This document shows positions 1 through 64,000 of a stretch of 64,000 bases of DNA, piece by piece. The translations under genes and the position numbers were made by a program. Positions within the stretch are counted from its first letter, which is position 1. Each line of letters begins with the position of its first letter. Location: contig JACOEK010000002.1 of the NCBI GenBank assembly GCA_024998595.1, positions 62,001 through 126,000 of the forward strand. Direction: 5' to 3'. The notes under the pieces are model-generated. The model saw nothing but the letters and a program-made list of their open reading frames with translations, searched no databases and was not told where the DNA came from. Origin of the DNA: Nitrospira sp. GTDB lineage: Bacteria > Nitrospirota > Nitrospiria > Nitrospirales > Nitrospiraceae.

Positions 1-4
1 CCTG

Positions 5-484
5 TTGGAGTCAGGGACATTCCACTTCAGAACGCCCGAGGAAGCGAAAAACCTCGCGATGCTGCTCGCGCATGCCTATCCCGATGCCGACCGGGTAGTC
101 ACCGGCATCCTCGAACTGACCTTGAATGCGATCGAACACGGCAACCTCGACATCGGCTACAAGGAAAAATCACGACTGATCGAGGAAGATAAGCTGGAGG
201 AGGAAATCGCCCATCGGCTGAGCTCACCTCCCTACTCGTCCCGAGTCGCCACGGCAAAATTTTCCCGCATGCCGCACGGTCTGTCGTTACACATCACTGA
301 TCAAGGGAGCGGATTCGACTGGAAAAAATACATGGACTTTGACCCCGAGCGCGCCTTCGATACCCATGGACGCGGAATCGCCATGGCGAACAAGGTCAGT
401 TTCGACCGGATCGAGTACCGCGGGAACGGCAACCAGATAATTACGGTTCTTCATCTCGAGCAGGCAGCGGCCCTGGCTGTCTAG
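5..484 (+). CDS. ATP-binding protein, HATPase/anti-sigma-factor kinase-like (probably 5' truncated by window edge)
   Basis: ELTLNAIEHGNLDIGYKEK and DQGSGFDW...GRGIAMA match N-box and G1/G2 motifs of HATPase_c; the ORF begins at the window edge with a TTG. Confidence 0.75.
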   Translation: MESGTFHFRTPEEAKNLAMLLAHAYPDADRVVTGILELTLNAIEHGNLDIGYKEKSRLIEEDKLEEEIAHRLSSPPYSSRVATAKFSRMPHGLSLHITDQGSGFDWKKYMDFDPERAFDTHGRGIAMANKVSFDRIEYRGNGNQIITVLHLEQAAALAV

Positions 485-529
485 AACAGCCGCTTCCGCC
501 CCACGTCATCGCCGCGCTCTCACGACCAT

Positions 530-1936
530 CTAGCGAATCTCGACGCGTGACACGGCGTACCAGCGGTCCGTGCGTTTACCCTCAATCGCCAGTTCGACAA
601 CCGCAGACCGGGCATCCTCAGAAAGTATCGCCACATCCAGCGTATAGGAGCCGGGAGATACAGTCTCCGGCACCACTACCGTATCCTCCGCGCGGTGAGA
701 TGGTCCCGGCAGCCACTGCTTCAAGTCGACAGAGCTGACCCACTGCGCCACGACCTGATCCGTGCCGGAACGCAATCGATACGCCAGCGGCCAGGCATGA
801 TAGATAGGCGCCACCCCCTTATTGTCCCACCGTGATTGAATGACAAGCGGTTTGCCGGACCCGCTCGCGGCCGGATGGGTCAGCTCACGCAGAACAAACC
901 GGTAGCCGATTTTCTTCAGAAACTCATCGAACCGCGGCCGCCATGCAGCCGGCACCGGCTTCGATTTGGCATTCAACACCGAGACATGCCATTCCAGCCC
1001 CTTCTCCAGAATCCGGTCGAGATCGAACCCCCGCTCGTACCATTCATGGATATAGCCGCAGACTTCCATTTGCACAGGTCCGCGCTTCCACGCATCGGCG
1101 ATCGCCGGCTCCTCCAACACCGGAGCATAGGCATGTTCCATATGATTCCAGTCAGGACTGAAATAGCCGTAGTCCCCGAAACAATCCCCTCGCCAGCCGG
1201 CACCTCGCTGCGTCGCATACTTCAGTTGCCCGTTGTGCAACATGACGAGCGGCGTTCCGGCAAAATATTTCAGATACCAATCCGTAATCGCAAGCTGGTT
1301 GGTCTCACTCGGATAGAATGCTTTACATTGCGCCTCGACACCTTCGCAGCAGGCCGTATTCCATTCCCCCCAACAACCCACCGATCCGATATCCACATGA
1401 TCAATGTTGATTGATCGCCCATACCGTTCTCCGAAGGCGCGGATGAGCCGTTCATGGTAATCGAGAAAGACGGGGTTGTTATAGTCGGGGAAAATGCCAT
1501 CCGATTCCTTGACGCTGCCGACTCCCTTATCAAGCAGCCATTGCGGGGTACCGGTCTTATATTCGGAAACGATCCGGATGGCGAGCGTTTCTCCCTTGGC
1601 TTTCGCCTGCGCAATCACGCCGTCCACCAGCGCAAAATTGTATTGTCCCTCGGCCGGTTCTAGCTCCGCCCAGGGCCAGCGAAAATAAGCCACGGTGGTA
1701 TGCGGATATTCATCGGCCTTGGGAGGATGGCCGAAGCCGAAGTGAAAGTCGGCAAACCCCATCCCCGGATTGTCTAACACGTCGTCGATTTCCCGAGGCT
1801 GCACTGTCACGAGCTTCCCCGTAGAAGTGCGGTCTGACCCGCCGCTGGCAGGAGACGCACATGCAGCCAGGCTCAGCCCCATCATGACCAACAGCCCCCA
1901 TTTCCATTCCTCTCTCCGCATGCCTGCTCCTTTCAT
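530..1936 (-). CDS. DUF4832-type putative lipoprotein (glycoside-hydrolase-like fold)
   Basis: Lipobox-like LSLAACAS; NPGMGFADFHF, YFRWPWAELEPAEGQYNF and the C-terminal beta domain are typical of DUF4874/DUF4832 proteins. Confidence 0.65.
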   Translation of the reverse strand: MKGAGMRREEWKWGLLVMMGLSLAACASPASGGSDRTSTGKLVTVQPREIDDVLDNPGMGFADFHFGFGHPPKADEYPHTTVAYFRWPWAELEPAEGQYNFALVDGVIAQAKAKGETLAIRIVSEYKTGTPQWLLDKGVGSVKESDGIFPDYNNPVFLDYHERLIRAFGERYGRSINIDHVDIGSVGCWGEWNTACCEGVEAQCKAFYPSETNQLAITDWYLKYFAGTPLVMLHNGQLKYATQRGAGWRGDCFGDYGYFSPDWNHMEHAYAPVLEEPAIADAWKRGPVQMEVCGYIHEWYERGFDLDRILEKGLEWHVSVLNAKSKPVPAAWRPRFDEFLKKIGYRFVLRELTHPAASGSGKPLVIQSRWDNKGVAPIYHAWPLAYRLRSGTDQVVAQWVSSVDLKQWLPGPSHRAEDTVVVPETVSPGSYTLDVAILSEDARSAVVELAIEGKRTDRWYAVSRVEIR

Positions 1937-2062
1937 CGACCACGATCCCGCTTACCCTACACGACGGTACACCGCGTACCATACTCCACCGGAGGCAGCT
2001 GACTGTAGGGTCACACAGCAAAGTATGGTAGGGTACGCGGCCAGACACAAGGAAGACGAGAC

Positions 2063-2947
2063 ATGCCGAACTGGTTTTCAACCTCTTCCCCATCAGACTC
2101 CGTCGTCATTACCGGCGCCTCGTCCGGCATTGGGGCGGCCTGTGCCCTCGCGTTGGATACTCTCGGATACCGCGTCTTCGCCGGTGTCCGTCATCCCGCG
2201 GACGGCGAACGGCTGCAGCGGCAAGCCGGTCCGCGCCTCATGCCCATTCGTCTCGATGTGACCGATTCGGCTTCGATCGCAGCAGCCAGCCATACGGTCG
2301 CAGCCATGGTGGGAGATCGCGGGCTCGCAGGCCTGGTGAACAACGCCGGTATCGGCGTGGCAGGCCCCATCGAGCTGCTGCCTCTTGCCGACTGGCGACG
2401 TCAATTCGACGTGAATGTATTCGGCCTGATTGCCGTTACTCAGACCTTTCTGCCGTTGATCCGCCAGGGGCGAGGACGCATCATCAATATGGGCTCGATT
2501 GCCGGACGAGCTTCCATGCCCTTCATGGCCCCTTACGCCGCCTCCAAACATGCATTGGAAGCGATTACCGATGCCTTACGCCTCGAACTGCAACCGTGGG
2601 GTATCCGCGTGGCCCTCATCTCGCCCGGCGCCATTGCCACGCCTATTTGGGGAAAAACCAGAAAAGAAGTCGATACGTGGGATGCCACCTGGAGCCAGGA
2701 ACTCAAGAACATGTACAAGGAAGGCTTCACCCGCATCAAAGAGGCGGCTACGGCTGCGGGCGAACAGGCACAACCGGCGAATGTCGTGGCTCAAGCGGTG
2801 GCGCATGCCTTGCGGTCGCGCTGGCCGAACACGCGGTATCTCGTGGGCTCCGATGCTGCGATTCGTTCGTGGCTGGCGCTCCTCCTGCCGGATCGACTCA
2901 ACGATTGGATCATCACGCGAATCGTCAAGCTTCCCTCGCGCCGCTGA
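2063..2947 (+). CDS. SDR family oxidoreductase
   Basis: GASSGIGAACA Rossmann motif, NNAG, YAASKHA catalytic motif. Confidence 0.9.
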   Translation: MPNWFSTSSPSDSVVITGASSGIGAACALALDTLGYRVFAGVRHPADGERLQRQAGPRLMPIRLDVTDSASIAAASHTVAAMVGDRGLAGLVNNAGIGVAGPIELLPLADWRRQFDVNVFGLIAVTQTFLPLIRQGRGRIINMGSIAGRASMPFMAPYAASKHALEAITDALRLELQPWGIRVALISPGAIATPIWGKTRKEVDTWDATWSQELKNMYKEGFTRIKEAATAAGEQAQPANVVAQAVAHALRSRWPNTRYLVGSDAAIRSWLALLLPDRLNDWIITRIVKLPSRR

Positions 2948-2953
2948 CAAGCA

Positions 2954-3724
2954 TCAACGGCGGGCCGTCCGCACCATATCGATCACCTGACCCTGCCCGT
3001 CGAGAAAAATGTACACGGTCTCATTGGGATCCAGCTGTTCAATCGCGGGCTGCAAAAGGGGACGCACGGAAAATGATTGAATGTCATCGACCTTCATCCT
3101 CAGCCGCATGCGGCCGTCGCCGATCGTCACAAAGGCCCCTTCCACGCGGCGTTGTGGAGCAGGCAGTGCAGACCCGACGCCCAAGTCACGAGGCTTTCCC
3201 AGCGACAACACATCGACGAGCAGATACGCGCGATCGACCGCGAAATCGGCCGTTTCTCCGACTTCCAGCGCGGCGAGTTTATCCATCGCCACCGTTCGCG
3301 CGTAGAATCCCACATCACGCCCGGTATCGAGGCGAATCGTGACGCGTTCCTTTTGCGGATTAAACACCTTGCCCAACGATCCGCGAAAAACCTTCGTCGG
3401 CGGCGTGTCGGCCGGCCGCTGGTAGGCGACGATGTCATCATGGTCGTTGACCATGATCTCCACCGCTCCGCCCGCCTGCAACCCTCGGGCTTCGTCTCCC
3501 CCGGCTTCCAGCGACAAGTAACGGGGGCTGCGTTCCCCGGTATCAACTTCCACGCGATCACCGGTGATGCCGTGGATCGTCCCTTTCAAGAGCCTGGCGC
3601 TCGCGAGGATACCCGGCACCGGTTTCAATTCCTCGATGCTGAGTCCGGACATCAGCTTCGCCGAACTCCCGCACCCGGCCAAGCACAGCAGCATCATCAT
3701 ACCGATCCACACGGAATGCTTCAT
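2954..3724 (-). CDS. hypothetical lipoprotein
   Basis: ORF 2954..3832; the likely start is the internal Met of MKHSVWIGMMMLLCLAGCGSS (lipobox). Confidence 0.6.
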   Translation of the reverse strand: MKHSVWIGMMMLLCLAGCGSSAKLMSGLSIEELKPVPGILASARLLKGTIHGITGDRVEVDTGERSPRYLSLEAGGDEARGLQAGGAVEIMVNDHDDIVAYQRPADTPPTKVFRGSLGKVFNPQKERVTIRLDTGRDVGFYARTVAMDKLAALEVGETADFAVDRAYLLVDVLSLGKPRDLGVGSALPAPQRRVEGAFVTIGDGRMRLRMKVDDIQSFSVRPLLQPAIEQLDPNETVYIFLDGQGQVIDMVRTARR

Positions 3725-3904
3725 ACGTCTCGCTCTCATTCTGGTTCTGGGTATCACGCTAACCGATGATAAAACAAATCGCCGCCCGGAGGCGAGCAAG
3801 GCCAATACTTTGCAGACCCAAGGCCGATCCAATCATCCTGCTAGGCTTCCTGGAACAGGTATGCTAGAACCGCAGCTGCTGAGCCACCTTCATCACCGAC
3901 ATCG

Positions 3905-5104
3905 ATGCGTACCACGATTCCTTCTGTATTCCTGCGTTGTCTAATCGGCCTGGCCGTCTCACTGAACCTGGCAGGCTGTCTCTCGCCGCCGACGCTGACG
4001 CGCGCCGTCGTCTCGTATGACAGCGCCATCAACGATTCCATTTCCAAGCAGCTACTGCTGAATATTGCACGCGCCCATCACCATCAGCCGGTCCACTTTA
4101 CAGGCGTATCAAACGTCGCCGCCACCTTCGATTTTCGCATCAACGCGGGAGCGACCCCCACACTGACCGGCGAGGCCGGGAAGACCCTGCTCCCGATCTT
4201 CGGCGGCAGCGTGGCCGAAAATCCCACCATCAGCATTGCCCCGATTGACGGGGAAGAGTTCACCAGACGCCTGTTGACGCCGTTTCAAGAAACCAAATTC
4301 ACGCTCCTGCTGCGGCAAGGCGGGGATATCGATCTCCTGCTCCGTCTAATGGCGAAAGAGTTACGCGTGAATGATCATGGCGAAGATATCGCCTACCGTA
4401 ACAACCCGACCGACAAACCGGGCTATGAGATGTTCCGCAAGGTGGTGCTGCATATTTCCGCGATTCAGGATGCCAATCGCCTCTATGCGGAATCGATGCT
4501 ATTCGAACGCACCTGGACGATTCCGGCCGAATCCGTGACGGCAGAGGGGTTCAAAGCGCTGGAGCAGGACTATCTGGTCGCCTACGATCCTCAGCAGAAA
4601 ACCTACCGGCTCCGTAAACCGGTGTCCGGAAGAATTCTCATCACGAACTACGACCCGAACACCCTCCCACCCGAAGAACGTGTCAGGCTACATGAGGAAG
4701 CGGAACGACGCCCCATGAACGATGTCTCGTTCGACATTCGGCCGGGACACTATGGAGGAGAGTGGCCGTTGAAAGGCGAGTTCCGACTACGCAGCTTTAA
4801 TACCATGCTCAATTTTTTGGCACAGTCCGTGGAAGAAGAACCGGAATATGCCGTCGAGAAAGACAGCCGCACGCCGTCCTTTATGGACAATCCGGTCAGG
4901 ACCATGGATCTCCTCGTGCAAGATTCCTCCCCGTCCGAATCAGACTTGACCGTGCAGTCTCATGGTAAGTATTACGCCGTCAATGTCACGGGCCCCCTCG
5001 CACGATGGAATCGTGAAGCCTTCAAACTCCTGTACCAGCTCTTCCAGATGACCGTCACAGAAGTGTCGCGTAGCGGCGTGCCCAGCATCACCATTGCGAA
5101 ATAA
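3905..5104 (+). CDS. hypothetical lipoprotein
   Basis: 399-aa ORF with signal peptide and lipobox LNLAGCLS. Confidence 0.7.
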   Translation: MRTTIPSVFLRCLIGLAVSLNLAGCLSPPTLTRAVVSYDSAINDSISKQLLLNIARAHHHQPVHFTGVSNVAATFDFRINAGATPTLTGEAGKTLLPIFGGSVAENPTISIAPIDGEEFTRRLLTPFQETKFTLLLRQGGDIDLLLRLMAKELRVNDHGEDIAYRNNPTDKPGYEMFRKVVLHISAIQDANRLYAESMLFERTWTIPAESVTAEGFKALEQDYLVAYDPQQKTYRLRKPVSGRILITNYDPNTLPPEERVRLHEEAERRPMNDVSFDIRPGHYGGEWPLKGEFRLRSFNTMLNFLAQSVEEEPEYAVEKDSRTPSFMDNPVRTMDLLVQDSSPSESDLTVQSHGKYYAVNVTGPLARWNREAFKLLYQLFQMTVTEVSRSGVPSITIAK

Positions 5105-5255
5105 CCTCCGTCCTCAGTACAGCGTTTAATTATTAAAACGCGCACAGACTTGAAACTGTCCAACCCTCTCGATTAGGGTGAGGCCTGGTCCAACTGATGC
5201 CAGCACATCGCCTCGACTGCGAGCCGCCGGCCCGTCTGAATTCCGGTTTACACCC

Positions 5256-6281
5256 ATGCACCGTGATTATCCTTCAAGTCTCCTGCTCTGGCAGCGGGCG
5301 CTGCTTCTCCTTAGTCTGTGGATCGCCACGCCCGCCTCTGCCGATGAAGTCTATTTACTGAACGGCGACCGGCTCACCGGCACAATCGTCAAGATGGAAG
5401 AAAATATCCTGACGATCCAAACGGACTACGGCGGGGAGATCAAGGTCGATTGGAAAAAGGTCCAGCGTCTCACAGCGACAAGTCCACTCAAGGTCTTAGT
5501 TCCGGGAGAATCGCATGATGCCCTGCGGGACTTTGTCTACGGCACCCAGGGCCAACGAGAAATTACGGAGGCCGGCCCGGACAGTGCCACGCTGCTGTCG
5601 GACATCACCGCCATCAATCTCGAACCCATCCGCCTGACAGGCACCGTGTCGGTGGGCGGGAACAACACGTCCGGCAACAGCAGTACCAAAGCGTTCAATG
5701 GGGCGACCCGCCTGACGCTGTATGCACACCGGCAGCGATTGTTGCTCGAAGGAAAATACAACTACGGGCAGGCGAACGACCAAGTGACCGCGCGAAATTC
5801 TCTCGCGAGTTTGAAACACAATTATTTTATCAGCAAGCAGGTCTTCATCGAAACGTTCGGCATGCTGGAAAAAGACACGCTGCAGGCCTTGCAACTTCGG
5901 TCCACGATCGGAAGCGGCTTGGGTTATCAGTTCTATGAAACCCCCACCACTACCCTCTCCTTATCGGCCGGTATCGCCCATGTGAACGAACATTTTACCA
6001 ACAGCCCGAATACAGAGACGCCATCGGGACGCTGGAGCCTCCGATGGGAACAGTCCATCTGGCCGGATCGCGTCAAATTTTTCCATCGCCATGAAGGGTT
6101 CTGGGACATCAACGCCGGGAACGCCTTCCGGTTCAACGCCGATCAGGGCCTCCGGATCACGGTCTATAAGAACCTCTTTTTCAATGTCGAGTATGATCTC
6201 CGGCTCAACACGCAGCCGGCGCCGGGACGCAAAAAAACCGACGAAGCGATGATTTTCGGCGTCGGGTACGAATTCCGCTGA
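5256..6281 (+). CDS. DUF481 (YdiY-like) outer-membrane protein
   Basis: DEVYLLNGDRLTGTIVKMEENILTIQTDYGGEIKVDW repeat domain followed by a DUF481-like beta-barrel. Confidence 0.8.
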   Translation: MHRDYPSSLLLWQRALLLLSLWIATPASADEVYLLNGDRLTGTIVKMEENILTIQTDYGGEIKVDWKKVQRLTATSPLKVLVPGESHDALRDFVYGTQGQREITEAGPDSATLLSDITAINLEPIRLTGTVSVGGNNTSGNSSTKAFNGATRLTLYAHRQRLLLEGKYNYGQANDQVTARNSLASLKHNYFISKQVFIETFGMLEKDTLQALQLRSTIGSGLGYQFYETPTTTLSLSAGIAHVNEHFTNSPNTETPSGRWSLRWEQSIWPDRVKFFHRHEGFWDINAGNAFRFNADQGLRITVYKNLFFNVEYDLRLNTQPAPGRKKTDEAMIFGVGYEFR

Positions 6282-6293
6282 GCACAACCTCGC

Positions 6294-7586
6294 CTAGCGG
6301 TCGCTTCCCGCACCGAGACTCGCTGCCGCCGCACGGCCAGCCACTCGTCCGGTTGCCCAGGCCCATTGAAAATTGAACCCCCCGATGCGGCCGTCACAAT
6401 CGAGCACCTCTCCAACGAGATACAGGCCGGGCACTAGCTTCGATTCCATCGTGCGGAAATTGACCTCTTCCAATGGAATCCCGCCGGCTGTCACTTCCGC
6501 GAAATTCCATCCGCGATCGCGTACAACGGGAAAACGAAACCGGGTGAGGGCCGTCATCAGCCGATCACGAACAGCGCGCGGAACCTGCGCGCAGGCCTGC
6601 TGTGGATCACCCCCGGCATGACGACAAAGGGCCTCGGCAGATCGCTCAGGCAACAACTCCGCAAGCAGCTTCAGCAGCGACCGACGAGGGTTTTGGGCTA
6701 CCTGCGAGAGAAACCATTCCCGCGACTGTTCCGCATTTCGACCGGGGAGGAAGTTTCCGTAGAGCTCCGCCGTTTCACCGCGCGCCCTGGCCAGACACCA
6801 GAATCGACTGGCATCCATCACCACCGGCCCGCTGATTCCGAAATGCGTCCAGAGCAGACTGCCTGTCCGCCGATCGACCGGCCGCCCTTCCACCATGGTC
6901 TGAATCTCTACCTCGTGCGACAGGCCTGAGAGTTCCGCGTGAAAACAATGCTCATCCAGCATCAACGCCACCAATGCCGGAACGGTCGGCGTCACGTGGT
7001 GTCCCAGATGCCGCGCGAGTCCGTACCCTGATCCGTCGCTTCCGGTGCGCGGCAAGGACTGCCCGCCGGTGGCCAGGATCACGCGACGCGCAGGCGTCTC
7101 GCCATGCTGATGACGAATCACGAACTCAGCGGGCCCTTGCGCACCGGCCTGTTCCGATGCGTTCCTGCGCTCGATGCCAGAGACGCGATGCCCCGGACGA
7201 AGCACCACGCCCAGTTCACGACTACGCGCCGTGAGCGCGTCGAGCACCGACCTGGCCTTATCGGTCACCGGAAACAGCTTGCCGGTCTCCTCGCGCTTCA
7301 GTTCGACTCCGAGCGATGCAAACCATGCCACGGTGTTCTGCACCGGAAAAGCCGCAAGCACATTGCGTACGAGGTGTCGGGTGCCGAAAAAATCCTCAGG
7401 CCTGACGACATCGTGCGTGACATTGCAGCGGCCTCCGCCCGACACCAGAATTTTTGCTCCAATGCTCGTGGCCCCGTCCAACAATTCAACCGTACAGTCT
7501 GGATTGTGCTCTGCCGCAAAAATACCGGCCGCCAACCCGGCCGCCCCCGCCCCGATCACACAGATATCCGCCACTGGCTCTCCCAT
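6294..7586 (-). CDS. NAD(P)/FAD-dependent oxidoreductase, HI0933/YhiN family
   Basis: ADICVIGAGAAGLAAGIFAA, GAKILVSGGGRCNVTH, GGFNFQWAWATGRVAG. Confidence 0.9.
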   Translation of the reverse strand: MGEPVADICVIGAGAAGLAAGIFAAEHNPDCTVELLDGATSIGAKILVSGGGRCNVTHDVVRPEDFFGTRHLVRNVLAAFPVQNTVAWFASLGVELKREETGKLFPVTDKARSVLDALTARSRELGVVLRPGHRVSGIERRNASEQAGAQGPAEFVIRHQHGETPARRVILATGGQSLPRTGSDGSGYGLARHLGHHVTPTVPALVALMLDEHCFHAELSGLSHEVEIQTMVEGRPVDRRTGSLLWTHFGISGPVVMDASRFWCLARARGETAELYGNFLPGRNAEQSREWFLSQVAQNPRRSLLKLLAELLPERSAEALCRHAGGDPQQACAQVPRAVRDRLMTALTRFRFPVVRDRGWNFAEVTAGGIPLEEVNFRTMESKLVPGLYLVGEVLDCDGRIGGFNFQWAWATGRVAGRAAAASLGAGSDR

Positions 7587-7739
7587 GTCACCTCATGACG
7601 ACCTGTTGATTCTTGCCGCCGCATGATGCCCGTTGCGAACACCGCGCGCAATCGCAAAACTCGGCATGGAAACCGGACCCCTCACTATGCCAAGATCTTC
7701 GAACGACGTTCAGGAACACGTCGCTGCCCGCGAGATCCC

Positions 7740-8057
7740 ATGCGCCCAAACCACCGGTTGCTCCTCCCAATGCTTGTGTTGTGCCTCACCACCGGATGCC
7801 TGCTACCGGCCTCTTCCAACGTGCCGGACAGTCCAAAAGATCCGGTGATTTCCACGAATGTCGAAGCGAAGTTCGCCGAGGATCAGCATGGCGGATTGTC
7901 CGGCATTCTCGTGACCACGGAAGAAGGCACGGTGACGCTGACCGGCACGGTGCAGAGGGCCGAACGGAAGGCAAGAGCAGCTGAATTGGCGCGGCAGGTG
8001 AAAGGAGTGAGGCGCGTGAAGAACGATCTGGAGATTCGCGCCGATCCTGCGCCGTGA
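7740..8057 (+). CDS. BON domain-containing lipoprotein
   Basis: Signal peptide plus LTTGCLLP lipobox; EGTVTLTGTVQRAERKARAAELARQVKGVRRVKNDLEI. Confidence 0.8.
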   Translation: MRPNHRLLLPMLVLCLTTGCLLPASSNVPDSPKDPVISTNVEAKFAEDQHGGLSGILVTTEEGTVTLTGTVQRAERKARAAELARQVKGVRRVKNDLEIRADPAP

Positions 8058-11000
8058 TCAGAAATCTTCCTCCTCCCCTCCGGTCATGCTTTCTTCCACA
8101 ATCGAGAAGGCTTTTTGCGGCAAGGTGATGGCATTGACCAGAATATCAAAGGCCAACTGGGCCGTTCCCTTCACACCCGTCATCAGCGATTCCGCGGGGA
8201 GATAGCGCAACTGCGGTTTCTTCGCTGATCCCTTCAGTTCGAACACGGCGGTATCAAACCCCTGGCGATCCCCTGAGAGGAGGTGCCCGAACAGAGGAAT
8301 GCGTTTTAAGATCGCCGAGTAGGATCCGAGCGGACTCGTCGCCAACACCATGTCGAATTCATCCGCCTGGATGTCATATCGCCCCGTTCCGCTGATCTTG
8401 AGTACGGGACTGTCGAGCAGGAATTCCTTGGCGTGGACCACGCCGTTGTTGACAGTCCCCACCAGCTTGAGCCGATCGAACGGCATGCCGTCTCTATCGA
8501 GATTCACTTGGCCCTGCAACACAGCCGGCAGGTTCAACACCGACAGCAGGGTAGACAGGACCGGGATTTGATACATTCGCCCCTCCTGGACCAGGATTTG
8601 AATCGGCTGACGACTGGTCAGTGCAGTCGGCAGAAGCACCCCTCGCTCAAATTCCGCCTGGACTTTCCCCGACGTGGTCAGCCACCCGGAGAGAAGAGGC
8701 TTCTCGTGGAACAATGATGATAGACGCTCGACCGAAACGCCGCTGGCGCGAAAGGCACTGCGAGCCTGTTCCATCTGTCCGTTCTTCGTGCGAATCTTCG
8801 CCTGCCCCGCGAGCTGCCCCTCATTCGTGTCCCCGCTGATCCGCTCGACCGCCAGGAGTCCATGCTCCCAGGTGATTTTGGTAGAGAGGTCAGTGAGTAG
8901 AAACTTCTTGTAAAAGACATGATCAGCAAACAGGAACGCGTTCAGCGTGGCATCCGGCCAGAAGTGGTCTGAAGATCGTTGACGGGCCGCCCGCGGCTTG
9001 CGCGGCTGAGAACCACCGAAGGCGGCGAGATCGATTTGAGACGACTCCACGACAAGGCGGGCCCTCGGGTGATCGGCCCAGTGCGTGATCGAGCCGGAGA
9101 TCCGCAGATCGCTCGCGCCCACGTGAAACGCCATGCGCGGAATATGAATCCGGTCTTGATCGAAACGCAGCGTCACAAACGCGTCTCGAATCGGTTCGTC
9201 GAAGTCTTCTATCTTGATCGTGCCCTCATCGAATCTGACCTCGCCGGATGCGCGCCAGGATGCACGATCTTTCATCCGGCCTTCTACATCGAGGGTGGCG
9301 TCCAATGTTCCGGCCCGAACGGGTCCCAGGACGATGCCTTTCGGAAGTCTGCCGACGGCAATCCGGCCAGACGACACATGCACAGAAAACTCCCTCTCTC
9401 CATCCAACTCGATGGCCCCGGATCCGGTAATCGTGACCGGAGGAACCCCGATGCCGACATGCCGGACCACCAGACGGTTGCCTTGAGAGAGCTGCCCTTC
9501 GAAATCAATCGCGGCGGGAGCCTGCGGCGGCTTGGTGAACCAGTTCTGCAGACGGAATCCGGCCTGCGCGAGATCGATCCTGCCTTTGATTCGGGGGGCT
9601 CCGATCAAACCCGTCACAGCTGCGCGCAGTCGAATGGTGCCGTTCATGTCCTGAATGAATGCTTCATCGCCCTGCTGCACCCACCAGGATTGCACCTCCG
9701 ACGCATCCGTACTCATCGCCAACGTTACATTGGAGTAGGCTTTGCCGTCCGCCATCGTCACGGAACCATGAGCCTGAAATGCAGCCGGCCCCAGCCACCC
9801 GTCAACATGCTCGATCGCCACCAAGGTGGGCGTGGCGGTCACGTGCGCCTCCACCTGCCGTGCCGGCACCGGCCATAGGGCACTACGCCCCCCGCCTCGC
9901 TGCAGCCGGAGATCGGCATCAACCAGTGCGAGCGGTTGCCCGCTGAGCGGTCGTCCCATCACATGGGCGATCATCTCGACATCCCCGGTTGGTTGCTCAA
10001 GCTCAGTCACCACGTCTCGCAACAGCGGAAAGTCATCCAGACGGCGCACCGTTTCCACCAACCCGGCGACCGGTGCCGTCCCTCTGATTCTGACATCGAC
10101 ATGCGGATCGGTTGCCCACTGTGTGATCAACAAATCCTGCCCCATCAGTCGAATGGGACCGCACTGCGCACGCACCTCGGTCAGACGCAGCTGATCGGCA
10201 TCGTACGCCATACTCACGGACAGCGCTTCAACAGGAGGGTACTGCGGACCGAGTGTGAAGCGCCCGTTGCGAACCGTCAGCAAGCCATTCATGCGCGGCC
10301 GGGCCCCCGGGGTGATTTCACCGGCCATCGACAAGGATTGCAGCGTGATCAGTCCTTCCACAGCATGATCCGCGAACTGCCCCCGCAGTTGCTTCGATAT
10401 CCAGGCGGAAGGCAGTTCACTTAACAGGCGCGCGGTAGTCACCGGGGACGCGGACAGGGTGGATGAAAATCGTGCCTGTGCCGTCCCGATGCCGAGAACC
10501 GCCCCGGCCCCTTGCAAGGAAACATCCGCGAGCTCGGCTCTCACCTCGTCGGCCATCAGATCAAACCCCGCCGCCCCAGGCATCCACCGCAAGTGCGCCG
10601 TGAATTGAGCCGGTTGAGAAAAACCATCGGAGATCCGGCCGTCGCCGATCCAGTACGACAACAGATGACGCACGTTAAGCTGGTGGAGCCGCAGATCTCC
10701 TTCTGCCTGCATCTCTCCCCCTTCGTCGTTGTGCGTGATCGAACCTTCCCACAGGAACGCCGCGCGCCCGCCTTCCTGCGGGATCTCCCCCGAGAGATGT
10801 AGCCTCGCACGGCGGCCCATCATTTCACTCGATAACGCGCCCTGCGTCACGGTGATCTGCAGAGGAGCGGACGCAGAAGCGGATTCTTCGACGAGGGTCA
10901 CCGTGCCTTGAACCAGTAACAGATTCCGGACGACCTGCAACAACGCGATCGACCGGGTCGAATCAGAAGAAGAGGCGGAAGAATTTTCTTTGCCCAGAGA

Positions 11001-11447
11001 CCAGCTCCCGTTCGGCCACCGATGAATGGTCACCTGAGGCCGGTCGATGACCACATCCTTGGCGACGAGTCGTCCCTCCAGAAGCGGCAGCCACGGCAGC
11101 GCGATCTCCACCCGTTCCGCGAGCACCAGCGGCGCCGTAGATGCGGGATCGTACAGCCAAGGGTCTGTCAGTGTCAGCCGGGGTGACGGAAAGATGCGAA
11201 CGTGCGATTGCTCGATCGAGAGCCGATACCCCGTCCGCGCTTCGAACTCCTGCTGCAATGCCGCCATCGTTGCCGGACGATTCACGAGCCAGGGCAGAGC
11301 CACGATCGCACATACACCCAGGAGTACCAGCAGAAGCGCCACGAGAACGAGCAACCGGCCTGTTCTTGTTCGTGACGGCGAACCGATAGTGTGATCCATG
11401 CCGAGCAGCTCCCTCACTCCACTGTACGCAGCGGACGAGGCAGACAC
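8058..11447 (-). CDS. AsmA-like / YhdP-type membrane-anchored protein
   Basis: 1129-aa ORF with N-terminal TM, FEARTGYRLSIEQSHVRIFPSPRLTL and an AsmA-like C-terminus. Confidence 0.8.
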   Translation of the reverse strand: MSASSAAYSGVRELLGMDHTIGSPSRTRTGRLLVLVALLLVLLGVCAIVALPWLVNRPATMAALQQEFEARTGYRLSIEQSHVRIFPSPRLTLTDPWLYDPASTAPLVLAERVEIALPWLPLLEGRLVAKDVVIDRPQVTIHRWPNGSWSLGKENSSASSSDSTRSIALLQVVRNLLLVQGTVTLVEESASASAPLQITVTQGALSSEMMGRRARLHLSGEIPQEGGRAAFLWEGSITHNDEGGEMQAEGDLRLHQLNVRHLLSYWIGDGRISDGFSQPAQFTAHLRWMPGAAGFDLMADEVRAELADVSLQGAGAVLGIGTAQARFSSTLSASPVTTARLLSELPSAWISKQLRGQFADHAVEGLITLQSLSMAGEITPGARPRMNGLLTVRNGRFTLGPQYPPVEALSVSMAYDADQLRLTEVRAQCGPIRLMGQDLLITQWATDPHVDVRIRGTAPVAGLVETVRRLDDFPLLRDVVTELEQPTGDVEMIAHVMGRPLSGQPLALVDADLRLQRGGGRSALWPVPARQVEAHVTATPTLVAIEHVDGWLGPAAFQAHGSVTMADGKAYSNVTLAMSTDASEVQSWWVQQGDEAFIQDMNGTIRLRAAVTGLIGAPRIKGRIDLAQAGFRLQNWFTKPPQAPAAIDFEGQLSQGNRLVVRHVGIGVPPVTITGSGAIELDGEREFSVHVSSGRIAVGRLPKGIVLGPVRAGTLDATLDVEGRMKDRASWRASGEVRFDEGTIKIEDFDEPIRDAFVTLRFDQDRIHIPRMAFHVGASDLRISGSITHWADHPRARLVVESSQIDLAAFGGSQPRKPRAARQRSSDHFWPDATLNAFLFADHVFYKKFLLTDLSTKITWEHGLLAVERISGDTNEGQLAGQAKIRTKNGQMEQARSAFRASGVSVERLSSLFHEKPLLSGWLTTSGKVQAEFERGVLLPTALTSRQPIQILVQEGRMYQIPVLSTLLSVLNLPAVLQGQVNLDRDGMPFDRLKLVGTVNNGVVHAKEFLLDSPVLKISGTGRYDIQADEFDMVLATSPLGSYSAILKRIPLFGHLLSGDRQGFDTAVFELKGSAKKPQLRYLPAESLMTGVKGTAQLAFDILVNAITLPQKAFSIVEESMTGGEEEDF

Positions 11448-11606
11448 AAGCCAGAGAACTCAAATGGGGCTCAAGGGTAATCGTGCGTCGAATGCAGCCC
11501 CCACGACCGCCAGAGAACCGGCGGGGGGTGGTCATTCTCCTGACCCGGCTATGCTACACTCCGCAATCGACAGTATGTTTGGCAGGATTGACGTGACGCG
11601 GGACTG

Positions 11607-12389
11607 ATGGCTGGACCTCTTCTTCGAATCGCTTTCTTGCACCTGGCTCCGGTTCCCGGGGCGGTCGCGCAAAACCGCCAGCTCATGACCCAGGCGATCA
11701 CCAAGGCCGCTTGCTCAGGAGCCGATTGGATCATCACCCCGGAACTGGCGGTCAGCGGCTACACGTTCGCCGATACCCTCGGCACCAATTGGATCGAACC
11801 GCAACCGGATCACTGGATGGGCAGGATCTGCCGCCTGGCCGCCCGGCTTCGCGTCACTCTGTTCCTGTCGCACCCGGAAAAAGATTCACGCTCCAACCAG
11901 CTCTATAACACGGTCTTTGCGATCGGCCCCGGTGGACGCATTGCGGGCACCCATCGGAAGATCAACGCCCTGCGCGTGGGATCCGAAGCCTGGTCCACGC
12001 CGGGCACCGAGGCGACCGCGTTTCGCCTCGCGCCGTTCGGTCGTGTGGGCCTCCTCATCTGTGCGGATGCCTATACTCCGGGAATAGCCAAGAGCCTCAA
12101 GGCACAGGGCGCCAAGGCCCTCGTGTCGTCAGCTGCCTGGGCGCCGGGACTGCACGGGCCGAACGGCGAGTGGGAACGCTGCACGAAAGACACGGGACTG
12201 CCCTTGTTCGTCTGCAATCGAACGGGACAAGACCGTACCCTCGATTTCAGAACAGCGGAAAGCGTGGTGGCTCAAGGTGGAAAACGGCTGCTGTCGCTCT
12301 CGTGCGGACAATCCGCCATCTTCCTCGTCGACTGGAATCTCACGACGGGAACGCTGGCCGGACAGGATTACCAGCGCATCCTGCTCTAG
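11607..12389 (+). CDS. carbon-nitrogen hydrolase family protein
   Basis: ITPELAVSGYTF (Glu), GTHRKINAL (Lys), GLLICADAYTP (Cys) catalytic triad motifs. Confidence 0.85.
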   Translation: MAGPLLRIAFLHLAPVPGAVAQNRQLMTQAITKAACSGADWIITPELAVSGYTFADTLGTNWIEPQPDHWMGRICRLAARLRVTLFLSHPEKDSRSNQLYNTVFAIGPGGRIAGTHRKINALRVGSEAWSTPGTEATAFRLAPFGRVGLLICADAYTPGIAKSLKAQGAKALVSSAAWAPGLHGPNGEWERCTKDTGLPLFVCNRTGQDRTLDFRTAESVVAQGGKRLLSLSCGQSAIFLVDWNLTTGTLAGQDYQRILL

Positions 12390-12451
12390 CAGCATTCACC
12401 GCAAAGGACTGTGGTGTAGTTCTGGTCGTAGGCCTGTGATGCGACAGCAGA

Positions 12452-12976
12452 TCACGAGGACGCCAACAACTGTTCGAGCAATGCGAAACCCGCAGGCCAT
12501 TCACCAAGATCGCTCTCGGCATTGATATGCCCGATCGCACCGGCCTCCGCGAAGGCACTGCCCCAATCAGCCGCGCATTGCTTGGCATAGGCCACGGATC
12601 CGAAGGGATCGTCACTGCTGGCGACGACGAGACTGGGAAAGGGAAGCCTGTCCGACGGAACCCTCTCAAACCCTCGCGCAGTTGAAGGGAACGCGGCCTC
12701 GTTTGGATCAGGCGGGGCCACCAGCAAGGCCGCGCGGACCGGAGAGGCTCGTTGTGCCCAGTGGGCCACCAGCAGGCAACCCATGCTATGGGCAATCAGC
12801 ACCACCGGAGCGGAACAGCCGGCGACGGCAGACTCCAGCGCCTGCAGCCATTCCGTGCGCACAGGATGATCCCAATCGCGCTGCTGCACGCGTTGCCAGC
12901 AGGGGTGTTGCCGCTCCCACAGGGTTTGCCAATGCCGGGGTCCCGAGTTACCGATACCCGGCACGATCAAGGCCAT
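12452..12976 (-). CDS. alpha/beta hydrolase, RBBP9/YdeN-like
   Basis: IVPGIGNSGPRHWQTLWE, LIAHSMGCLLVAHW, GHINAESDLGEWPAG. Confidence 0.85.
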   Translation of the reverse strand: MALIVPGIGNSGPRHWQTLWERQHPCWQRVQQRDWDHPVRTEWLQALESAVAGCSAPVVLIAHSMGCLLVAHWAQRASPVRAALLVAPPDPNEAAFPSTARGFERVPSDRLPFPSLVVASSDDPFGSVAYAKQCAADWGSAFAEAGAIGHINAESDLGEWPAGFALLEQLLASS

Positions 12977-12995
12977 CACCCCGTCGATGGCCGTC

Positions 12996-14234
12996 TTACG
13001 ACTTGGCACGTTCTGCGCGCTCCGTGAGCCAGGCCACGGCCCCCGCACCGGCGGTCCGTCCACTGGCAAAACAAGCCGTGAGCAGATACCCGCCCGTCGG
13101 CGCTTCCCAATCCATCATTTCTCCCGCGCAAAATACTCCCGGCAACGCTTTGAGCATCAGCCGCTTGTCGAGCGCCTCGCAAGTCACCCCGCCCGCCGTG
13201 CTGATCGCTTCTTGCAACGGGCGCGGCGCCGTCAGTGCGAGCGGCAATGATTTGATCGCGGCCGCCAGTCGGGTCGGGTCGGCAAAATCCTCCTTCGAGA
13301 CGATTTCACGCAAGAGTCCGGCCTTCACCCCATCGATATGCGCGCGGCGCTGCAAATGGGTGGCCATCGTCTTCTTGCCGCGCGGCTGGGAAAGATCTTT
13401 GATGAGACGGGGCAGTTCACGGTCCGGCGCCAGATCCAGCCGCAGCGTGCCGCGGCCGGTGGCCTCTATTTCATCGCGAAGAAACGGGGCTACGGCATAA
13501 ATCACTCCACCCTCGACGCCGGTGTCGGTGATCACGAATTCCCCCATGCGCCGCATCACCGCGCCGGTCGGGGATTTCGCCACCACACCCACCGTTTTCA
13601 GCGGATGCCCCGCGAATTTAGTCCGAAAGTGCTCGGTCCAGCCCACATCGAACCCGCAGTTCGCGGGTCGCAACGGAGCAATCGCAATAGAGCGCCCGGC
13701 GAGGACTGGCACCCATGCGCCATCCGAGCCGAGTTGAGGCCAGCTCGCCCCGCCCAGCGCCAGGATCACAGCATCGGGCCGCACAGTGGCCGAGCCTTGC
13801 GGCGTGTCAAAGCGAAGTGCTTTCTTTTCATCCCATCCAGACCAGCAATGCCGCACGTGAATCGTCAATCCCCCCTGACGCAACCGCCGCAACCAGGCGC
13901 GGAGCAGCGGTGCGGCTTTCATATCCTTGGGGAATACGCGGCCGGACGAGCCGACATAGGTCTCGATCCCCAGGTCGTGCGCCCATGTGCGAACCGCGGC
14001 GGCCCCGAACTCGGCCATCCAGGTCGCAACCTGCGCGCGGCGCTCGCCATACCGGCTGAGGAACAGATCGGGCGGATCGGAGTGGGTCAGGTTCAGCCCG
14101 CCTTTTCCGGCCAACAGAAACTTTCGCCCCACGGATGCCATTGAATCGTACAGCGCGACCTGCGCCCCGCCGGCCAATGCCGCCTCGGCCGCCATCAGCC
14201 CTGCTGGTCCGCCACCGATAATCGCGATCTTCAC
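12996..14234 (-). CDS. flavoprotein, HI0933-like (TIGR03862-type) oxidoreductase
   Basis: MKIAIIGGGPAGLMAAEAAL, GRKFLLAGKGGLNLTHSD, C-terminal GEMMDWEAPTGGYLL. Confidence 0.88.
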   Translation of the reverse strand: MKIAIIGGGPAGLMAAEAALAGGAQVALYDSMASVGRKFLLAGKGGLNLTHSDPPDLFLSRYGERRAQVATWMAEFGAAAVRTWAHDLGIETYVGSSGRVFPKDMKAAPLLRAWLRRLRQGGLTIHVRHCWSGWDEKKALRFDTPQGSATVRPDAVILALGGASWPQLGSDGAWVPVLAGRSIAIAPLRPANCGFDVGWTEHFRTKFAGHPLKTVGVVAKSPTGAVMRRMGEFVITDTGVEGGVIYAVAPFLRDEIEATGRGTLRLDLAPDRELPRLIKDLSQPRGKKTMATHLQRRAHIDGVKAGLLREIVSKEDFADPTRLAAAIKSLPLALTAPRPLQEAISTAGGVTCEALDKRLMLKALPGVFCAGEMMDWEAPTGGYLLTACFASGRTAGAGAVAWLTERAERAKS

Positions 14235-14237
14235 CCG

Positions 14238-14656
14238 TTACCTCTTCCTCGTCACGGTCAGAAACCACACCGGCCTCATGCGCCCGAAGTCGGTCCGAAG
14301 GGGATCCTTCAATGTCGGGTTGGAATCTACCACGTACGACCGGTCGTTCTCTCGCACGAATACGACCCAATGCCAGAACGGTCGTCCCTGCTCCAAATGC
14401 CACTTGATGGCCAACAACGCGCAATCCGGCAAACCGGCCCAGGAGCGGAATGGTTTGTCGCTCGCGAGTGACGCAGACCGAACTGTGTCAGCAACCGCCG
14501 CACCGATGCTGTCTCAGACCACAGCCTTGGATCTTGCGCAGAGATGCCCAACGATGCGGCGACGGCCTTCGCACGCGCATAGGATACACCTGCCAACGCA
14601 GCTGCTGCCGCAATGCCACAACCGGTTTGCTCTTCCTGCACAACAGGACGGATCAC
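14238..14656 (-). pseudogene. C39-like peptidase/papain-like domain protein split by an apparent frameshift
   Basis: ORF 14327..14656 carries EQTGCGIAAAAALAGVSYARAKAVAASLG; ORF 14238..14432 in another frame carries the continuation LPDCALLAIKWHLEQGRPFWHWVVFV...YVVDSNP. Confidence 0.65.
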
Positions 14657-15123
14657 AGTGACAGTTTCATTTTCCGTCCGCCGGAGATGCTGAATCCCTG
14701 TCGCTCATAAAAGGCCAGGGTCCGGTCGAACTGCGGGAGCGGAGGCGTGGTGACTTCCAATCTGGCCCATCCTTTCGAACGGGCAACCCGCTTGGCCTCC
14801 GTCACCAACTCTTGCCCCACGCCTTGCGACCGTCGGTCCGGACAGACATACAATTCCGGGATGATCCCGAAGCGACCCTCCGCATACAGTGCACGACATT
14901 CGGAGAGGGCTAGCAATCCCGCGACATATCCGCCATCCCTCGCCAACAACACGGTGTAACTTCCATCACCCAGCCAGGACAGCGTCCGCGCTTCCGTCTC
15001 AGCCAACGAGAACACAAACGACCGCGTCTTGATGCTGGCCATAATCTCCTGCAGCAAGTCACCGACCAACCTAGCGATGGCCGGCGCATCGGATAGCTCG
15101 GCTGTGGCGATATGAATCGGCAT
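14653..15123 (-). CDS. GNAT family N-acetyltransferase
   Basis: LYVCPDRRSQGVGQELVTEAKRVARSKGWARLEVTT...FYERQGF. Confidence 0.85.
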   Translation of the reverse strand: MPIHIATAELSDAPAIARLVGDLLQEIMASIKTRSFVFSLAETEARTLSWLGDGSYTVLLARDGGYVAGLLALSECRALYAEGRFGIIPELYVCPDRRSQGVGQELVTEAKRVARSKGWARLEVTTPPLPQFDRTLAFYERQGFSISGGRKMKLSL

Positions 15124-15224
15124 GGCGCGAAACTACCGAGAGTAGAGTTGCTCGTCAAGCAGGGAGAGCTCACTCGGAAGGAGAGGATTCGCTTCAACCA
15201 CTTGCTCTGTCCAAGCAACGTCAA

Positions 15225-15626
15225 TTGACAGATCGCTGGACCGATCCTATAGTTGAATCCATGCTGTGTTGGAGAACAATCGCGCGACACACCGGCGGCA
15301 TCGTGTGGCTGACACTGGTCGTCTCGCTCGTGATTACCGGCAATCTGGTTGTGGACCTTGCCTTCGAGGAGCCGAATCTCAGCACATCGGTCGATGCCGT
15401 GCCCACTGCAGAAGAGCCAGATAATCCTGCTGAAAACATCCTCATGGCTTCGCAGAAAACCGACGGCCCGGCGGGTATTGCGTGGTCGGCTTGGGCGTGG
15501 GTCGCCTTCGCGGCTATGTTCATCTCCGCCTGCCTGCCGACCATTTCAACCACGGGAGCAGCCCGCTCTCATGAGCGACCGCCGCGCAGCAGCCCTGTTC
15601 CAGTACTCCTTCCCCTTCGAATCTAA
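15225..15626 (+). CDS. hypothetical membrane protein
   Basis: ORF with two hydrophobic segments; no recognised family. Confidence 0.4.
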   Translation: MTDRWTDPIVESMLCWRTIARHTGGIVWLTLVVSLVITGNLVVDLAFEEPNLSTSVDAVPTAEEPDNPAENILMASQKTDGPAGIAWSAWAWVAFAAMFISACLPTISTTGAARSHERPPRSSPVPVLLPLRI

Positions 15627-15700
15627 ATTACATCCAGTCTCCACTGACGGTTCCGTCGTTCATCACGGTGGAACCATGACTCTGTTCATGGAGGTCTGCG

Positions 15701-16993
15701 ATGTATTCAATTCATTTCTCCAGTCGCGCCCGCGTATTGTTCCTTCCGGTCATCCTCATCCTTGTGATGGGCATCATTCTGTGTGCTGAGCCTGCACGGC
15801 CCGCTCATGGAGAGGACGACACCATTGCGATTAACACATTAGAAATCAGCGGCGTACTCAACACCAAAGAAGACACGATCCGGAGATTGCTTCCGCGGCC
15901 GATCCCCTCACCATTCACCCGGGCAGAGGTCGAGGAGTTTGAGCGACGCATCCGAAACCTCAGTCTTTTCGATCGGGTGAAGGTGACGACATACGCCGGC
16001 ACAATGGCCGTGGACGTGCGGGAGAAGTTCACGCTCTCTCCCATCTTGAGCTTCACGAGCGGCACAAGCGCCAAGGACCTGAATGCCACCGCTGGTCTTG
16101 TAGAATACAATCTGGGCGGCACTGGGACGCAGATCGGAGGTCAGTTCAATTACAGCCAGCGAGGCCCAAACGTAGACGTGTGGATCTCAGAACACGCGTA
16201 CCGACCGGACCGCTGGGCGAAAGAGGTGAAAGGTTCCTATTCGAGTAACGGCATTCGCTTTGCCGATTCGACCGCCACCTGGACGCGCAATCGCATCGGC
16301 GGCGAATTTGAGCTTAAAGGACCTTTTTCGTACGGATCTCCCTTGCGCTTTGAGGTGGTCGCCAAGATCTACCGGGAACTCGTTCAGGATCAGGCAAGAA
16401 CAGGGACGCGGCCACCGGATGGCTACTATGTGGGCCTCATTCCGGAAGTGACCTGGGACCGATACCATTGGCACGATCTCGTGCCCTCTGGGTATCGCAT
16501 CGCGCTGGAACTCCGACCGGGGTACTTCTTCGGCGCAGACCAACCTCGTCACGAGGTGCGGCTTCGGTATATCCAGGGAATACCCGTGACCCCCATGACA
16601 GTCTTGATGGTCAATGCGGTTGGCGAGGGGGTAAACAACCGTCACAATCCAAACCACAGTGTATTGTTGGGGAGTATTGCGGGAGTCAGAGGGCTCTCCG
16701 ATAATCTCTATCGCAACCGGGCGCAGACGTATATGAGCCTGGAGTTACGACATGCGATACAAGTCGCACCACGCTGGGCGCTGCAGGGAGTGCTCTTTTC
16801 AGATTTCGGCGCCTTTCAACCGTTGACTGAAGAAGGCCAGGAGAAGCCGTGGATCGGCACAGTCAATGTCGGAGCAGGCATCAGGGTGGTACCCACGTTT
16901 CTCGCCAACACTCTACTGCGTGTGGATTTCGCGCAGTTGCTGTCTCCCAGTCCCAATTCGCTTATTCAAGTGGGGATCACGCAGTATTTCTGA
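15701..16993 (+). CDS. short Omp85/BamA-TamA-like outer-membrane protein with one POTRA-like domain
   Basis: INTLEISGVLNTKEDTIRRLL...FERRIRNLSLFDRVKV resembles POTRA; C-terminal beta-rich region ending in aromatic YF. Confidence 0.7.
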   Translation: MYSIHFSSRARVLFLPVILILVMGIILCAEPARPAHGEDDTIAINTLEISGVLNTKEDTIRRLLPRPIPSPFTRAEVEEFERRIRNLSLFDRVKVTTYAGTMAVDVREKFTLSPILSFTSGTSAKDLNATAGLVEYNLGGTGTQIGGQFNYSQRGPNVDVWISEHAYRPDRWAKEVKGSYSSNGIRFADSTATWTRNRIGGEFELKGPFSYGSPLRFEVVAKIYRELVQDQARTGTRPPDGYYVGLIPEVTWDRYHWHDLVPSGYRIALELRPGYFFGADQPRHEVRLRYIQGIPVTPMTVLMVNAVGEGVNNRHNPNHSVLLGSIAGVRGLSDNLYRNRAQTYMSLELRHAIQVAPRWALQGVLFSDFGAFQPLTEEGQEKPWIGTVNVGAGIRVVPTFLANTLLRVDFAQLLSPSPNSLIQVGITQYF

Positions 16994-17118
16994 CGTGGCA
17001 ACGATGCTGTCGGTTTTCGTCGAACCGAAATTCGCAGGGTGAAGAAGTGACACGACATGGCAGCTGGAGATTACCGAGCAGCGGGGATGTATCACAGATC
17101 TACCTGATGTACTGTCCT

Positions 17119-18735
17119 CTAAACATTGCTCCTTCCCGCGCGTCGCTCGCCGACGCCCTGATGGAGCGCGGCGACATCCAATTCCTGTTCTAACTGATGC
17201 AGGACTTCGTCGCTGATCGTGCCGTCGTCCCGCAACCCGATCAGGGCAAGCCGCTCGGCCGTGAGCACTTCATGGTGCAGTCGCTGGACGGTTTTAAGGC
17301 TTCCGTCCGTACGGTCATCCTCCTCCAAACCGTTCCGGGTGAGGTGTTTCAAACGGCGAAGATATCGCAATCGCACTCGCTCAATCTGTTCCATCGCCAC
17401 CCAGTTCTCCGTCACGACCTGATCCAGCCGAGTCAACGCGGCCGTCGCCGCATGCTCTCGCGCCAGGCGTTCCTCCCGCTCCAGCTCATTCTCCTCTTCG
17501 AGGCGCATCCATTTGATGATCGGCGGCAGCGAGAGTCCCTGCAGCACCAACGTGACGAGGATGACCGTAAAGCTGATCAGAATAATTTCCGACCGGAAGG
17601 GAAAGGGGGCGCCGGTGCCGGTGGTCATCGGAAGCGCCAAGGCCGCCGCCAATGTGACAATGCCCCGCATACCGGTCCAGGAAATGAGAAATAACCCCTT
17701 CCAGGAAGGCATCGGATCACGTACGCGCAGGCTGGCGCTCAGGCATCGCGGGATAAGCGCGGCCAGCGGCACCCAGACAAATCGCACCACAATTGCCGTT
17801 GCGCTCACCATCAATCCGGCAATCAGGACGGGTCCGTACTGCCCGGCAGGCACGGCGTCACGCAGGGCTCCCAGCTGCAGACCGATCAAAATGAAGATTA
17901 CGCCGTTGAGGATAAAGATTAACAACTCCCAGACGGCGCGGGCCTGCAACCTGGTCGCCGGCGCGACCGCGCCGCTGAAATACTGCCGGAGCGTGATCCC
18001 GCCTGCCACACAAGCCAAGACGGCGGAGGCATGCACCGACTCCGCAATAACCCAGACGATATAGGGGACGAGCAAGGTCACCCCGATTTGCGTATACCCG
18101 TCTTCTGTCGCGCAGAGGGCCCAGCGCGTGAGCCAGGCCGCGCCCATGCCGATAGCCACCGCGGCCAGGGCAGCGTACACAAACGTAAGGAGCGTGCCCC
18201 CGAACAGGAATGAGCCGCTCACCACCGCAGCCACGGCTGCCCGGTACAACACCAGGGCGGTGGCGTCGTTGACCAGACTCTCACCTTCCAGGATGGTGAC
18301 CACGCGACGCGGAATCCCCAGGCGTTTCCCGATGGCGGTGGCCGACACGGCATCCGGCGGCGAGACGATCGCTCCCAGCGCAATCGCTTCCGCCCAACCG
18401 ATGCCGGGTAACAGGATATGCGCGACCGCCGCCACCCCGGCGGTCGTCGCAAGCACCAATCCGACGGCCAGGAGGGAAATCGGTCGAAGGTTCTGGCGAA
18501 ATTCACGAAGCGACGTGAAATAGGCAGCCGCCCAGAGAATCGGCGGGAGAAACACCAGAAACACGAGGTCCGGGTGGAGCGTCACCGTTGGCAGGCCCGG
18601 CACCAGCCCCAGGATCAATCCCCCGAGCACGAGAAAAATCGGATATGGCACGCTGATCTTCTGCGCGATCGTGGTCAGCGCCAGCACCACCGCGAGCAGC
18701 AGGATAATGATTTCGAGTTGATGCAGGCTGTCCAT
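17119..18735 (-). CDS. Na+/H+ antiporter, CPA1 family
   Basis: ALGAIVSPPDAVSATAI, LEGESLVNDATALVLY, SWTGMRGIVTLAAALALP. Confidence 0.92.
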   Translation of the reverse strand: MDSLHQLEIIILLLAVVLALTTIAQKISVPYPIFLVLGGLILGLVPGLPTVTLHPDLVFLVFLPPILWAAAYFTSLREFRQNLRPISLLAVGLVLATTAGVAAVAHILLPGIGWAEAIALGAIVSPPDAVSATAIGKRLGIPRRVVTILEGESLVNDATALVLYRAAVAAVVSGSFLFGGTLLTFVYAALAAVAIGMGAAWLTRWALCATEDGYTQIGVTLLVPYIVWVIAESVHASAVLACVAGGITLRQYFSGAVAPATRLQARAVWELLIFILNGVIFILIGLQLGALRDAVPAGQYGPVLIAGLMVSATAIVVRFVWVPLAALIPRCLSASLRVRDPMPSWKGLFLISWTGMRGIVTLAAALALPMTTGTGAPFPFRSEIILISFTVILVTLVLQGLSLPPIIKWMRLEEENELEREERLAREHAATAALTRLDQVVTENWVAMEQIERVRLRYLRRLKHLTRNGLEEDDRTDGSLKTVQRLHHEVLTAERLALIGLRDDGTISDEVLHQLEQELDVAALHQGVGERRAGRSNV

Positions 18736-18767
18736 GAATTCAGATCACCAGATGCGCCAACCGTCGG

Positions 18768-19604
18768 CTACATCCCGATCGTTTCAAGCCGCTGGAGATC
18801 CTCTGCCGAAATGGTGAACTGATCGGACCGCAGATCCTCATTCATATGCTGCTGGTTGCTCGTCCCCGTGAGCGGCAGCATGCCGACCTGCATCGCAAAC
18901 CGGAACACCAGTTGCGCCAAGCCCATGCCGTACTTGACGGCCATGGCGCGTACCTCGGGATCGGCGAAAATGTCCCGGTTGGCCGTGAGCAACGAGAATC
19001 CCTGATAGATGATTCCATGAGTCCGGCAGATCTCCCGCACATCTTGATCCCAGCCCAGTGCGGCGTAGCATCGATTCTGTACGACCATGGGTTTGTGCGC
19101 GGCCCGTTCGCAGAGCAGCCGAAGCTGATCCGCCGACACGTTGCTGATGCCGATCATCTTCGTTTTTCCCGCCGCATAGATGCTCTCGATCGCTGCCCAG
19201 ACTTCCCAATCCGCGTCGCTCAATCCGCGCCGGGCATAGGGTCCGTGCAACACGTAGGAATCGAGATAGTCGGTGTGCAGATGCGCCAGCGAGCTGTCGA
19301 ACGACTGCTTCACCTGGGTGGTGAGGTTGGCTTGCGCATCGTAGGGCGTCCGGTGGTCTTGACCGTTCGCCAGCGTAAATTTCGTCTGCACGAACAGCCG
19401 CTCACGCGGCGTGCCCTGCTTCGCCAACTCCAACAGTGCCTCGCCAACCAGGGCTTCCTGATAATGGATCAGTTGGTTGGCCGTATCGATCGCCGTAAAC
19501 CCCGAGGCCACGGCCTGCTGCACCAACTCTGTCGTGGCCTCTTTTTTCCACGCCGTTCCGTACATGAACGAGGGAACAGGCACCTGATTATAGGTCGTCA
19601 ACAT
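18768..19604 (-). CDS. aldo/keto reductase
   Basis: GFTAIDTANQLIHYQEALVGEAL, TDYLDSYVLHGP, IGISNVSADQLRLL. Confidence 0.9.
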   Translation of the reverse strand: MLTTYNQVPVPSFMYGTAWKKEATTELVQQAVASGFTAIDTANQLIHYQEALVGEALLELAKQGTPRERLFVQTKFTLANGQDHRTPYDAQANLTTQVKQSFDSSLAHLHTDYLDSYVLHGPYARRGLSDADWEVWAAIESIYAAGKTKMIGISNVSADQLRLLCERAAHKPMVVQNRCYAALGWDQDVREICRTHGIIYQGFSLLTANRDIFADPEVRAMAVKYGMGLAQLVFRFAMQVGMLPLTGTSNQQHMNEDLRSDQFTISAEDLQRLETIGM

Positions 19605-19753
19605 AACCAGAAATCCTCCATACCGTACCTTACACAGATCTTGGCGACGGGCTCAATATTTCCCCATGGCCTCATGGCGAGGCGGCCGACGCTGGCGACC
19701 GTTCTCAACAACCTGCTAGAGTGCATAGTCACCACGAGAGGAGCGGAGCAGAC

Positions 19754-20068
19754 ATGGATGCAGCAGAGACGAATCAGGTCGTGGAGCTACGACTCACCTA
19801 TCGTTACATCAAAGATCATCCCTGGACCGTTCAGGCCATCAACGGATTTCTCTCCGCCTATTTCATGGAGAAACCGGGATTTTCCGTGCAGCGGCATTAT
19901 GACGATCTCGAGTCCGGCATGCACGTCTGGATCTGCGACATTCCGACAAACATGAAGATCACCCTGTTGTTACGGCGGCTCCAGGCCGATATTCCCCCTT
20001 GCCGCCATATCCAACCGGCCATCGACCCGCCGGCCAGGCCGCAGTATGTCATCGACAGTCCGGAATGA
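19754..20068 (+). CDS. hypothetical protein
   Basis: ORF 19721..20068; ATG at 19754 preceded by a GGAG-like site. Confidence 0.6.
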   Translation: MDAAETNQVVELRLTYRYIKDHPWTVQAINGFLSAYFMEKPGFSVQRHYDDLESGMHVWICDIPTNMKITLLLRRLQADIPPCRHIQPAIDPPARPQYVIDSPE

Positions 20069-20137
20069 GCGGGCAGGCTTGCGCCGCTTCAGGCCTCATG
20101 GCTACACTGCGCGAACCAACAACTACGGAGGATTGCC

Positions 20138-20746
20138 ATGCGCGTGATCGTCGTCGGAGGAACGGGCACCATAGGATCGGCCGTCGTGAAGCTGTTCTCG
20201 ACGCGGCATGAGGTGGTGGCGGTCGGCCACAAGGGCGGCACGTTTCAAGTGGACCTGGCTTCGCCGGATTCCATCACCAGCCTGTTCAAAGCAGTCGGCA
20301 CCTGTGATGCCGTGGTCAGCACCGCCGGGATTGCCAAGTTCGCGAGCCTGGACGATCTGACCTATGACGACTACTTCATCGGTCTGAAGAACAAACTGAT
20401 GGGCCAGGCGAATCTGGTGCGGATCGGTAGGCCGTTCGTGACCAACCACGGCTCCTTCACGCTCACCAGCGGCGTCTTGAGCCAGAATCCCATGAAGGGC
20501 AGCGCGTCTATCAGCATGGTCAATGCAGGACTGGAGGGATTTGTCCGAGCCGCTGCCATCGATCTGCCGCGCGGCCTTCGCGTGAACGTCGTCAGCCCGC
20601 CCTGGGTGACCGAAACGTTGATCGCTAGAGGAATGGACCCATCGATCGGCATCCCGGCGGAGCAGGTCGCGCGGGCCTATCTGGCGAGTGTGGAAGGCAC
20701 CATGACGGGGCAGACGCTGGATCCTAGACAGGCCACCGCTGCATAA
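20138..20746 (+). CDS. short-chain dehydrogenase
   Basis: MRVIVVGGTGTIGSAVVKLF, VSTAGIAKF; start preceded by GGAGGATT. Confidence 0.88.
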   Translation: MRVIVVGGTGTIGSAVVKLFSTRHEVVAVGHKGGTFQVDLASPDSITSLFKAVGTCDAVVSTAGIAKFASLDDLTYDDYFIGLKNKLMGQANLVRIGRPFVTNHGSFTLTSGVLSQNPMKGSASISMVNAGLEGFVRAAAIDLPRGLRVNVVSPPWVTETLIARGMDPSIGIPAEQVARAYLASVEGTMTGQTLDPRQATAA

Positions 20747-20761
20747 GCGGCGGTTCGCCGA

Positions 20762-21877
20762 TTACCCTGCCGTAACGTGAAACCGGCCTAGCGGATACGG
20801 GCGGCCATTCACTAACAACTCGATCCGGTGCATGCCTGGATAGTGGATGCGGGTGGTGAGTTGCGTGAGTGCCAGCGATTTGCTGAACCGGATGGTCTCC
20901 CTCGGCGCGAGTTCGACCGTCTTCAACTTGAACACCTTCGGACTGTGCTTGCCGTTCGCCTTCACGTAGTGCACGCGCAAATCCACCAGCACCCGTTGCA
21001 CCCCGGACGCCTGATTGGCCATCTCCCACGTGAGACCCACCGATGATCCGATCGGAAGCCGTGACGGAGTGATGCGCACCTTGCCGATCTCGACCAACGC
21101 GGTGTCGCCGAAGCCCAAAACATGGAGCGCCCCTGCCTCTCCCCGCTTGACCGCCGACCGCAATGCATGGCGAATGATCCAGCGGCGTTCCTCCGTCGCC
21201 TTCTCCATCCACCGCCTGGCCGTCTCGACCAACACATCGGGATGGTCTTTCCCGATGTCGTTCAGGTTATTTGCCACACTGCGCCGCACGTAGAGCGACG
21301 CATCGTCTTTCAGTCGCTCCAACAAGGCGAGCACCGGCCGCGGATCAGCCTGGAAGGCGCGAAGTCTTGGCGCCCAGGGCAACCGTGGCCGTGTGCCTTC
21401 GGAGACTAAGCGTCGAACGTCTTCACTGGGATCAGTCGCCCATTCTGCGAGGCGAGCCAGCGTGGCCTTCTGGTGACGTTCAAGATACCGGCGAATGCTG
21501 AACTCGGCCGTGAACCGTTGCGTCAGGAGATATTGCGCACGCATGGACGATTCGAAGTGGTCCAGTCCATACTCAGCCACGAAAAAGACATGCGGCAGAA
21601 ACACAAAGGCGCCCATTCCCACGGCCGCCGTTCGCCCGGATGGCTGGTCGAGGGAGGCCAGAAGAATCTTAAGGGCCTGCTCATAGTCATCCGGCAAGCA
21701 CCGTCGCAACGCATGCGCAATCTTCCAGGCGCGCGGCATCAATTCCAGTTCGTCATACCCATCCAGCGCCGACCGGACAAACGCCTTCTTGTCGAATCGA
21801 TGAGACACGGCAGCAATCATTCGCGCAATGGTGCGAGGGACATCGGCACCGAAACTATTTTTAAGTGGTTCCGCCAC
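20762..21877 (-). CDS. DNA alkylation repair protein (AlkD/HEAT-like)
   Basis: EDVRRLVSEGTRPRLPWAPRLRAFQADPRPVLALLERLKDDASLYVRRSVANNLNDIGKDHPD. Confidence 0.88.
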   Translation of the reverse strand: MAEPLKNSFGADVPRTIARMIAAVSHRFDKKAFVRSALDGYDELELMPRAWKIAHALRRCLPDDYEQALKILLASLDQPSGRTAAVGMGAFVFLPHVFFVAEYGLDHFESSMRAQYLLTQRFTAEFSIRRYLERHQKATLARLAEWATDPSEDVRRLVSEGTRPRLPWAPRLRAFQADPRPVLALLERLKDDASLYVRRSVANNLNDIGKDHPDVLVETARRWMEKATEERRWIIRHALRSAVKRGEAGALHVLGFGDTALVEIGKVRITPSRLPIGSSVGLTWEMANQASGVQRVLVDLRVHYVKANGKHSPKVFKLKTVELAPRETIRFSKSLALTQLTTRIHYPGMHRIELLVNGRPYPLGRFHVTAG

Positions 21878-21883
21878 GGTCCC

Positions 21884-22270
21884 TCATCCGCCCGCAAAGA
21901 CCGGCCGGAATCCGGCCTTCGTCAAAATACGGGCGACGTCGTCACGCCGGTCCCCTTGGATCTCGATACGCCCGTCCTTCACCGTTCCCCCGACGCCGCA
22001 GGCCTTCTGCATCTCCTTCGCCAGTTGCTCTTTCTCAGCCTGACCGATGCCGATAAATCCCGTGACCACCGTGACCGTCTTGCCGCCGCGATGCGCCGTC
22101 TGCCGGATGATATCCACCCGGCCGCGGGTCTTCGGCTGCACCGACGGTGGAGCAACAGGCTGAGCGACCTTCTCCCGCGCCGGCGGCAAGGCCACATCCT
22201 TCAAACTCGCAAAGGGGCTCTTCCACGCCACGGGCTCACCGTCGTTGGGAATGCGCGTCTTCGGTTTCAT
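21884..22270 (-). CDS. translation initiation factor SUI1/YciH family
   Basis: KTVTVVTGFIGIGQAEKEQLAKEMQKACGVGGTVKDGRIEIQGDRRDDVARIL. Confidence 0.9.
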   Translation of the reverse strand: MKPKTRIPNDGEPVAWKSPFASLKDVALPPAREKVAQPVAPPSVQPKTRGRVDIIRQTAHRGGKTVTVVTGFIGIGQAEKEQLAKEMQKACGVGGTVKDGRIEIQGDRRDDVARILTKAGFRPVFAGG

Positions 22271-22338
22271 GCCACTCTCTCTTGCGCTGCGGGGATTCCA
22301 AGTCTGTTCATTTCCGACACCCTGTGCAGTGATCTCGT

Positions 22339-22893
22339 TTATGTTTCACGCGCACGCTCTTTCCATGTCGACAACTCGAACTGCGCGGCATTTGCTCCGT
22401 CTCCAATCAACACCTGCCCGTCCTGAATGGTGCAATGCAGGTCCATCGACCGCTTCGTCAGGCTCACGAGCGCACGACTTCCTTCCAACGAAAGATTCAC
22501 GACGGTGAGATTGTTCAAGCGATCGAGCGACGCGACGTTCTGCTTCCACCATTGATCCGCCGGACGGCCGCCATAAGTATAAACATACACCTGCCTCGCG
22601 CGGCCACAGGCCTGGCGAATCGCCTTCTCGTCCGGCAACCCTACCTCGATCCATAACTCGATCAACCCGGTGTCATCCTTCTGCCACAGAGCCGCTTCAT
22701 CTTCAGTGCTCAATCCCCTACCGAACGACAGGGCCTCATGCGCGTGTCGCGCGAAAGCCAGCAGGCGAACCATCATGCGCTCATCCGTCTCCGACGGATG
22801 CCGGGCAAGGGTGATACTGTGGTCTTCGTAATAATGGCGATCCACATCGACAATATGCAGGACGGCTTTGAAAATCGTCGCGTTCGGGGCCAT
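22339..22893 (-). CDS. YaeQ family protein
   Basis: MAPNATIFKAVLHIVDVDRHYYEDHSITLARHPSETDERMMVRLLAFA; LWIEVGLPDEKAIRQAC. Confidence 0.93.
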   Translation of the reverse strand: MAPNATIFKAVLHIVDVDRHYYEDHSITLARHPSETDERMMVRLLAFARHAHEALSFGRGLSTEDEAALWQKDDTGLIELWIEVGLPDEKAIRQACGRARQVYVYTYGGRPADQWWKQNVASLDRLNNLTVVNLSLEGSRALVSLTKRSMDLHCTIQDGQVLIGDGANAAQFELSTWKERARET

Positions 22894-22938
22894 GCGATTC
22901 CTTGGGAAAACAGGTGAGAGCTTGGTGACAAGCGATCG

Positions 22939-25281
22939 TTATTTCCTGACGATTTTTTCTTCAGCAAATGTCCGTTCAATCATAAAGCGCAGGTCGCTGG
23001 CGACCGTGGCCGCATCGATACCGGGACTGATCTCGATCCAGTAGTGCAGCACGAACACCAAGGCTTGCTCGCTGAAGTCTTCAAACAGCACATAGGGCTC
23101 TGGCTCTTTGAGAATTTGCCCGTGCTGACCGGCAAGGCCCCGAAGTTTCTCCTTCACGCGCCGCGCATCCGATCCGGTCGCGACCGCAATTCGCAGTGAA
23201 TACCGTTTACGAAAGCTGGAATAGGTCCAGTTCGTCAGGTTCCGCTCGAGCAAATTGCTGTTGGGAATCAATGTTTCCACACCATTGATATCCCGGATCG
23301 TCGACGAACGCAGACCGATGCTTGTCACCATGCCCCTGATTCCATCCACCTCGATCACGTCGCCCACACGCAGCGGCCGTTCCAGGAGCAGCAGCAATCC
23401 ACTGATCACGTTCTTCAGCAGATTCTGAGTGCCGAACCCCACGCCGATGGCCAATGCGCCCCCGAGAAATGCGAAAGCCGTGATCGGAATTTTCACCGAC
23501 ATCAGGGTTACGATCACGAGAAGCAGAAAAAAACACGCCAGCGCCCATTGACGGATGATGTTGGCAACGTTGGGATCGATCTGAAGCCTGGCGATGGCCT
23601 GTCGCTCGGCAAATCGCGCCATGATTCCTGCCAGCCAATACCCGACGATCAATATCGCCAGCGCCGTTACTACCTTCCCCACCGTGACGCTCCGGCGTCC
23701 GGTGATGCTTTTTCCATCCACTTCAATGGTGTCTTCGGCGGCAAACAACTCGACATTCCAGGCATTGCCCAACAGCACCAGTGAGGCTCGTCCCCACTCC
23801 TTCATGCGCGCAAGAACCGACCTGGCCTGCTCACGGTGGGTGAATTCCGCCTGTTTGTTGTCGATCACGCCCAGCAAGGAATCCGTTCGTTGAAGCGCGC
23901 GCCGATACAGGTCCTCTCGGTGGCGGGACAGGCGTAATCTGTCAGTGAGATATTGCGCCTTGGCCGTCGAAGGAGACTCCGCGAGGCGGTCTTCCACATC
24001 GCTGATTTGATTGCCCACCATGCCCAGTTGCTGGAGCCCGTATTCCTTCCACCCCCGAATCTGCTTAGCAGCCGCGGCCACCTTCGAACTCGCCTCGCGC
24101 TCTTCGACGACGGAAAGGGTGTCGCGGGCGGTGGCAAAACGGATCTCCCAAATATGCCGCTCCTGTTCCAGACCACTCAACATCTCGCGCAGCAGCTCTA
24201 CGTGCAAATTCGCATTATCGTATTGCAGACGCTTCAGCTCGATCGACTCCGTGAGCTGCGTCAAGCGATCTGCTCTCGGCCGTGAAGTGGCGGGCTTTGA
24301 CGAGGTGTCCCTTGAATCAGCCGCAGCGAGCGTCGCCTCCGCGGCCGCGACCGCCTGGCGCTGGGTCGATTGTTCGATGACCGCTCGTTCCATTTCGTCC
24401 GTCAGCGACTGATATTCGGTGTCCAGCCGCTTTTTGATTTTGTCGTAGTCCTGTTGCGTGAAGGCAGGATCCTGCTCGGCGACCTTGACTTGACGGGTGA
24501 GCAGCGCCAGCCGGTGACGCGCTTCCGTGACCTCTTCCTGGATCTGCTTCTTCTCCGCTTCCAACATGCCGGTTCGCGCACCATCCACCCGCTCACGCAA
24601 ACGAGCAAGGTCGCGATCCCCTGTGAGGGCTTCCCGTTTGGCAGGATCCTGGACTTCTTCGAGACGCTCCGACAATTGCCGGGCTTTCTCCTGCGAGGCC
24701 TTGAGACTGCGCTGCGTGCTCTCCGCCAGGCTTTCGGTCATAGTGAGCCTGGTTTGGACGCCTTGCGTCGTGAGTGCCATGGAGCGAGCGGCATCACGCA
24801 GCTCATCGATTTTCAGCACCGAGTAGGGGCCGGGTGTGGAAAATTCCTTCCATTCTTTCTCTTGGCGTTCAGCTTCCCGCACGCGCGGCCGCATCTGCTC
24901 AAGATTACGTAACGCATCGAGATGTTGCTCATAGATTTGCACCAACTGCTGCAACAACAAGCGCCGCTCCGCCATACGCCCGTCAACCTGGCCCCCCGCC
25001 ACCCCTTTCCGCAACGCTTGTGGCGCGGTAATCTCGTTCAGTTCTTTTTCTGCCGCCGCACGTTTACGTTGGAGATCAACGGCAGGAGTGTCGGAGGCCG
25101 GAACATCGACCGCCGGCTGGTCCAGTTTGACCCCGACAGTTTCCAGCGTGGAGCGAACCGCCTTATCGGTAGACGAAGAGGTGGCCTGAGCCGACACGGC
25201 TGGCATCTGCAGCAAACAGAGCAGACTGCAGAGAATGAGCGTGAGGAACATCCGCACGAACGTGAACCTCCGTGATGGCAA
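22939..25281 (-). CDS. mechanosensitive ion channel, MscS/MscK-like with long coiled-coil periplasmic domain
   Basis: ALAIGVGFGTQNLLKNVISGLLLLLERPLRVGDVIEVDGIRGMVTSIGLRSSTIRDINGVETLIPNS. Confidence 0.92.
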   Translation of the reverse strand: MPSRRFTFVRMFLTLILCSLLCLLQMPAVSAQATSSSTDKAVRSTLETVGVKLDQPAVDVPASDTPAVDLQRKRAAAEKELNEITAPQALRKGVAGGQVDGRMAERRLLLQQLVQIYEQHLDALRNLEQMRPRVREAERQEKEWKEFSTPGPYSVLKIDELRDAARSMALTTQGVQTRLTMTESLAESTQRSLKASQEKARQLSERLEEVQDPAKREALTGDRDLARLRERVDGARTGMLEAEKKQIQEEVTEARHRLALLTRQVKVAEQDPAFTQQDYDKIKKRLDTEYQSLTDEMERAVIEQSTQRQAVAAAEATLAAADSRDTSSKPATSRPRADRLTQLTESIELKRLQYDNANLHVELLREMLSGLEQERHIWEIRFATARDTLSVVEEREASSKVAAAAKQIRGWKEYGLQQLGMVGNQISDVEDRLAESPSTAKAQYLTDRLRLSRHREDLYRRALQRTDSLLGVIDNKQAEFTHREQARSVLARMKEWGRASLVLLGNAWNVELFAAEDTIEVDGKSITGRRSVTVGKVVTALAILIVGYWLAGIMARFAERQAIARLQIDPNVANIIRQWALACFFLLLVIVTLMSVKIPITAFAFLGGALAIGVGFGTQNLLKNVISGLLLLLERPLRVGDVIEVDGIRGMVTSIGLRSSTIRDINGVETLIPNSNLLERNLTNWTYSSFRKRYSLRIAVATGSDARRVKEKLRGLAGQHGQILKEPEPYVLFEDFSEQALVFVLHYWIEISPGIDAATVASDLRFMIERTFAEEKIVRK

Positions 25282-25448
25282 AAGACTCCTTCATATCTAC
25301 AGAGGTGAGCGTGATTGATCAAGTCGCGGGGGCTGAGCCAGGAGAACGTGTGTCTGGTTAACGGAGAGCAGCGTGGGTCAGTCGTGATGCCGTTTGGCCT
25401 ATGCGGCATGGACGGAGCAGCGACTTTCGCACGAAAGGCGGTGCGCTA

Positions 25449-25679
25449 TCACTCCAGCTCCGCGATATACATGCCCTCCACCCGCTCGCGCGCCCACTGC
25501 GTCTTGCGGAGAAACGTGAGGCTGGATTTGACGCTCGGGTTATTCACGAAACAGCGCACCGGCAGACGACGGGCGAGTTCGGCCCACCCATGCCGTTCGA
25601 CAAGGGTGGTGACGATCTTCTCCAACGTCACGCCGTGCAAAGGATCGCGGGGATGGGAAATGGGAGGGACTTGGACCAT
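25449..25679 (-). CDS. VF530/DUF2132 family protein
   Basis: [57 protein letters not shown]-type sequence. Confidence 0.88.
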   Translation of the reverse strand: [76 protein letters not shown]

Positions 25680-25757
25680 GCCGGAGCATACCCCGCCATC
25701 GGCCAGAAAGTCATTCCGCCAGCGTGGGACTCGGAACGCGCTTGAAATGGACCGGAC

Positions 25758-26333
25758 TCAATGCCTGTCTGTGTTTGGCCACACCACATATGCGGGAGTC
25801 GCTGGGGCGAAGCGCTGCCGAAGTGCGGCAACAACCGCTTGGTCACCGGCCGCGGGTAGGAGGATTTCAGCGACGGAATGGCCGGAGCGAATCGCAATCC
25901 GCCCGCAGACCAGCAGCAGCGTGATGGCCACGATCCAGTTCTGCCACGCATCCAATTCCCAACCGTAAGGCGTGTGATAGAAGGTGGTGCCAATCGGCCA
26001 GAAATATTGGATCGGCCAATCGAGTCCGCTACCGAGGAAATCACATAGGAGATGGAGGTGAAACACGCTCAGCGAGAGCCACAGGACCCTCACGCGATCC
26101 CTCGCCCAATAGGAACAGAGCAAGCTGATGGCGACCCCCGCCAACAGTCCATGGGTCAACACATGGTGCCAACGGCCATAGGCATCTATTCCTGCCAGGA
26201 TCGTCAGTCCATCGAGATCCGACGTCACACCAGCCCAGGCGACTAACCGCCGGTCACGACGTTGCGCTAACCGGTGACCGACCACCCAGGACAGCATGAG
26301 ATGAGTCGGAATGTGCATGCCCTTGATCTCCAT
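25758..26333 (-). CDS. metal-dependent hydrolase/DUF457-like membrane protein
   Basis: PTHLMLSWVVGHRL, SDLDGLTIL, HHVLTHGLLAG, HLHLLCDFLGSGLDWPIQYFWP. Confidence 0.8.
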   Translation of the reverse strand: MEIKGMHIPTHLMLSWVVGHRLAQRRDRRLVAWAGVTSDLDGLTILAGIDAYGRWHHVLTHGLLAGVAISLLCSYWARDRVRVLWLSLSVFHLHLLCDFLGSGLDWPIQYFWPIGTTFYHTPYGWELDAWQNWIVAITLLLVCGRIAIRSGHSVAEILLPAAGDQAVVAALRQRFAPATPAYVVWPNTDRH

Positions 26334-26401
26334 GACACATCAAACGATAGAGAAAAGTATAGCACCCCGCCTGCAACGCGCATGGGGAACCCTCCGAATC
26401 C

Positions 26402-26676
26402 TCTCTTATTGCTTCCCCTGGGGCGTGTAGGCGGATGCTCCCAAGCGCACGCGTCCAACGCCCCATCCTTCCATTCACATATAAGGGTTTGAGGTCGAGC
26501 GGCTCTCACTGCGCGCATGGGACGGGCACATTCCGATCGTGCGCATCATCCGAAATCTCCTTATTGCCTTACCTAGGGCGTACAGCCTGGGTGGCCTCCG
26601 AACTGCGCGCGTCCAACGAGGGCTTTCCGAAGCCGCACGTTGCGCGAGCATGGAGGTCACCCAGGCTGTACGCCCC
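26402..26676. repeat. intergenic structured repeat cluster: one full unit (26575-26676) and two degenerate partial units upstream
   Basis: Left arm AGGGCGTACAGCCTGGGTGGCCTCC and right arm GGAGGTCACCCAGGCTGTACGCCCC are inverted repeats around the core GTCCAACGAGGGCTTTCCGAAGCCGCACGTTGCGCGAGCA (26611-26650); partial core GCGTCCAACG near 26451. Confidence 0.8.
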
Positions 26677-26795
26677 CTCTTCCCTCCTTGCCGCCGCCCC
26701 ACTCCGACTGATAAAAGAAAGCGTTGCCATTCAGCGACGCCAGGCGGCCATACACCCCCTGTCCCGTCGGTATCCCCTAACCACAAGAGAACGCC

Positions 26796-28424
26796 ATGTC
26801 CCTGCCGGTTGAAAAGTCTGCGTCCGACGAATTGCGCCGGGAGGTGTTGCGGCGGCGCACGTTTGCCATTATTTCCCACCCGGACGCCGGGAAAACCACG
26901 TTGACGGAAAAACTGCTGCTCTACGCGGGAGCGGTCCATCTGGCCGGTGCGGTGCAGGCTCGTTCCACACAACGCCAGGCCAAGTCCGACTGGATGGAGT
27001 TGGAACAGGCGCGCGGCATTTCGATTACGTCCACCATGCTGCAGTTCGATTATCAGGGCGCACGGGTCAACCTGCTCGACACGCCGGGCCACCAGGACTT
27101 CAGCGAAGACACCTATCGTACCCTCATGGCCGTCGATAGCGCTGTGATGGTGCTGGACGGCGCCAAAGGTATCGAGCCGCAAACCAAGAAGCTGTTTGCG
27201 GTCTGTCGCAAGCGCGGCATCCCAATCCTGACCTTCATCAATAAGATGGACCAACCGGGCCGACACCCCTTCGACCTGCTCGATGAGATCGAGCGCACGC
27301 TGGGCATGACGGCAGTCCCGTTCAATTGGCCGATCGGTGAAGGGTCGGGCTTTCAAGGCGTGTACGATTTCCAGAACCGCCAGGTCCTGTTCTTCCAGCG
27401 CACCTCACACAATCAACGCCGCGCGCCGATGACGATCGAAGCCTTCCCCAATCCGAAACTCGCGGAAACCCTCGGCGACGCCTACGGCCCGCTGCAGGAA
27501 GAAATCGGGCTGTTGACGGGCGCCGGCACGTCCTTTGATCGAGACCGCTTCCTGGCCGGTGAGCTCACCCCGGTGTTCTTCGGCAGCGCATTGACCAACT
27601 TCGGTGTCGGGCCGTTTCTCGACGCCTTCACAAAACTTGCGCCGCCTCCCGGGCCGCGACACAGCGCCCAGGGTCTGGTACAGCCCACGGATGAGACCTT
27701 CTCCGGCTTCGTGTTCAAGATCCAGGCAAACATGGATCCGCAGCATCGTGACCGCATGGCGTTCCTCCGCATCTGCTCCGGCCGCTTTGAAAAAGACATG
27801 ATGGTCCATCACGCCAGGCTGGGTCGGAAGATCCGCATGACACGCCCCCATCGCCTCTTCGGACGCGACCGGGAAACCATCGACGAGGCTTACCCCGGAG
27901 ATGTGGTGGGGCTGGTGAATCCTGGCCTGTTTACCATCGGCGATACGCTGACCTCGGATCCGTCACTGACATTCGATCCCATTCCGCACTTCCCGCCGGA
28001 ATGTTTCGGCCTCTTGCGGACGCAGGATATTTCCAAGCACAAACAGTTTCAGAAGGGACTCAAGCAGCTGGAAGAAGAAGGAGTCATGCAGATTTTCTAC
28101 TCCCCGGACCACGTGCGCCGCGAACCGGTGCTGGCCGCGGTGGGAGAACTGCAGTTCGACGTGGTGATGTCCCGCCTGGAGAACGAATACGGAGTCAAAA
28201 CCTCCGTTGAGCGCATGCCCCATAGCCTGGCGCGCTGGATCGTCGGGGATCCGGCAGCCATTGCGGCCGTCTATTGGCCGTCCGACACCGTCCGCCTCGT
28301 GGACCAACAGGGCCGCGCCGTCATGTTATTTACCACCGAACACCTGCTGGCCTATTGCATCAAATCAAACCCGTCTATCAAGTTTCTTCTACGGGAAGAA
28401 GTTGCGCAGGCAGGACCACAATAG
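26796..28424 (+). CDS. prfC: peptide chain release factor 3
   Basis: ISHPDAGKTTLTEKLLLYAGAVHLAGAVQAR, DTPGHQDFSEDTYRTLMAVDSAVMVLDGAKGIE, KMDQPGRHPFDLLDEIE. Confidence 0.97.
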   Translation: MSLPVEKSASDELRREVLRRRTFAIISHPDAGKTTLTEKLLLYAGAVHLAGAVQARSTQRQAKSDWMELEQARGISITSTMLQFDYQGARVNLLDTPGHQDFSEDTYRTLMAVDSAVMVLDGAKGIEPQTKKLFAVCRKRGIPILTFINKMDQPGRHPFDLLDEIERTLGMTAVPFNWPIGEGSGFQGVYDFQNRQVLFFQRTSHNQRRAPMTIEAFPNPKLAETLGDAYGPLQEEIGLLTGAGTSFDRDRFLAGELTPVFFGSALTNFGVGPFLDAFTKLAPPPGPRHSAQGLVQPTDETFSGFVFKIQANMDPQHRDRMAFLRICSGRFEKDMMVHHARLGRKIRMTRPHRLFGRDRETIDEAYPGDVVGLVNPGLFTIGDTLTSDPSLTFDPIPHFPPECFGLLRTQDISKHKQFQKGLKQLEEEGVMQIFYSPDHVRREPVLAAVGELQFDVVMSRLENEYGVKTSVERMPHSLARWIVGDPAAIAAVYWPSDTVRLVDQQGRAVMLFTTEHLLAYCIKSNPSIKFLLREEVAQAGPQ

Positions 28425-28750
28425 ACTGCCATTCTGCCTGAGAAACGATACCCTGCGCAGAGTGCGGCCACACAGACACGTGAGAAAATGTGTTATAACG
28501 AGGCGGCCATCCCTGAAAACCGTCTGAGCTTCCAGGATGGATGAACGCGAGCACGATCACACCTTTTGCTGTCTTTAGCGCCTCAGGCTAACTCGGCCTG
28601 GGTGACCTGCCCGCCCCTGTCATCAATTGACATTCTGCCGCCCTCATCCCGATACCGGAAAGGGAGAATTGGCACGCGACGCCGACAGCGACGGCGCAGT
28701 CAGGCGATGATACGACCTGTGAACCAAAGAATGATGCGAGGAGAAGGACC

Positions 28751-28921
28751 ATGCCGAAGGCAAGAACCGCAAAGAACTGTTACTACTGCGAAGCGGAAGA
28801 CCGGATTAAGATGACCTTTATGCTCTGCGGCCTTTGTCACCGGCACTTCTGCAGCGCCCATGGCGTGCCGGATCTGGAACAGTGCACCAAGTGCCTGGAA
28901 GCCAGCGAAGAAACGGAGTAA
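28751..28921 (+). CDS. small Cys-rich zinc-ribbon-like protein (56 aa)
   Basis: ATG at 28751 after GGAGAAGGACC; translation MPKARTAKNCYYCEAEDRIKMTFMLCGLCHRHFCSAHGVPDLEQCTKCLEASEETE, stop TAA 28919-28921; below the ORF-track cutoff. Confidence 0.75.
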   Translation: MPKARTAKNCYYCEAEDRIKMTFMLCGLCHRHFCSAHGVPDLEQCTKCLEASEETE

Positions 28922-29038
28922 TCCTCACCGCATGCTGAAAACGTCTGTCAGCGGCGTTCTCGCAATGCTCGAACCACCAACGTACCCCTCTGGATACGCC
29001 TTGGCCGGTCGATCTCGCCCCTTGGAGCAGACGGCTCG

Positions 29039-29608
29039 TCAGGCCGTTTTCTTTTTTGCGTTTTTCTTTGGCTTCTTCTCGATGCCCACCATCACCGATA
29101 CCCGAGCCTGCTTCGATAACGCTTGATCGATCCGGCTTTTGCCGTTGGTCGTCAGAATCACCAGGCCTTTGTGGTCTTCAATGCGTTGCAGCAAATGGGC
29201 CGCTCCGGCATCAGCAAAATGGCTCGCGCCCGCCTTGCCAGCCCGGTGCTTGCCGAACAAGGCATCGGCCCCGTCGAAGAACAAAATCGACCCGCTGCGT
29301 TCAGCGTCGTCGAAGATCCGGTTGATGTTCTTCTCCGTTTCGCCGACCCGCTGGCTTACCACGGAGGAGAGATTCACTTTCGATAAGTCCAGCTGCAGTT
29401 CTTCCGCCACGAGTTCGGCCGCCTTGTTCCTGCGCAAGGGGGTAGAACCGGATAAGACCACGACCGCCACAGATGATTTTCCGACCCGAGTGGCCTTTGC
29501 GCGGCTCGCCGGAACCGCTTTCTTGGTCACGGTTTTCTTCACACCCGTTGTCACGGCCTTCGTCTTCGCTGCCGAGCTCACCGCCCGCTTTACTTTCTTC
29601 CCAGCCAT
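29039..29608 (-). CDS. degenerate AAA+-like protein with Lys/Ala-rich N- and C-terminal tails
   Basis: VVVLSGSTPLRRNKAAELVAEEL (Walker A position, not P-loop), GSILFFDGADALFGK (Walker B-like, E to G), GLVILTTNGKSRID (sensor-1-like); start at MAGKK with GAGGAAGGGG RBS. Confidence 0.8.
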   Translation of the reverse strand: MAGKKVKRAVSSAAKTKAVTTGVKKTVTKKAVPASRAKATRVGKSSVAVVVLSGSTPLRRNKAAELVAEELQLDLSKVNLSSVVSQRVGETEKNINRIFDDAERSGSILFFDGADALFGKHRAGKAGASHFADAGAAHLLQRIEDHKGLVILTTNGKSRIDQALSKQARVSVMVGIEKKPKKNAKKKTA

Positions 29609-29689
29609 AGTCCCCTTCCTCTCACATGATTCCTTCATGACATCCATGCTCGCTGATGACGTACGACATGATTATCATACTTGGATCGT

Positions 29690-31246
29690 TCAGCGCTTTT
29701 TATCGAAACCGGAATCCCGCCACTTCTCCAGGAGGGCGATCCGTCGCTCCAATTGCGGGATCGTCGCCTGATCGACCCGGCCGCCGGTCCGCTTGATCAA
29801 CTCCGCATTGAGCTGGCGATGATCCATTCCGCACTTTCTTGCCACGGCCCCAACCAGGACACGGTGTTTGTCCCGCAACAGATTCTTTTGGTCGTGCAGT
29901 GCCAGCGCCGGCTCAGGCTGTCCCTTCCCCGCACCGGATGGCTCTCCCTCATCCGCGCCGATCAGGGCATCGAGCCGCGCTACGCCATTGAGCGGGATAT
30001 ATTCTTTCAGCGACGTCGCTGCCGTGCCGAACAGCGTCCGTTGCACGGCAGGCATGATCTCTTCGAGCACATGATCGCGCTCGACCTTGATCCGTTTGGC
30101 ATAATGGACCAGCGTGGCATCCTTAGGCAGGTAGAGCCAGGCCCGTTGCGGTTTCGGCACTTTGTCCTGCATCCGCACAAACCGTCCGACGACCTGGCGA
30201 AAATACATTTCCGTCAAGACGTTGGTCGCGTAGACCCCAACGCGGAGGCGCGGGATATCGACACCTTCACTCACCATGTTCACCGCCACCAGCCATTGCT
30301 GCGTCTTGTGGTGGGCAAAGGTCTCGATGGTCTTGGAGGCCGAAGGATCGTCGGACACGGCGACCAGCGCACGCTGGCCCGTGAGTCGATGCACCAGCTC
30401 AGCGACCTGCCGGGCATGATCCTGATTCATGGTCACGATCAGGCCGCCCGCATCCGCCTGCTCCTGCTTCCGTAGACGCTGCAACTCGGTATGCGCATCG
30501 CTCAACACCGGCCCCAGCCAGGTTTCCTGGAGCAATGCGGTCTTGAGCCGCTCGCGCTGGCGCTCAAAGGTCAACCCGTCCTCAAACGTGGCCCGGTGCT
30601 CGCGCCCGTCGGAGAGCCACGTCAGTTCGCCTTCATAACTGGGAAAGAGAATCGGACGACAGACCCCATCGCGGATTGAATGCGAATAGCCATACGTAAA
30701 ATCGGCCTGGCTCTCGCCCTGCTCGTACCGCACATAGGGAATGGGATTGTTGTCGGACCGGAAAGGAGTGCCCGACAGGGCCAGGCGAAACACGGCCTCA
30801 CCGAACGATTCACGCAGTGCCTTGCCCCAGTCCTTGCCGTCTCCGGCATGGTGTAACTCGTCGAGAATCACCAGGGTCTTCCGATTACGGCAGGCGCGCC
30901 GGAACACGTCCGGCGCCAGGCAGACCTGCTGATAGGTCACTACTGCGCCGTGATAATCACGCGCCTCGCACGCCTGTTCATTGGACAAGGCCGGATCCAG
31001 TTGAATACCGGCTTGCCCTGCCGCCGAAGCCCACTGTGTGCGCAGATGATTCGTCGGGCACACCACCAGCACACGGCCGGCGGCGCGCTCCGCCAGATAA
31101 TGATGGGCGATCCGCAGCGCAAACCGCGTTTTTCCGGCAGCCGGGGTCGCCGTCACGAGATAATCTTCGCGCTTCTGCGCCAACACATCGGCCACTGCAC
31201 GAGTCTGCCAATCGCGCAACAGGGCTGTCCAAGGGCGAACGTTCAC
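29690..31246 (-). CDS. DEAD/DEAH box helicase (type III Res-subunit-like)
   Basis: VTATPAAGKTRFALRIAHHYL, VILDELHHAGDG, LALSGTPFRSD, RQVVGRFVRMQD. Confidence 0.88.
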   Translation of the reverse strand: MNVRPWTALLRDWQTRAVADVLAQKREDYLVTATPAAGKTRFALRIAHHYLAERAAGRVLVVCPTNHLRTQWASAAGQAGIQLDPALSNEQACEARDYHGAVVTYQQVCLAPDVFRRACRNRKTLVILDELHHAGDGKDWGKALRESFGEAVFRLALSGTPFRSDNNPIPYVRYEQGESQADFTYGYSHSIRDGVCRPILFPSYEGELTWLSDGREHRATFEDGLTFERQRERLKTALLQETWLGPVLSDAHTELQRLRKQEQADAGGLIVTMNQDHARQVAELVHRLTGQRALVAVSDDPSASKTIETFAHHKTQQWLVAVNMVSEGVDIPRLRVGVYATNVLTEMYFRQVVGRFVRMQDKVPKPQRAWLYLPKDATLVHYAKRIKVERDHVLEEIMPAVQRTLFGTAATSLKEYIPLNGVARLDALIGADEGEPSGAGKGQPEPALALHDQKNLLRDKHRVLVGAVARKCGMDHRQLNAELIKRTGGRVDQATIPQLERRIALLEKWRDSGFDKKR

Positions 31247-31407
31247 TCACGCCTCATTTCACACCGATCGTCTCGTCTACACATGACATTTATTCGCAAC
31301 TGGTCCACTCGTCTCCGTGACGGCATTCCTGTGCCACGCCGCGTAGGGCTCTCCCGTGCCATCAGCTACCCGGAGGAGGTGACTCGTGCATACAATGGGA
31401 ATGGCTG

Positions 31408-32880
31408 TCAGACGTGCGGCGCATGACCCGAGACAGGCTGGGCGGACAGCGGCGTTGCAATATGTTCGAGTGATCGCCCCTCGGCCTTCACCCCTAACCA
31501 CAACTCCACGATCGCACCCACAAGCATCATTCCGGCTCCCAGCAGATATCCATAGAAGACACTCTCGGCTGATGTCTCAATCAGCTTGCCGTACAGCCAG
31601 GGAGCCGCGATCCCAGCTCCCTGGGCCACGACGAAAAAGAATGCAATGGCCATCGCGCGGATCTCCATTGGAAAGATCTCGCTGACGGTCAGATAGGCGG
31701 CACTCGCCCCGGCGGAGGCAAAAAAGAAAATGAACGACCAGGCCACGGTTTGCGTGATGGAGGTGAAGGCCCCCTGCCAAAACAGATAGCCGGTGACTGC
31801 CAGTAAACACCCGGCGACCGCATAGGTGAAGCTGATCATCTGCTTGCGGCCGATGGTATCGAAAAAGCGGCCCAGCAACAAGGGGCCCAGAAAGTTACCG
31901 ATCGCGAACGGCACAATGTACAAGCCGATGCTGTGGCTCGGCACGGCGTAAAATTTCGTGAGCACAAAGGGATACGTAAATGAAATCGCATTGTACATGA
32001 ACGATTGCGTCACCATCAGCACAATTCCCAGCGACGTACGACGGGGATAGGCCGTGAACAACTCCCGTGCCACGGTGGCAAGGGTCGCATGGGTACGCCC
32101 GTGGATGGTGATCGATCCCTCGGCGGACGGGAGTGAGGCGAGGTGCTCATCGCGCATGATCTGCGCCTCAATGCCGGACACGATCTGCTCGGCCTCCTTG
32201 ACACTGCCATGGGTCATGAGCCATCGCGGACTCTCCGGCACGACCCGCCTCACCAGCAGAATACTCACCCCCAGCACTGCCCCCAGCCCGAAGCAGAGAC
32301 GCCAGCCTAGGTATTCAGGAATCAACAGGGGGTTCAACAGCACAATCGTCAACAGGGCGCCGACCGCGCTGCCCAGCCACCAGCTTCCATTGATCGCCAG
32401 GTCGGTATGCCCGCGCCGGCGTGCCGGAATCAGTTCGTCGATGGCGGAGTTGATCGCCGCATATTCGCCGCCGATACCAGCACCGGTCAGGAATCGAAAG
32501 AACATGAAACTCCAGAGATCCCAGGAGAACGCCGTCAACACGGTTGCGGCCAGATACAGCAGCAGGGTGAACATGAACCATTTCTTCCGTCCCTGGCGGT
32601 CGGTCAGATAGGAGAAGACAATGGCGCCCACTACTGACCCGCTCAAATAGGCCGAGGCGGTGAGGCCGACGTCAGATGCGGTCAAATGTAAGGTCGCGGA
32701 ATGGGTGAGTACCGGCCCGAGCGCGGCCACGATGGACACTTCGAGCCCATCCAGAATCCAGGTTACGCCAAGGGCTGTGACCACCAGCCAATGCCAGCGC
32801 GACCATGGCAAACGGTCCATACGTTGCGGAATGCTCGTGGTCACAGGGCTTTCTGAGGCAGGCATGCGTGATCGTACCAC
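31408..32880 (-). CDS. MFS transporter (sugar-porter-like)
   Basis: 12 hydrophobic segments; YLTDRQGRKKWFM, RFLTGAGIGGEYAAINSAIDELIPARRRG. Confidence 0.9.
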   Translation of the reverse strand: MVRSRMPASESPVTTSIPQRMDRLPWSRWHWLVVTALGVTWILDGLEVSIVAALGPVLTHSATLHLTASDVGLTASAYLSGSVVGAIVFSYLTDRQGRKKWFMFTLLLYLAATVLTAFSWDLWSFMFFRFLTGAGIGGEYAAINSAIDELIPARRRGHTDLAINGSWWLGSAVGALLTIVLLNPLLIPEYLGWRLCFGLGAVLGVSILLVRRVVPESPRWLMTHGSVKEAEQIVSGIEAQIMRDEHLASLPSAEGSITIHGRTHATLATVARELFTAYPRRTSLGIVLMVTQSFMYNAISFTYPFVLTKFYAVPSHSIGLYIVPFAIGNFLGPLLLGRFFDTIGRKQMISFTYAVAGCLLAVTGYLFWQGAFTSITQTVAWSFIFFFASAGASAAYLTVSEIFPMEIRAMAIAFFFVVAQGAGIAAPWLYGKLIETSAESVFYGYLLGAGMMLVGAIVELWLGVKAEGRSLEHIATPLSAQPVSGHAPHV

Positions 32881-33066
32881 TAACAGATGGTACGGAAGCC
32901 TACTGAATTCCCTGGCGGCTGAAGAATCGGGAGAGGAGAAAGAGGGAGAGGCGTTTGGTAACCCGGAAGAGCAGCCTCTTGCGGCCGCTCAAGACACCAT
33001 GAGATACCCGCCGGCCAGGGCATTCATACGGATACCCTGGCCGGATTCGTTTCAGCGGAGAGACGT

Positions 33067-34794
33067 TCAGTCCCTAAACAATCGAACCGCGACTTTTTGC
33101 CCTTTGATGCGCGTCCGGCCCAAGGCTTCGATGATCTGCCGGGCCGCCTCTTCCTGCACATCCACCAGGGAGAATCGCTCTTCGACTTCGATCGCGCCGA
33201 TCATCCGCGACGGCACACCGGCTTCATTCGCAATGGCGCCGACCAGATCACCCGGCCTGATACCCGCCCCCCGACCCGCGCCGATATACACGCGCACGGT
33301 TCCGGCGGCCCGACCACCGCGACTCGGACCGCCCCGAGGCGCCCGCGCGCGATCTCCTTGCGGAGCCGAGCCATACGCAGGCCGTGACGACCGGTAGGGC
33401 TCCGGCGCTCGCATCTGAACGGCGGGAATTTCTTCTTCCTCCCGGTCGCCACCATGCGATCGATAGACCAGCTTGATGGCCGCCGCCGCGATATCCGCGG
33501 GATCGGCCGATGCAGACAGCGCGTCCACGACCCGGCGGAAATCTTCGAGTTCGCCCGCCTCCAGGGTTTCTTGAATCGACGTCTTCGTTCGCTCCAGCCG
33601 CTTGGCCAGCAGATCCCCGAGCGACGGCACCGGCGCGATCGTGATTTTCGCCTTGGTGTGCTGCTCGACCGCGCGCAACAATCGTTGCTCACGCGGTTCG
33701 ACGATGGTCATGGCTGCTCCTTCGCGTCCCGCCCGTCCGGTGCGGCCGATACGATGCACATAGACTTCCAGCGATGAGGGAAGATCGTAGTTGATCACAT
33801 GCGACACGGACGGAATATCCAACCCGCGGGCAGCCACGTCGGTAGCCACAAGGAGTTCGGTCTGTCCGGTGCGAAACGCCTGCATGACACGATCCCGCTG
33901 AACCTGGCTCATGCCGCCATGAATGGCCTCGGCCCGGTACCCGCGGCTGTTCAGCGCCGCCGTCACTTCATCGACCTCCAGCCTGGTTCGGCAAAAGACC
34001 AGTGCGGACTTGGGCGTCGCGATGTCCAATACGCGCGCGAGGGCCGACACCTTGTGCTGGCGGGCCACCACATACGCCGTCTGTTGCACGCGTGGAGCGG
34101 CACCGGCCTTCACCGGCTCACGCGCAATCGTGACCTCGATGGGATTCTTCAGATGCCGACGTGCGATGGACGCAATACGCGGCGGCATGGTCGCTGAAAA
34201 CAACGCCGTTTGTTTCGTCTTCGGGGTTTCTTCAAGAATGGCGTCGAGGTCGTCGGCGAAGCCCATATCGAGCATTTCGTCCGCCTCATCCAAGACCACC
34301 ACTTGCAGATCAGCCAGCTTCAAGGTCTTGCGGCGAAGGTGATCCAATGCCCGACCGGGCGTCGCAATGATGACCTCCACTCCACGCCTGAGCGCCTGCA
34401 ATTGCGGGCCCATTGCCTGGCCGCCGTACAAGGCCAGCACACCGATCCGCAGTTCCTTGCCGTACCGCTGCACCGCTTCACTGACCTGCACAGCCAGTTC
34501 ACGGGTCGGCACCAACACCAGCGCCGTGGGCCGCTGCCGTGGACCATGCGCAATTCGCTGCAGGAGCGGCAACGCAAAGGCGGCAGTTTTTCCCGTTCCG
34601 GTGGCGGCCTGTCCTAGCAGGTCTCGCCCCTCCAGCAACGGAGGAATCGCTTCACGTTGAATCGGGGTGGGCTCTTCGTAACCGAGAGCCTCAAGGGTGG
34701 TCAACAGCGAGGCTTCTAATCCGAGCGCGGCAAACCCGGGCGAAAATCCCTTGGCGGCTGGCTCTGCAGGCGATGGCGTCGTGGTGTGTTTCAT
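33067..34794 (-). CDS. DEAD/DEAH box RNA helicase with DbpA-like RNA-binding domain
   Basis: GQAATGTGKTAAFALPLLQ, VLDEADEMLDMGF, SATMPPRI, HRIGRTGRAGREG; C-terminal IGAGRGAGIRPGDLVGAIANEAGVPSRMIGAIEVEERFSLVDV. Confidence 0.95.
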   Translation of the reverse strand: MKHTTTPSPAEPAAKGFSPGFAALGLEASLLTTLEALGYEEPTPIQREAIPPLLEGRDLLGQAATGTGKTAAFALPLLQRIAHGPRQRPTALVLVPTRELAVQVSEAVQRYGKELRIGVLALYGGQAMGPQLQALRRGVEVIIATPGRALDHLRRKTLKLADLQVVVLDEADEMLDMGFADDLDAILEETPKTKQTALFSATMPPRIASIARRHLKNPIEVTIAREPVKAGAAPRVQQTAYVVARQHKVSALARVLDIATPKSALVFCRTRLEVDEVTAALNSRGYRAEAIHGGMSQVQRDRVMQAFRTGQTELLVATDVAARGLDIPSVSHVINYDLPSSLEVYVHRIGRTGRAGREGAAMTIVEPREQRLLRAVEQHTKAKITIAPVPSLGDLLAKRLERTKTSIQETLEAGELEDFRRVVDALSASADPADIAAAAIKLVYRSHGGDREEEEIPAVQMRAPEPYRSSRPAYGSAPQGDRARAPRGGPSRGGRAAGTVRVYIGAGRGAGIRPGDLVGAIANEAGVPSRMIGAIEVEERFSLVDVQEEAARQIIEALGRTRIKGQKVAVRLFRD

Positions 34795-34823
34795 GAGGAG
34801 GGGATAAACCTTTCTTGGTAGTA

Positions 34824-35510
34824 CTAGCTATTCATACTGGCGGGCCACATAAATTCCAACTCGGGGAACTTGGCTTTGTAATCGTCGTGGCTGGCGTGAA
34901 TGACCTTGATGGCTTCGTCGCGGCCGTACATGCTCGTAATCTCCACCTTGTTGTGGAGGGTGGAGCCCGGCGCTTGTTTATAGGTCAGGAAATAATGCTG
35001 CAACCGGTCGAGGAGGGTCATGGGACATTCTTTGAGATCGGTCAACGTACCGTAGACGGCATCGTCCCGCATCACCGCGATGATCTTGTCGTCTGCCTCG
35101 CCGCCGTCCGCCATGCTGAACCCGCCGATCGGCCGGGCGGTCAGCAGAATATCGCTGTGGGGAATTGCCTTCTCAGTCAGCACGCAGATATCGAGGGGGT
35201 CGCCATCGCCAATCATGTCCGGCCGACCGGCGCGCGCGCCGAACAACTCCGCCACCCGCTCACCGCAATAGGTTTGGGGGATGAGCCCGTAATACACGGG
35301 ACAAAAGTTTGAGAACCGCTGAGGACGGTCGACTTTGAGAAAACCGGTGGCCTTATCCACCTCATATTTCACCGTATCGCTAGGCACGATCTCGATATAG
35401 GCCGTGACCAGATCCGGGGCCTGGTCCCCCATGGACACCCCGTGCCAGGGATGCGCTTTGAACATCAGGCTCATCAGTCGCCGCGCCGCATCGATTTCCT
35501 TCTTGCTCAT
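34824..35510 (-). CDS. inorganic diphosphatase
   Basis: IEIVPSDTVKYEVDKATGFLKVDRPQRFSNFCPVYYGLIPQTYCGE...GDGDPLDICVLTE. Confidence 0.93.
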   Translation of the reverse strand: MSKKEIDAARRLMSLMFKAHPWHGVSMGDQAPDLVTAYIEIVPSDTVKYEVDKATGFLKVDRPQRFSNFCPVYYGLIPQTYCGERVAELFGARAGRPDMIGDGDPLDICVLTEKAIPHSDILLTARPIGGFSMADGGEADDKIIAVMRDDAVYGTLTDLKECPMTLLDRLQHYFLTYKQAPGSTLHNKVEITSMYGRDEAIKVIHASHDDYKAKFPELEFMWPASMNS

Positions 35511-35824
35511 CCTGCTTCAGTCCCCCTTGTGAACACCTTCGGAATTGACGGTCTGACGATCGTACGATCCGGCAAGGTCTGGATTAATTCGACGACACAC
35601 CCGCACTAGGGCAGGAGTATCCGGCTAATGAAACAGACAGCTTATAACACATCGGCGGCGAAGGAAACAGGAGGGCGTAAAAAGTCGCGCGGCCCGTCGA
35701 CGGCGCGGTGCCTGTCCTGGATCCTCATAGCGATGGTCTGACACGGAGCAAGAAGGGCCGGGCCATCAGGAGCGCACTGACCGTCACTGATTGCCCGGCA
35801 CCTGTTTCATGCAAAAAACGAGGA

Positions 35825-36409
35825 TTAAAACGTGTGGCGCACACCGAAGAGCAGGCCCATGCTGGACGCGTCGCCGTCGGCAGAATTGCGCTTCCAGGCC
35901 GTTTCCATATTCAGCATGAGACCTTTCGGCGCTCCGTGAAACAGATTGGTCATGGGATAGTCGAGACCGGCGCCGAATCGCCAGGCAAACGAGTCTTTGA
36001 CGTCCTTCGTGTTGATGTTCACACCGATACCGCTGGTGAAATACGGAATCAGCGAGCCGAAATGTCCCGGACGATATTCCAGATTGACCGGCAACAGGGT
36101 GATCGTATTGAGCGATCCGTTCCGCGGGGAATTGATGTCATGATTTTCCCATTCGAGCATCATCCCGAAGCGGAACCACTTATTGATCCCGTACATCCCC
36201 TGAAAGTTGAGCGCGGGACCGGTCGTGGACAGGCCGGAACTCTGCGTCATGAAACTCGGGCCCACCCGGAATCCGAACGTCATCTTGCCTTCATCCGCCA
36301 TGCCTTCATGCACCCATTCAGCTGCCTGAGAAAGGGCGGGAGCCACACTCAACACCAGGGCAAACAGCAACACCTTGCCCGACAGCCCGCAGTCACGAAT
36401 GCTACCCAT
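35825..36409 (-). CDS. outer-membrane beta-barrel-like hypothetical protein
   Basis: Signal peptide, alternating beta strands, C-terminal GVRHTF. Confidence 0.65.
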   Translation of the reverse strand: MGSIRDCGLSGKVLLFALVLSVAPALSQAAEWVHEGMADEGKMTFGFRVGPSFMTQSSGLSTTGPALNFQGMYGINKWFRFGMMLEWENHDINSPRNGSLNTITLLPVNLEYRPGHFGSLIPYFTSGIGVNINTKDVKDSFAWRFGAGLDYPMTNLFHGAPKGLMLNMETAWKRNSADGDASSMGLLFGVRHTF

Positions 36410-36674
36410 ACAATCCTCCTGTGATGATAATGACGGATCTTCCGACTGCGCACTCTAGGCAAGAGCCTGGGCGGTTTTCAAGAAAAAGTGCACCGGAGAG
36501 CGAAATCAAAATACGTTCAATTATTGTCGCATATTGAGACGGATGGACGATCCGCGATCGCACAAGAGTCCAGCCCATTAAGTACGTAGTCGTAGCTAGA
36601 ATACTCGTGAAGTGTCCGGCTGGAGCAGAGGGCCATCGACGAACATATGCTGGCGTTGAGCGCGCCAAACAGGC

Positions 36675-36738
36675 GGACGGAACGTGGCGAAACGCCGTCC
36701 AGGCAGCCAGGAGCGCAGACTCCGCGCCCTGGCTGCCT
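36675..36738. repeat. two adjacent intergenic hairpins
   Basis: GGACGG (36675-36680)/CCGTCC (36695-36700), then a perfect 11-bp stem AGGCAGCCAGG (36701-36711)/CCTGGCTGCCT (36728-36738) with an inner GCGC/GCGC. Confidence 0.65.
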
Positions 36739-36796
36739 GAATCCGGCCTCCGAAGACAATCAGAAATGCGACGCCGTCGATGCGCGAATAAGTCGC

Positions 36797-37447
36797 CTAG
36801 AACTTCGCCGGAAATTGAGCGGCCAATGCCTGCGTGAGCGCATCCGCCACCACATAAATGTGCTGCTTCATGCCTTTCCAGGTCTCCGCCTCCCGCGCAT
36901 ACTCCCCGTCCTTCAGTTGCTGAAATTGCGTGAGATGATGGGCGGCATGGGCCATGAGCAACCCCATCAGCGTATCTTTCGGTAGATTCGGATTGGCGCC
37001 GCTGAGGAACGTTGAGATCTCCGCCGCATTGGCGGTAAGCGCCTTCACGGCCGCCTCCTGTTGGCTTGCCGATCCGGCTACCGTCGCATCCAGATGTTCA
37101 CGAATTCCCTGATAGTGACCGGCCAATAACGTAAAGAGTTGATCCGCCGCCGGCTTGCCATAAAACGGCTCGATCGACCGGGCAATCTGCTGGGCGTTCG
37201 CCACCACATCTGCCTCGGCCGCACTCCGTGCCGCGGCATTTTTATCCATCGTTGCAACGGCCACGTTCCGGATGGACAGGATATGGCCCAACCAGAGATC
37301 GCGAAGCACCGCCCTGGTCTCAGACACCTTGGCCTGGTGCGCCGTCGCTTGCGGGGCCGGGGAAGCCGGAGTATCCGTCGAATGAGCACAGGCCCCCGTG
37401 GCCAGAGTCAGCATGAGCACTGAACAGGCATGAATCACATAACGCAT
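36797..37447 (-). CDS. hypothetical lipoprotein, all-alpha
   Basis: LATGACAHS lipobox; RDLWLGHILSIRNVAVATMD...FYGKPAADQLFTLLAGHYQGIREHLDA. Confidence 0.7.
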   Translation of the reverse strand: MRYVIHACSVLMLTLATGACAHSTDTPASPAPQATAHQAKVSETRAVLRDLWLGHILSIRNVAVATMDKNAAARSAAEADVVANAQQIARSIEPFYGKPAADQLFTLLAGHYQGIREHLDATVAGSASQQEAAVKALTANAAEISTFLSGANPNLPKDTLMGLLMAHAAHHLTQFQQLKDGEYAREAETWKGMKQHIYVVADALTQALAAQFPAKF

Positions 37448-37581
37448 GGCATCTCTCCTTTGAAATAGTGAGGGCGCGCCAGATCAGCCGACATTGGCTG
37501 TAGCACTGGTTGGCAAGGATAGAGAACGGGAGCCGCCCTGTCAGTTAGCGGGATAACAGTGGAGGAGATGATGGTGGTGCG

Positions 37582-38331
37582 TTAGTAGCCGGAGTCGTTG
37601 AGACGGGCGGATGATGGTTCAGCAGAACCCAGGAACCGGTCGAGTTCGGTGCGACGAAGAAGCAACCCGTCTTTCCGCGCATAGGTGATGAGCCCTTCCT
37701 CGCGCAACTGGTTCAGGAGGGTGGACACCACTTCACGGCGCGCGCCGATCATTTGCGCCAGGTCATCCTGCCGGAAATAGTGCGTCAGGCGAACCCACTC
37801 GCCGTCCGGTTCGCCGAATTCATCGGCCAAACGTCCCAGCGTGCGAACCAAGCGCTCCTTCGTGCTCTTGAAGGACAGGGTCTGGATCTGATCGTAGGCC
37901 GCCGACAACTGTTGGGAGACGTTGGACAGAAAAAGAAGAAACGCCGGACGATTGCTTTGCAAATGGGCGATAAATTCATCGAAACTCAGTTCGACGATCT
38001 CACTGTCCTCCATCGCAATCGCCTGCTCGCGGCGTTCGCCGGTGCAGTGGCAAAGTTCGCCGAACACTTCGCCTGTCTGGTGCAGACGCAAGATCAATTC
38101 ACGCCCGTCTTCGGTGATGGACGTCAACTTCACGAATCCCCGACGAAGATAGAACACGCTCTGCGCCGGATCGCCGAGCCCATAGATACGCGTCCCCTTT
38201 GCCACGGACTGGCCAGGCCTGTTCATCAATTGCTCGCAGAGCTTGCCGCGAAAGCAACCAGATAAGGCTTGGCAATGGCGATGGTCCGCCATGTTCATCG
38301 ACGTATGGATCATACTTCTCACCGGCGGCAT
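37582..38331 (-). CDS. Crp/Fnr family transcriptional regulator
   Basis: cNMP-binding GEVFGELCHCTGERREQAIAMEDSEIVEL and HTH YFRQDDLAQMIGARREVVSTLLNQLREEGLI. Confidence 0.92.
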   Translation of the reverse strand: MPPVRSMIHTSMNMADHRHCQALSGCFRGKLCEQLMNRPGQSVAKGTRIYGLGDPAQSVFYLRRGFVKLTSITEDGRELILRLHQTGEVFGELCHCTGERREQAIAMEDSEIVELSFDEFIAHLQSNRPAFLLFLSNVSQQLSAAYDQIQTLSFKSTKERLVRTLGRLADEFGEPDGEWVRLTHYFRQDDLAQMIGARREVVSTLLNQLREEGLITYARKDGLLLRRTELDRFLGSAEPSSARLNDSGY

Positions 38332-38453
38332 TGTACCGGGATCATCGCGCCCCTGACCAGCCCCCGCGCGAAGCGCTATGCCATGGCCCGGCCTTCAGGA
38401 TGGCACGGCACCTCTTCGTCAGTTATGATGGGAGCAGTAAGCCCGACACCCAC

Positions 38454-39284
38454 ATGACCCGGGACAGTGACATGCTGTCATTTTTCTTGAGAACTGGGGT
38501 TCGAAGAAACCACCCTGGAACGATTCTCGCGGGGATGCTCTGGCTTGCGATCTCGTTGCTTGCCGGTTCACTTCTCTGGGCGGAATCCACATCACAAACT
38601 CCACCGGGCCATAAGCCGCGGGATGCAGAACGAGGCCGGGCAATTTTCAACGGCAAGGGCCTCTGCTCCACCTGTCACGGGGTCGACGGATACAAAAGCC
38701 ATCTGCCGCCCGAGCTGAGCCCGAACGTTCGCGACAATATCACACGCCTCAATCCGGCCCCGGCCGACCTGAGAGAGGCCACGACACTCACCTCCACCAC
38801 CGACAAGCAACGATTCGAGGTGATCCGGCATGGGCATCTCCGGACCGCCATGTATTCGCTCTCGAAGGAAGCCCTTTCCGATGAAGACATTCTCGCTCTA
38901 CTGCCCTACCTCGCCTCCATTCGCGGCACGGCACCATCCACCGCTTCCGCACCTCCCTCGCACATCTTGAGGGGCGACGCGAAAAACGGGCGGCAGCTTT
39001 ATCATGAGCTGGGCGGCTGCGCCATCTGTCATGGAATCGATGGCGATCTGCATACACGACCGCCGATGTCGGCTGATCTGATAAGCCGGTTGGACGCACT
39101 CCCCGCCCCGCCTGTCGACCTGCGCAATCCGGCCACCCTCAAATCGCAGAACGATGAGGATCGCTATCGATCCATTAAGCTCGGCCACCCTGGCACAGCG
39201 ATGTACCCGAAAACGCTTCTGCGCGATGAAGATATTCGCGACCTCATCGCCTACCTCGCTATCCTTCGTGAAGGAGGCCGCTAG
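38454..39284 (+). CDS. diheme c-type cytochrome
   Basis: Signal peptide; two heme motifs CSTCH and CAICH; distal Met-type segments AMYSLSKEALSDEDILALLPYLASIRG and AMYPKTLLRDEDIRDLIAYLAILR. Confidence 0.9.
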   Translation: MTRDSDMLSFFLRTGVRRNHPGTILAGMLWLAISLLAGSLLWAESTSQTPPGHKPRDAERGRAIFNGKGLCSTCHGVDGYKSHLPPELSPNVRDNITRLNPAPADLREATTLTSTTDKQRFEVIRHGHLRTAMYSLSKEALSDEDILALLPYLASIRGTAPSTASAPPSHILRGDAKNGRQLYHELGGCAICHGIDGDLHTRPPMSADLISRLDALPAPPVDLRNPATLKSQNDEDRYRSIKLGHPGTAMYPKTLLRDEDIRDLIAYLAILREGGR

Positions 39285-39449
39285 TTCTACGATTCAATCA
39301 GTGGTGGTTAAGGGAGGAAATCGAAGGAGGAATGGCGCGGGAGAACGTCGCTCGGGAATGAAAAACTGCTCGCGGAGGCAGCGACCACCTTACTCTTATC
39401 ACCAACCGGCAGCCACTACCTCCATGCCCGAACATCCGGCGTACGGCAG

Positions 39450-39842
39450 CTAACTGGGGCCGGGGGGATCTTCGTGATCCTCTCCCGTCAGTGCTTCTGT
39501 CTCTTCGGCTTCAAGTCCCTGCAAGTCCGTCAGAATGCTTTGCAACACCTGCCGACGCTGCTGCAGACCCTTCTTGGGCACATCTCGCGTCATCGGCTCC
39601 TGCGCTGATTCTGGCAAATTCACGATCGCTTCGGCCTCGCCCAAGGTCGCGTATTTGTAGGACTCGATATATTGGTGCGTGTCACCGAAAATCTTGGCGA
39701 GAATCGCTTCTGTTTCTTCATCAAATGCGTCGAAGGTGGGGTGCACGGCGGTAAGATGAGCCATCCGCTCCAGCTTATCGATTTGTGCCTTGAGGTCGTC
39801 GTTTCTCATCCGGGCCTGATACATGGAATTGACTTCAACCAT
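39450..39842 (-). CDS. hypothetical coiled-coil protein
   Basis: 130-aa ORF; no recognised family. Confidence 0.55.
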   Translation of the reverse strand: MVEVNSMYQARMRNDDLKAQIDKLERMAHLTAVHPTFDAFDEETEAILAKIFGDTHQYIESYKYATLGEAEAIVNLPESAQEPMTRDVPKKGLQQRRQVLQSILTDLQGLEAEETEALTGEDHEDPPGPS

Positions 39843-39955
39843 GGCGTGTTCTCCTCTCTTCTAATGTGTTTGGTATACCTCCTCCTTCAAGGGATGCCAG
39901 CTAGGGATTCCCCGAGATATCGAGTAACTCGACAACGCAGCCTGCTTCGGACGTT

Positions 39956-40426
39956 TCAGCGCAAGGTCTCCTCCGCCAGCCGGCGGACAAGATATCCCAC
40001 GATGGCGATATTCACAGCCAGCACCGCGGACCCCGACATCGACCAGTCTCGAACGACCGCGTGAAATTCGCCGGGCAGCAGGATACAGGTGAAAATCACC
40101 GTCAGATAAGCGGCCCACGAGGTTTCGCCCCACAGCCCGAACCCCTCGACGAACAGCAAGGCCGCATACCCCAGGCTGACGAGGCTCATCAGGAACAGAC
40201 TGTGGCGGGGCAATGAATCTATCCTGATGGCCAGCGCATGGAGTAGCCGCGTGTGGATGTTCAAGTGAAGCCCATCCAGAACCGGTGAAAGAACGGTGTC
40301 GATTTCGGGATCGATCCACCGAAGAAAGCCTGTGCCTGCCAACAAAACCAGCAACCCTTTCAAGAGCTTGAAGAGGGCAATGGGAGCCAGGCTCGTCTGG
40401 TGCGGCATGGGCGCTCTCACTGGCAC
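39956..40426 (-). CDS. DUF2127 family membrane protein
   Basis: LAPIALFKLLKGLLVLLAGTGFLRWI, ALLFVEGFGLWGETSWAAYLTVIFTCILLPGEFHAV. Confidence 0.85.
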   Translation of the reverse strand: MPVRAPMPHQTSLAPIALFKLLKGLLVLLAGTGFLRWIDPEIDTVLSPVLDGLHLNIHTRLLHALAIRIDSLPRHSLFLMSLVSLGYAALLFVEGFGLWGETSWAAYLTVIFTCILLPGEFHAVVRDWSMSGSAVLAVNIAIVGYLVRRLAEETLR

Positions 40427-40520
40427 GGCGCCATTTCCAGCCGATCGATGAGGCTCGACGCTTGCTCATCAGGCACCCGTTCCCCTAGGCTACTCCAGAC
40501 CATAGGATCTCACTGAAAGG

Positions 40521-40889
40521 TTGACGGTGATGAACGAACAGCTTGCACGGAACCTGGCCGAGGACTGGATCGACGCCTGGAACCGTCACGACCTCGATGC
40601 CATTCTCCGCCATTATGCACCGGACGTGGAGTTTACCAGTCCATTCGTGCCGGCGCTATCCGGGGACCAATCCGGCACGCTCCACGGCCGCGAACGGTTG
40701 GCCGCTTATTTCCAGAAGGGTCTTCAGGCCTATCCCGACCTGCATTTCGACTTAATACAGATCCTGACAGGAATCGACAGCCTGCTGCTCTATTACCGCA
40801 GCGTCAATGGGATGTTGGCAGCTGAAATGATGACGGTCAACGCCGAGGGCTTGATACAACTGGTGCGGGTGCATTACGTCAAAGAATAG
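40521..40889 (+). CDS. SnoaL-like/NTF2 superfamily protein
   Basis: EDWIDAWNRHDLDAILRHYAPDVEFTSPFVP...FQKGLQAYPDLHFDLI. Confidence 0.85.
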   Translation: MTVMNEQLARNLAEDWIDAWNRHDLDAILRHYAPDVEFTSPFVPALSGDQSGTLHGRERLAAYFQKGLQAYPDLHFDLIQILTGIDSLLLYYRSVNGMLAAEMMTVNAEGLIQLVRVHYVKE

Positions 40890-40954
40890 ACGCAGGCAGG
40901 CGAGCACACCACAGCTCCACCCCGCCGGGCTTGCGGCAGAGAGTCGCTCGTTCG

Positions 40955-41860
40955 CTAGACAGCCAACCTGCTTCGAATCTGGCGGACGATTTCATCGGGA
41001 GGGAGGGCGGCATCGATCACCTGCGCATCGGCAGGCTCCTCCAGGATGGCCAGCTGACTGTCCAGGAGTTCCGGGCGCATGAAATGATCCCGGCGACCGG
41101 CCAGACGTTCGCGAAAGAGGTCAGCCGTGCCTTTCAGATAGACAAGTCGCAGAAACGGGGCACATCCCTCTTCCGCAATGCTCCGATACTCTGTCTTCAA
41201 TACGGAGCAGGCCATGACCGTCGGCTGGTTCATGCGGACCTGATCGACGATGGCCGCATGCAGCCGTTCGAGCCAGGGACGGCGATCGGCATCCGTCAGC
41301 GGATGACCGCTCCGCATCTTGTCGATGTTGGCCGCCGGATGGAAATCGTCACCTTCCAAAAACCGCCAGCCTAAGACCTCTGCCAGGCGGCGCCCGATCG
41401 TCGTTTTCCCTGCTCCCGAGACACCCATGATCAGTATGATCAGAGCCATACGATTCCCGACACCGTTCGCAGGCCCGCTCGTCACGGCGGCCACTTGCCC
41501 TGGGGCATTCCCCGCAGCAGGTCCCTCGCTCGACGTATCTGCGGCAAGATGCGAGATGATCAAAGAGGCATCGCTAATCGGATCGGTGGTAAACGGCGCG
41601 TCGTGGCGCCGGGTCACAGCGGTGGTCAGACGTTCTGCCGCTTGTCTGACGGATAGCGGAAACGTGGCCTGCCCCTGAATGCGGCGCAAATACCCCATCG
41701 CATCCGTAGGTTTTTGCGGTTCGCCGCGATTGGCCCACCAGGCTTCCGCAGTTGTAGCCACAGCACGCCGCGCACAGACTCGGGCCTTGCCTTCGTTGCC
41801 GTCAGCCAAGGCTTGCTTGGCCGCAGCGAGTTCATGATCGATGCGTGATGGATGCGGCAT
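40955..41860 (-). CDS. gluconokinase (GntK-type) with HEPN-like N-terminal extension
   Basis: ILIMGVSGAGKTTIGRRLAEVLGWRFLEGDDFHPAANIDKMRSGHPLTDADRRPWLERL; N-terminal HELAAAKQALADGNEGKARVCARRAVATTAEAWWANRG. Confidence 0.88.
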   Translation of the reverse strand: MPHPSRIDHELAAAKQALADGNEGKARVCARRAVATTAEAWWANRGEPQKPTDAMGYLRRIQGQATFPLSVRQAAERLTTAVTRRHDAPFTTDPISDASLIISHLAADTSSEGPAAGNAPGQVAAVTSGPANGVGNRMALIILIMGVSGAGKTTIGRRLAEVLGWRFLEGDDFHPAANIDKMRSGHPLTDADRRPWLERLHAAIVDQVRMNQPTVMACSVLKTEYRSIAEEGCAPFLRLVYLKGTADLFRERLAGRRDHFMRPELLDSQLAILEEPADAQVIDAALPPDEIVRQIRSRLAV

Positions 41861-42136
41861 GGAGTGCTACGCTACGGGGCTGGAGTTGGGCCTGTCAATG
41901 AGGTGGCCGCAGCGACCATATACGCACCGCACAGCTCGGCCATCGCGAAAACCGCGCGTTGCGTTCAGAATAGAAGAGTTCTCTGCAGATGACGCCTGAC
42001 AGTAGTAATTCCCCGCTCTTTCAGGGAAATCCCTATTCCTTTCAGCAAGCGGGCTCGGCATACTGGCGCCCACTGACGAGGGCGACATGGCAGCACCTGC
42101 CTGCCAAGGACACCATCAGTCAGGCCTGAACACATC

Positions 42137-42295
42137 ATGACCACTCATCGTTTACGCAAATCCAGCACATACCGGTTTCACGACTCGGCGCACAAGGACC
42201 GAAAGTTTTTGATCGTGGCACTGGTTGCCGCACTCGTTCTCGCGGCCGTACTGTCAGGCCTTGGTTTGACCAGCTTCCAGACCTTCCCCAAATAA
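42137..42295 (+). CDS. small single-TM protein (52 aa)
   Basis: Direct translation MTTHRLRKSSTYRFHDSAHKDRKFLIVALVAALVLAAVLSGLGLTSFQTFPK; below the ORF-track cutoff. Confidence 0.5.
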   Translation: MTTHRLRKSSTYRFHDSAHKDRKFLIVALVAALVLAAVLSGLGLTSFQTFPK

Positions 42296-42394
42296 TCGCC
42301 TCCCGCAGTTTTTTCGGCTATGATCGCGAAAGGCTGGCAACCATCCGGTCCGGCCAAACCGACCGGACAGCAACACACCCATGCTTCACAATTC

Positions 42395-42655
42395 ATGACG
42401 TGGATCGTCTATATTTTGGAGTGTGCCGACGGCAGCCTCTACACCGGCATCACGAACGATTTGGAGCGTCGCATGCGATCGCATACGAACGGAAAAGGCG
42501 CGAAGTACACGAAACGCCGGGGACCGTTTACGGTGCGCTATACCGAATCAGTGGACAGCAAAGGAGCGGCGTTACAACGCGAGGCGGCCATCAAGGCCCT
42601 GAATCGATCTGCCAAAGTGGCGCTGCTGACGACTCCGTCAGTCACGGGTATGTAG
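42395..42655 (+). CDS. GIY-YIG nuclease family protein
   Basis: WIVYILECADGSLYTGITNDLERRMRSHTNGKGAKYTKRRGPFTVRYTE. Confidence 0.93.
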   Translation: MTWIVYILECADGSLYTGITNDLERRMRSHTNGKGAKYTKRRGPFTVRYTESVDSKGAALQREAAIKALNRSAKVALLTTPSVTGM

Positions 42656-42687
42656 ACGGGCGGTTCCTCCGGAACGACACGCTCTTC

Positions 42688-43263
42688 TCACTTCTTTTTT
42701 GCCACCTTCTTTTTTGCTGTCACCGCTGATGTGGCCTTCGTCTTAGAGGGCTTTTTTTTCGCCGTCCCGCCCAACACAATGACCGGCTTTTCCGGCGAGA
42801 AGGCTTCCTCGATGCGGCTCTTGCCGTTGGTCGTCAGAATGACGAGCCCTTGGTGATGCTCGATGGACTGTAGGAGGTGGGACACCTCATTGTTCGCATA
42901 CCGATCATGGGCATCGTTCACCTGCGTGCGTTTTCCGAATAAGGCATCGGCCTCGTCGAAGAAAAGAATCGACCCGTGCCGATTCGCCATATCGAACACG
43001 CGATTCACGTTTTTCTCGGTCTCGCCGGCATGTTTGCTGACAACCGCCGACAAATCCACACTGGCAAGATGCAATTGCAGCTCCTCCGCCAGCACTTCGG
43101 CCGCCTTTTGCCGACGAAGCGGCGTGGCACCGGCTAGCACGATCACCGCACCGGATGGCGTGGCGGCACGAGCGTTCCTGGTCTTTTTCACCGGTCCACT
43201 CTTTTTTTGCTTCGGAGCCTGCTTCTTTCGACGGGTCACTGTTGCACCTGCCATGTCCTTCAT
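42688..43263 (-). CDS. degenerate AAA+-like protein with Lys/Ala-rich tails (paralog of 29039..29608)
   Basis: VIVLAGATPLRRQKAAEVLAEELQLHLASVDLSAVVSKHAGETEKNVNRVFDMANRHGSILFFDEADALFGKRTQVNDAHDRYANNEVSHLLQSIEHHQGLVILTTNGKSRIEEAF. Confidence 0.82.
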   Translation of the reverse strand: MKDMAGATVTRRKKQAPKQKKSGPVKKTRNARAATPSGAVIVLAGATPLRRQKAAEVLAEELQLHLASVDLSAVVSKHAGETEKNVNRVFDMANRHGSILFFDEADALFGKRTQVNDAHDRYANNEVSHLLQSIEHHQGLVILTTNGKSRIEEAFSPEKPVIVLGGTAKKKPSKTKATSAVTAKKKVAKKK

Positions 43264-43481
43264 CCCTTTCCGCGTCTAGATTGGCCCCTGTCGCCGCTGC
43301 CTGTAGAGAAACAGGCGTTGAGTATAACCGGTTCTTATTTCTGCCGCTGAATTTCTTCATATTCTCGCGGAGGCCGGAACGACCATCGCTCACTTGACCT
43401 TGCCGGGACACAGATGCAAGGTTACGCGACGGATCACAGTCCGGCACGCCCCACATTTCTACGACTCGATGGAGACGCAGC

Positions 43482-44432
43482 ATGATCGGTTTCTGGTTCC
43501 TCCTGCTCTGGTGCCTGCCGGCTCAGGCCTTGGCCGTTCCCCAGGGAGAGGTCACGACTATCGCCTCGCCTAACCAGCTCTCAGGCCATGAATTGCTTCG
43601 CATCGGTGAGGTCCACGACCAGCAGGAACATTGGCCCGAAACGTTGACCTATTACCAACTGGCGCTCTCCAAGTTCCGGGAAAAGAAACAATACCAGGGT
43701 ATCGCCACCACTCTCGTGAAGATTGCACGCGTGCATGAGCGGCAAGGCAAGCTGCAAGAAGCCCATGCGTCCTTGCAAGAGGCCGAGCAATTATTTGCAA
43801 AGGCCTCTGATCGATCCGCCCATGCGGAAGCCTTGCTGGCGATGGGCCGCGTAGCCGCACAACTGGGGCAACGCGAGGAGTCGCGCGACGCACTCACCCG
43901 GGCCGCCGCACTCTTTACCCGCGTGAGGAATGCCAGAGGATGGAACGAGACCATGGTGCAGTTGGGACTGCTGCAAGTCGTCGAGGGCTCGGCAGACGCC
44001 GGCCTCTCATCGTTGCAACAGGCGGCCGAAGAGGCCCGCAATCGACGCCATGTCGATCAGCAGTTTACCGCCACCGTCGCGCTCGGAGACGCCCATTGGC
44101 TGCTGGGACATCTCGAAGAGGCACGAGCAACCTATCTTGACGCCCTGGCGCTGGCTCAGGCGGAACATCACCTGCCGTTCGAAGGCATGTTGCATCTGCG
44201 GCTCGCCCGTATCGATCAAGGAAAGGGTTCGTTGAATGATCGGGTCGCGCTGGGGAAACGCGCCATTCAAATTGCCCAGGCGATACACGATACGGCCGGC
44301 GAGGCAGAGGCCTGGTCGCTCCTCGCGGATCTGTACCGTCAAGTAGGAGAGCAACAGGAAGCGGAAGCGGCGGAGACACGGGCGCTGGCTCTGTATCGGA
44401 GCCGGGAACTCTTCGTGCACGGTGTTCGATAG
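43482..44432 (+). CDS. tetratricopeptide repeat protein
   Basis: Signal peptide and repeated TPR-like helices, e.g. EQQEHWPETLTYYQLALSKFREKKQYQGIATTLVKIARVHERQGKLQEA. Confidence 0.8.
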   Translation: MIGFWFLLLWCLPAQALAVPQGEVTTIASPNQLSGHELLRIGEVHDQQEHWPETLTYYQLALSKFREKKQYQGIATTLVKIARVHERQGKLQEAHASLQEAEQLFAKASDRSAHAEALLAMGRVAAQLGQREESRDALTRAAALFTRVRNARGWNETMVQLGLLQVVEGSADAGLSSLQQAAEEARNRRHVDQQFTATVALGDAHWLLGHLEEARATYLDALALAQAEHHLPFEGMLHLRLARIDQGKGSLNDRVALGKRAIQIAQAIHDTAGEAEAWSLLADLYRQVGEQQEAEAAETRALALYRSRELFVHGVR

Positions 44433-44505
44433 CCAGAGCGATCGGCCCTCGAACGCCTATGCAAACTGGGATCGATCACGAACGCTTCGAGGCCGATCGG
44501 GTCGA

Positions 44506-45731
44506 TCAAGCCCCCCTGGTTGCGCGCCAGGCAGTGCCAGCGCTGACCAGCAGCAATACCGTTGAGAGCAGATAGGGCGCGCCGGGCATGTGCCAGTCCG
44601 CTTGCGGACCGATGAACGCCGCAAAGGTCTGGGTGAACAATGTCGGGCCGATCAACCGGCAATGCCGGTGAGGCTGGCAATTGCCCCTTGTAGTTGTCCC
44701 TGCTCGGAGGCGCTCACCCGGCGCGTCATGAACACCTGCGCGGAAGGACCGGCCAGTCCCCAAAACGCCATCACCGGAATACCCAGGCAATACACGAACG
44801 GCGTGGGTGCCAGCCCATAAATGGCAAAGCCCGTCGCACCGCAGAGGAGTCCCGTCAGCAACGTACGGCGCTCCCCCAGCCTTGCCGTAATTGGCCGCAC
44901 CAAGGTGCCCTGCACGATCATGGCGCACACCCCGACCGCCGCGAGCGTGAATCCCACGGCCGACGGACCCCAGCCATACCGATACCCCAAATACAACACG
45001 GCCACGCTGGGCAGCACCGCGTGAGCCAGATTCATGAGGAAGTTGGCGGTCGCCAGACCGAACAGTTCGTGATGGGAGCGCAGAAGGATCAAGGCACCAG
45101 CCGGGTTGGCCCGCTGCCATTGGAACTGCGCCCGCTTCTCCACAGGAAGCGATTCCGGCAGAACGAAAAATCCGTAGCAGGCGTTGAGCAGGCTCGTGGC
45201 TGCGGCGCCCCAGAAGGGCCAGCGTGGATCAATGGCACCCAGCAGGCCGCCTACGGCCGGTCCCAACACAAAGCCCAGCCCGAACGACGCCCCCATCATG
45301 CCGAATGCGGCGGCGCGTTTCTCCGGCGCTGTCACATCGGCGATGTATGCGCCCGCGGTGCTGAAACTCGATGACGCGATCCCGGAGATCACTCGGCCGG
45401 CGAAAAGCCAGGCCAGGCTCGGAGCCAGCGCCATCAGGATGAAATCGAGACCGAGCCCCAGATTGGACAGCAGCACCACCGGACGACGGCCGAACCGATC
45501 GGACAACGCGCCCTGGATCGGGGAGCAGAAAAACTGCATCAACGCCCAGGCCGTGCCCATGAGACCATAGATTTCCGCCGCCTGCGCCGTGTCGCCGCCC
45601 AGGAACTCCTCGACCAGCTTCGGCAGCACGGGAATGATGATCCCGAACGACAACATGTCGAGGACGACCGTGACGAGAATAAACAAGACCGCCGCTTGAC
45701 GCGGCTGGACTGATGGCTGCGCCTGATTCAT
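44506..45731 (-). pseudogene. Tet/TCR-type MFS transporter with apparent C-terminal frameshift
   Basis: ORF 44652..45770 ends ...GQLQGAIASLTGIAG-stop; an adjacent-frame ORF continues LIGPTLFTQTFAAFIGPQADWHMPGAPYLLSTVLLLVSAGTAWRATRGA. Confidence 0.8.
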
Positions 45732-45841
45732 GAAGTGCGCCATCGTACCAGGCTCGCGATCCCGCCGCACACAAAAAGGCGGGATGCTTCACGACGAGCC
45801 CTGCCTCCTCTTGTACCCGGTTTTCTGTTACGCTCCCGCCG

Positions 45842-46753
45842 ATGCCTGCCACGCTCCAAGCCTTCATCGCCATTTTCTTCCTCGGCGCGTTGCTTCGTTC
45901 ATTTGGGCTGCTTGGGAAAATGCATGCGGAACGGCTGGCATCCTTCGTCTTTTCGATCAGCCTGCCGGCGACCATTCTGGTGTCGCTGGATCACGTCACG
46001 TTCACCCCCACCGCTTGGAAATTGCCCGTCGCCGCGTGCCTGGTGACGCTCACGATGCTCCTCTGTTCCTGGCAAGTTGCCCGCCGATTGCACCTGCCCC
46101 GTCCGACGCAGGGTGGATTTCTCCTCGGCACCGGCTGCATCAATTCCGTGTACTTTGCGTACCCTGTCGTCCTCGCCACATTCGATGACCAGGGGTTGGC
46201 CCGAGCCATTTTGTTCGACCTGGGTCAAACCACCTTGACCCTCACCGTGATTTACGCCATCGCCGTCGGACACGGCACCAGCAGTACCACCGCTCGCTCC
46301 GCCCTGGTCCGGTTCGTAGCATCTCCGCCGTTATGGGCGCTCTGCGGCAGCCTCCTGCTTTCTCTATTCGGAATTCATCTTCACGCCTGGCTTCGCCAAG
46401 TCCTCACGCCCCTTCACTTCACTACGACCCCCCTGGCAAGCCTCGTGCTGGGGCTCTCGATCAGTTTCGCCGTCACGCGCCGTACCTTGGCCGTGGCCGT
46501 GCTCGGAGTCGTGATGCGCATGGCGGGTGGGCTACTCCTTGGACTCGGTGCTGCCTGGGTGCTGAACCTCACCGGCATCGAACGAGCCATTGTCGTACTC
46601 ATCGCCGCCATGCCCTCCGCCGTCACCGCCGTGATCTTCGCCGCGGACACAGGGCTGGATGAACATCTGGTCACGTCCATCGTAGCCCTCTCGATCTGCA
46701 TGGGCATCGCGCTGCTTCCATGGCTCCCTCAACTGATGCGGTTGTTGGAATAG
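45842..46753 (+). CDS. AEC family transporter
   Basis: Ten hydrophobic segments; LQAFIAIFFLGALLRSFGLLGKMHAERLASFVFSISLPATILVSL; GCINSVYFAYPVVLATF. Confidence 0.85.
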   Translation: MPATLQAFIAIFFLGALLRSFGLLGKMHAERLASFVFSISLPATILVSLDHVTFTPTAWKLPVAACLVTLTMLLCSWQVARRLHLPRPTQGGFLLGTGCINSVYFAYPVVLATFDDQGLARAILFDLGQTTLTLTVIYAIAVGHGTSSTTARSALVRFVASPPLWALCGSLLLSLFGIHLHAWLRQVLTPLHFTTTPLASLVLGLSISFAVTRRTLAVAVLGVVMRMAGGLLLGLGAAWVLNLTGIERAIVVLIAAMPSAVTAVIFAADTGLDEHLVTSIVALSICMGIALLPWLPQLMRLLE

Positions 46754-46978
46754 CCACGCTGAAGTTCCAACAGCTGTGGGAACGGCATCACGACTTGTGA
46801 GGTTTTTGCGACGGCAAAAATTGCCGGACGCATGGCGCAACAACGCGACCTGTCGCGTCAGCCGCCGATCGTCGCACATTTCCGAATGTTTTTGGGAACG
46901 ACGGCATGCTCACTCAGCAGAACAGACTACGGTATGGAGCTTGCTCTCTTCATCAGCACATAGACTGGAGGAATCATC

Positions 46979-47107
46979 ATGCACGATCCCGCGCTCTGGG
47001 CGAGTTGGTATGTCTGGCTGCTGGCGGTTCCCATTCTTGTCATCGGGACGTTGATTCGAGACTGGTTTCAGCGGCGTCATCCAGTACATTTGCGCAAACG
47101 GTCCTAG
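46979..47107 (+). CDS. small single-TM protein (42 aa)
   Basis: Direct translation MHDPALWASWYVWLLAVPILVIGTLIRDWFQRRHPVHLRKRS, preceded by GGAGGAATCATC. Confidence 0.55.
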   Translation: MHDPALWASWYVWLLAVPILVIGTLIRDWFQRRHPVHLRKRS

Positions 47108-47352
47108 CAGAGCGGTCGACCTCGATCCTGTAACATTCCGTTATCGGGGCCAGGCTCTAGCTCCACTCAGTGCACCACATCTCCCAGCTCCTTCCCATTT
47201 CGATACGCACCGACCATCCAGCAACGCATGGTGACATCACCACTGTTCCTGCTCTGCCATGCTCTACTGACAGTTACGATCAATGTGAGTGCTGACTCCG
47301 ACTGGGATCGACGACGGCTCGAAGTTGTCAGTCCATTGCAGGCTACGTAGTT

Positions 47353-47390
47353 GTATCTGATGGGATACGGATCTGTATCGTATGCGATAC
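47353..47390. promoter_or_regulatory. phased GTATC/GATAC inverted-repeat array
   Basis: GTATC 47353, GATAC 47364, GTATC 47375, GATAC 47386: four boxes exactly 11 bp apart. Confidence 0.55.
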
Positions 47391-47539
47391 CCACTCCTGC
47401 ACCTTACGTGCATGGCGCGTCGATGGGCGCACCTCAAGCACTTGTTATTGCGCACGAATAGCACAGCCTGACTTCATGGTCCAAAGGTTGCCTTTTCATT
47501 TTCCAGAGACGTTGACCGAGAGACCATGAACAGGAGGTC

Positions 47540-47944
47540 ATGATGTACGGCATGACTCATAAACCGCTCATCGCACTCGTCATCCCGCATGTGTTCGTCA
47601 TGGCTGTCATGACCCTGACCGGATGTGTCCCGCCGCCGCCACATCAATTCGTGCCGGGAGGTCCGGTCGGCGAATCGGGACAAACAGTGCCAGGTCCGCG
47701 ACAAGCCAGCGACGATGAAGTGCGCGCCATGCTGGCCGAGTCCTCGCGGCACCAATCAAATCCTTCCGAGCAAGTCGATCTGGACGGGCTGCTCGCACAG
47801 ATCCTCCAAGCGACAACCTTCCGGCAGAAGCAGCATTTGGTGGATCAATACCACCATGCAGCGCTTCTTCTGCCGGAACCCGAGCGCGATCGTGCCTTTC
47901 AGAAGTTACGAGACGCTGTGGGCTCAAGCACGCTCAAAAAGTAA
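47540..47944 (+). CDS. hypothetical lipoprotein
   Basis: Signal peptide with LTGCVPPPP; RBS AGGAGGTC upstream. Confidence 0.7.
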   Translation: MMYGMTHKPLIALVIPHVFVMAVMTLTGCVPPPPHQFVPGGPVGESGQTVPGPRQASDDEVRAMLAESSRHQSNPSEQVDLDGLLAQILQATTFRQKQHLVDQYHHAALLLPEPERDRAFQKLRDAVGSSTLKK

Positions 47945-47993
47945 CCGTGTGCACATGAACGGAGATCCTATTGCATATGGAAAGGAGTCCACG

Positions 47994-48713
47994 ATGAAAC
48001 CCACACGAATCGGCGCTCTGCTGATGCTCGGCCTGACGATTGTCTGCGGTGGGCTCTTCCTCACGGTCGAGCCGGCCGAAGCTCACAACTGGCTTGGCGA
48101 TTGCGTCGTCGACTTCGACAACACCTTTGCGCTGACCTATATCTACGGACAAGCGCGGGGCAACTTCGGGTACCCCACCGGCATCGATAATTCAGGCGAG
48201 TTGCAACCGTGCAACGCCACCCATCAGGCCTGCTGGACCTATCGCCATCGTTGCTTCGGCAATTACATCAACGTCGAAGATATGACCTACGGACATATTC
48301 ACCTGACGTTCGACAGTCCAAGTCTGCTCACGCCTTGTTTCGTTGATCCGGGAGATGGTCCTGGCGCAGGATTTGGACGGACAGTAGGTGACAACTGCGT
48401 GGCCGCCGATTGGATTCATGAACCGCGCACACTCGGCACGCATGGCAAAGATCACTGGATCAAAATCTGGATGGAAGATCGGGTGACTCACCAGCCGCGA
48501 GTCTTCGACATGCCGATCATCCGGGTGACCGGCACCGAACCGATTCAGTTCTGGTTCAAGAAATCCAACGGCAGCTGGTGGTACTGGTCAAATCTCGCGC
48601 CTAATCCCTGGTTGGTCGGCGGATGGGTGCAGGATGTGGTGGAAGTGCGGATTCGTGGGGCGCAGGCGGCGAAGGGGCCGTACTCTATCGGCGCTTTCTC
48701 GATCCTCGACTAG
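47994..48713 (+). CDS. secreted Cys-containing hypothetical protein
   Basis: ATG at 47994 after GGAGTCC; signal peptide MKPTRIGALLMLGLTIVCGGLFLTVEPAEA; mature part with several Cys and many Trp/His. Confidence 0.7.
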   Translation: MKPTRIGALLMLGLTIVCGGLFLTVEPAEAHNWLGDCVVDFDNTFALTYIYGQARGNFGYPTGIDNSGELQPCNATHQACWTYRHRCFGNYINVEDMTYGHIHLTFDSPSLLTPCFVDPGDGPGAGFGRTVGDNCVAADWIHEPRTLGTHGKDHWIKIWMEDRVTHQPRVFDMPIIRVTGTEPIQFWFKKSNGSWWYWSNLAPNPWLVGGWVQDVVEVRIRGAQAAKGPYSIGAFSILD

Positions 48714-48755
48714 CGGATGTTAAGAATGGCCGCCGGCTTTGTGCCCGCATCAATC

Positions 48756-48792
48756 AGGCCCTCACCGAACCGCACGGGTATGGTGAGGGCCT
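48756..48792 (+). terminator. terminator-like hairpin after 47994..48713
   Basis: Perfect 11-bp stem AGGCCCTCACC/GGTGAGGGCCT with 15-nt loop, 43 nt after the stop; weak T tract. Confidence 0.5.
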
Positions 48793-48844
48793 TCATCGGC
48801 CGCGGCCTTGCAGAACGGCTATTGCAACGTCGACCAGCGAAGCC

Positions 48845-49144
48845 CTACTTGTCGTCCGGGAGCTGCAACTTAATTGAAAGCGCCGTACGGTCATCGGTGA
48901 TCTGCGCCACGATCTTGTCACCGGTTTTTAATCGTCCGCCGATCACGCCTTCGATTTTGGTCTCAGGCGTTACCTTGAGTCGCTCCTGGTGACCGGAGAA
49001 TTCCTTGACGATCAGTTCGCCCTCTTCCCAATACAAGACGTCGGCCTTGATCACCGTGGCGGCGGTGGCCTGAGTACTGTCAGCGGCTGATACGGGAATA
49101 ACTGCGAAAAAAATAAGGTAGAACGCGAGAAGAAGTGCCATCAC
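48845..49144 (-). CDS. hypothetical secreted protein
   Basis: Signal peptide ending VSAADS; short beta-rich domain ADVLYWEEGELIVKEFSGHQERLKVTPETKIEG. Confidence 0.65.
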   Translation of the reverse strand: MMALLLAFYLIFFAVIPVSAADSTQATAATVIKADVLYWEEGELIVKEFSGHQERLKVTPETKIEGVIGGRLKTGDKIVAQITDDRTALSIKLQLPDDK

Positions 49145-49227
49145 GAACCCTCCCGTTTTTCTGAGAGTACCTATCCCTGGGGGAAAGTGTCAACCAACAT
49201 GAATTACGATCGCATACCTTTCGATTT

Positions 49228-49563
49228 TCATTGTTCACCTCTTGGTAAGAACGGTAACACCCGGTCGCGCAGTAAGTGAACGAGGATCGGATCCATATAT
49301 TCATACTCATCAGGAATGTTCAGGCACACTATTCGCACAGAATTTAGATACTGTCTGAATCGCCTTGAGAGCCGTTTCCTGTGCGCTTTCTCCATCACAA
49401 AAATGAGATCAGCCCATGTAAGCAGCTCGGTTGTGACTGGATTCTCGGCATCATGATTAAGCCCCGCTGAAACCACCTCGATCCCAGGCCACGACGAAAA
49501 CACTTGGTCTGCCGTAGGACTGCGAAGCCGATTCTGGCTACAGATAAACAGTACCCTCTTCAT
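49228..49563 (-). CDS. low-molecular-weight protein tyrosine phosphatase-like protein
   Basis: VLFICSQNRLRSPTADQVF (CX5R), later DLIFVMEKAHRKRL, NIPDEYEYMDPILVHLL. Confidence 0.85.
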   Translation of the reverse strand: MKRVLFICSQNRLRSPTADQVFSSWPGIEVVSAGLNHDAENPVTTELLTWADLIFVMEKAHRKRLSRRFRQYLNSVRIVCLNIPDEYEYMDPILVHLLRDRVLPFLPRGEQ

Positions 49564-49666
49564 GGGGGAAGTCTACCGACGTACCTAACGCATGGCAACA
49601 AAACGAAATGGAACTTGAGGAGCGAGGCTCCTTTCCAAGACTAGTCTATGCAGAAACAATGCTCCT

Positions 49667-49881
49667 TCCACTTACTCCTTACCCTCAAGGGGTGGCGTGA
49701 TGCCGTTCCCAACTGCGCAAGTCGAACGAGGCCCTTCTGAGGGCGCGCGTCAAATCTAATACTCCCTCCACTTACTTCCTCCCCTCAAGTGGCAGCCTGA
49801 GTGAGCCCCCACTGCGCGCCGTCCAACGAGGGCTTTCTGAAGCCGCGCGTTGCGCGAGCAAGCGGGCTCACTTAGGCTGCC
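49667..49881. repeat. tandem intergenic structured repeat: degenerate unit plus full unit (49791-49881)
   Basis: GTCGAACGAG at 49721 and GTCCAACGAG at 49821 lie 100 nt apart in matching context; arms GGCAGCCTGAGTGAGCCC (49791-49808) and GGGCTCACTTAGGCTGCC (49864-49881) are inverted repeats. Confidence 0.82.
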
Positions 49882-49887
49882 TCTCCC

Positions 49888-50823
49888 CTAACATTTCGAC
49901 CCATCCGTCCGACAAGCCTCCGCCCGATCGTTGAACCCTGAATTGCGCAGACTCTCATAGACGTTCTGCTGCCGTTCCATTTCGCGATCGTAGGGAGTGC
50001 TCTCCCGTCCTTCCGATTGATACCCCCCGCCGGAATTCCGCCTGGGCTGCCGCGCGACAAGCACTTTGCGCACCTCGGTTTCATAGTAGCCGCGCGTTTG
50101 GGGATCGGGATCTTTCTGGTAGCAGGTGTTGAGGAGCTTGCGGCCTTCGGCGTCATGCCCCAATGCGTAATGGGCAAATCCCACGTTGCAGTAGGCATTC
50201 GGCGTACCCGGATCGAGCCTCAGAACAATCTCAGAATCCTGCAAGGCCAGCTGAAACTGTTCGTGGCGGCTGTAGATTTCGGCGCGGGCTTTATGGGCGC
50301 CGACATGTTTGGGGTCGAAACGGATCGCGGCGGTGAAATCGTCGAGGGCTTCACGGTCCTTGCCTTGATACTCTCGCACGTAGGTCAGCCCGCGGCCATA
50401 GTGCGCCTCGGCACTGGGACGGAGACGAATCGACGTCGAATAGTCCTCCAGCGCCTGCGGAATTTGCCCGAGCATCTTGCCTGCTTTGGCGCGAATGAGA
50501 TAAGCCTCGGCCTTGTTGGGCAAACGGCGAATGACTTCCGACGCGTCCTGCAACGCCTGCGCGTAGGACCCGAGGAAATAAAAGCAGCGGGCGCGAGCGA
50601 GATAGATGCCGGTCTGATTGCGTTTTCGTTCGAGGACGTGGGTGAGGAGTTCGAGGGTTTCCTGATTGCCCTTGCCGTTGGCTTCGCAGTACGCGTCGAT
50701 AGAAGCATCGCCGCAGGCAACCGCCAGGAGGAGACCACACAGCGCGACGATACTGCCCGCACAACGACTGGCTTGCCCCATGCCCGCCTCCCGCGACGGG
50801 CGCATTATCTGCCTGTAGAACAA
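49888..50823 (-). CDS. tetratricopeptide repeat protein
   Basis: Tandem TPR units, e.g. FYFLGSYAQALQDASEVIRRLPNKAEAYLIRAKAGKMLGQIPQALEDYSTSIRLRPSAEAHYGRGL. Confidence 0.88.
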   Translation of the reverse strand: MFYRQIMRPSREAGMGQASRCAGSIVALCGLLLAVACGDASIDAYCEANGKGNQETLELLTHVLERKRNQTGIYLARARCFYFLGSYAQALQDASEVIRRLPNKAEAYLIRAKAGKMLGQIPQALEDYSTSIRLRPSAEAHYGRGLTYVREYQGKDREALDDFTAAIRFDPKHVGAHKARAEIYSRHEQFQLALQDSEIVLRLDPGTPNAYCNVGFAHYALGHDAEGRKLLNTCYQKDPDPQTRGYYETEVRKVLVARQPRRNSGGGYQSEGRESTPYDREMERQQNVYESLRNSGFNDRAEACRTDGSKC

Positions 50824-50867
50824 ACCACGTCAACGTTTTACTGGGGCCGATTGCACAGGGCCGTTCC

Positions 50868-51653
50868 TTAGAAGCCCACTGAAACGCCGACCGTTCCCAG
50901 CAAGGCCGCCCGTTCGGCAGGCCCGAGGAATTCGGTGCCGAGTCCGCCATCCAGCACCACCCGCGAAGTGAGTTGGTGGCGCAGGCCGATTTCCACGCCG
51001 GTGTGGTTCCGCTGTCCATGCAGGTCAGACTGTCTGGTGTAGAGGCTGGCGATTACCGTGTCGCGAAATCTACCGGGATACCCCAGGGGATAACTCACCG
51101 CCGCGACGGCGCGGTAGGTGCCGGGCCGCTCCTGTCCCTGTGGAGAGCCGAGCACGGTGTATCCCGCATTGAGATGCATGCGCAGCCGCCCGAACGAGCG
51201 GGTCAGGATCCCGGTGAGTTGCGTATCCACGCCCTTCGAGTTCACGCCGGTCGGCAGATCCGCTTCCACGCGCACGGCCAGGGCGGGGAGGTTCAGCGTT
51301 TCCGTATTGAAGTTGTAGAGGACCCCCAGGTGCAGGTCGCCCGACTTGTTCGCTCCCACATTGGAACGAGGGTCCGTGAACAGATCCCCCTGAATTTCGA
51401 TCTGCGTATTGGCAAAGGCACCATAGATGATCTGCGGTTGAAACGTGACCTGCGTGCGGCCTTCCCGCCGATCGTTGAACCGCACGCCGCCCTCCAGACC
51501 GATTTCGCCTTGAGGAATGGCATACGCATCTTCCATCCCGATTGGACGATTCGGGTCGAGGTTGTCATGGTCCAAGGCCAGTGCCGGCAGGGCCAGGACG
51601 GCCAGCCATGCGCAGAGCAGCCACTTCGCGGTCCGTATGCGCGCGGTGCTCAA
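50868..51653 (-). CDS. outer-membrane porin/transporter-like protein
   Basis: Signal peptide; beta-rich sequence ending GTVGVSVGF; 4-nt overlap with the upstream gene. Confidence 0.65.
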   Translation of the reverse strand: MSTARIRTAKWLLCAWLAVLALPALALDHDNLDPNRPIGMEDAYAIPQGEIGLEGGVRFNDRREGRTQVTFQPQIIYGAFANTQIEIQGDLFTDPRSNVGANKSGDLHLGVLYNFNTETLNLPALAVRVEADLPTGVNSKGVDTQLTGILTRSFGRLRMHLNAGYTVLGSPQGQERPGTYRAVAAVSYPLGYPGRFRDTVIASLYTRQSDLHGQRNHTGVEIGLRHQLTSRVVLDGGLGTEFLGPAERAALLGTVGVSVGF

Positions 51654-52600
51654 TGGTGGTGTTCCTGTTCCGCCTTGGCGATCATGGGATTCGTCGCATC
51701 CGCCGTCGCCAGGTAATACGTATTTACCACCCGATAAATTTCAGCGCGCTTCGCCTCCCAGGTGGGAAGCCGTTCACTCGTCAGAATGTCGCTGATGTTG
51801 TCGTGCAGCATGTGCAGGTTGTCGAAGATATGCGCGAGTTCCGGATATCGCGCGGCAAACTGCGGGCTCAGTTCCGCCGTCAGCGGCATGAAGGTCCATT
51901 GCACGGGCGGCTGATCGAGATACCGGCGGTAGGCCGTGAGAATCGGGCGTACGGCCTGCGTTTTCGCGGCCAGATCAGGGGCCACCTGCAACGGATCGTA
52001 CACCGCCACCTGCAGATAGTGGTACGCCCAGATGGTGGCGTTGAAGAGCGGGAACCGCTGCCGGAACGCCTTGGAATAAGGAAAGTTATCCAGACGGTGG
52101 TGGTCCAATTGTTGGGAGGTGATGGCATAGGCGCTGTCCTTGTAATAGGTCAACACATTGTGGATCGCGCGATCTTTGTCGGGCTCGTCCGACACGGCAA
52201 TGTCATAGGTGGCGCGGTGCAGCGCATGCGCTTCGTCGAAGGTGTTCTGCGCGCGCCAGGCCAGCTTCATATAGGTGGGGGCGATCGCTTCTTCGTTGGG
52301 ATTCAGCCGCGGTTTGGTCGCGATGAAGGCGAGCGTCTCCTTACGGGCCCGCTCTTCAATGGCCGGGACGTCCTGCCCGCCGGTCAGCAGGAGATTTTCG
52401 TATAAATTGGAATGGCCGAAATCGACGCCGTTGAACTCGCTGTCGAGTTCGGCCAGATCTTCCCGCAACGAAAAATTCCACAAGGCGCGGTAATAAAACC
52501 GCTTGTCGCGCGGTTCGAACTGGCTACACCCCGTCAGCGCGAAGGCGACCATGGCCACGACCACCATCGCCAGCATGCGCACAGACTTCCCGCTCGTCAT
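51650..52600 (-). CDS. hypothetical lipoprotein with C-terminal EHHH
   Basis: Start at MTSGKSVRMLAM; lipobox FALTGCSQ. Confidence 0.65.
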   Translation of the reverse strand: MTSGKSVRMLAMVVVAMVAFALTGCSQFEPRDKRFYYRALWNFSLREDLAELDSEFNGVDFGHSNLYENLLLTGGQDVPAIEERARKETLAFIATKPRLNPNEEAIAPTYMKLAWRAQNTFDEAHALHRATYDIAVSDEPDKDRAIHNVLTYYKDSAYAITSQQLDHHRLDNFPYSKAFRQRFPLFNATIWAYHYLQVAVYDPLQVAPDLAAKTQAVRPILTAYRRYLDQPPVQWTFMPLTAELSPQFAARYPELAHIFDNLHMLHDNISDILTSERLPTWEAKRAEIYRVVNTYYLATADATNPMIAKAEQEHHH

Positions 52601-52756
52601 GCCGAATCGCTCCTGAATCACATTGATCGACACTGTCGCCTCGGCTCGTTGCGAAATCGTCACGCCGCCTCGCGAGACGGGTCCGCTCGCCTGGCTGCCT
52701 TCTCATTAGCAGCCAGGCATGTCGCAGCTGCAGATCGACGATGGCGGCCGAACCCT

Positions 52757-53353
52757 TCAGTGGCAGTGGTGTCCATGCACTAGCGCATGCCCCTTCCCTC
52801 TCGCAATCAACCAGCGGTTCACGGGAAATGCCGCGAGTCCGGCTACGAGCAAGGACAGGATCAAGCTACCCCAGAACAGTGGATCACGCAGACCGGCATC
52901 CATGGCACCGGGGATGATGACCATGATGCCATTGTCCACGAATTCCATGGTGGTCATCGAAAGGGTGTCGGATGCAAAGGCCAGCCCCAGCGCCGTTCCC
53001 CAGGCCATCCCCGCCCGCCGCAACGGATACAGGGTCATGGCATACCCGAAGGAAAAAGCCAGCGCAACGGCCAGTCCGACCGTAGGCCAATTGCTCCACC
53101 CCAATCCCGTGCCGATCGCCAGACCGAGTATTTCACCGATCGTGCAACCGCTCAAGCAGTGCAGGGTCGCCATGAGCGCCGTTCGATCAAGGGAAGGCGT
53201 TCCGTGACTCTCCTCATCATGCTCATGATGGTCCCGATGGTCCAGATGATCGCGCTGAGCCTGTTGGCTCTCATGAACCTTTCGATGATGATCGTGTTCT
53301 TCTGACTCTGCGTGGCGTGAGACGGTTGCAGCCGCCGAGTGATGATTGCTCAT
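52757..53353 (-). CDS. DUF4396 family membrane protein with His-rich N-terminus
   Basis: HHRKVHESQQAQRDHLDHRDHHEHDEESHG; LHCLSGCTIGEILGLAIGTGLGWSNWPTVGLAVALAFSFGYAMT. Confidence 0.85.
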   Translation of the reverse strand: MSNHHSAAATVSRHAESEEHDHHRKVHESQQAQRDHLDHRDHHEHDEESHGTPSLDRTALMATLHCLSGCTIGEILGLAIGTGLGWSNWPTVGLAVALAFSFGYAMTLYPLRRAGMAWGTALGLAFASDTLSMTTMEFVDNGIMVIIPGAMDAGLRDPLFWGSLILSLLVAGLAAFPVNRWLIARGKGHALVHGHHCH

Positions 53354-53637
53354 GAGCGTCCTCCCTGTGAATGGTGACCTGTGCCGTTCACCAGTACAGA
53401 CGGAACGAGGCGGAAATCATTACAGTGGCAGGTGGAGAAACCAACTGGCAGAGATTGCCGAACAAGCCTTCAGTCTTGCGATGTATTCAACATTCAGAAT
53501 ACGTGTATTTCTGATTCACTAGGCCCTTCCCTGCTGTCCGGTTTTGCGACAGCGGCGGAAAAAGTCTTGATATGGACCTTGGAGACATGCTTGACTGAAC
53601 GCTGTTCCGCATCGTCCCTGTTTAATGGAGGGTTTGC

Positions 53638-54147
53638 ATGCCGCGTGGAATTCTTCGCACTCTCTGTAGCCTTTTCCTTCTCTTCTTCCCCCTCGTTACC
53701 CAAGCCGCCGACATACCCGATACGAGCCTGACGCCCTTAAAATTCCTTGTCGGAGAATGGAAGGGGTCGGACGCAGATGGAAAGGCCCACAAGAGCACCT
53801 TTACCCTCAGCTCGGGCGGCACGACGCTCACCGAGATCCTCACGCCCCCCGATAGCCCTCCGATGACGACCATGTACTATAGCGACGGCGACCAATTGAT
53901 GTTGACCCACTATTGCTCACTCGACAATCAGCCGCGTATGCGCGCCGCCTCCGTCAAAGACGGAGATAAAACGATCACCTTTTCTTTCGTGGATGCGACG
54001 AATCTGAAAAATCCGACCGATGTGCACATGCGTCAGCTCTCGATCGAGGTGAAAGACCACGACCACTTCACCCAAACTTGGACGTTGAGCAAGGCCGGAA
54101 AAGACGTGCCGAAGGTCTTTACCTTTGAGCGCGTGAACGCGAAGTAA
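53638..54147 (+). CDS. secreted hypothetical protein (lipocalin-like beta domain)
   Basis: Signal peptide; LKFLVGEWKGSDADGKAHKSTFTLSSGGTTLTEIL. Confidence 0.7.
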   Translation: MPRGILRTLCSLFLLFFPLVTQAADIPDTSLTPLKFLVGEWKGSDADGKAHKSTFTLSSGGTTLTEILTPPDSPPMTTMYYSDGDQLMLTHYCSLDNQPRMRAASVKDGDKTITFSFVDATNLKNPTDVHMRQLSIEVKDHDHFTQTWTLSKAGKDVPKVFTFERVNAK

Positions 54148-54181
54148 CTGTCACCCGCGTCGATTCACAAGGAGCCCGCCG

Positions 54182-55039
54182 ATGCCGTCACCAACACCAG
54201 CAGCCGTGATCGAAGCCCAGCGAGACGATTGGAACCGCGTCGCCGCCGGGTGGGACAAGTGGGATCAGTTTTTCAATCGCACCATGGCCTACATTAACCA
54301 CCGGTTGGTGGCTGACGCGCGCATCCGTCCGGGACTTCAAGTCTTAGACTTAGGGTCCGGAACCGGGTATCCGGCGCTCTTGGCCGGTGAAGTGGTGGGG
54401 GCCGATGGAACGGTGGTCGGAATCGATCTTGCCGAATCCATGCTCGCCGTGGCGACGCGCAAAGCGAAGACACTCGGCCTGCAACAGGTCAGCTTCCGGA
54501 CCGGCGATGTCACGTCGTTACCGTTTGAGTCCGGCTCGATTGACTCAGTCATCAGCCGATTTTGTTTGATGTTCCTGCCGGAAATTCCCAAGGCTGCGGC
54601 AGAGATCGCCCGCGTGCTGAAACCCGGAGGGTATGTCGCGGCCGCCGTCTGGTCGACACCTGACAGAAACCCCTTTATTCGCATTCCGATGGATGTGATC
54701 AAAGGCATCACGCCGCTGCCACCACCCGATCCGGAGGCGCCAGGGATCTTTCGTCTCGCCCGTCCAGGCGATCTGGCCGGGATGTTCGAACGCGCCGGCC
54801 TGAAGCCGCTGAACGATGAGGAATTCACGGCGGAAGTGACCTACGCCACGGCAGAAGAATTTTTTCGCGGGTTGATGGATATCGCCGCCCCGATTCAAAA
54901 CCTGTTTGCGAAACTCACCTCCGCACAACAAAATGAGGCGGAACGCGGCATCATCAAGGCCGTGAATGAATTCCGCCGGCCGGAAGGCGTGTCGTTGCCG
55001 ATTGCGGTACGGATCGTTAGCGCACGGAAGCCCCGGTAG
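54182..55039 (+). CDS. class I SAM-dependent methyltransferase
   Basis: VLDLGSGTGYPALLAGEVVGADGTVVGIDLAESML, LPFESGSIDSVISRFCLMFL, RVLKPGGYVAAAVW. Confidence 0.93.
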   Translation: MPSPTPAAVIEAQRDDWNRVAAGWDKWDQFFNRTMAYINHRLVADARIRPGLQVLDLGSGTGYPALLAGEVVGADGTVVGIDLAESMLAVATRKAKTLGLQQVSFRTGDVTSLPFESGSIDSVISRFCLMFLPEIPKAAAEIARVLKPGGYVAAAVWSTPDRNPFIRIPMDVIKGITPLPPPDPEAPGIFRLARPGDLAGMFERAGLKPLNDEEFTAEVTYATAEEFFRGLMDIAAPIQNLFAKLTSAQQNEAERGIIKAVNEFRRPEGVSLPIAVRIVSARKPR

Positions 55040-55104
55040 TACGAGGGCGGAGACACATGCCCGCCACGGTGTACGTCGCGGGCATGTGCCGGACCGGCCA
55101 GATA

Positions 55105-55383
55105 TCAGTCCGTCGCTTTTTCCTTTAATTCCTTCATCTTTCCCTTCGCCCGCTCCCCGGTTCCCTTCATTTTCCCCTTCGCGCGTTCCAACTCAGCCTT
55201 CGTGTCATTCCCCTTCAGTTCCTCTTTCATCGCCTTCGTCTCGCCCTTCATTTCCTCGACATTCCCCTTCATTTCTCCCTTGGCCTTTTCCATCTTGGCC
55301 TTGGTCTCACTGGCCTCCGCAGAGAGCATCATTCCTACCGACAAACAGACACCGATGACCGCAACTTTCAGTAATGTACGCAT
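55105..55383 (-). CDS. exported low-complexity KGE-repeat protein
   Basis: Signal peptide then KMEKAKGEMKGNVEEMKGETKAMKEELKGNDTKAELERAKGKMKGTGERAKGKMKELKEKATD. Confidence 0.7.
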   Translation of the reverse strand: MRTLLKVAVIGVCLSVGMMLSAEASETKAKMEKAKGEMKGNVEEMKGETKAMKEELKGNDTKAELERAKGKMKGTGERAKGKMKELKEKATD

Positions 55384-55584
55384 ACCCGTCCTCCGAGTGT
55401 AGGTGAACCGCTGTTACTAATTTGCGCGTTCGTCGTGACACGCCCCACTAGAGAATCCCCTAGTTCTTGTGAATCCGCCTGCCTGAGGGGCTTACTAGGG
55501 ATACCGCCAGTTGAACGATGGTTAGCGACGAGACACACTCGTGCCGAAAGTCTGTGCTCCCATACTCTAGAAAGGAGAGTTCTC

Positions 55585-56019
55585 ATGCGACAGCTCATTC
55601 TTAGCGGGCTCCTGGGCTTCGTGCTCCTCACGACCGGCGGATGCAGCTATTTGTTCTACCCTCACGCCAAGGATTTCACCGAAAAAGCCAAGGGCGGAAA
55701 CACGGTTGAAACCTTGATCAATCTGACCAATATGATGGAGGCATCCGCGAAAGCCGGCCAGCAAGGCAAAGGGAAGGATCAGGCGCTCGATGATCTCCAC
55801 AACCAGCTCCACGCGTTTGACAACACGCTCTGCTGCGTCGATAAGAACAAGCGCGAGCTGCCGGTCTATGACCTGACGGTCACCCATAACAAGGAACTCT
55901 GGGCGATCTTTAAGCGGGCCTGGAAGTTCAAGGATGATCAACCCCAACGCAGTCAGCATCTGGAGCTGTTCGCCACGGAAGTCCGGGAACTTCGGGAATC
56001 GCTCCAGGCATTGAAATGA
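55585..56019 (+). CDS. hypothetical lipoprotein
   Basis: ATG after AAAGGAGAG; LLTTGGCSYLF lipobox. Confidence 0.75.
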   Translation: MRQLILSGLLGFVLLTTGGCSYLFYPHAKDFTEKAKGGNTVETLINLTNMMEASAKAGQQGKGKDQALDDLHNQLHAFDNTLCCVDKNKRELPVYDLTVTHNKELWAIFKRAWKFKDDQPQRSQHLELFATEVRELRESLQALK

Positions 56020-56196
56020 ACGCTGGAATGTTGCACAGTGCGCCCCGGCGGAGGAGTCTGATTCGATGACTCCCCGCCGATGCCACGTTTCACGACGCTC
56101 CCGGTGGGCTGTGGTGGACCGGTTGCTTCCTGTCGAGCCGACAGGAAGCATCGGCCCAGGCCCACGTGGGGGGAAGGGCGAAAAGGTCTCCGGCGC

Positions 56197-56568
56197 ATGC
56201 GTGCCGACAGTTTCAAAGATTTTGTCTTGGACCAGCTCGGCCCGACCCCGCCGCTCATGTGTAAAGCCATGTTCGGCGGGCATGGCCTCTATCAGCGCGA
56301 GACGTTCTTTGGGATTATTCACAAAGGACGGCTCTACCTGAAGACAAACGGCATGACACAACCTGCTTACGCCTCACGCGGCATGCAGCCGTTCCGCCCG
56401 AACGGCAAGCAGATCCTCAGACACTATTACGAAGTGCCGGTCGAGGTGCTTGAAGATGCCGAGCAATTGAGGGCCTGGGCACAGTGGGCGGTTGTGCCAC
56501 CGAGCGCGCAATTGGTTCTTCCGTTTCATGATAGTCTTCCGTCCCTGGACGTGCTCACACCAGTGTGA
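56197..56568 (+). CDS. TfoX N-terminal domain family protein
   Basis: SFKDFVLDQLGPTPPLMCKAMFGGHGLYQRETFFGIIHKGRLYLKTN. Confidence 0.88.
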   Translation: MRADSFKDFVLDQLGPTPPLMCKAMFGGHGLYQRETFFGIIHKGRLYLKTNGMTQPAYASRGMQPFRPNGKQILRHYYEVPVEVLEDAEQLRAWAQWAVVPPSAQLVLPFHDSLPSLDVLTPV

Positions 56569-57140
56569 TGAGCCAGCAAGCTGCCACACGTCCGCTACGA
56601 CTCTGGACTATCGGCCACTCGACCCGTTCAAGCGAAGAGTTTCTGACCCTCCTCCAAAGCCACCACATCCAACGGTTGATCGATATTCGTCGTTACCCTG
56701 GTTCGCGCCGCTATCCTCATTTTGCTGCGGATGCGTTGGCGAGGAGTGTCTCCCTGGCGGGACTCCGTTACGAAGAAAAGCCGGCATTGGGCGGCCGTCG
56801 AACGGCACGATCCGACTCGCCGAACGGCGGCTGGAAGAACGCCGGTTTTCGAGGATACGCCGATTACATGCAGACGGAAGAATTTGACAGGGCGCTCGAT
56901 GAGCTGATGACCCGTGGGGCGAATGAACGGACGGCCATCATGTGCGCAGAAGCCGTCCCCTGGCGTTGCCATCGCTCCTTGGTTGCCGATGCTCTCATCG
57001 TGCGCGGATGGGAGGTCACCCATATCATGGGACCCGGCCAGGTGAAGCAGCACCACCTCACGGCGTTCGCGACATTCGAGTCCGGTCGCCTTTCCTATCC
57101 CGCCCCACCTGATCAGAGCTCCACGCTCAAGCTGTTTTAG
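56565..57140 (+). CDS. DUF488 family protein
   Basis: LWTIGHSTRSSEEFLTLLQSHHIQRLIDIRRYPGSRRYPHF; CAEAVPWRCHRSLVADAL. Confidence 0.92.
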   Translation: MMSQQAATRPLRLWTIGHSTRSSEEFLTLLQSHHIQRLIDIRRYPGSRRYPHFAADALARSVSLAGLRYEEKPALGGRRTARSDSPNGGWKNAGFRGYADYMQTEEFDRALDELMTRGANERTAIMCAEAVPWRCHRSLVADALIVRGWEVTHIMGPGQVKQHHLTAFATFESGRLSYPAPPDQSSTLKLF

Positions 57141-57191
57141 ATCGTTCGCTGCTTATTGTGTTCATCGTGAGGTTGCTGCAAGCTCTCGGCA

Positions 57192-57563
57192 ATGTGGTAT
57201 CGAATCGGCGCCGACCTGGTCTTACTGCTGCACCTGGGTTTTGTCGTATTCGTGATCGGTGGCGGGCTGCTCCTCCTGAAATGGCGATGGATAGTGTGGG
57301 TCCACATGCCGGCCGTAGCCTGGGGAGCCTTGGTCGAATTGGCTGGCTGGATCTGCCCGCTGACGCCGTTCGAAAGCCGATTACGCGCCCTGGCTGGCGA
57401 GTCCGGCACGGAAGCCGACTTCATCGGCCGTTACCTTCCACCCCTGCTCTATCCCGCAACACTGACGCGCGAGATTCAAATCCTACTGGGTCTGCTTGTG
57501 CTGTTGGTGAACCTGGCCCTGTACTGGTGGGTGTTCTTCAAACCTGCAGGTAAGGAATCGTAG
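57192..57563 (+). CDS. DUF2784 family membrane protein
   Basis: LLLHLGFVVFVIGGGLLLLKWRWIVWVHMPAVAWGALVELAGWICPLTPFE. Confidence 0.9.
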   Translation: MWYRIGADLVLLLHLGFVVFVIGGGLLLLKWRWIVWVHMPAVAWGALVELAGWICPLTPFESRLRALAGESGTEADFIGRYLPPLLYPATLTREIQILLGLLVLLVNLALYWWVFFKPAGKES

Positions 57564-57574
57564 CGAACAACTTG

Positions 57575-58159
57575 TTATCGGATGGGTTCATTCTTTGACG
57601 AGGTCATGATCAGCGCCAGGCAGCCCTGTTCGCTGGACGTGACGGGATGGACGGTGCCCGCCTCCGCACGATGGTAATCCCCGACCTGCAGAAACTCTCC
57701 GGCGCAGAGACAACTCCCCTCCAGCACATACAACTCCTCGACCTGCGGATGACGATGACCGATCAGTGTGCCGCCCGGAGCCAATCTCAGCAACATGGTC
57801 GTGCGCGCCGCCGCGGCATCGTGAAATAACACTTTCATCGACAACCCCGGCGCCAATTCCTGCCAAGGCAACCCCTTGCTCCGGACGAAGATGAAGCCTG
57901 TTGCTTCAGGCGCGTCCTGAGGTTCCTGCGCGATTCGCGCCATGAGCCGCTCTTTGAGAGAAGCCGGCGGTGCGATGGCGGGGCCGCTGAACGCAAGCTC
58001 CTGCACCACGTCCTGAAACGCCGTCACCTCTTCCCGTGTGGACGCCGAGGCCGTCTCCAAGGAACGCGTGAACTGGCTCTGCGCCTCGTCGCCGAGGGCC
58101 TCCAAGGCATAGAGTGCCGCAAGTTCAACCAATTCCTGTTCATGACGAGGATCGGTCAT
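57575..58159 (-). CDS. anti-sigma factor with C-terminal ChrR-like cupin
   Basis: N-terminal ELAALYALEALGDEAQSQF (RskA-like); C-terminal GHRHPQVEELYVLEGSCLCAGEFLQVGDYHRAEAGTVH; overlaps the sigma-factor gene by 4 nt. Confidence 0.88.
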   Translation of the reverse strand: MTDPRHEQELVELAALYALEALGDEAQSQFTRSLETASASTREEVTAFQDVVQELAFSGPAIAPPASLKERLMARIAQEPQDAPEATGFIFVRSKGLPWQELAPGLSMKVLFHDAAAARTTMLLRLAPGGTLIGHRHPQVEELYVLEGSCLCAGEFLQVGDYHRAEAGTVHPVTSSEQGCLALIMTSSKNEPIR

Positions 58160-58761
58160 GACAATAACCCCTCCCCATGGGGCGCGAGTACTTCGCGCAG
58201 CCTGATCATCCCCAATCTCATCCGCGTCTTCACCGTCCCCAGCGGCAACTTCAGTTGATCGGCAATTTCACTCTGACTCAGGCCCCAATAGTAGGCCAGG
58301 GCAATGGTCTGACGCTGTTCGGCAGAGAGGCTCGCCAGAGCCTCCTGCACCAGACGTTGCCGTTCCAGCCCCACGCTGTACTGCTCCGGCGTCTCCTCGT
58401 GACCCGGCAACTCGGCTGCTTGTTCGAGCGGCACATGCCTGCCCCGCTCCAGATAGCTGCTCCGAAAGCGGTCGATGGCGCGATGCTTTGCGAGCGTCAT
58501 GAGCCAACTGCCCGGCGTCCCCCGCTCCGCGTCATAGGTCGAGATCCGGCGCCAGACCTGTGTGTACACATCCAGGGTCGCCTCCTCGGCAGCCGCGCGA
58601 TCTCCGAGGATCTTCATCGCCAGGCCGAAGACCTTCGCGCTGCTGGCATCATAGAACTCCGCCAGCGCGGACTGATCTCCAACGGCAATACGCGCGAGGA
58701 GTCCGGCCCATTCCTGCTCGTGAATCGATGGTGCGTTGGCCACGGTCTGGGTATCACACAT
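58156..58761 (-). CDS. ECF-type sigma-70 family RNA polymerase sigma factor
   Basis: EEATLDVYTQVWRRISTYDAERGTPGSWLMTLAKHRAIDRFRS; LSQSEIADQLKLPLGTVKTRMRLGMIRLRE. Confidence 0.95.
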   Translation of the reverse strand: MCDTQTVANAPSIHEQEWAGLLARIAVGDQSALAEFYDASSAKVFGLAMKILGDRAAAEEATLDVYTQVWRRISTYDAERGTPGSWLMTLAKHRAIDRFRSSYLERGRHVPLEQAAELPGHEETPEQYSVGLERQRLVQEALASLSAEQRQTIALAYYWGLSQSEIADQLKLPLGTVKTRMRLGMIRLREVLAPHGEGLLS

Positions 58762-58970
58762 GGGTGTCCTCGTGAGGTTCTACGAGTGCACCCGTTCCGT
58801 CGGATGTCCAATCTTTGCGAATCAGGCGGAACTGTAGCACCGAGGCCAATGGGGCGCAACGGCACTTTTTTCACGTGCTGTAGATCCAATTGCGTCCGGC
58901 CTTCGTAATCACAGACAGAGAGGCCGACAAGGCGGCCCGCTACACGGATTCTTAACCAGGAGGAAACATC

Positions 58971-59447
58971 ATGTCTCACCGCATTGCATCCCTCGCCATA
59001 GTCCTTGGTCTTGCGCTGACCGTCTCGGCCTGCAACAGCCTGGGCACGTCACCAGCCGCTAGCACATCGACGGAAAAATCCCTCTACGACCGCTTGGGCG
59101 GCAAAACCGCAATTACCGCCGTGGTCGATGATTTTGTGGGTCGCGTGGCGGCGGACAGCCGCATCAACGGGAAGTTTGCCAACGCCAATATTCCCCGGCT
59201 CAAGTCGATGCTGGTCGATCAGATTTGTCAGGCTTCCGGCGGTCCATGCACCTACACCGGCCGCGACATGAAGAGCACCCACGCGGGTATGGGCGTCAGC
59301 AGCAGCGACTTTGATGCGCTGGTCGGCGACCTGGTCACCACGCTGAACAAGTTCAAGGTGCCGGAGAAGGAGAAAAACGAACTGCTGGGCGCGCTTGGCC
59401 CGATGAAGGGGGATATCGTCGAGAAACCGATGGCCTCCTTGCAGTAG
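58971..59447 (+). CDS. group 1 truncated hemoglobin with lipoprotein signal peptide
   Basis: [96 protein letters not shown]. Confidence 0.92.
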
Positions 59448-59636
59448 CCGGTACGGCCTGCGCGTATCATGCTGGCAGGGGCAGCCGCTCGACTGCCCCT
59501 GCCCCGGCGTGATGAGCAAGCCTCGGTTCTTCTCGATTCGATCCCGTCGTCACACTCCCTCCCTTCATTCCTACAGCAAGGCATCCGCCACAGCGAGTAC
59601 CCAACCGGATTGACCTTGGATGGGAATGGTTGATAG

Positions 59637-59655
59637 ATAGAGACATCTCTATAAT
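59637..59655 (+). promoter_or_regulatory. palindromic operator-like site overlapping a TATAAT -10-like box upstream of the ars cluster
   Basis: ATAGAGA-CA-TCTCTAT (59637-59652) is a perfect 7-bp inverted repeat; TATAAT at 59650-59655. Confidence 0.65.
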
Positions 59656-59678
59656 TACGCCACACTCAGAGGGAGCCC

Positions 59679-60866
59679 ATGGCGATGGACGATATTACCC
59701 AAAAAGTCAGCGACCGTTATGCACGCGCCGCCTCGACGGGCGAGCAGATGTGCTGTCCGACGGGGTACAACTTTGACGATCTCCGCTCGTTCATTCCGGA
59801 TGCGGTGCTGAAAATTTCCTACGGATGCGGCACACCCGCAGGGTTGGACACGGTGCAAACCGGTGAAACCGTGTTGGATATCGGGTCAGGCGGAGGGATC
59901 GATTGTTTCGAAGCCGCGCGCCGCGTGGGTTCCGCCGGTCGGGTGATCGGGATCGATATGACCGACACCATGCTGGAGATCGCCCGCCGCAATGCCCCTA
60001 TCGTCGCCGCTAATCTCGGATATCCCCAACCGAACACCGAATTCCGCAAAGGCATGGCCGATGCCATGCCGGTCGAGGACGCCAGCGTCGACCTGATCAT
60101 CTCCAACTGCGTCATCAATCTGGCCCCTGACAAACGCAAAGTCTTCCGCGAGATGTACCGCGTGCTGAAGCCCGGCGGTCGATTCACGATCTCCGACATC
60201 GTCTCGGACCAAGTGGTTCCGCAATACCTGGTGCATGATTCGGCCAAGTGGGGCGACTGCCTCTCCGGCGCCCTGCAGGTCCAGGATTACATCGGCGGAA
60301 TGGTGGATGCCGGATTTCGCGCCGTGCACCAGATCAAGTCAAGCGCCTGGCAATCGATCGATGGCGTGCATTTTCTGTCCGTCACACTGACCGGGTACAA
60401 GCTCCCGGCCGCAGTCGAGAAAGCAGCTCCACTTTTTGCTACCCTCTGCGGGCCGTTCTCCACTGTGACCGACGAACTGGGCCAACAGTATACACGCGGC
60501 CTCCCACAGCCCATCGATGCGCAGTGCGCACAACTCCTGCGAAGTGCGCCGTTGCGCTCGCTCTTCCTCATCGGTCCGGCCCCGATCACTCTCGATGCGG
60601 CCGATCCACGCTGGTCCGCCATCCTTCCGGAGCAAACCCCCTGCGTCTGGCAGGGCGCCTACGCGATTCTCACCGGACCGATCATCAGCGCCGAAGACGA
60701 CGATCATCATCAGTACTATCGCGGAGTGCCGCTGGAGATCTGTTCGAAGACTCTTCACGTCCTGACGCAGGACACCTACCGCCCCCACTTCACCATCTAC
60801 CACCGAAGCTCGAGCGTGGTGGAAGGGGAAGCAGTCAGTTGTGCGCCTGAAGGGAATTGTTGCTGA
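59679..60866 (+). CDS. arsM: ArsM-like arsenite methyltransferase with extended C-terminal domain
   Basis: MCCPTGYNFDDLRSFIPDAVLKISYGCGTP...VLDIGSGGGIDCFEAARRVG, ISNCVINLAPDKRKVFREMYRVLKPGGRF; C-terminal CAPEGNCC; next to arsR and arsS. Confidence 0.85.
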   Translation: MAMDDITQKVSDRYARAASTGEQMCCPTGYNFDDLRSFIPDAVLKISYGCGTPAGLDTVQTGETVLDIGSGGGIDCFEAARRVGSAGRVIGIDMTDTMLEIARRNAPIVAANLGYPQPNTEFRKGMADAMPVEDASVDLIISNCVINLAPDKRKVFREMYRVLKPGGRFTISDIVSDQVVPQYLVHDSAKWGDCLSGALQVQDYIGGMVDAGFRAVHQIKSSAWQSIDGVHFLSVTLTGYKLPAAVEKAAPLFATLCGPFSTVTDELGQQYTRGLPQPIDAQCAQLLRSAPLRSLFLIGPAPITLDAADPRWSAILPEQTPCVWQGAYAILTGPIISAEDDDHHQYYRGVPLEICSKTLHVLTQDTYRPHFTIYHRSSSVVEGEAVSCAPEGNCC

Positions 60867-61222
60867 TGCCACGCCACGCCATCGCCAACCTCACCAGCCC
60901 GCGAGAGTGCGCTGCGGTCTTGAGGGCCATGGGCGATGAAACACGTCTTCGCATTCTGGAATCACTGTTGCTGGGCGAAAAGTGTGTGACCGATCTCACG
61001 CAAGTCCTCCGCTGCTCACAGCCGCACGTGTCCCATCACCTCCGAATTCTTCGGGAGGCCGGATTGGTGGAGGGACATCGACACGGCAAACAGGTGTGTT
61101 ATCGAGTGGAACCGACCGTGCAGCGCGCGCTGAAGAATCGGAGCGAGCGGGTGCTGAACTTCGGATGCTGCGAATTGCGGTTTCCCACTTCGACCTTGCT
61201 CACTGTGCAGCAGAAACATTGA
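60857..61222 (+). CDS. ArsR family transcriptional regulator
   Basis: LRAMGDETRLRILESLLLGEKCVTDLTQVLRCSQPHVSHHLRILREAGLVEGHRHGKQVCYRV; alternative start ATG 60866 overlaps the arsM stop. Confidence 0.93.
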   Translation: MLLMPRHAIANLTSPRECAAVLRAMGDETRLRILESLLLGEKCVTDLTQVLRCSQPHVSHHLRILREAGLVEGHRHGKQVCYRVEPTVQRALKNRSERVLNFGCCELRFPTSTLLTVQQKH

Positions 61223-61258
61223 AGCCGGAACGCCACCGATGAACGCGCTCAGCACTAC

Positions 61259-62311
61259 TTGGGATGGTCCGCGATGGCACTGACGCTTTTGGGCCAACAC
61301 AAGCCGCTGGCGTCCTCCGCCGAGCAATTGACGGTGCTCGCCCAAATGGGCACCTGCCTGCCGTTTGAGGAACAACTGCGGCAAAGTGGCCTGTCCCCGC
61401 TGCGCGCGACCGGCATCACGGTCTTCCAAATCAATGTGGGCAAACTCTGCAACCAAACCTGCCGCCACTGCCATGTGGACGCGGGGCCGGATCGCACCGA
61501 ACGCATGTCTCGGGAGACCGCCGAGCAGTGCATCGCGGCCTTGGCACAGACCGACATTCCGACGGTCGACATCACGGGCGGGGCTCCGGAGCTCAGTCCC
61601 AATTTCCGCTGGCTGGTCGAGCAGGCTCGTGCCCTGAACCGGCACGTGATGGATCGATGCAACCTGTCGGTCCTGCTGTTGCCTTCGCAGGCGGACCTGG
61701 CCACATTTCTCGCGGCACAGCGGGTGGAGATCATCGCCTCCCTTCCCTATTACCGCGCCGCGCAGACCGATGCGCAACGGGGCGAGGGCATCTTCGATAA
61801 ATCCATCGAGGCGCTGCAGCTGCTGAATAACCTCGGCTACGGCCGTGAAGGCAGCGGGTTACTCCTGAATCTCGTGCACAATCCCGTCGGCGCTTTCCTG
61901 CCTCCCAAACAGGAGGCGATTGAGGCACAGTTTCGGAAAGAGCTCCTGAACAAACATGGCGTGGAATTCAACCATCTCTATACGATCACGAACATGCCGG
62001 TGAGCCGATTTCTCGAATTCTTGCTGGAAAGCGGCAACTACCAGGGGTACATGGAGCGGCTTGCGAATGCGTACAATCCCGCTGCCGCCTCCAGCGTCAT
62101 GTGTCGCTACACCCTTTCGGTCGGCTGGGACGGGACGCTGTACGATTGCGATTTCAACCAAATGCTGGAACTTCCGGTGCAACCCGATGCCCCCGCGCAC
62201 ATCCGGGACTTTGATGCCGCACGACTTCATCACCGGCAGATCACCACTCGCAATCATTGTTACGGGTGTACGGCAGGAGCGGGATCGTCCTGTGGCGGGG
62301 CCGTGACCTGA
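61259..62311 (+). CDS. arsS: arsenosugar biosynthesis radical SAM protein
   Basis: FQINVGKLCNQTCRHCHVDAGPDRTERMSRETAEQCI; DITGGAPELSPNFRWLVEQAR; C-terminal CYGCTAGAGSSCGG. Confidence 0.93.
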   Translation: MGWSAMALTLLGQHKPLASSAEQLTVLAQMGTCLPFEEQLRQSGLSPLRATGITVFQINVGKLCNQTCRHCHVDAGPDRTERMSRETAEQCIAALAQTDIPTVDITGGAPELSPNFRWLVEQARALNRHVMDRCNLSVLLLPSQADLATFLAAQRVEIIASLPYYRAAQTDAQRGEGIFDKSIEALQLLNNLGYGREGSGLLLNLVHNPVGAFLPPKQEAIEAQFRKELLNKHGVEFNHLYTITNMPVSRFLEFLLESGNYQGYMERLANAYNPAAASSVMCRYTLSVGWDGTLYDCDFNQMLELPVQPDAPAHIRDFDAARLHHRQITTRNHCYGCTAGAGSSCGGAVT

Positions 62312-62450
62312 TTAGAATGCGGAAACCGCCGCCCAGCTTTGTGCTCAGTCGTGTGCCCGCCTCACCGCACTTGTCCAGTACGCATCGGCGGACTCCCATC
62401 CCTACGGCCTTGCTGGATCGACGGTGTGAGCCTTCTGCACAGGAGACCGC

Positions 62451-63584
62451 ATGGATATCTCGTTTCTGACCTTCGCACTGGTGCTGGCATTGGCCTATGC
62501 GAACGGCACCAATGACGTCTCGAAAGCCATCGCCACCCTGGTCGGCAGCGGAGTCACCAACTACCGCACGGCGATTCTGTGGGGAACAGCCTGGACCGTG
62601 GCCGGAGCCGGATTCGCCGCACTGGTCGCCGGAGCGATGGTGAAGACCTTCAGCAACGGTCTCTTGCAAACCGGCACGCTTCTCTCTCCCACCATTGCGT
62701 TATCCATTTTGTTCGGTGCGATGGTGTGGGTCTTCGTGGCGTCGCGAACCGGGCTCCCCGTTTCGACAACCCATGCGCTCACCGGCGCCATCGTGGGAAC
62801 CGGGCTGATGGCGTTTGCAGGAGAGGGATTGTTGTGGCCGGCCATTGGGAAGAAAATCGCGCTTCCTTTGTTGTTGAGTCCCTTCCTCGCCTTCGGGCTC
62901 TCGCTTCTTCTGCATCCCGCCATGCGGTGGTCGGCGGAAAAATGGGGAGGGGCCTGCCTCTGCCTGATGCCGGCCTCACGCGCACTTTTCACCATTGACG
63001 CTCGGCGCAGTACACGAATCCTGTTTCAAAGCACAGGGTTTGGGCAGCCGATCGTGGCGGTTCCGGCCCAGTGTGACCGCGCCGGACTGCGGGGCTTGGC
63101 CGTGGGTCTCGATACAATTCATTGGTTGTCCAGCGGGCTCGCGTCCTTTGCGCGCGGCACCAACGACGCACCGAAGATTGTCGCGATGCTGCTGCTCGGC
63201 AGCACGACCGCGACATGGCCCAGCACCTGGTTTCAATTCGCGGCCTTCGGAGGGGTGGCCTTCGCCATGGGCCTGGGCAGTTACTTGGGTGGACTGAAGG
63301 TGACCGAAGTGCTGGCCGAAAAGGTCACGCGGATGGACCATGCAGAAGGTTTGACGGCGAACCTCACAACCTCAACCCTCGTGCTCTGTTCAGGCTGGCT
63401 GGGATTGCCGGTCTCAACCACACATGTCAGCAGCTCCGCCATTATCGGCATCGGCCTCCTCAAGGGTGTCAATGCGGTGCGGTGGACGACCGTGCGCGAC
63501 ATGGTACTGGCCTGGGTGATCACCCTGCCCGCCGCCGGAGGCTTCACCGCTCTGGCCTACGTACTCTTCACAAGCTTCTCGTAA
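62451..63584 (+). CDS. inorganic phosphate transporter, PiT family
   Basis: LALAYANGTNDVSKAIATLVGSGV; duplicated GLPVSTTHALTGAIVG and GLPVSTTHVSSSAIIGIG; FARGTNDAPKIVAMLL. Confidence 0.95.
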   Translation: MDISFLTFALVLALAYANGTNDVSKAIATLVGSGVTNYRTAILWGTAWTVAGAGFAALVAGAMVKTFSNGLLQTGTLLSPTIALSILFGAMVWVFVASRTGLPVSTTHALTGAIVGTGLMAFAGEGLLWPAIGKKIALPLLLSPFLAFGLSLLLHPAMRWSAEKWGGACLCLMPASRALFTIDARRSTRILFQSTGFGQPIVAVPAQCDRAGLRGLAVGLDTIHWLSSGLASFARGTNDAPKIVAMLLLGSTTATWPSTWFQFAAFGGVAFAMGLGSYLGGLKVTEVLAEKVTRMDHAEGLTANLTTSTLVLCSGWLGLPVSTTHVSSSAIIGIGLLKGVNAVRWTTVRDMVLAWVITLPAAGGFTALAYVLFTSFS

Positions 63585-63638
63585 CCGGTTCACGCTCTCC
63601 TCGACTGGCTCACGCCATTCCTCTTTCTCAATGGAAGT

Positions 63639-63654
63639 ATAGACACATCTCCAT
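63639..63654 (+). promoter_or_regulatory. second copy of the ars operator-like site
   Basis: ATAGACACATCTCCAT matches ATAGAGACATCTCTAT at 14 of 16 positions. Confidence 0.55.
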
Positions 63655-63720
63655 GTATTGATGTATCAGTACCGCTTCGGTGAGATCGAGACACCTCACA
63701 AAAAGGAGCCATGCCTGCTC

Positions 63721-64000
63721 ATGCATCGTCGTCGGCCATCCGCCTCCACAGCCTTTTCATGCGTCTTGCTGTTCGGTGCGCTCACCTTGTCCGCAGTCCT
63801 TCCTGTCCAGGCCGATAACCTGCCGTTTCCGGAACCTGCGAATGAAAATGCCTACGCCGTCCCCGTGGAAAATCTCCGGCTGCGAGTCTGGGCTCAATAT
63901 CGCGTGATGTACAATGCCAGCAACATTCCCAGCGGCATCAATAATGGAAGCTTGCCGACGGCAGGAACCGGCTCCGGGAAATTGAACTATGGGGACACCG
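63721..64000 (+). CDS. outer-membrane porin-like protein, 3' truncated by window end
   Basis: ATG 63721 after AAAGGAGCC; MHRRRPSASTAFSCVLLFGALTLSAVLPVQADNLPFPEPANENAYAVPVENLRLRVWAQYRVMYNASNIPSG, open to the window end. Confidence 0.65.
   Translation, partial: MHRRRPSASTAFSCVLLFGALTLSAVLPVQADNLPFPEPANENAYAVPVENLRLRVWAQYRVMYNASNIPSGINNGSLPTAGTGSGKLNYGDT

What the first reader, a model, noticed from the sequence alone, without database searches (positions are those of the whole stretch)
49667..49881. Second locus of the same repeat, as a 100-nt tandem
The core GTCCAACGAGGGCTTTCTGAAGCCGCGCGTTGCGCGAGCA differs from the 26-kb copy at only 2 of 40 positions. The arms differ (GGCAGCCTGAGTGAGCCC versus GTACAGCCTGGGTGGCCTCC) yet remain self-complementary, which points to selection on structure. 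A degenerate unit lies exactly 100 nt upstream (GTCGAACGAGGCCCTTCTGAGGGCGCGCGT), preceded by the same TCCACTTACTyCyT-CCCTCAAG context. Candidates are a REP/BIME-like mobile palindrome, a MITE, or a structured RNA family.
Basis: partly seen in the sequence, partly recalled or inferred. Interest (0 to 1): 0.7.

Follow-up and report, generated by a model that had tools for sequence, protein, structure and literature searches.

The report
Nitrospira-family gene-boundary palindromic repeat
The marked stretch is one copy of an apparently undescribed family of hairpin-forming DNA repeats that sit at the edges of genes throughout one bacterial family (probably Nitrospira and relatives) and are swapped, nested and replaced between species, most likely as a passively spreading element that also forms a gene-end hairpin.

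Summary
Window 49788-49884 is a ~97-nt palindrome: a 54-nt core (49809-49862) between 21-nt arms, matching a copy at 26576-26675. The upstream 100-nt unit (49658-49757) is a truncated copy lacking the right arm. It is a family: about 17 copies here, present in all 28 congeners searched and 33 of 36 sampled genomes of the bacterial family, absent from 122 other genomes of the phylum. Arms differ between loci, yet each pairs with its own partner. The right arm abuts a stop codon at about half of the sites; at most others it precedes a rightward gene, often with promoter-like sequence between.

REP/RAYT is not supported: this genome has no Y1 transposase and no copy lies near one in relatives. 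attC fails too. At the gatC site this element and an unrelated palindrome replace each other at least eight times across the genus while flanking genes do not follow; two species share a near-identical intergenic element (0.7% different) between flanks 13% different. In another genus, a ~142-nt unit carrying the element lies nested inside other palindromes' cores.

Best reading: a non-autonomous, recombination-spread intergenic palindrome (CREE/ERIC-like) forming a gene-boundary hairpin. The moving agent and the function are unproven.

The parts
49788..49808 (+). left arm of the complete element (AGTGGCAGCCTGAGTGAGCCC)
   Evidence: inverted repeat I1; fold
49809..49862 (+). conserved core (imperfect hairpin, CCACTGCGCGCCGTCCAACGAGGGCTTTCTGAAGCCGCGCGTTGCGCGAGCAAG)
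   Evidence: model R1 76.5 bits; exact 40-mer
49864..49884 (+). right arm, ends 3 nt before the stop codon of the minus-strand TPR gene
   Evidence: gene 49888-50823 (-)
49658..49757 (+). truncated upstream tandem unit (left arm 49689-49710, core part 49713-49750, no right arm)
   Evidence: 100-nt direct repeat; R1 partial match 49726-49750; same junction in relatives
26576..26675 (+). second complete copy, upstream of the prfC-like gene 26796-28424 (+)
   Evidence: fold; gene
26420..26460 (+). truncated unit in the array before the 26-kb copy (same core type, cut at GTCCAACG)
   Evidence: direct repeat D2
26484..26545 (+). truncated unit of a second core type (ACTGCGCGCATGGGACGGGCACATTCCGATCGTGCGC)
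   Evidence: direct repeat D1

Best explanation
A non-autonomous intergenic palindromic element of about 97-100 nt (54-nt core, ~21-nt arms), restricted to one bacterial family. As DNA it folds into a long hairpin and spreads by replacement of whole intergenic segments through short-tract recombination between related genomes, and by entry of units into the tips of existing palindromes, followed by tandem duplication and truncation. As RNA it would form a long hairpin at a gene boundary, most often directly after a stop codon, where it most likely protects or processes the 3' end of the upstream message or insulates the neighbouring transcription unit. SHOWN: the family and its restriction, copy-specific arm complementarity, abutment to stop codons with fixed orientation, promoter-like sequence after the right arm at other sites, replacement by an unrelated palindrome at the same site, exchange of the intergenic segment without the flanking genes, nesting. 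INFERRED: the agent that moves it, that it is transcribed, and what the hairpin does.
For: Own-partner arm pairing at 36 of 41 sites better than any other site's arm and ~18.6 Watson-Crick pairs per copy with all four pair types at most positions. Stop codon within 17 nt of the right arm at about 19 of 41 sites, never at the left arm. Promoter-like score >=9 at 5 of 13 other sites, against 1.6% of shuffles, and 0 of 19 stop-codon sites. Switching with an unrelated palindrome at the gatC site at least 8 times, one clade rejected (AU p 1.9e-6), flanking sequence not following the label; 0.7% difference between the genes against 13% in the genes for G006/G008. Nested ~142-nt unit at one point in five palindromes with different outer arms. 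Many copies sharing one arm sequence in G180.
Against: No mobilising enzyme found and no clean empty site with target duplication. Arms at the gatC site show only one compensatory pair and several broken ones, so strict selection on pairing is not shown there. One relative keeps only a bare left arm and another shows no recognisable element at the prfC site, so the hairpin is dispensable there. In the gene direction the sequence after the hairpin is purine-rich with no T-run, which speaks against a simple intrinsic terminator. No expression data.
Confidence: 0.55

Rival explanations
1. A classical REP/REPIN (BIME) moved by a RAYT (TnpA-REP) transposase acting on single-stranded hairpins.
For: Multi-copy extragenic hairpins, tandem clusters with flanks, as in REPINs (PMC3116915).
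Against: No Y1_Tnp in this genome nor in 9 congeners with 7 or more copies, nor in G134, G194 and G117; no core within 1.5 kb of 37 Y1 loci; no GTAG/GTGG foot; the conserved part is the centre, not the ends.
Confidence: 0.08
2. A MITE of a conventional DNA transposon: the arms are its terminal inverted repeats and a DDE transposase moves it.
For: Size, inverted arms, recent expansion with identical arms in G180.
Against: Terminal repeats should be the most conserved part, whereas here arms vary and the core does not; no target-site duplication recognised; insertion positions and orientation are tightly fixed relative to stop codons.
Confidence: 0.15
3. Primarily a host RNA element (3'-UTR hairpin, attenuator or insulator) kept by selection, with mobility incidental.
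For: Stop-codon abutment and orientation; an unrelated stop-codon palindrome takes its place at the gatC site and none of 28 species lacks a palindrome there; arm pairing despite sequence change.
Against: Copy number ranges from 1 to at least 36 within the family; several degraded or missing copies; many relic truncated units; strict core sequence is not needed for a plain hairpin.
Confidence: 0.2
4. Integron attC-like recombination site array.
For: Oriented tandem units, imperfect hairpin with extrahelical bases, a GTCCAAC...GTTGCGC pair resembling R boxes.
Against: The defining AAC/GTT triplets change between copies (CAAC/GTTG, GGAC/GTTC, GGCC/GGTC); units carry no cassette genes; no integron integrase above cut-off in this genome.
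Confidence: 0.02

Closest known systems
Correia repeat enclosed element (CREE/NEMIS), Neisseria
   Same: About 105-155 bp, intergenic, inverted repeats around a conserved directional core, genus-restricted, length variants, fragments left behind; forms an mRNA hairpin (PMC2649163)
   Different: CREE ends are conserved and it duplicates its target; here the arms are locus-specific and no duplication was recognised; strong stop-codon abutment here
ERIC (enterobacterial repetitive intergenic consensus)
   Same: Intergenic imperfect palindrome of ~127 bp with internal insertions at fixed points (own knowledge, not tested)
   Different: ERIC is conserved along its whole length; no sequence relation; different phylum
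REP/REPIN (BIME)
   Same: Extragenic hairpins, tandem clusters including flanks (PMC3116915)
   Different: No Y1 transposase in this genome, no GTAG foot, conserved centre instead of conserved ends
Intergenic switching / horizontal regulatory transfer
   Same: Unrelated intergenic sequences replace each other at one site against the gene tree (PMC5890482)
   Different: Described there among isolates of a species for regulatory regions; here between species, and the alternatives at gatC are all palindromes, the two common ones directly abutting the stop codon

Membership tests
REP/REPIN with RAYT | Y1 (RAYT/TnpA-REP) transposase in the genome | tested here: not met
   PF01797: 0 matches in this 99% complete genome
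REP/REPIN with RAYT | repeats flanking the RAYT gene | tested here: not met
   no R1 match near 37 Y1 loci in relatives
REP/REPIN with RAYT | 5' GT[AG]G foot at the hairpin | tested here: not met
   no conserved foot outside the arms in 105 copies
REP/REPIN with RAYT | extragenic, multi-copy palindrome | tested here: met
MITE | conserved terminal inverted repeats shared by copies | tested here: inconclusive
   inverted arms in most copies, but shared only within subfamilies
MITE | target-site duplication | tested here: inconclusive
   none recognised by eye at orthologous sites; no clean empty site found
MITE | related autonomous transposon | not tested
   only the Y1 family was searched systematically
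Integron attC | invariant AAC/GTT triplets | tested here: not met
   triplets vary between copies
Integron attC | integron integrase in the genome | tested here: not met
   TIGR02249 above cut-off only in G007 and G180 of 10 genomes, not here
Rfam RNA family | match to a covariance model | tested here: not met
   (window, and 14 relative loci at E up to 0.5)
Intrinsic terminator | hairpin followed by a T-run in the gene direction | tested here: not met
   purine-rich sequence follows the hairpin in the gene direction at the window site
CREE/ERIC-like intergenic palindrome (works like) | transcribed hairpin that alters stability or processing of flanking mRNA | not testable with these tools
   needs RNA data

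The most novel reading that the evidence does not exclude
Hairpin tips are the landing site: a conserved hairpin module enters the loops of existing gene-boundary palindromes by an unknown, non-Y1 route, so palindromes nest in one another, loci carry their own arms, and whole boundary hairpins are traded between species as interchangeable parts.
Probability: 0.25. Interest if true: 0.75.

Novelty: new variant of a known kind. Interest (0 to 1): 0.55.

Why it matters
Bacterial palindromic repeats are usually explained by RAYT transposases or by transposon-like conserved ends. This family has the opposite design: a conserved centre and locus-specific complementary arms, no Y1 transposase in its own genome, strict gene-boundary placement, and clear exchange of single intergenic segments between species. 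It offers a natural test of whether gene-end hairpins are interchangeable parts, and of how palindromes nest inside each other. It would also give names and boundaries to a large share of otherwise unannotated intergenic DNA in a family that probably includes the nitrite-oxidising Nitrospira.

Tried and rejected
RAYT/REP: rejected on the absent Y1 gene and lack of linkage. attC: rejected on variable triplets and no integron integrase. Known RNA: no Rfam match. Exact-pattern scans of genome contigs and viral contigs found nothing; the genome-contig result is uninformative because near relatives may be left out. I first took locus-specific arms to mean that only the core moves; G180, where most copies share arms, and weak arm similarity between sites argue against that as the general rule. 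A compensatory-change test at the gatC site was weak. Laying the whole genome in the Python box was not available, so copies were analysed as fetched loci. An extra two-hairpin module between core and right arm in some relatives varies in a paired fashion by eye but was not pursued. Literature: no description of this family found; one survey lists 3,788 putative REPs in Nitrospira moscoviensis, and the passages I read describe no such family (PMC12306157).

Full report
Observation. The 40-nt core is present at 49821-49860 and, with two mismatches, at 26611-26650; shuffled sequence gives none. It is the centre of a palindrome with arms 49788-49808 and 49864-49884; the 26-kb copy has 24-nt arms at 96% complementarity. 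Both fold far better than shuffles (z -6.7 and -10.3). The 100-nt upstream unit is real, but it is a truncated copy: left arm and core part, then a junction at GCGCGT|CAAATCT into the next unit. The 26-kb copy is likewise the last of a short array.

Family. The window lies in a 4.23-Mb genome of 15 contigs. A covariance model of the core finds 17 matches at E<=0.01 here; at E<=1 there are 22, several being the same copies read on the other strand. All 28 searched members of the genus have 7-44 matches. Across the phylum 33 of 36 genomes of the same family match and none of 122 others. Genus g21 reaches the scoring limit of 36 per genome.

Anatomy. In 105 distinct copies from 41 site groups the left arm pairs with its own right arm (local score 13.4) and not with right arms from other sites (5.5); for one representative per site, the own partner beats every other at 36 of 41 sites. 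On average 18.6 Watson-Crick pairs form, and most arm positions show all four pair types across sites. Arms from unrelated sites are still somewhat alike (10.7 of 23 against 8.3 for shuffled arms), and in G180 most copies share one arm sequence. So the arms travel with the element and then diverge, at least in the main. Copies were found through the core, which inflates apparent core conservation; but at the gatC site, found by its flanking genes, the core varies only in its loop while the arms vary throughout.

Placement. With an ORF caller written here, about 19 of 41 site groups have a gene on the opposite strand whose stop codon lies within 17 nt of the right arm, in a few cases inside it. 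No site has the left arm next to a left-hand stop codon, so orientation relative to the stop codon is fixed. Where the right-hand gene points away, promoter-like sequence tends to follow the right arm: 5 of 13 such sites reach a score that 1.6% of shuffles reach, and 0 of 19 stop-codon sites do.

Turnover. Downstream of the TPR gene nearly every species has a different arrangement; in most the unit next to the gene is complete and upstream units are truncated, and unit types recur in different species. The prfC site behaves alike; one relative there shows no recognisable element and one keeps a bare left arm. Between an upstream gene and gatC, 8 species carry this element (type I), 19 an unrelated palindrome (type II) and one a third palindrome; none of the 28 examined is without one (one genome was first mislabelled and corrected). 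On a tree of the flanking genes the labels change at least 8 times, type I as one clade is rejected (AU p 1.9e-6), and no consistent association of the flanking coding sequence with the label is seen. G006 and G008 differ by 0.7% between the genes and by 13% in the genes. I read this as exchange of the intergenic segment by recombination, as in described intergenic switching (PMC5890482). Repeated independent insertion at one point is the alternative; the shared sequence outside the arms up to the gatC start codon speaks against it.

Second family and nesting. Type II has 36 matches here and 90 in G180. At most of 30 loci a reading frame ends 24-28 nt before its core, that is, at the foot of its arm. 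In G180 five copies of the type I element lie, with a spacer, as a 141-153-nt unit inside the core of another palindrome at the same point (ACGA|GTTC), with five different outer arms, well paired in two (scores 17 and 12.5) and poorly in three. This supports entry of the unit into existing palindromes, though a composite moving as one piece is not excluded. At the gatC site type II exists in lengths of 84, 109, about 150 and about 228 nt that differ in the tip.

Mechanism. It is not a REP/RAYT system by the tests made, not attC, and not an Rfam family. The closest kinds are CREE and ERIC. The most likely account is a non-autonomous palindrome spread by recombination and by entry into hairpin tips, kept at gene boundaries where it does least harm or serves as a 3'-end hairpin. 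CREE is a precedent for such a hairpin being bound and cut by RNase III in mRNA (PMC2649163). Which enzyme moves it, whether it is transcribed, and what it does are not shown here.

Limits. All sites come from unnamed assemblies; several are fragmented. E-values of the home-made models are rough. Gene calls are heuristic. The site groups are weighted towards the best-scoring copies of a few genomes. The nearest relatives searched are about 12% different in this region, so no recent insertion could be dated.

Noticed in passing
L289-L318; gatC-site loci L206-L228: A second, more abundant palindrome family (type II; 36 matches in this genome, 90 in G180) whose arm begins at the stop codon of the upstream gene at most loci read; not in Rfam.
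   Followed up: partly
L102:1917-1985, L124:3075-3303, L154, L148 and others: A ~70-nt module of two further hairpins (GAGGTGCGCGACGCG...GCCGGCGAGACGGTGAGCCGGC) that appears between core and right arm in some copies and also inside type II-like elements; stems appear to covary.
   Followed up: partly
L224 (G019), L227 (G011): A further ~78-nt insertion in the tip of the type II palindrome at the gatC site, present in two distant species.
   Followed up: no
L080 (G007), L087 (G009): Copies whose right arm matches the site's usual type but whose left arm is unrelated, as if recombined through the core.
   Followed up: no
G134, G141, G162, G180, G194 (genus g21): At least 36 strong copies per genome, many in G180 with one shared arm sequence: a recent expansion and the best place to look for the moving agent.
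   Followed up: partly
L223 (G001): A third, unrelated palindrome (CAGCTATCAGCTTTCAG...) at the gatC site.
   Followed up: no
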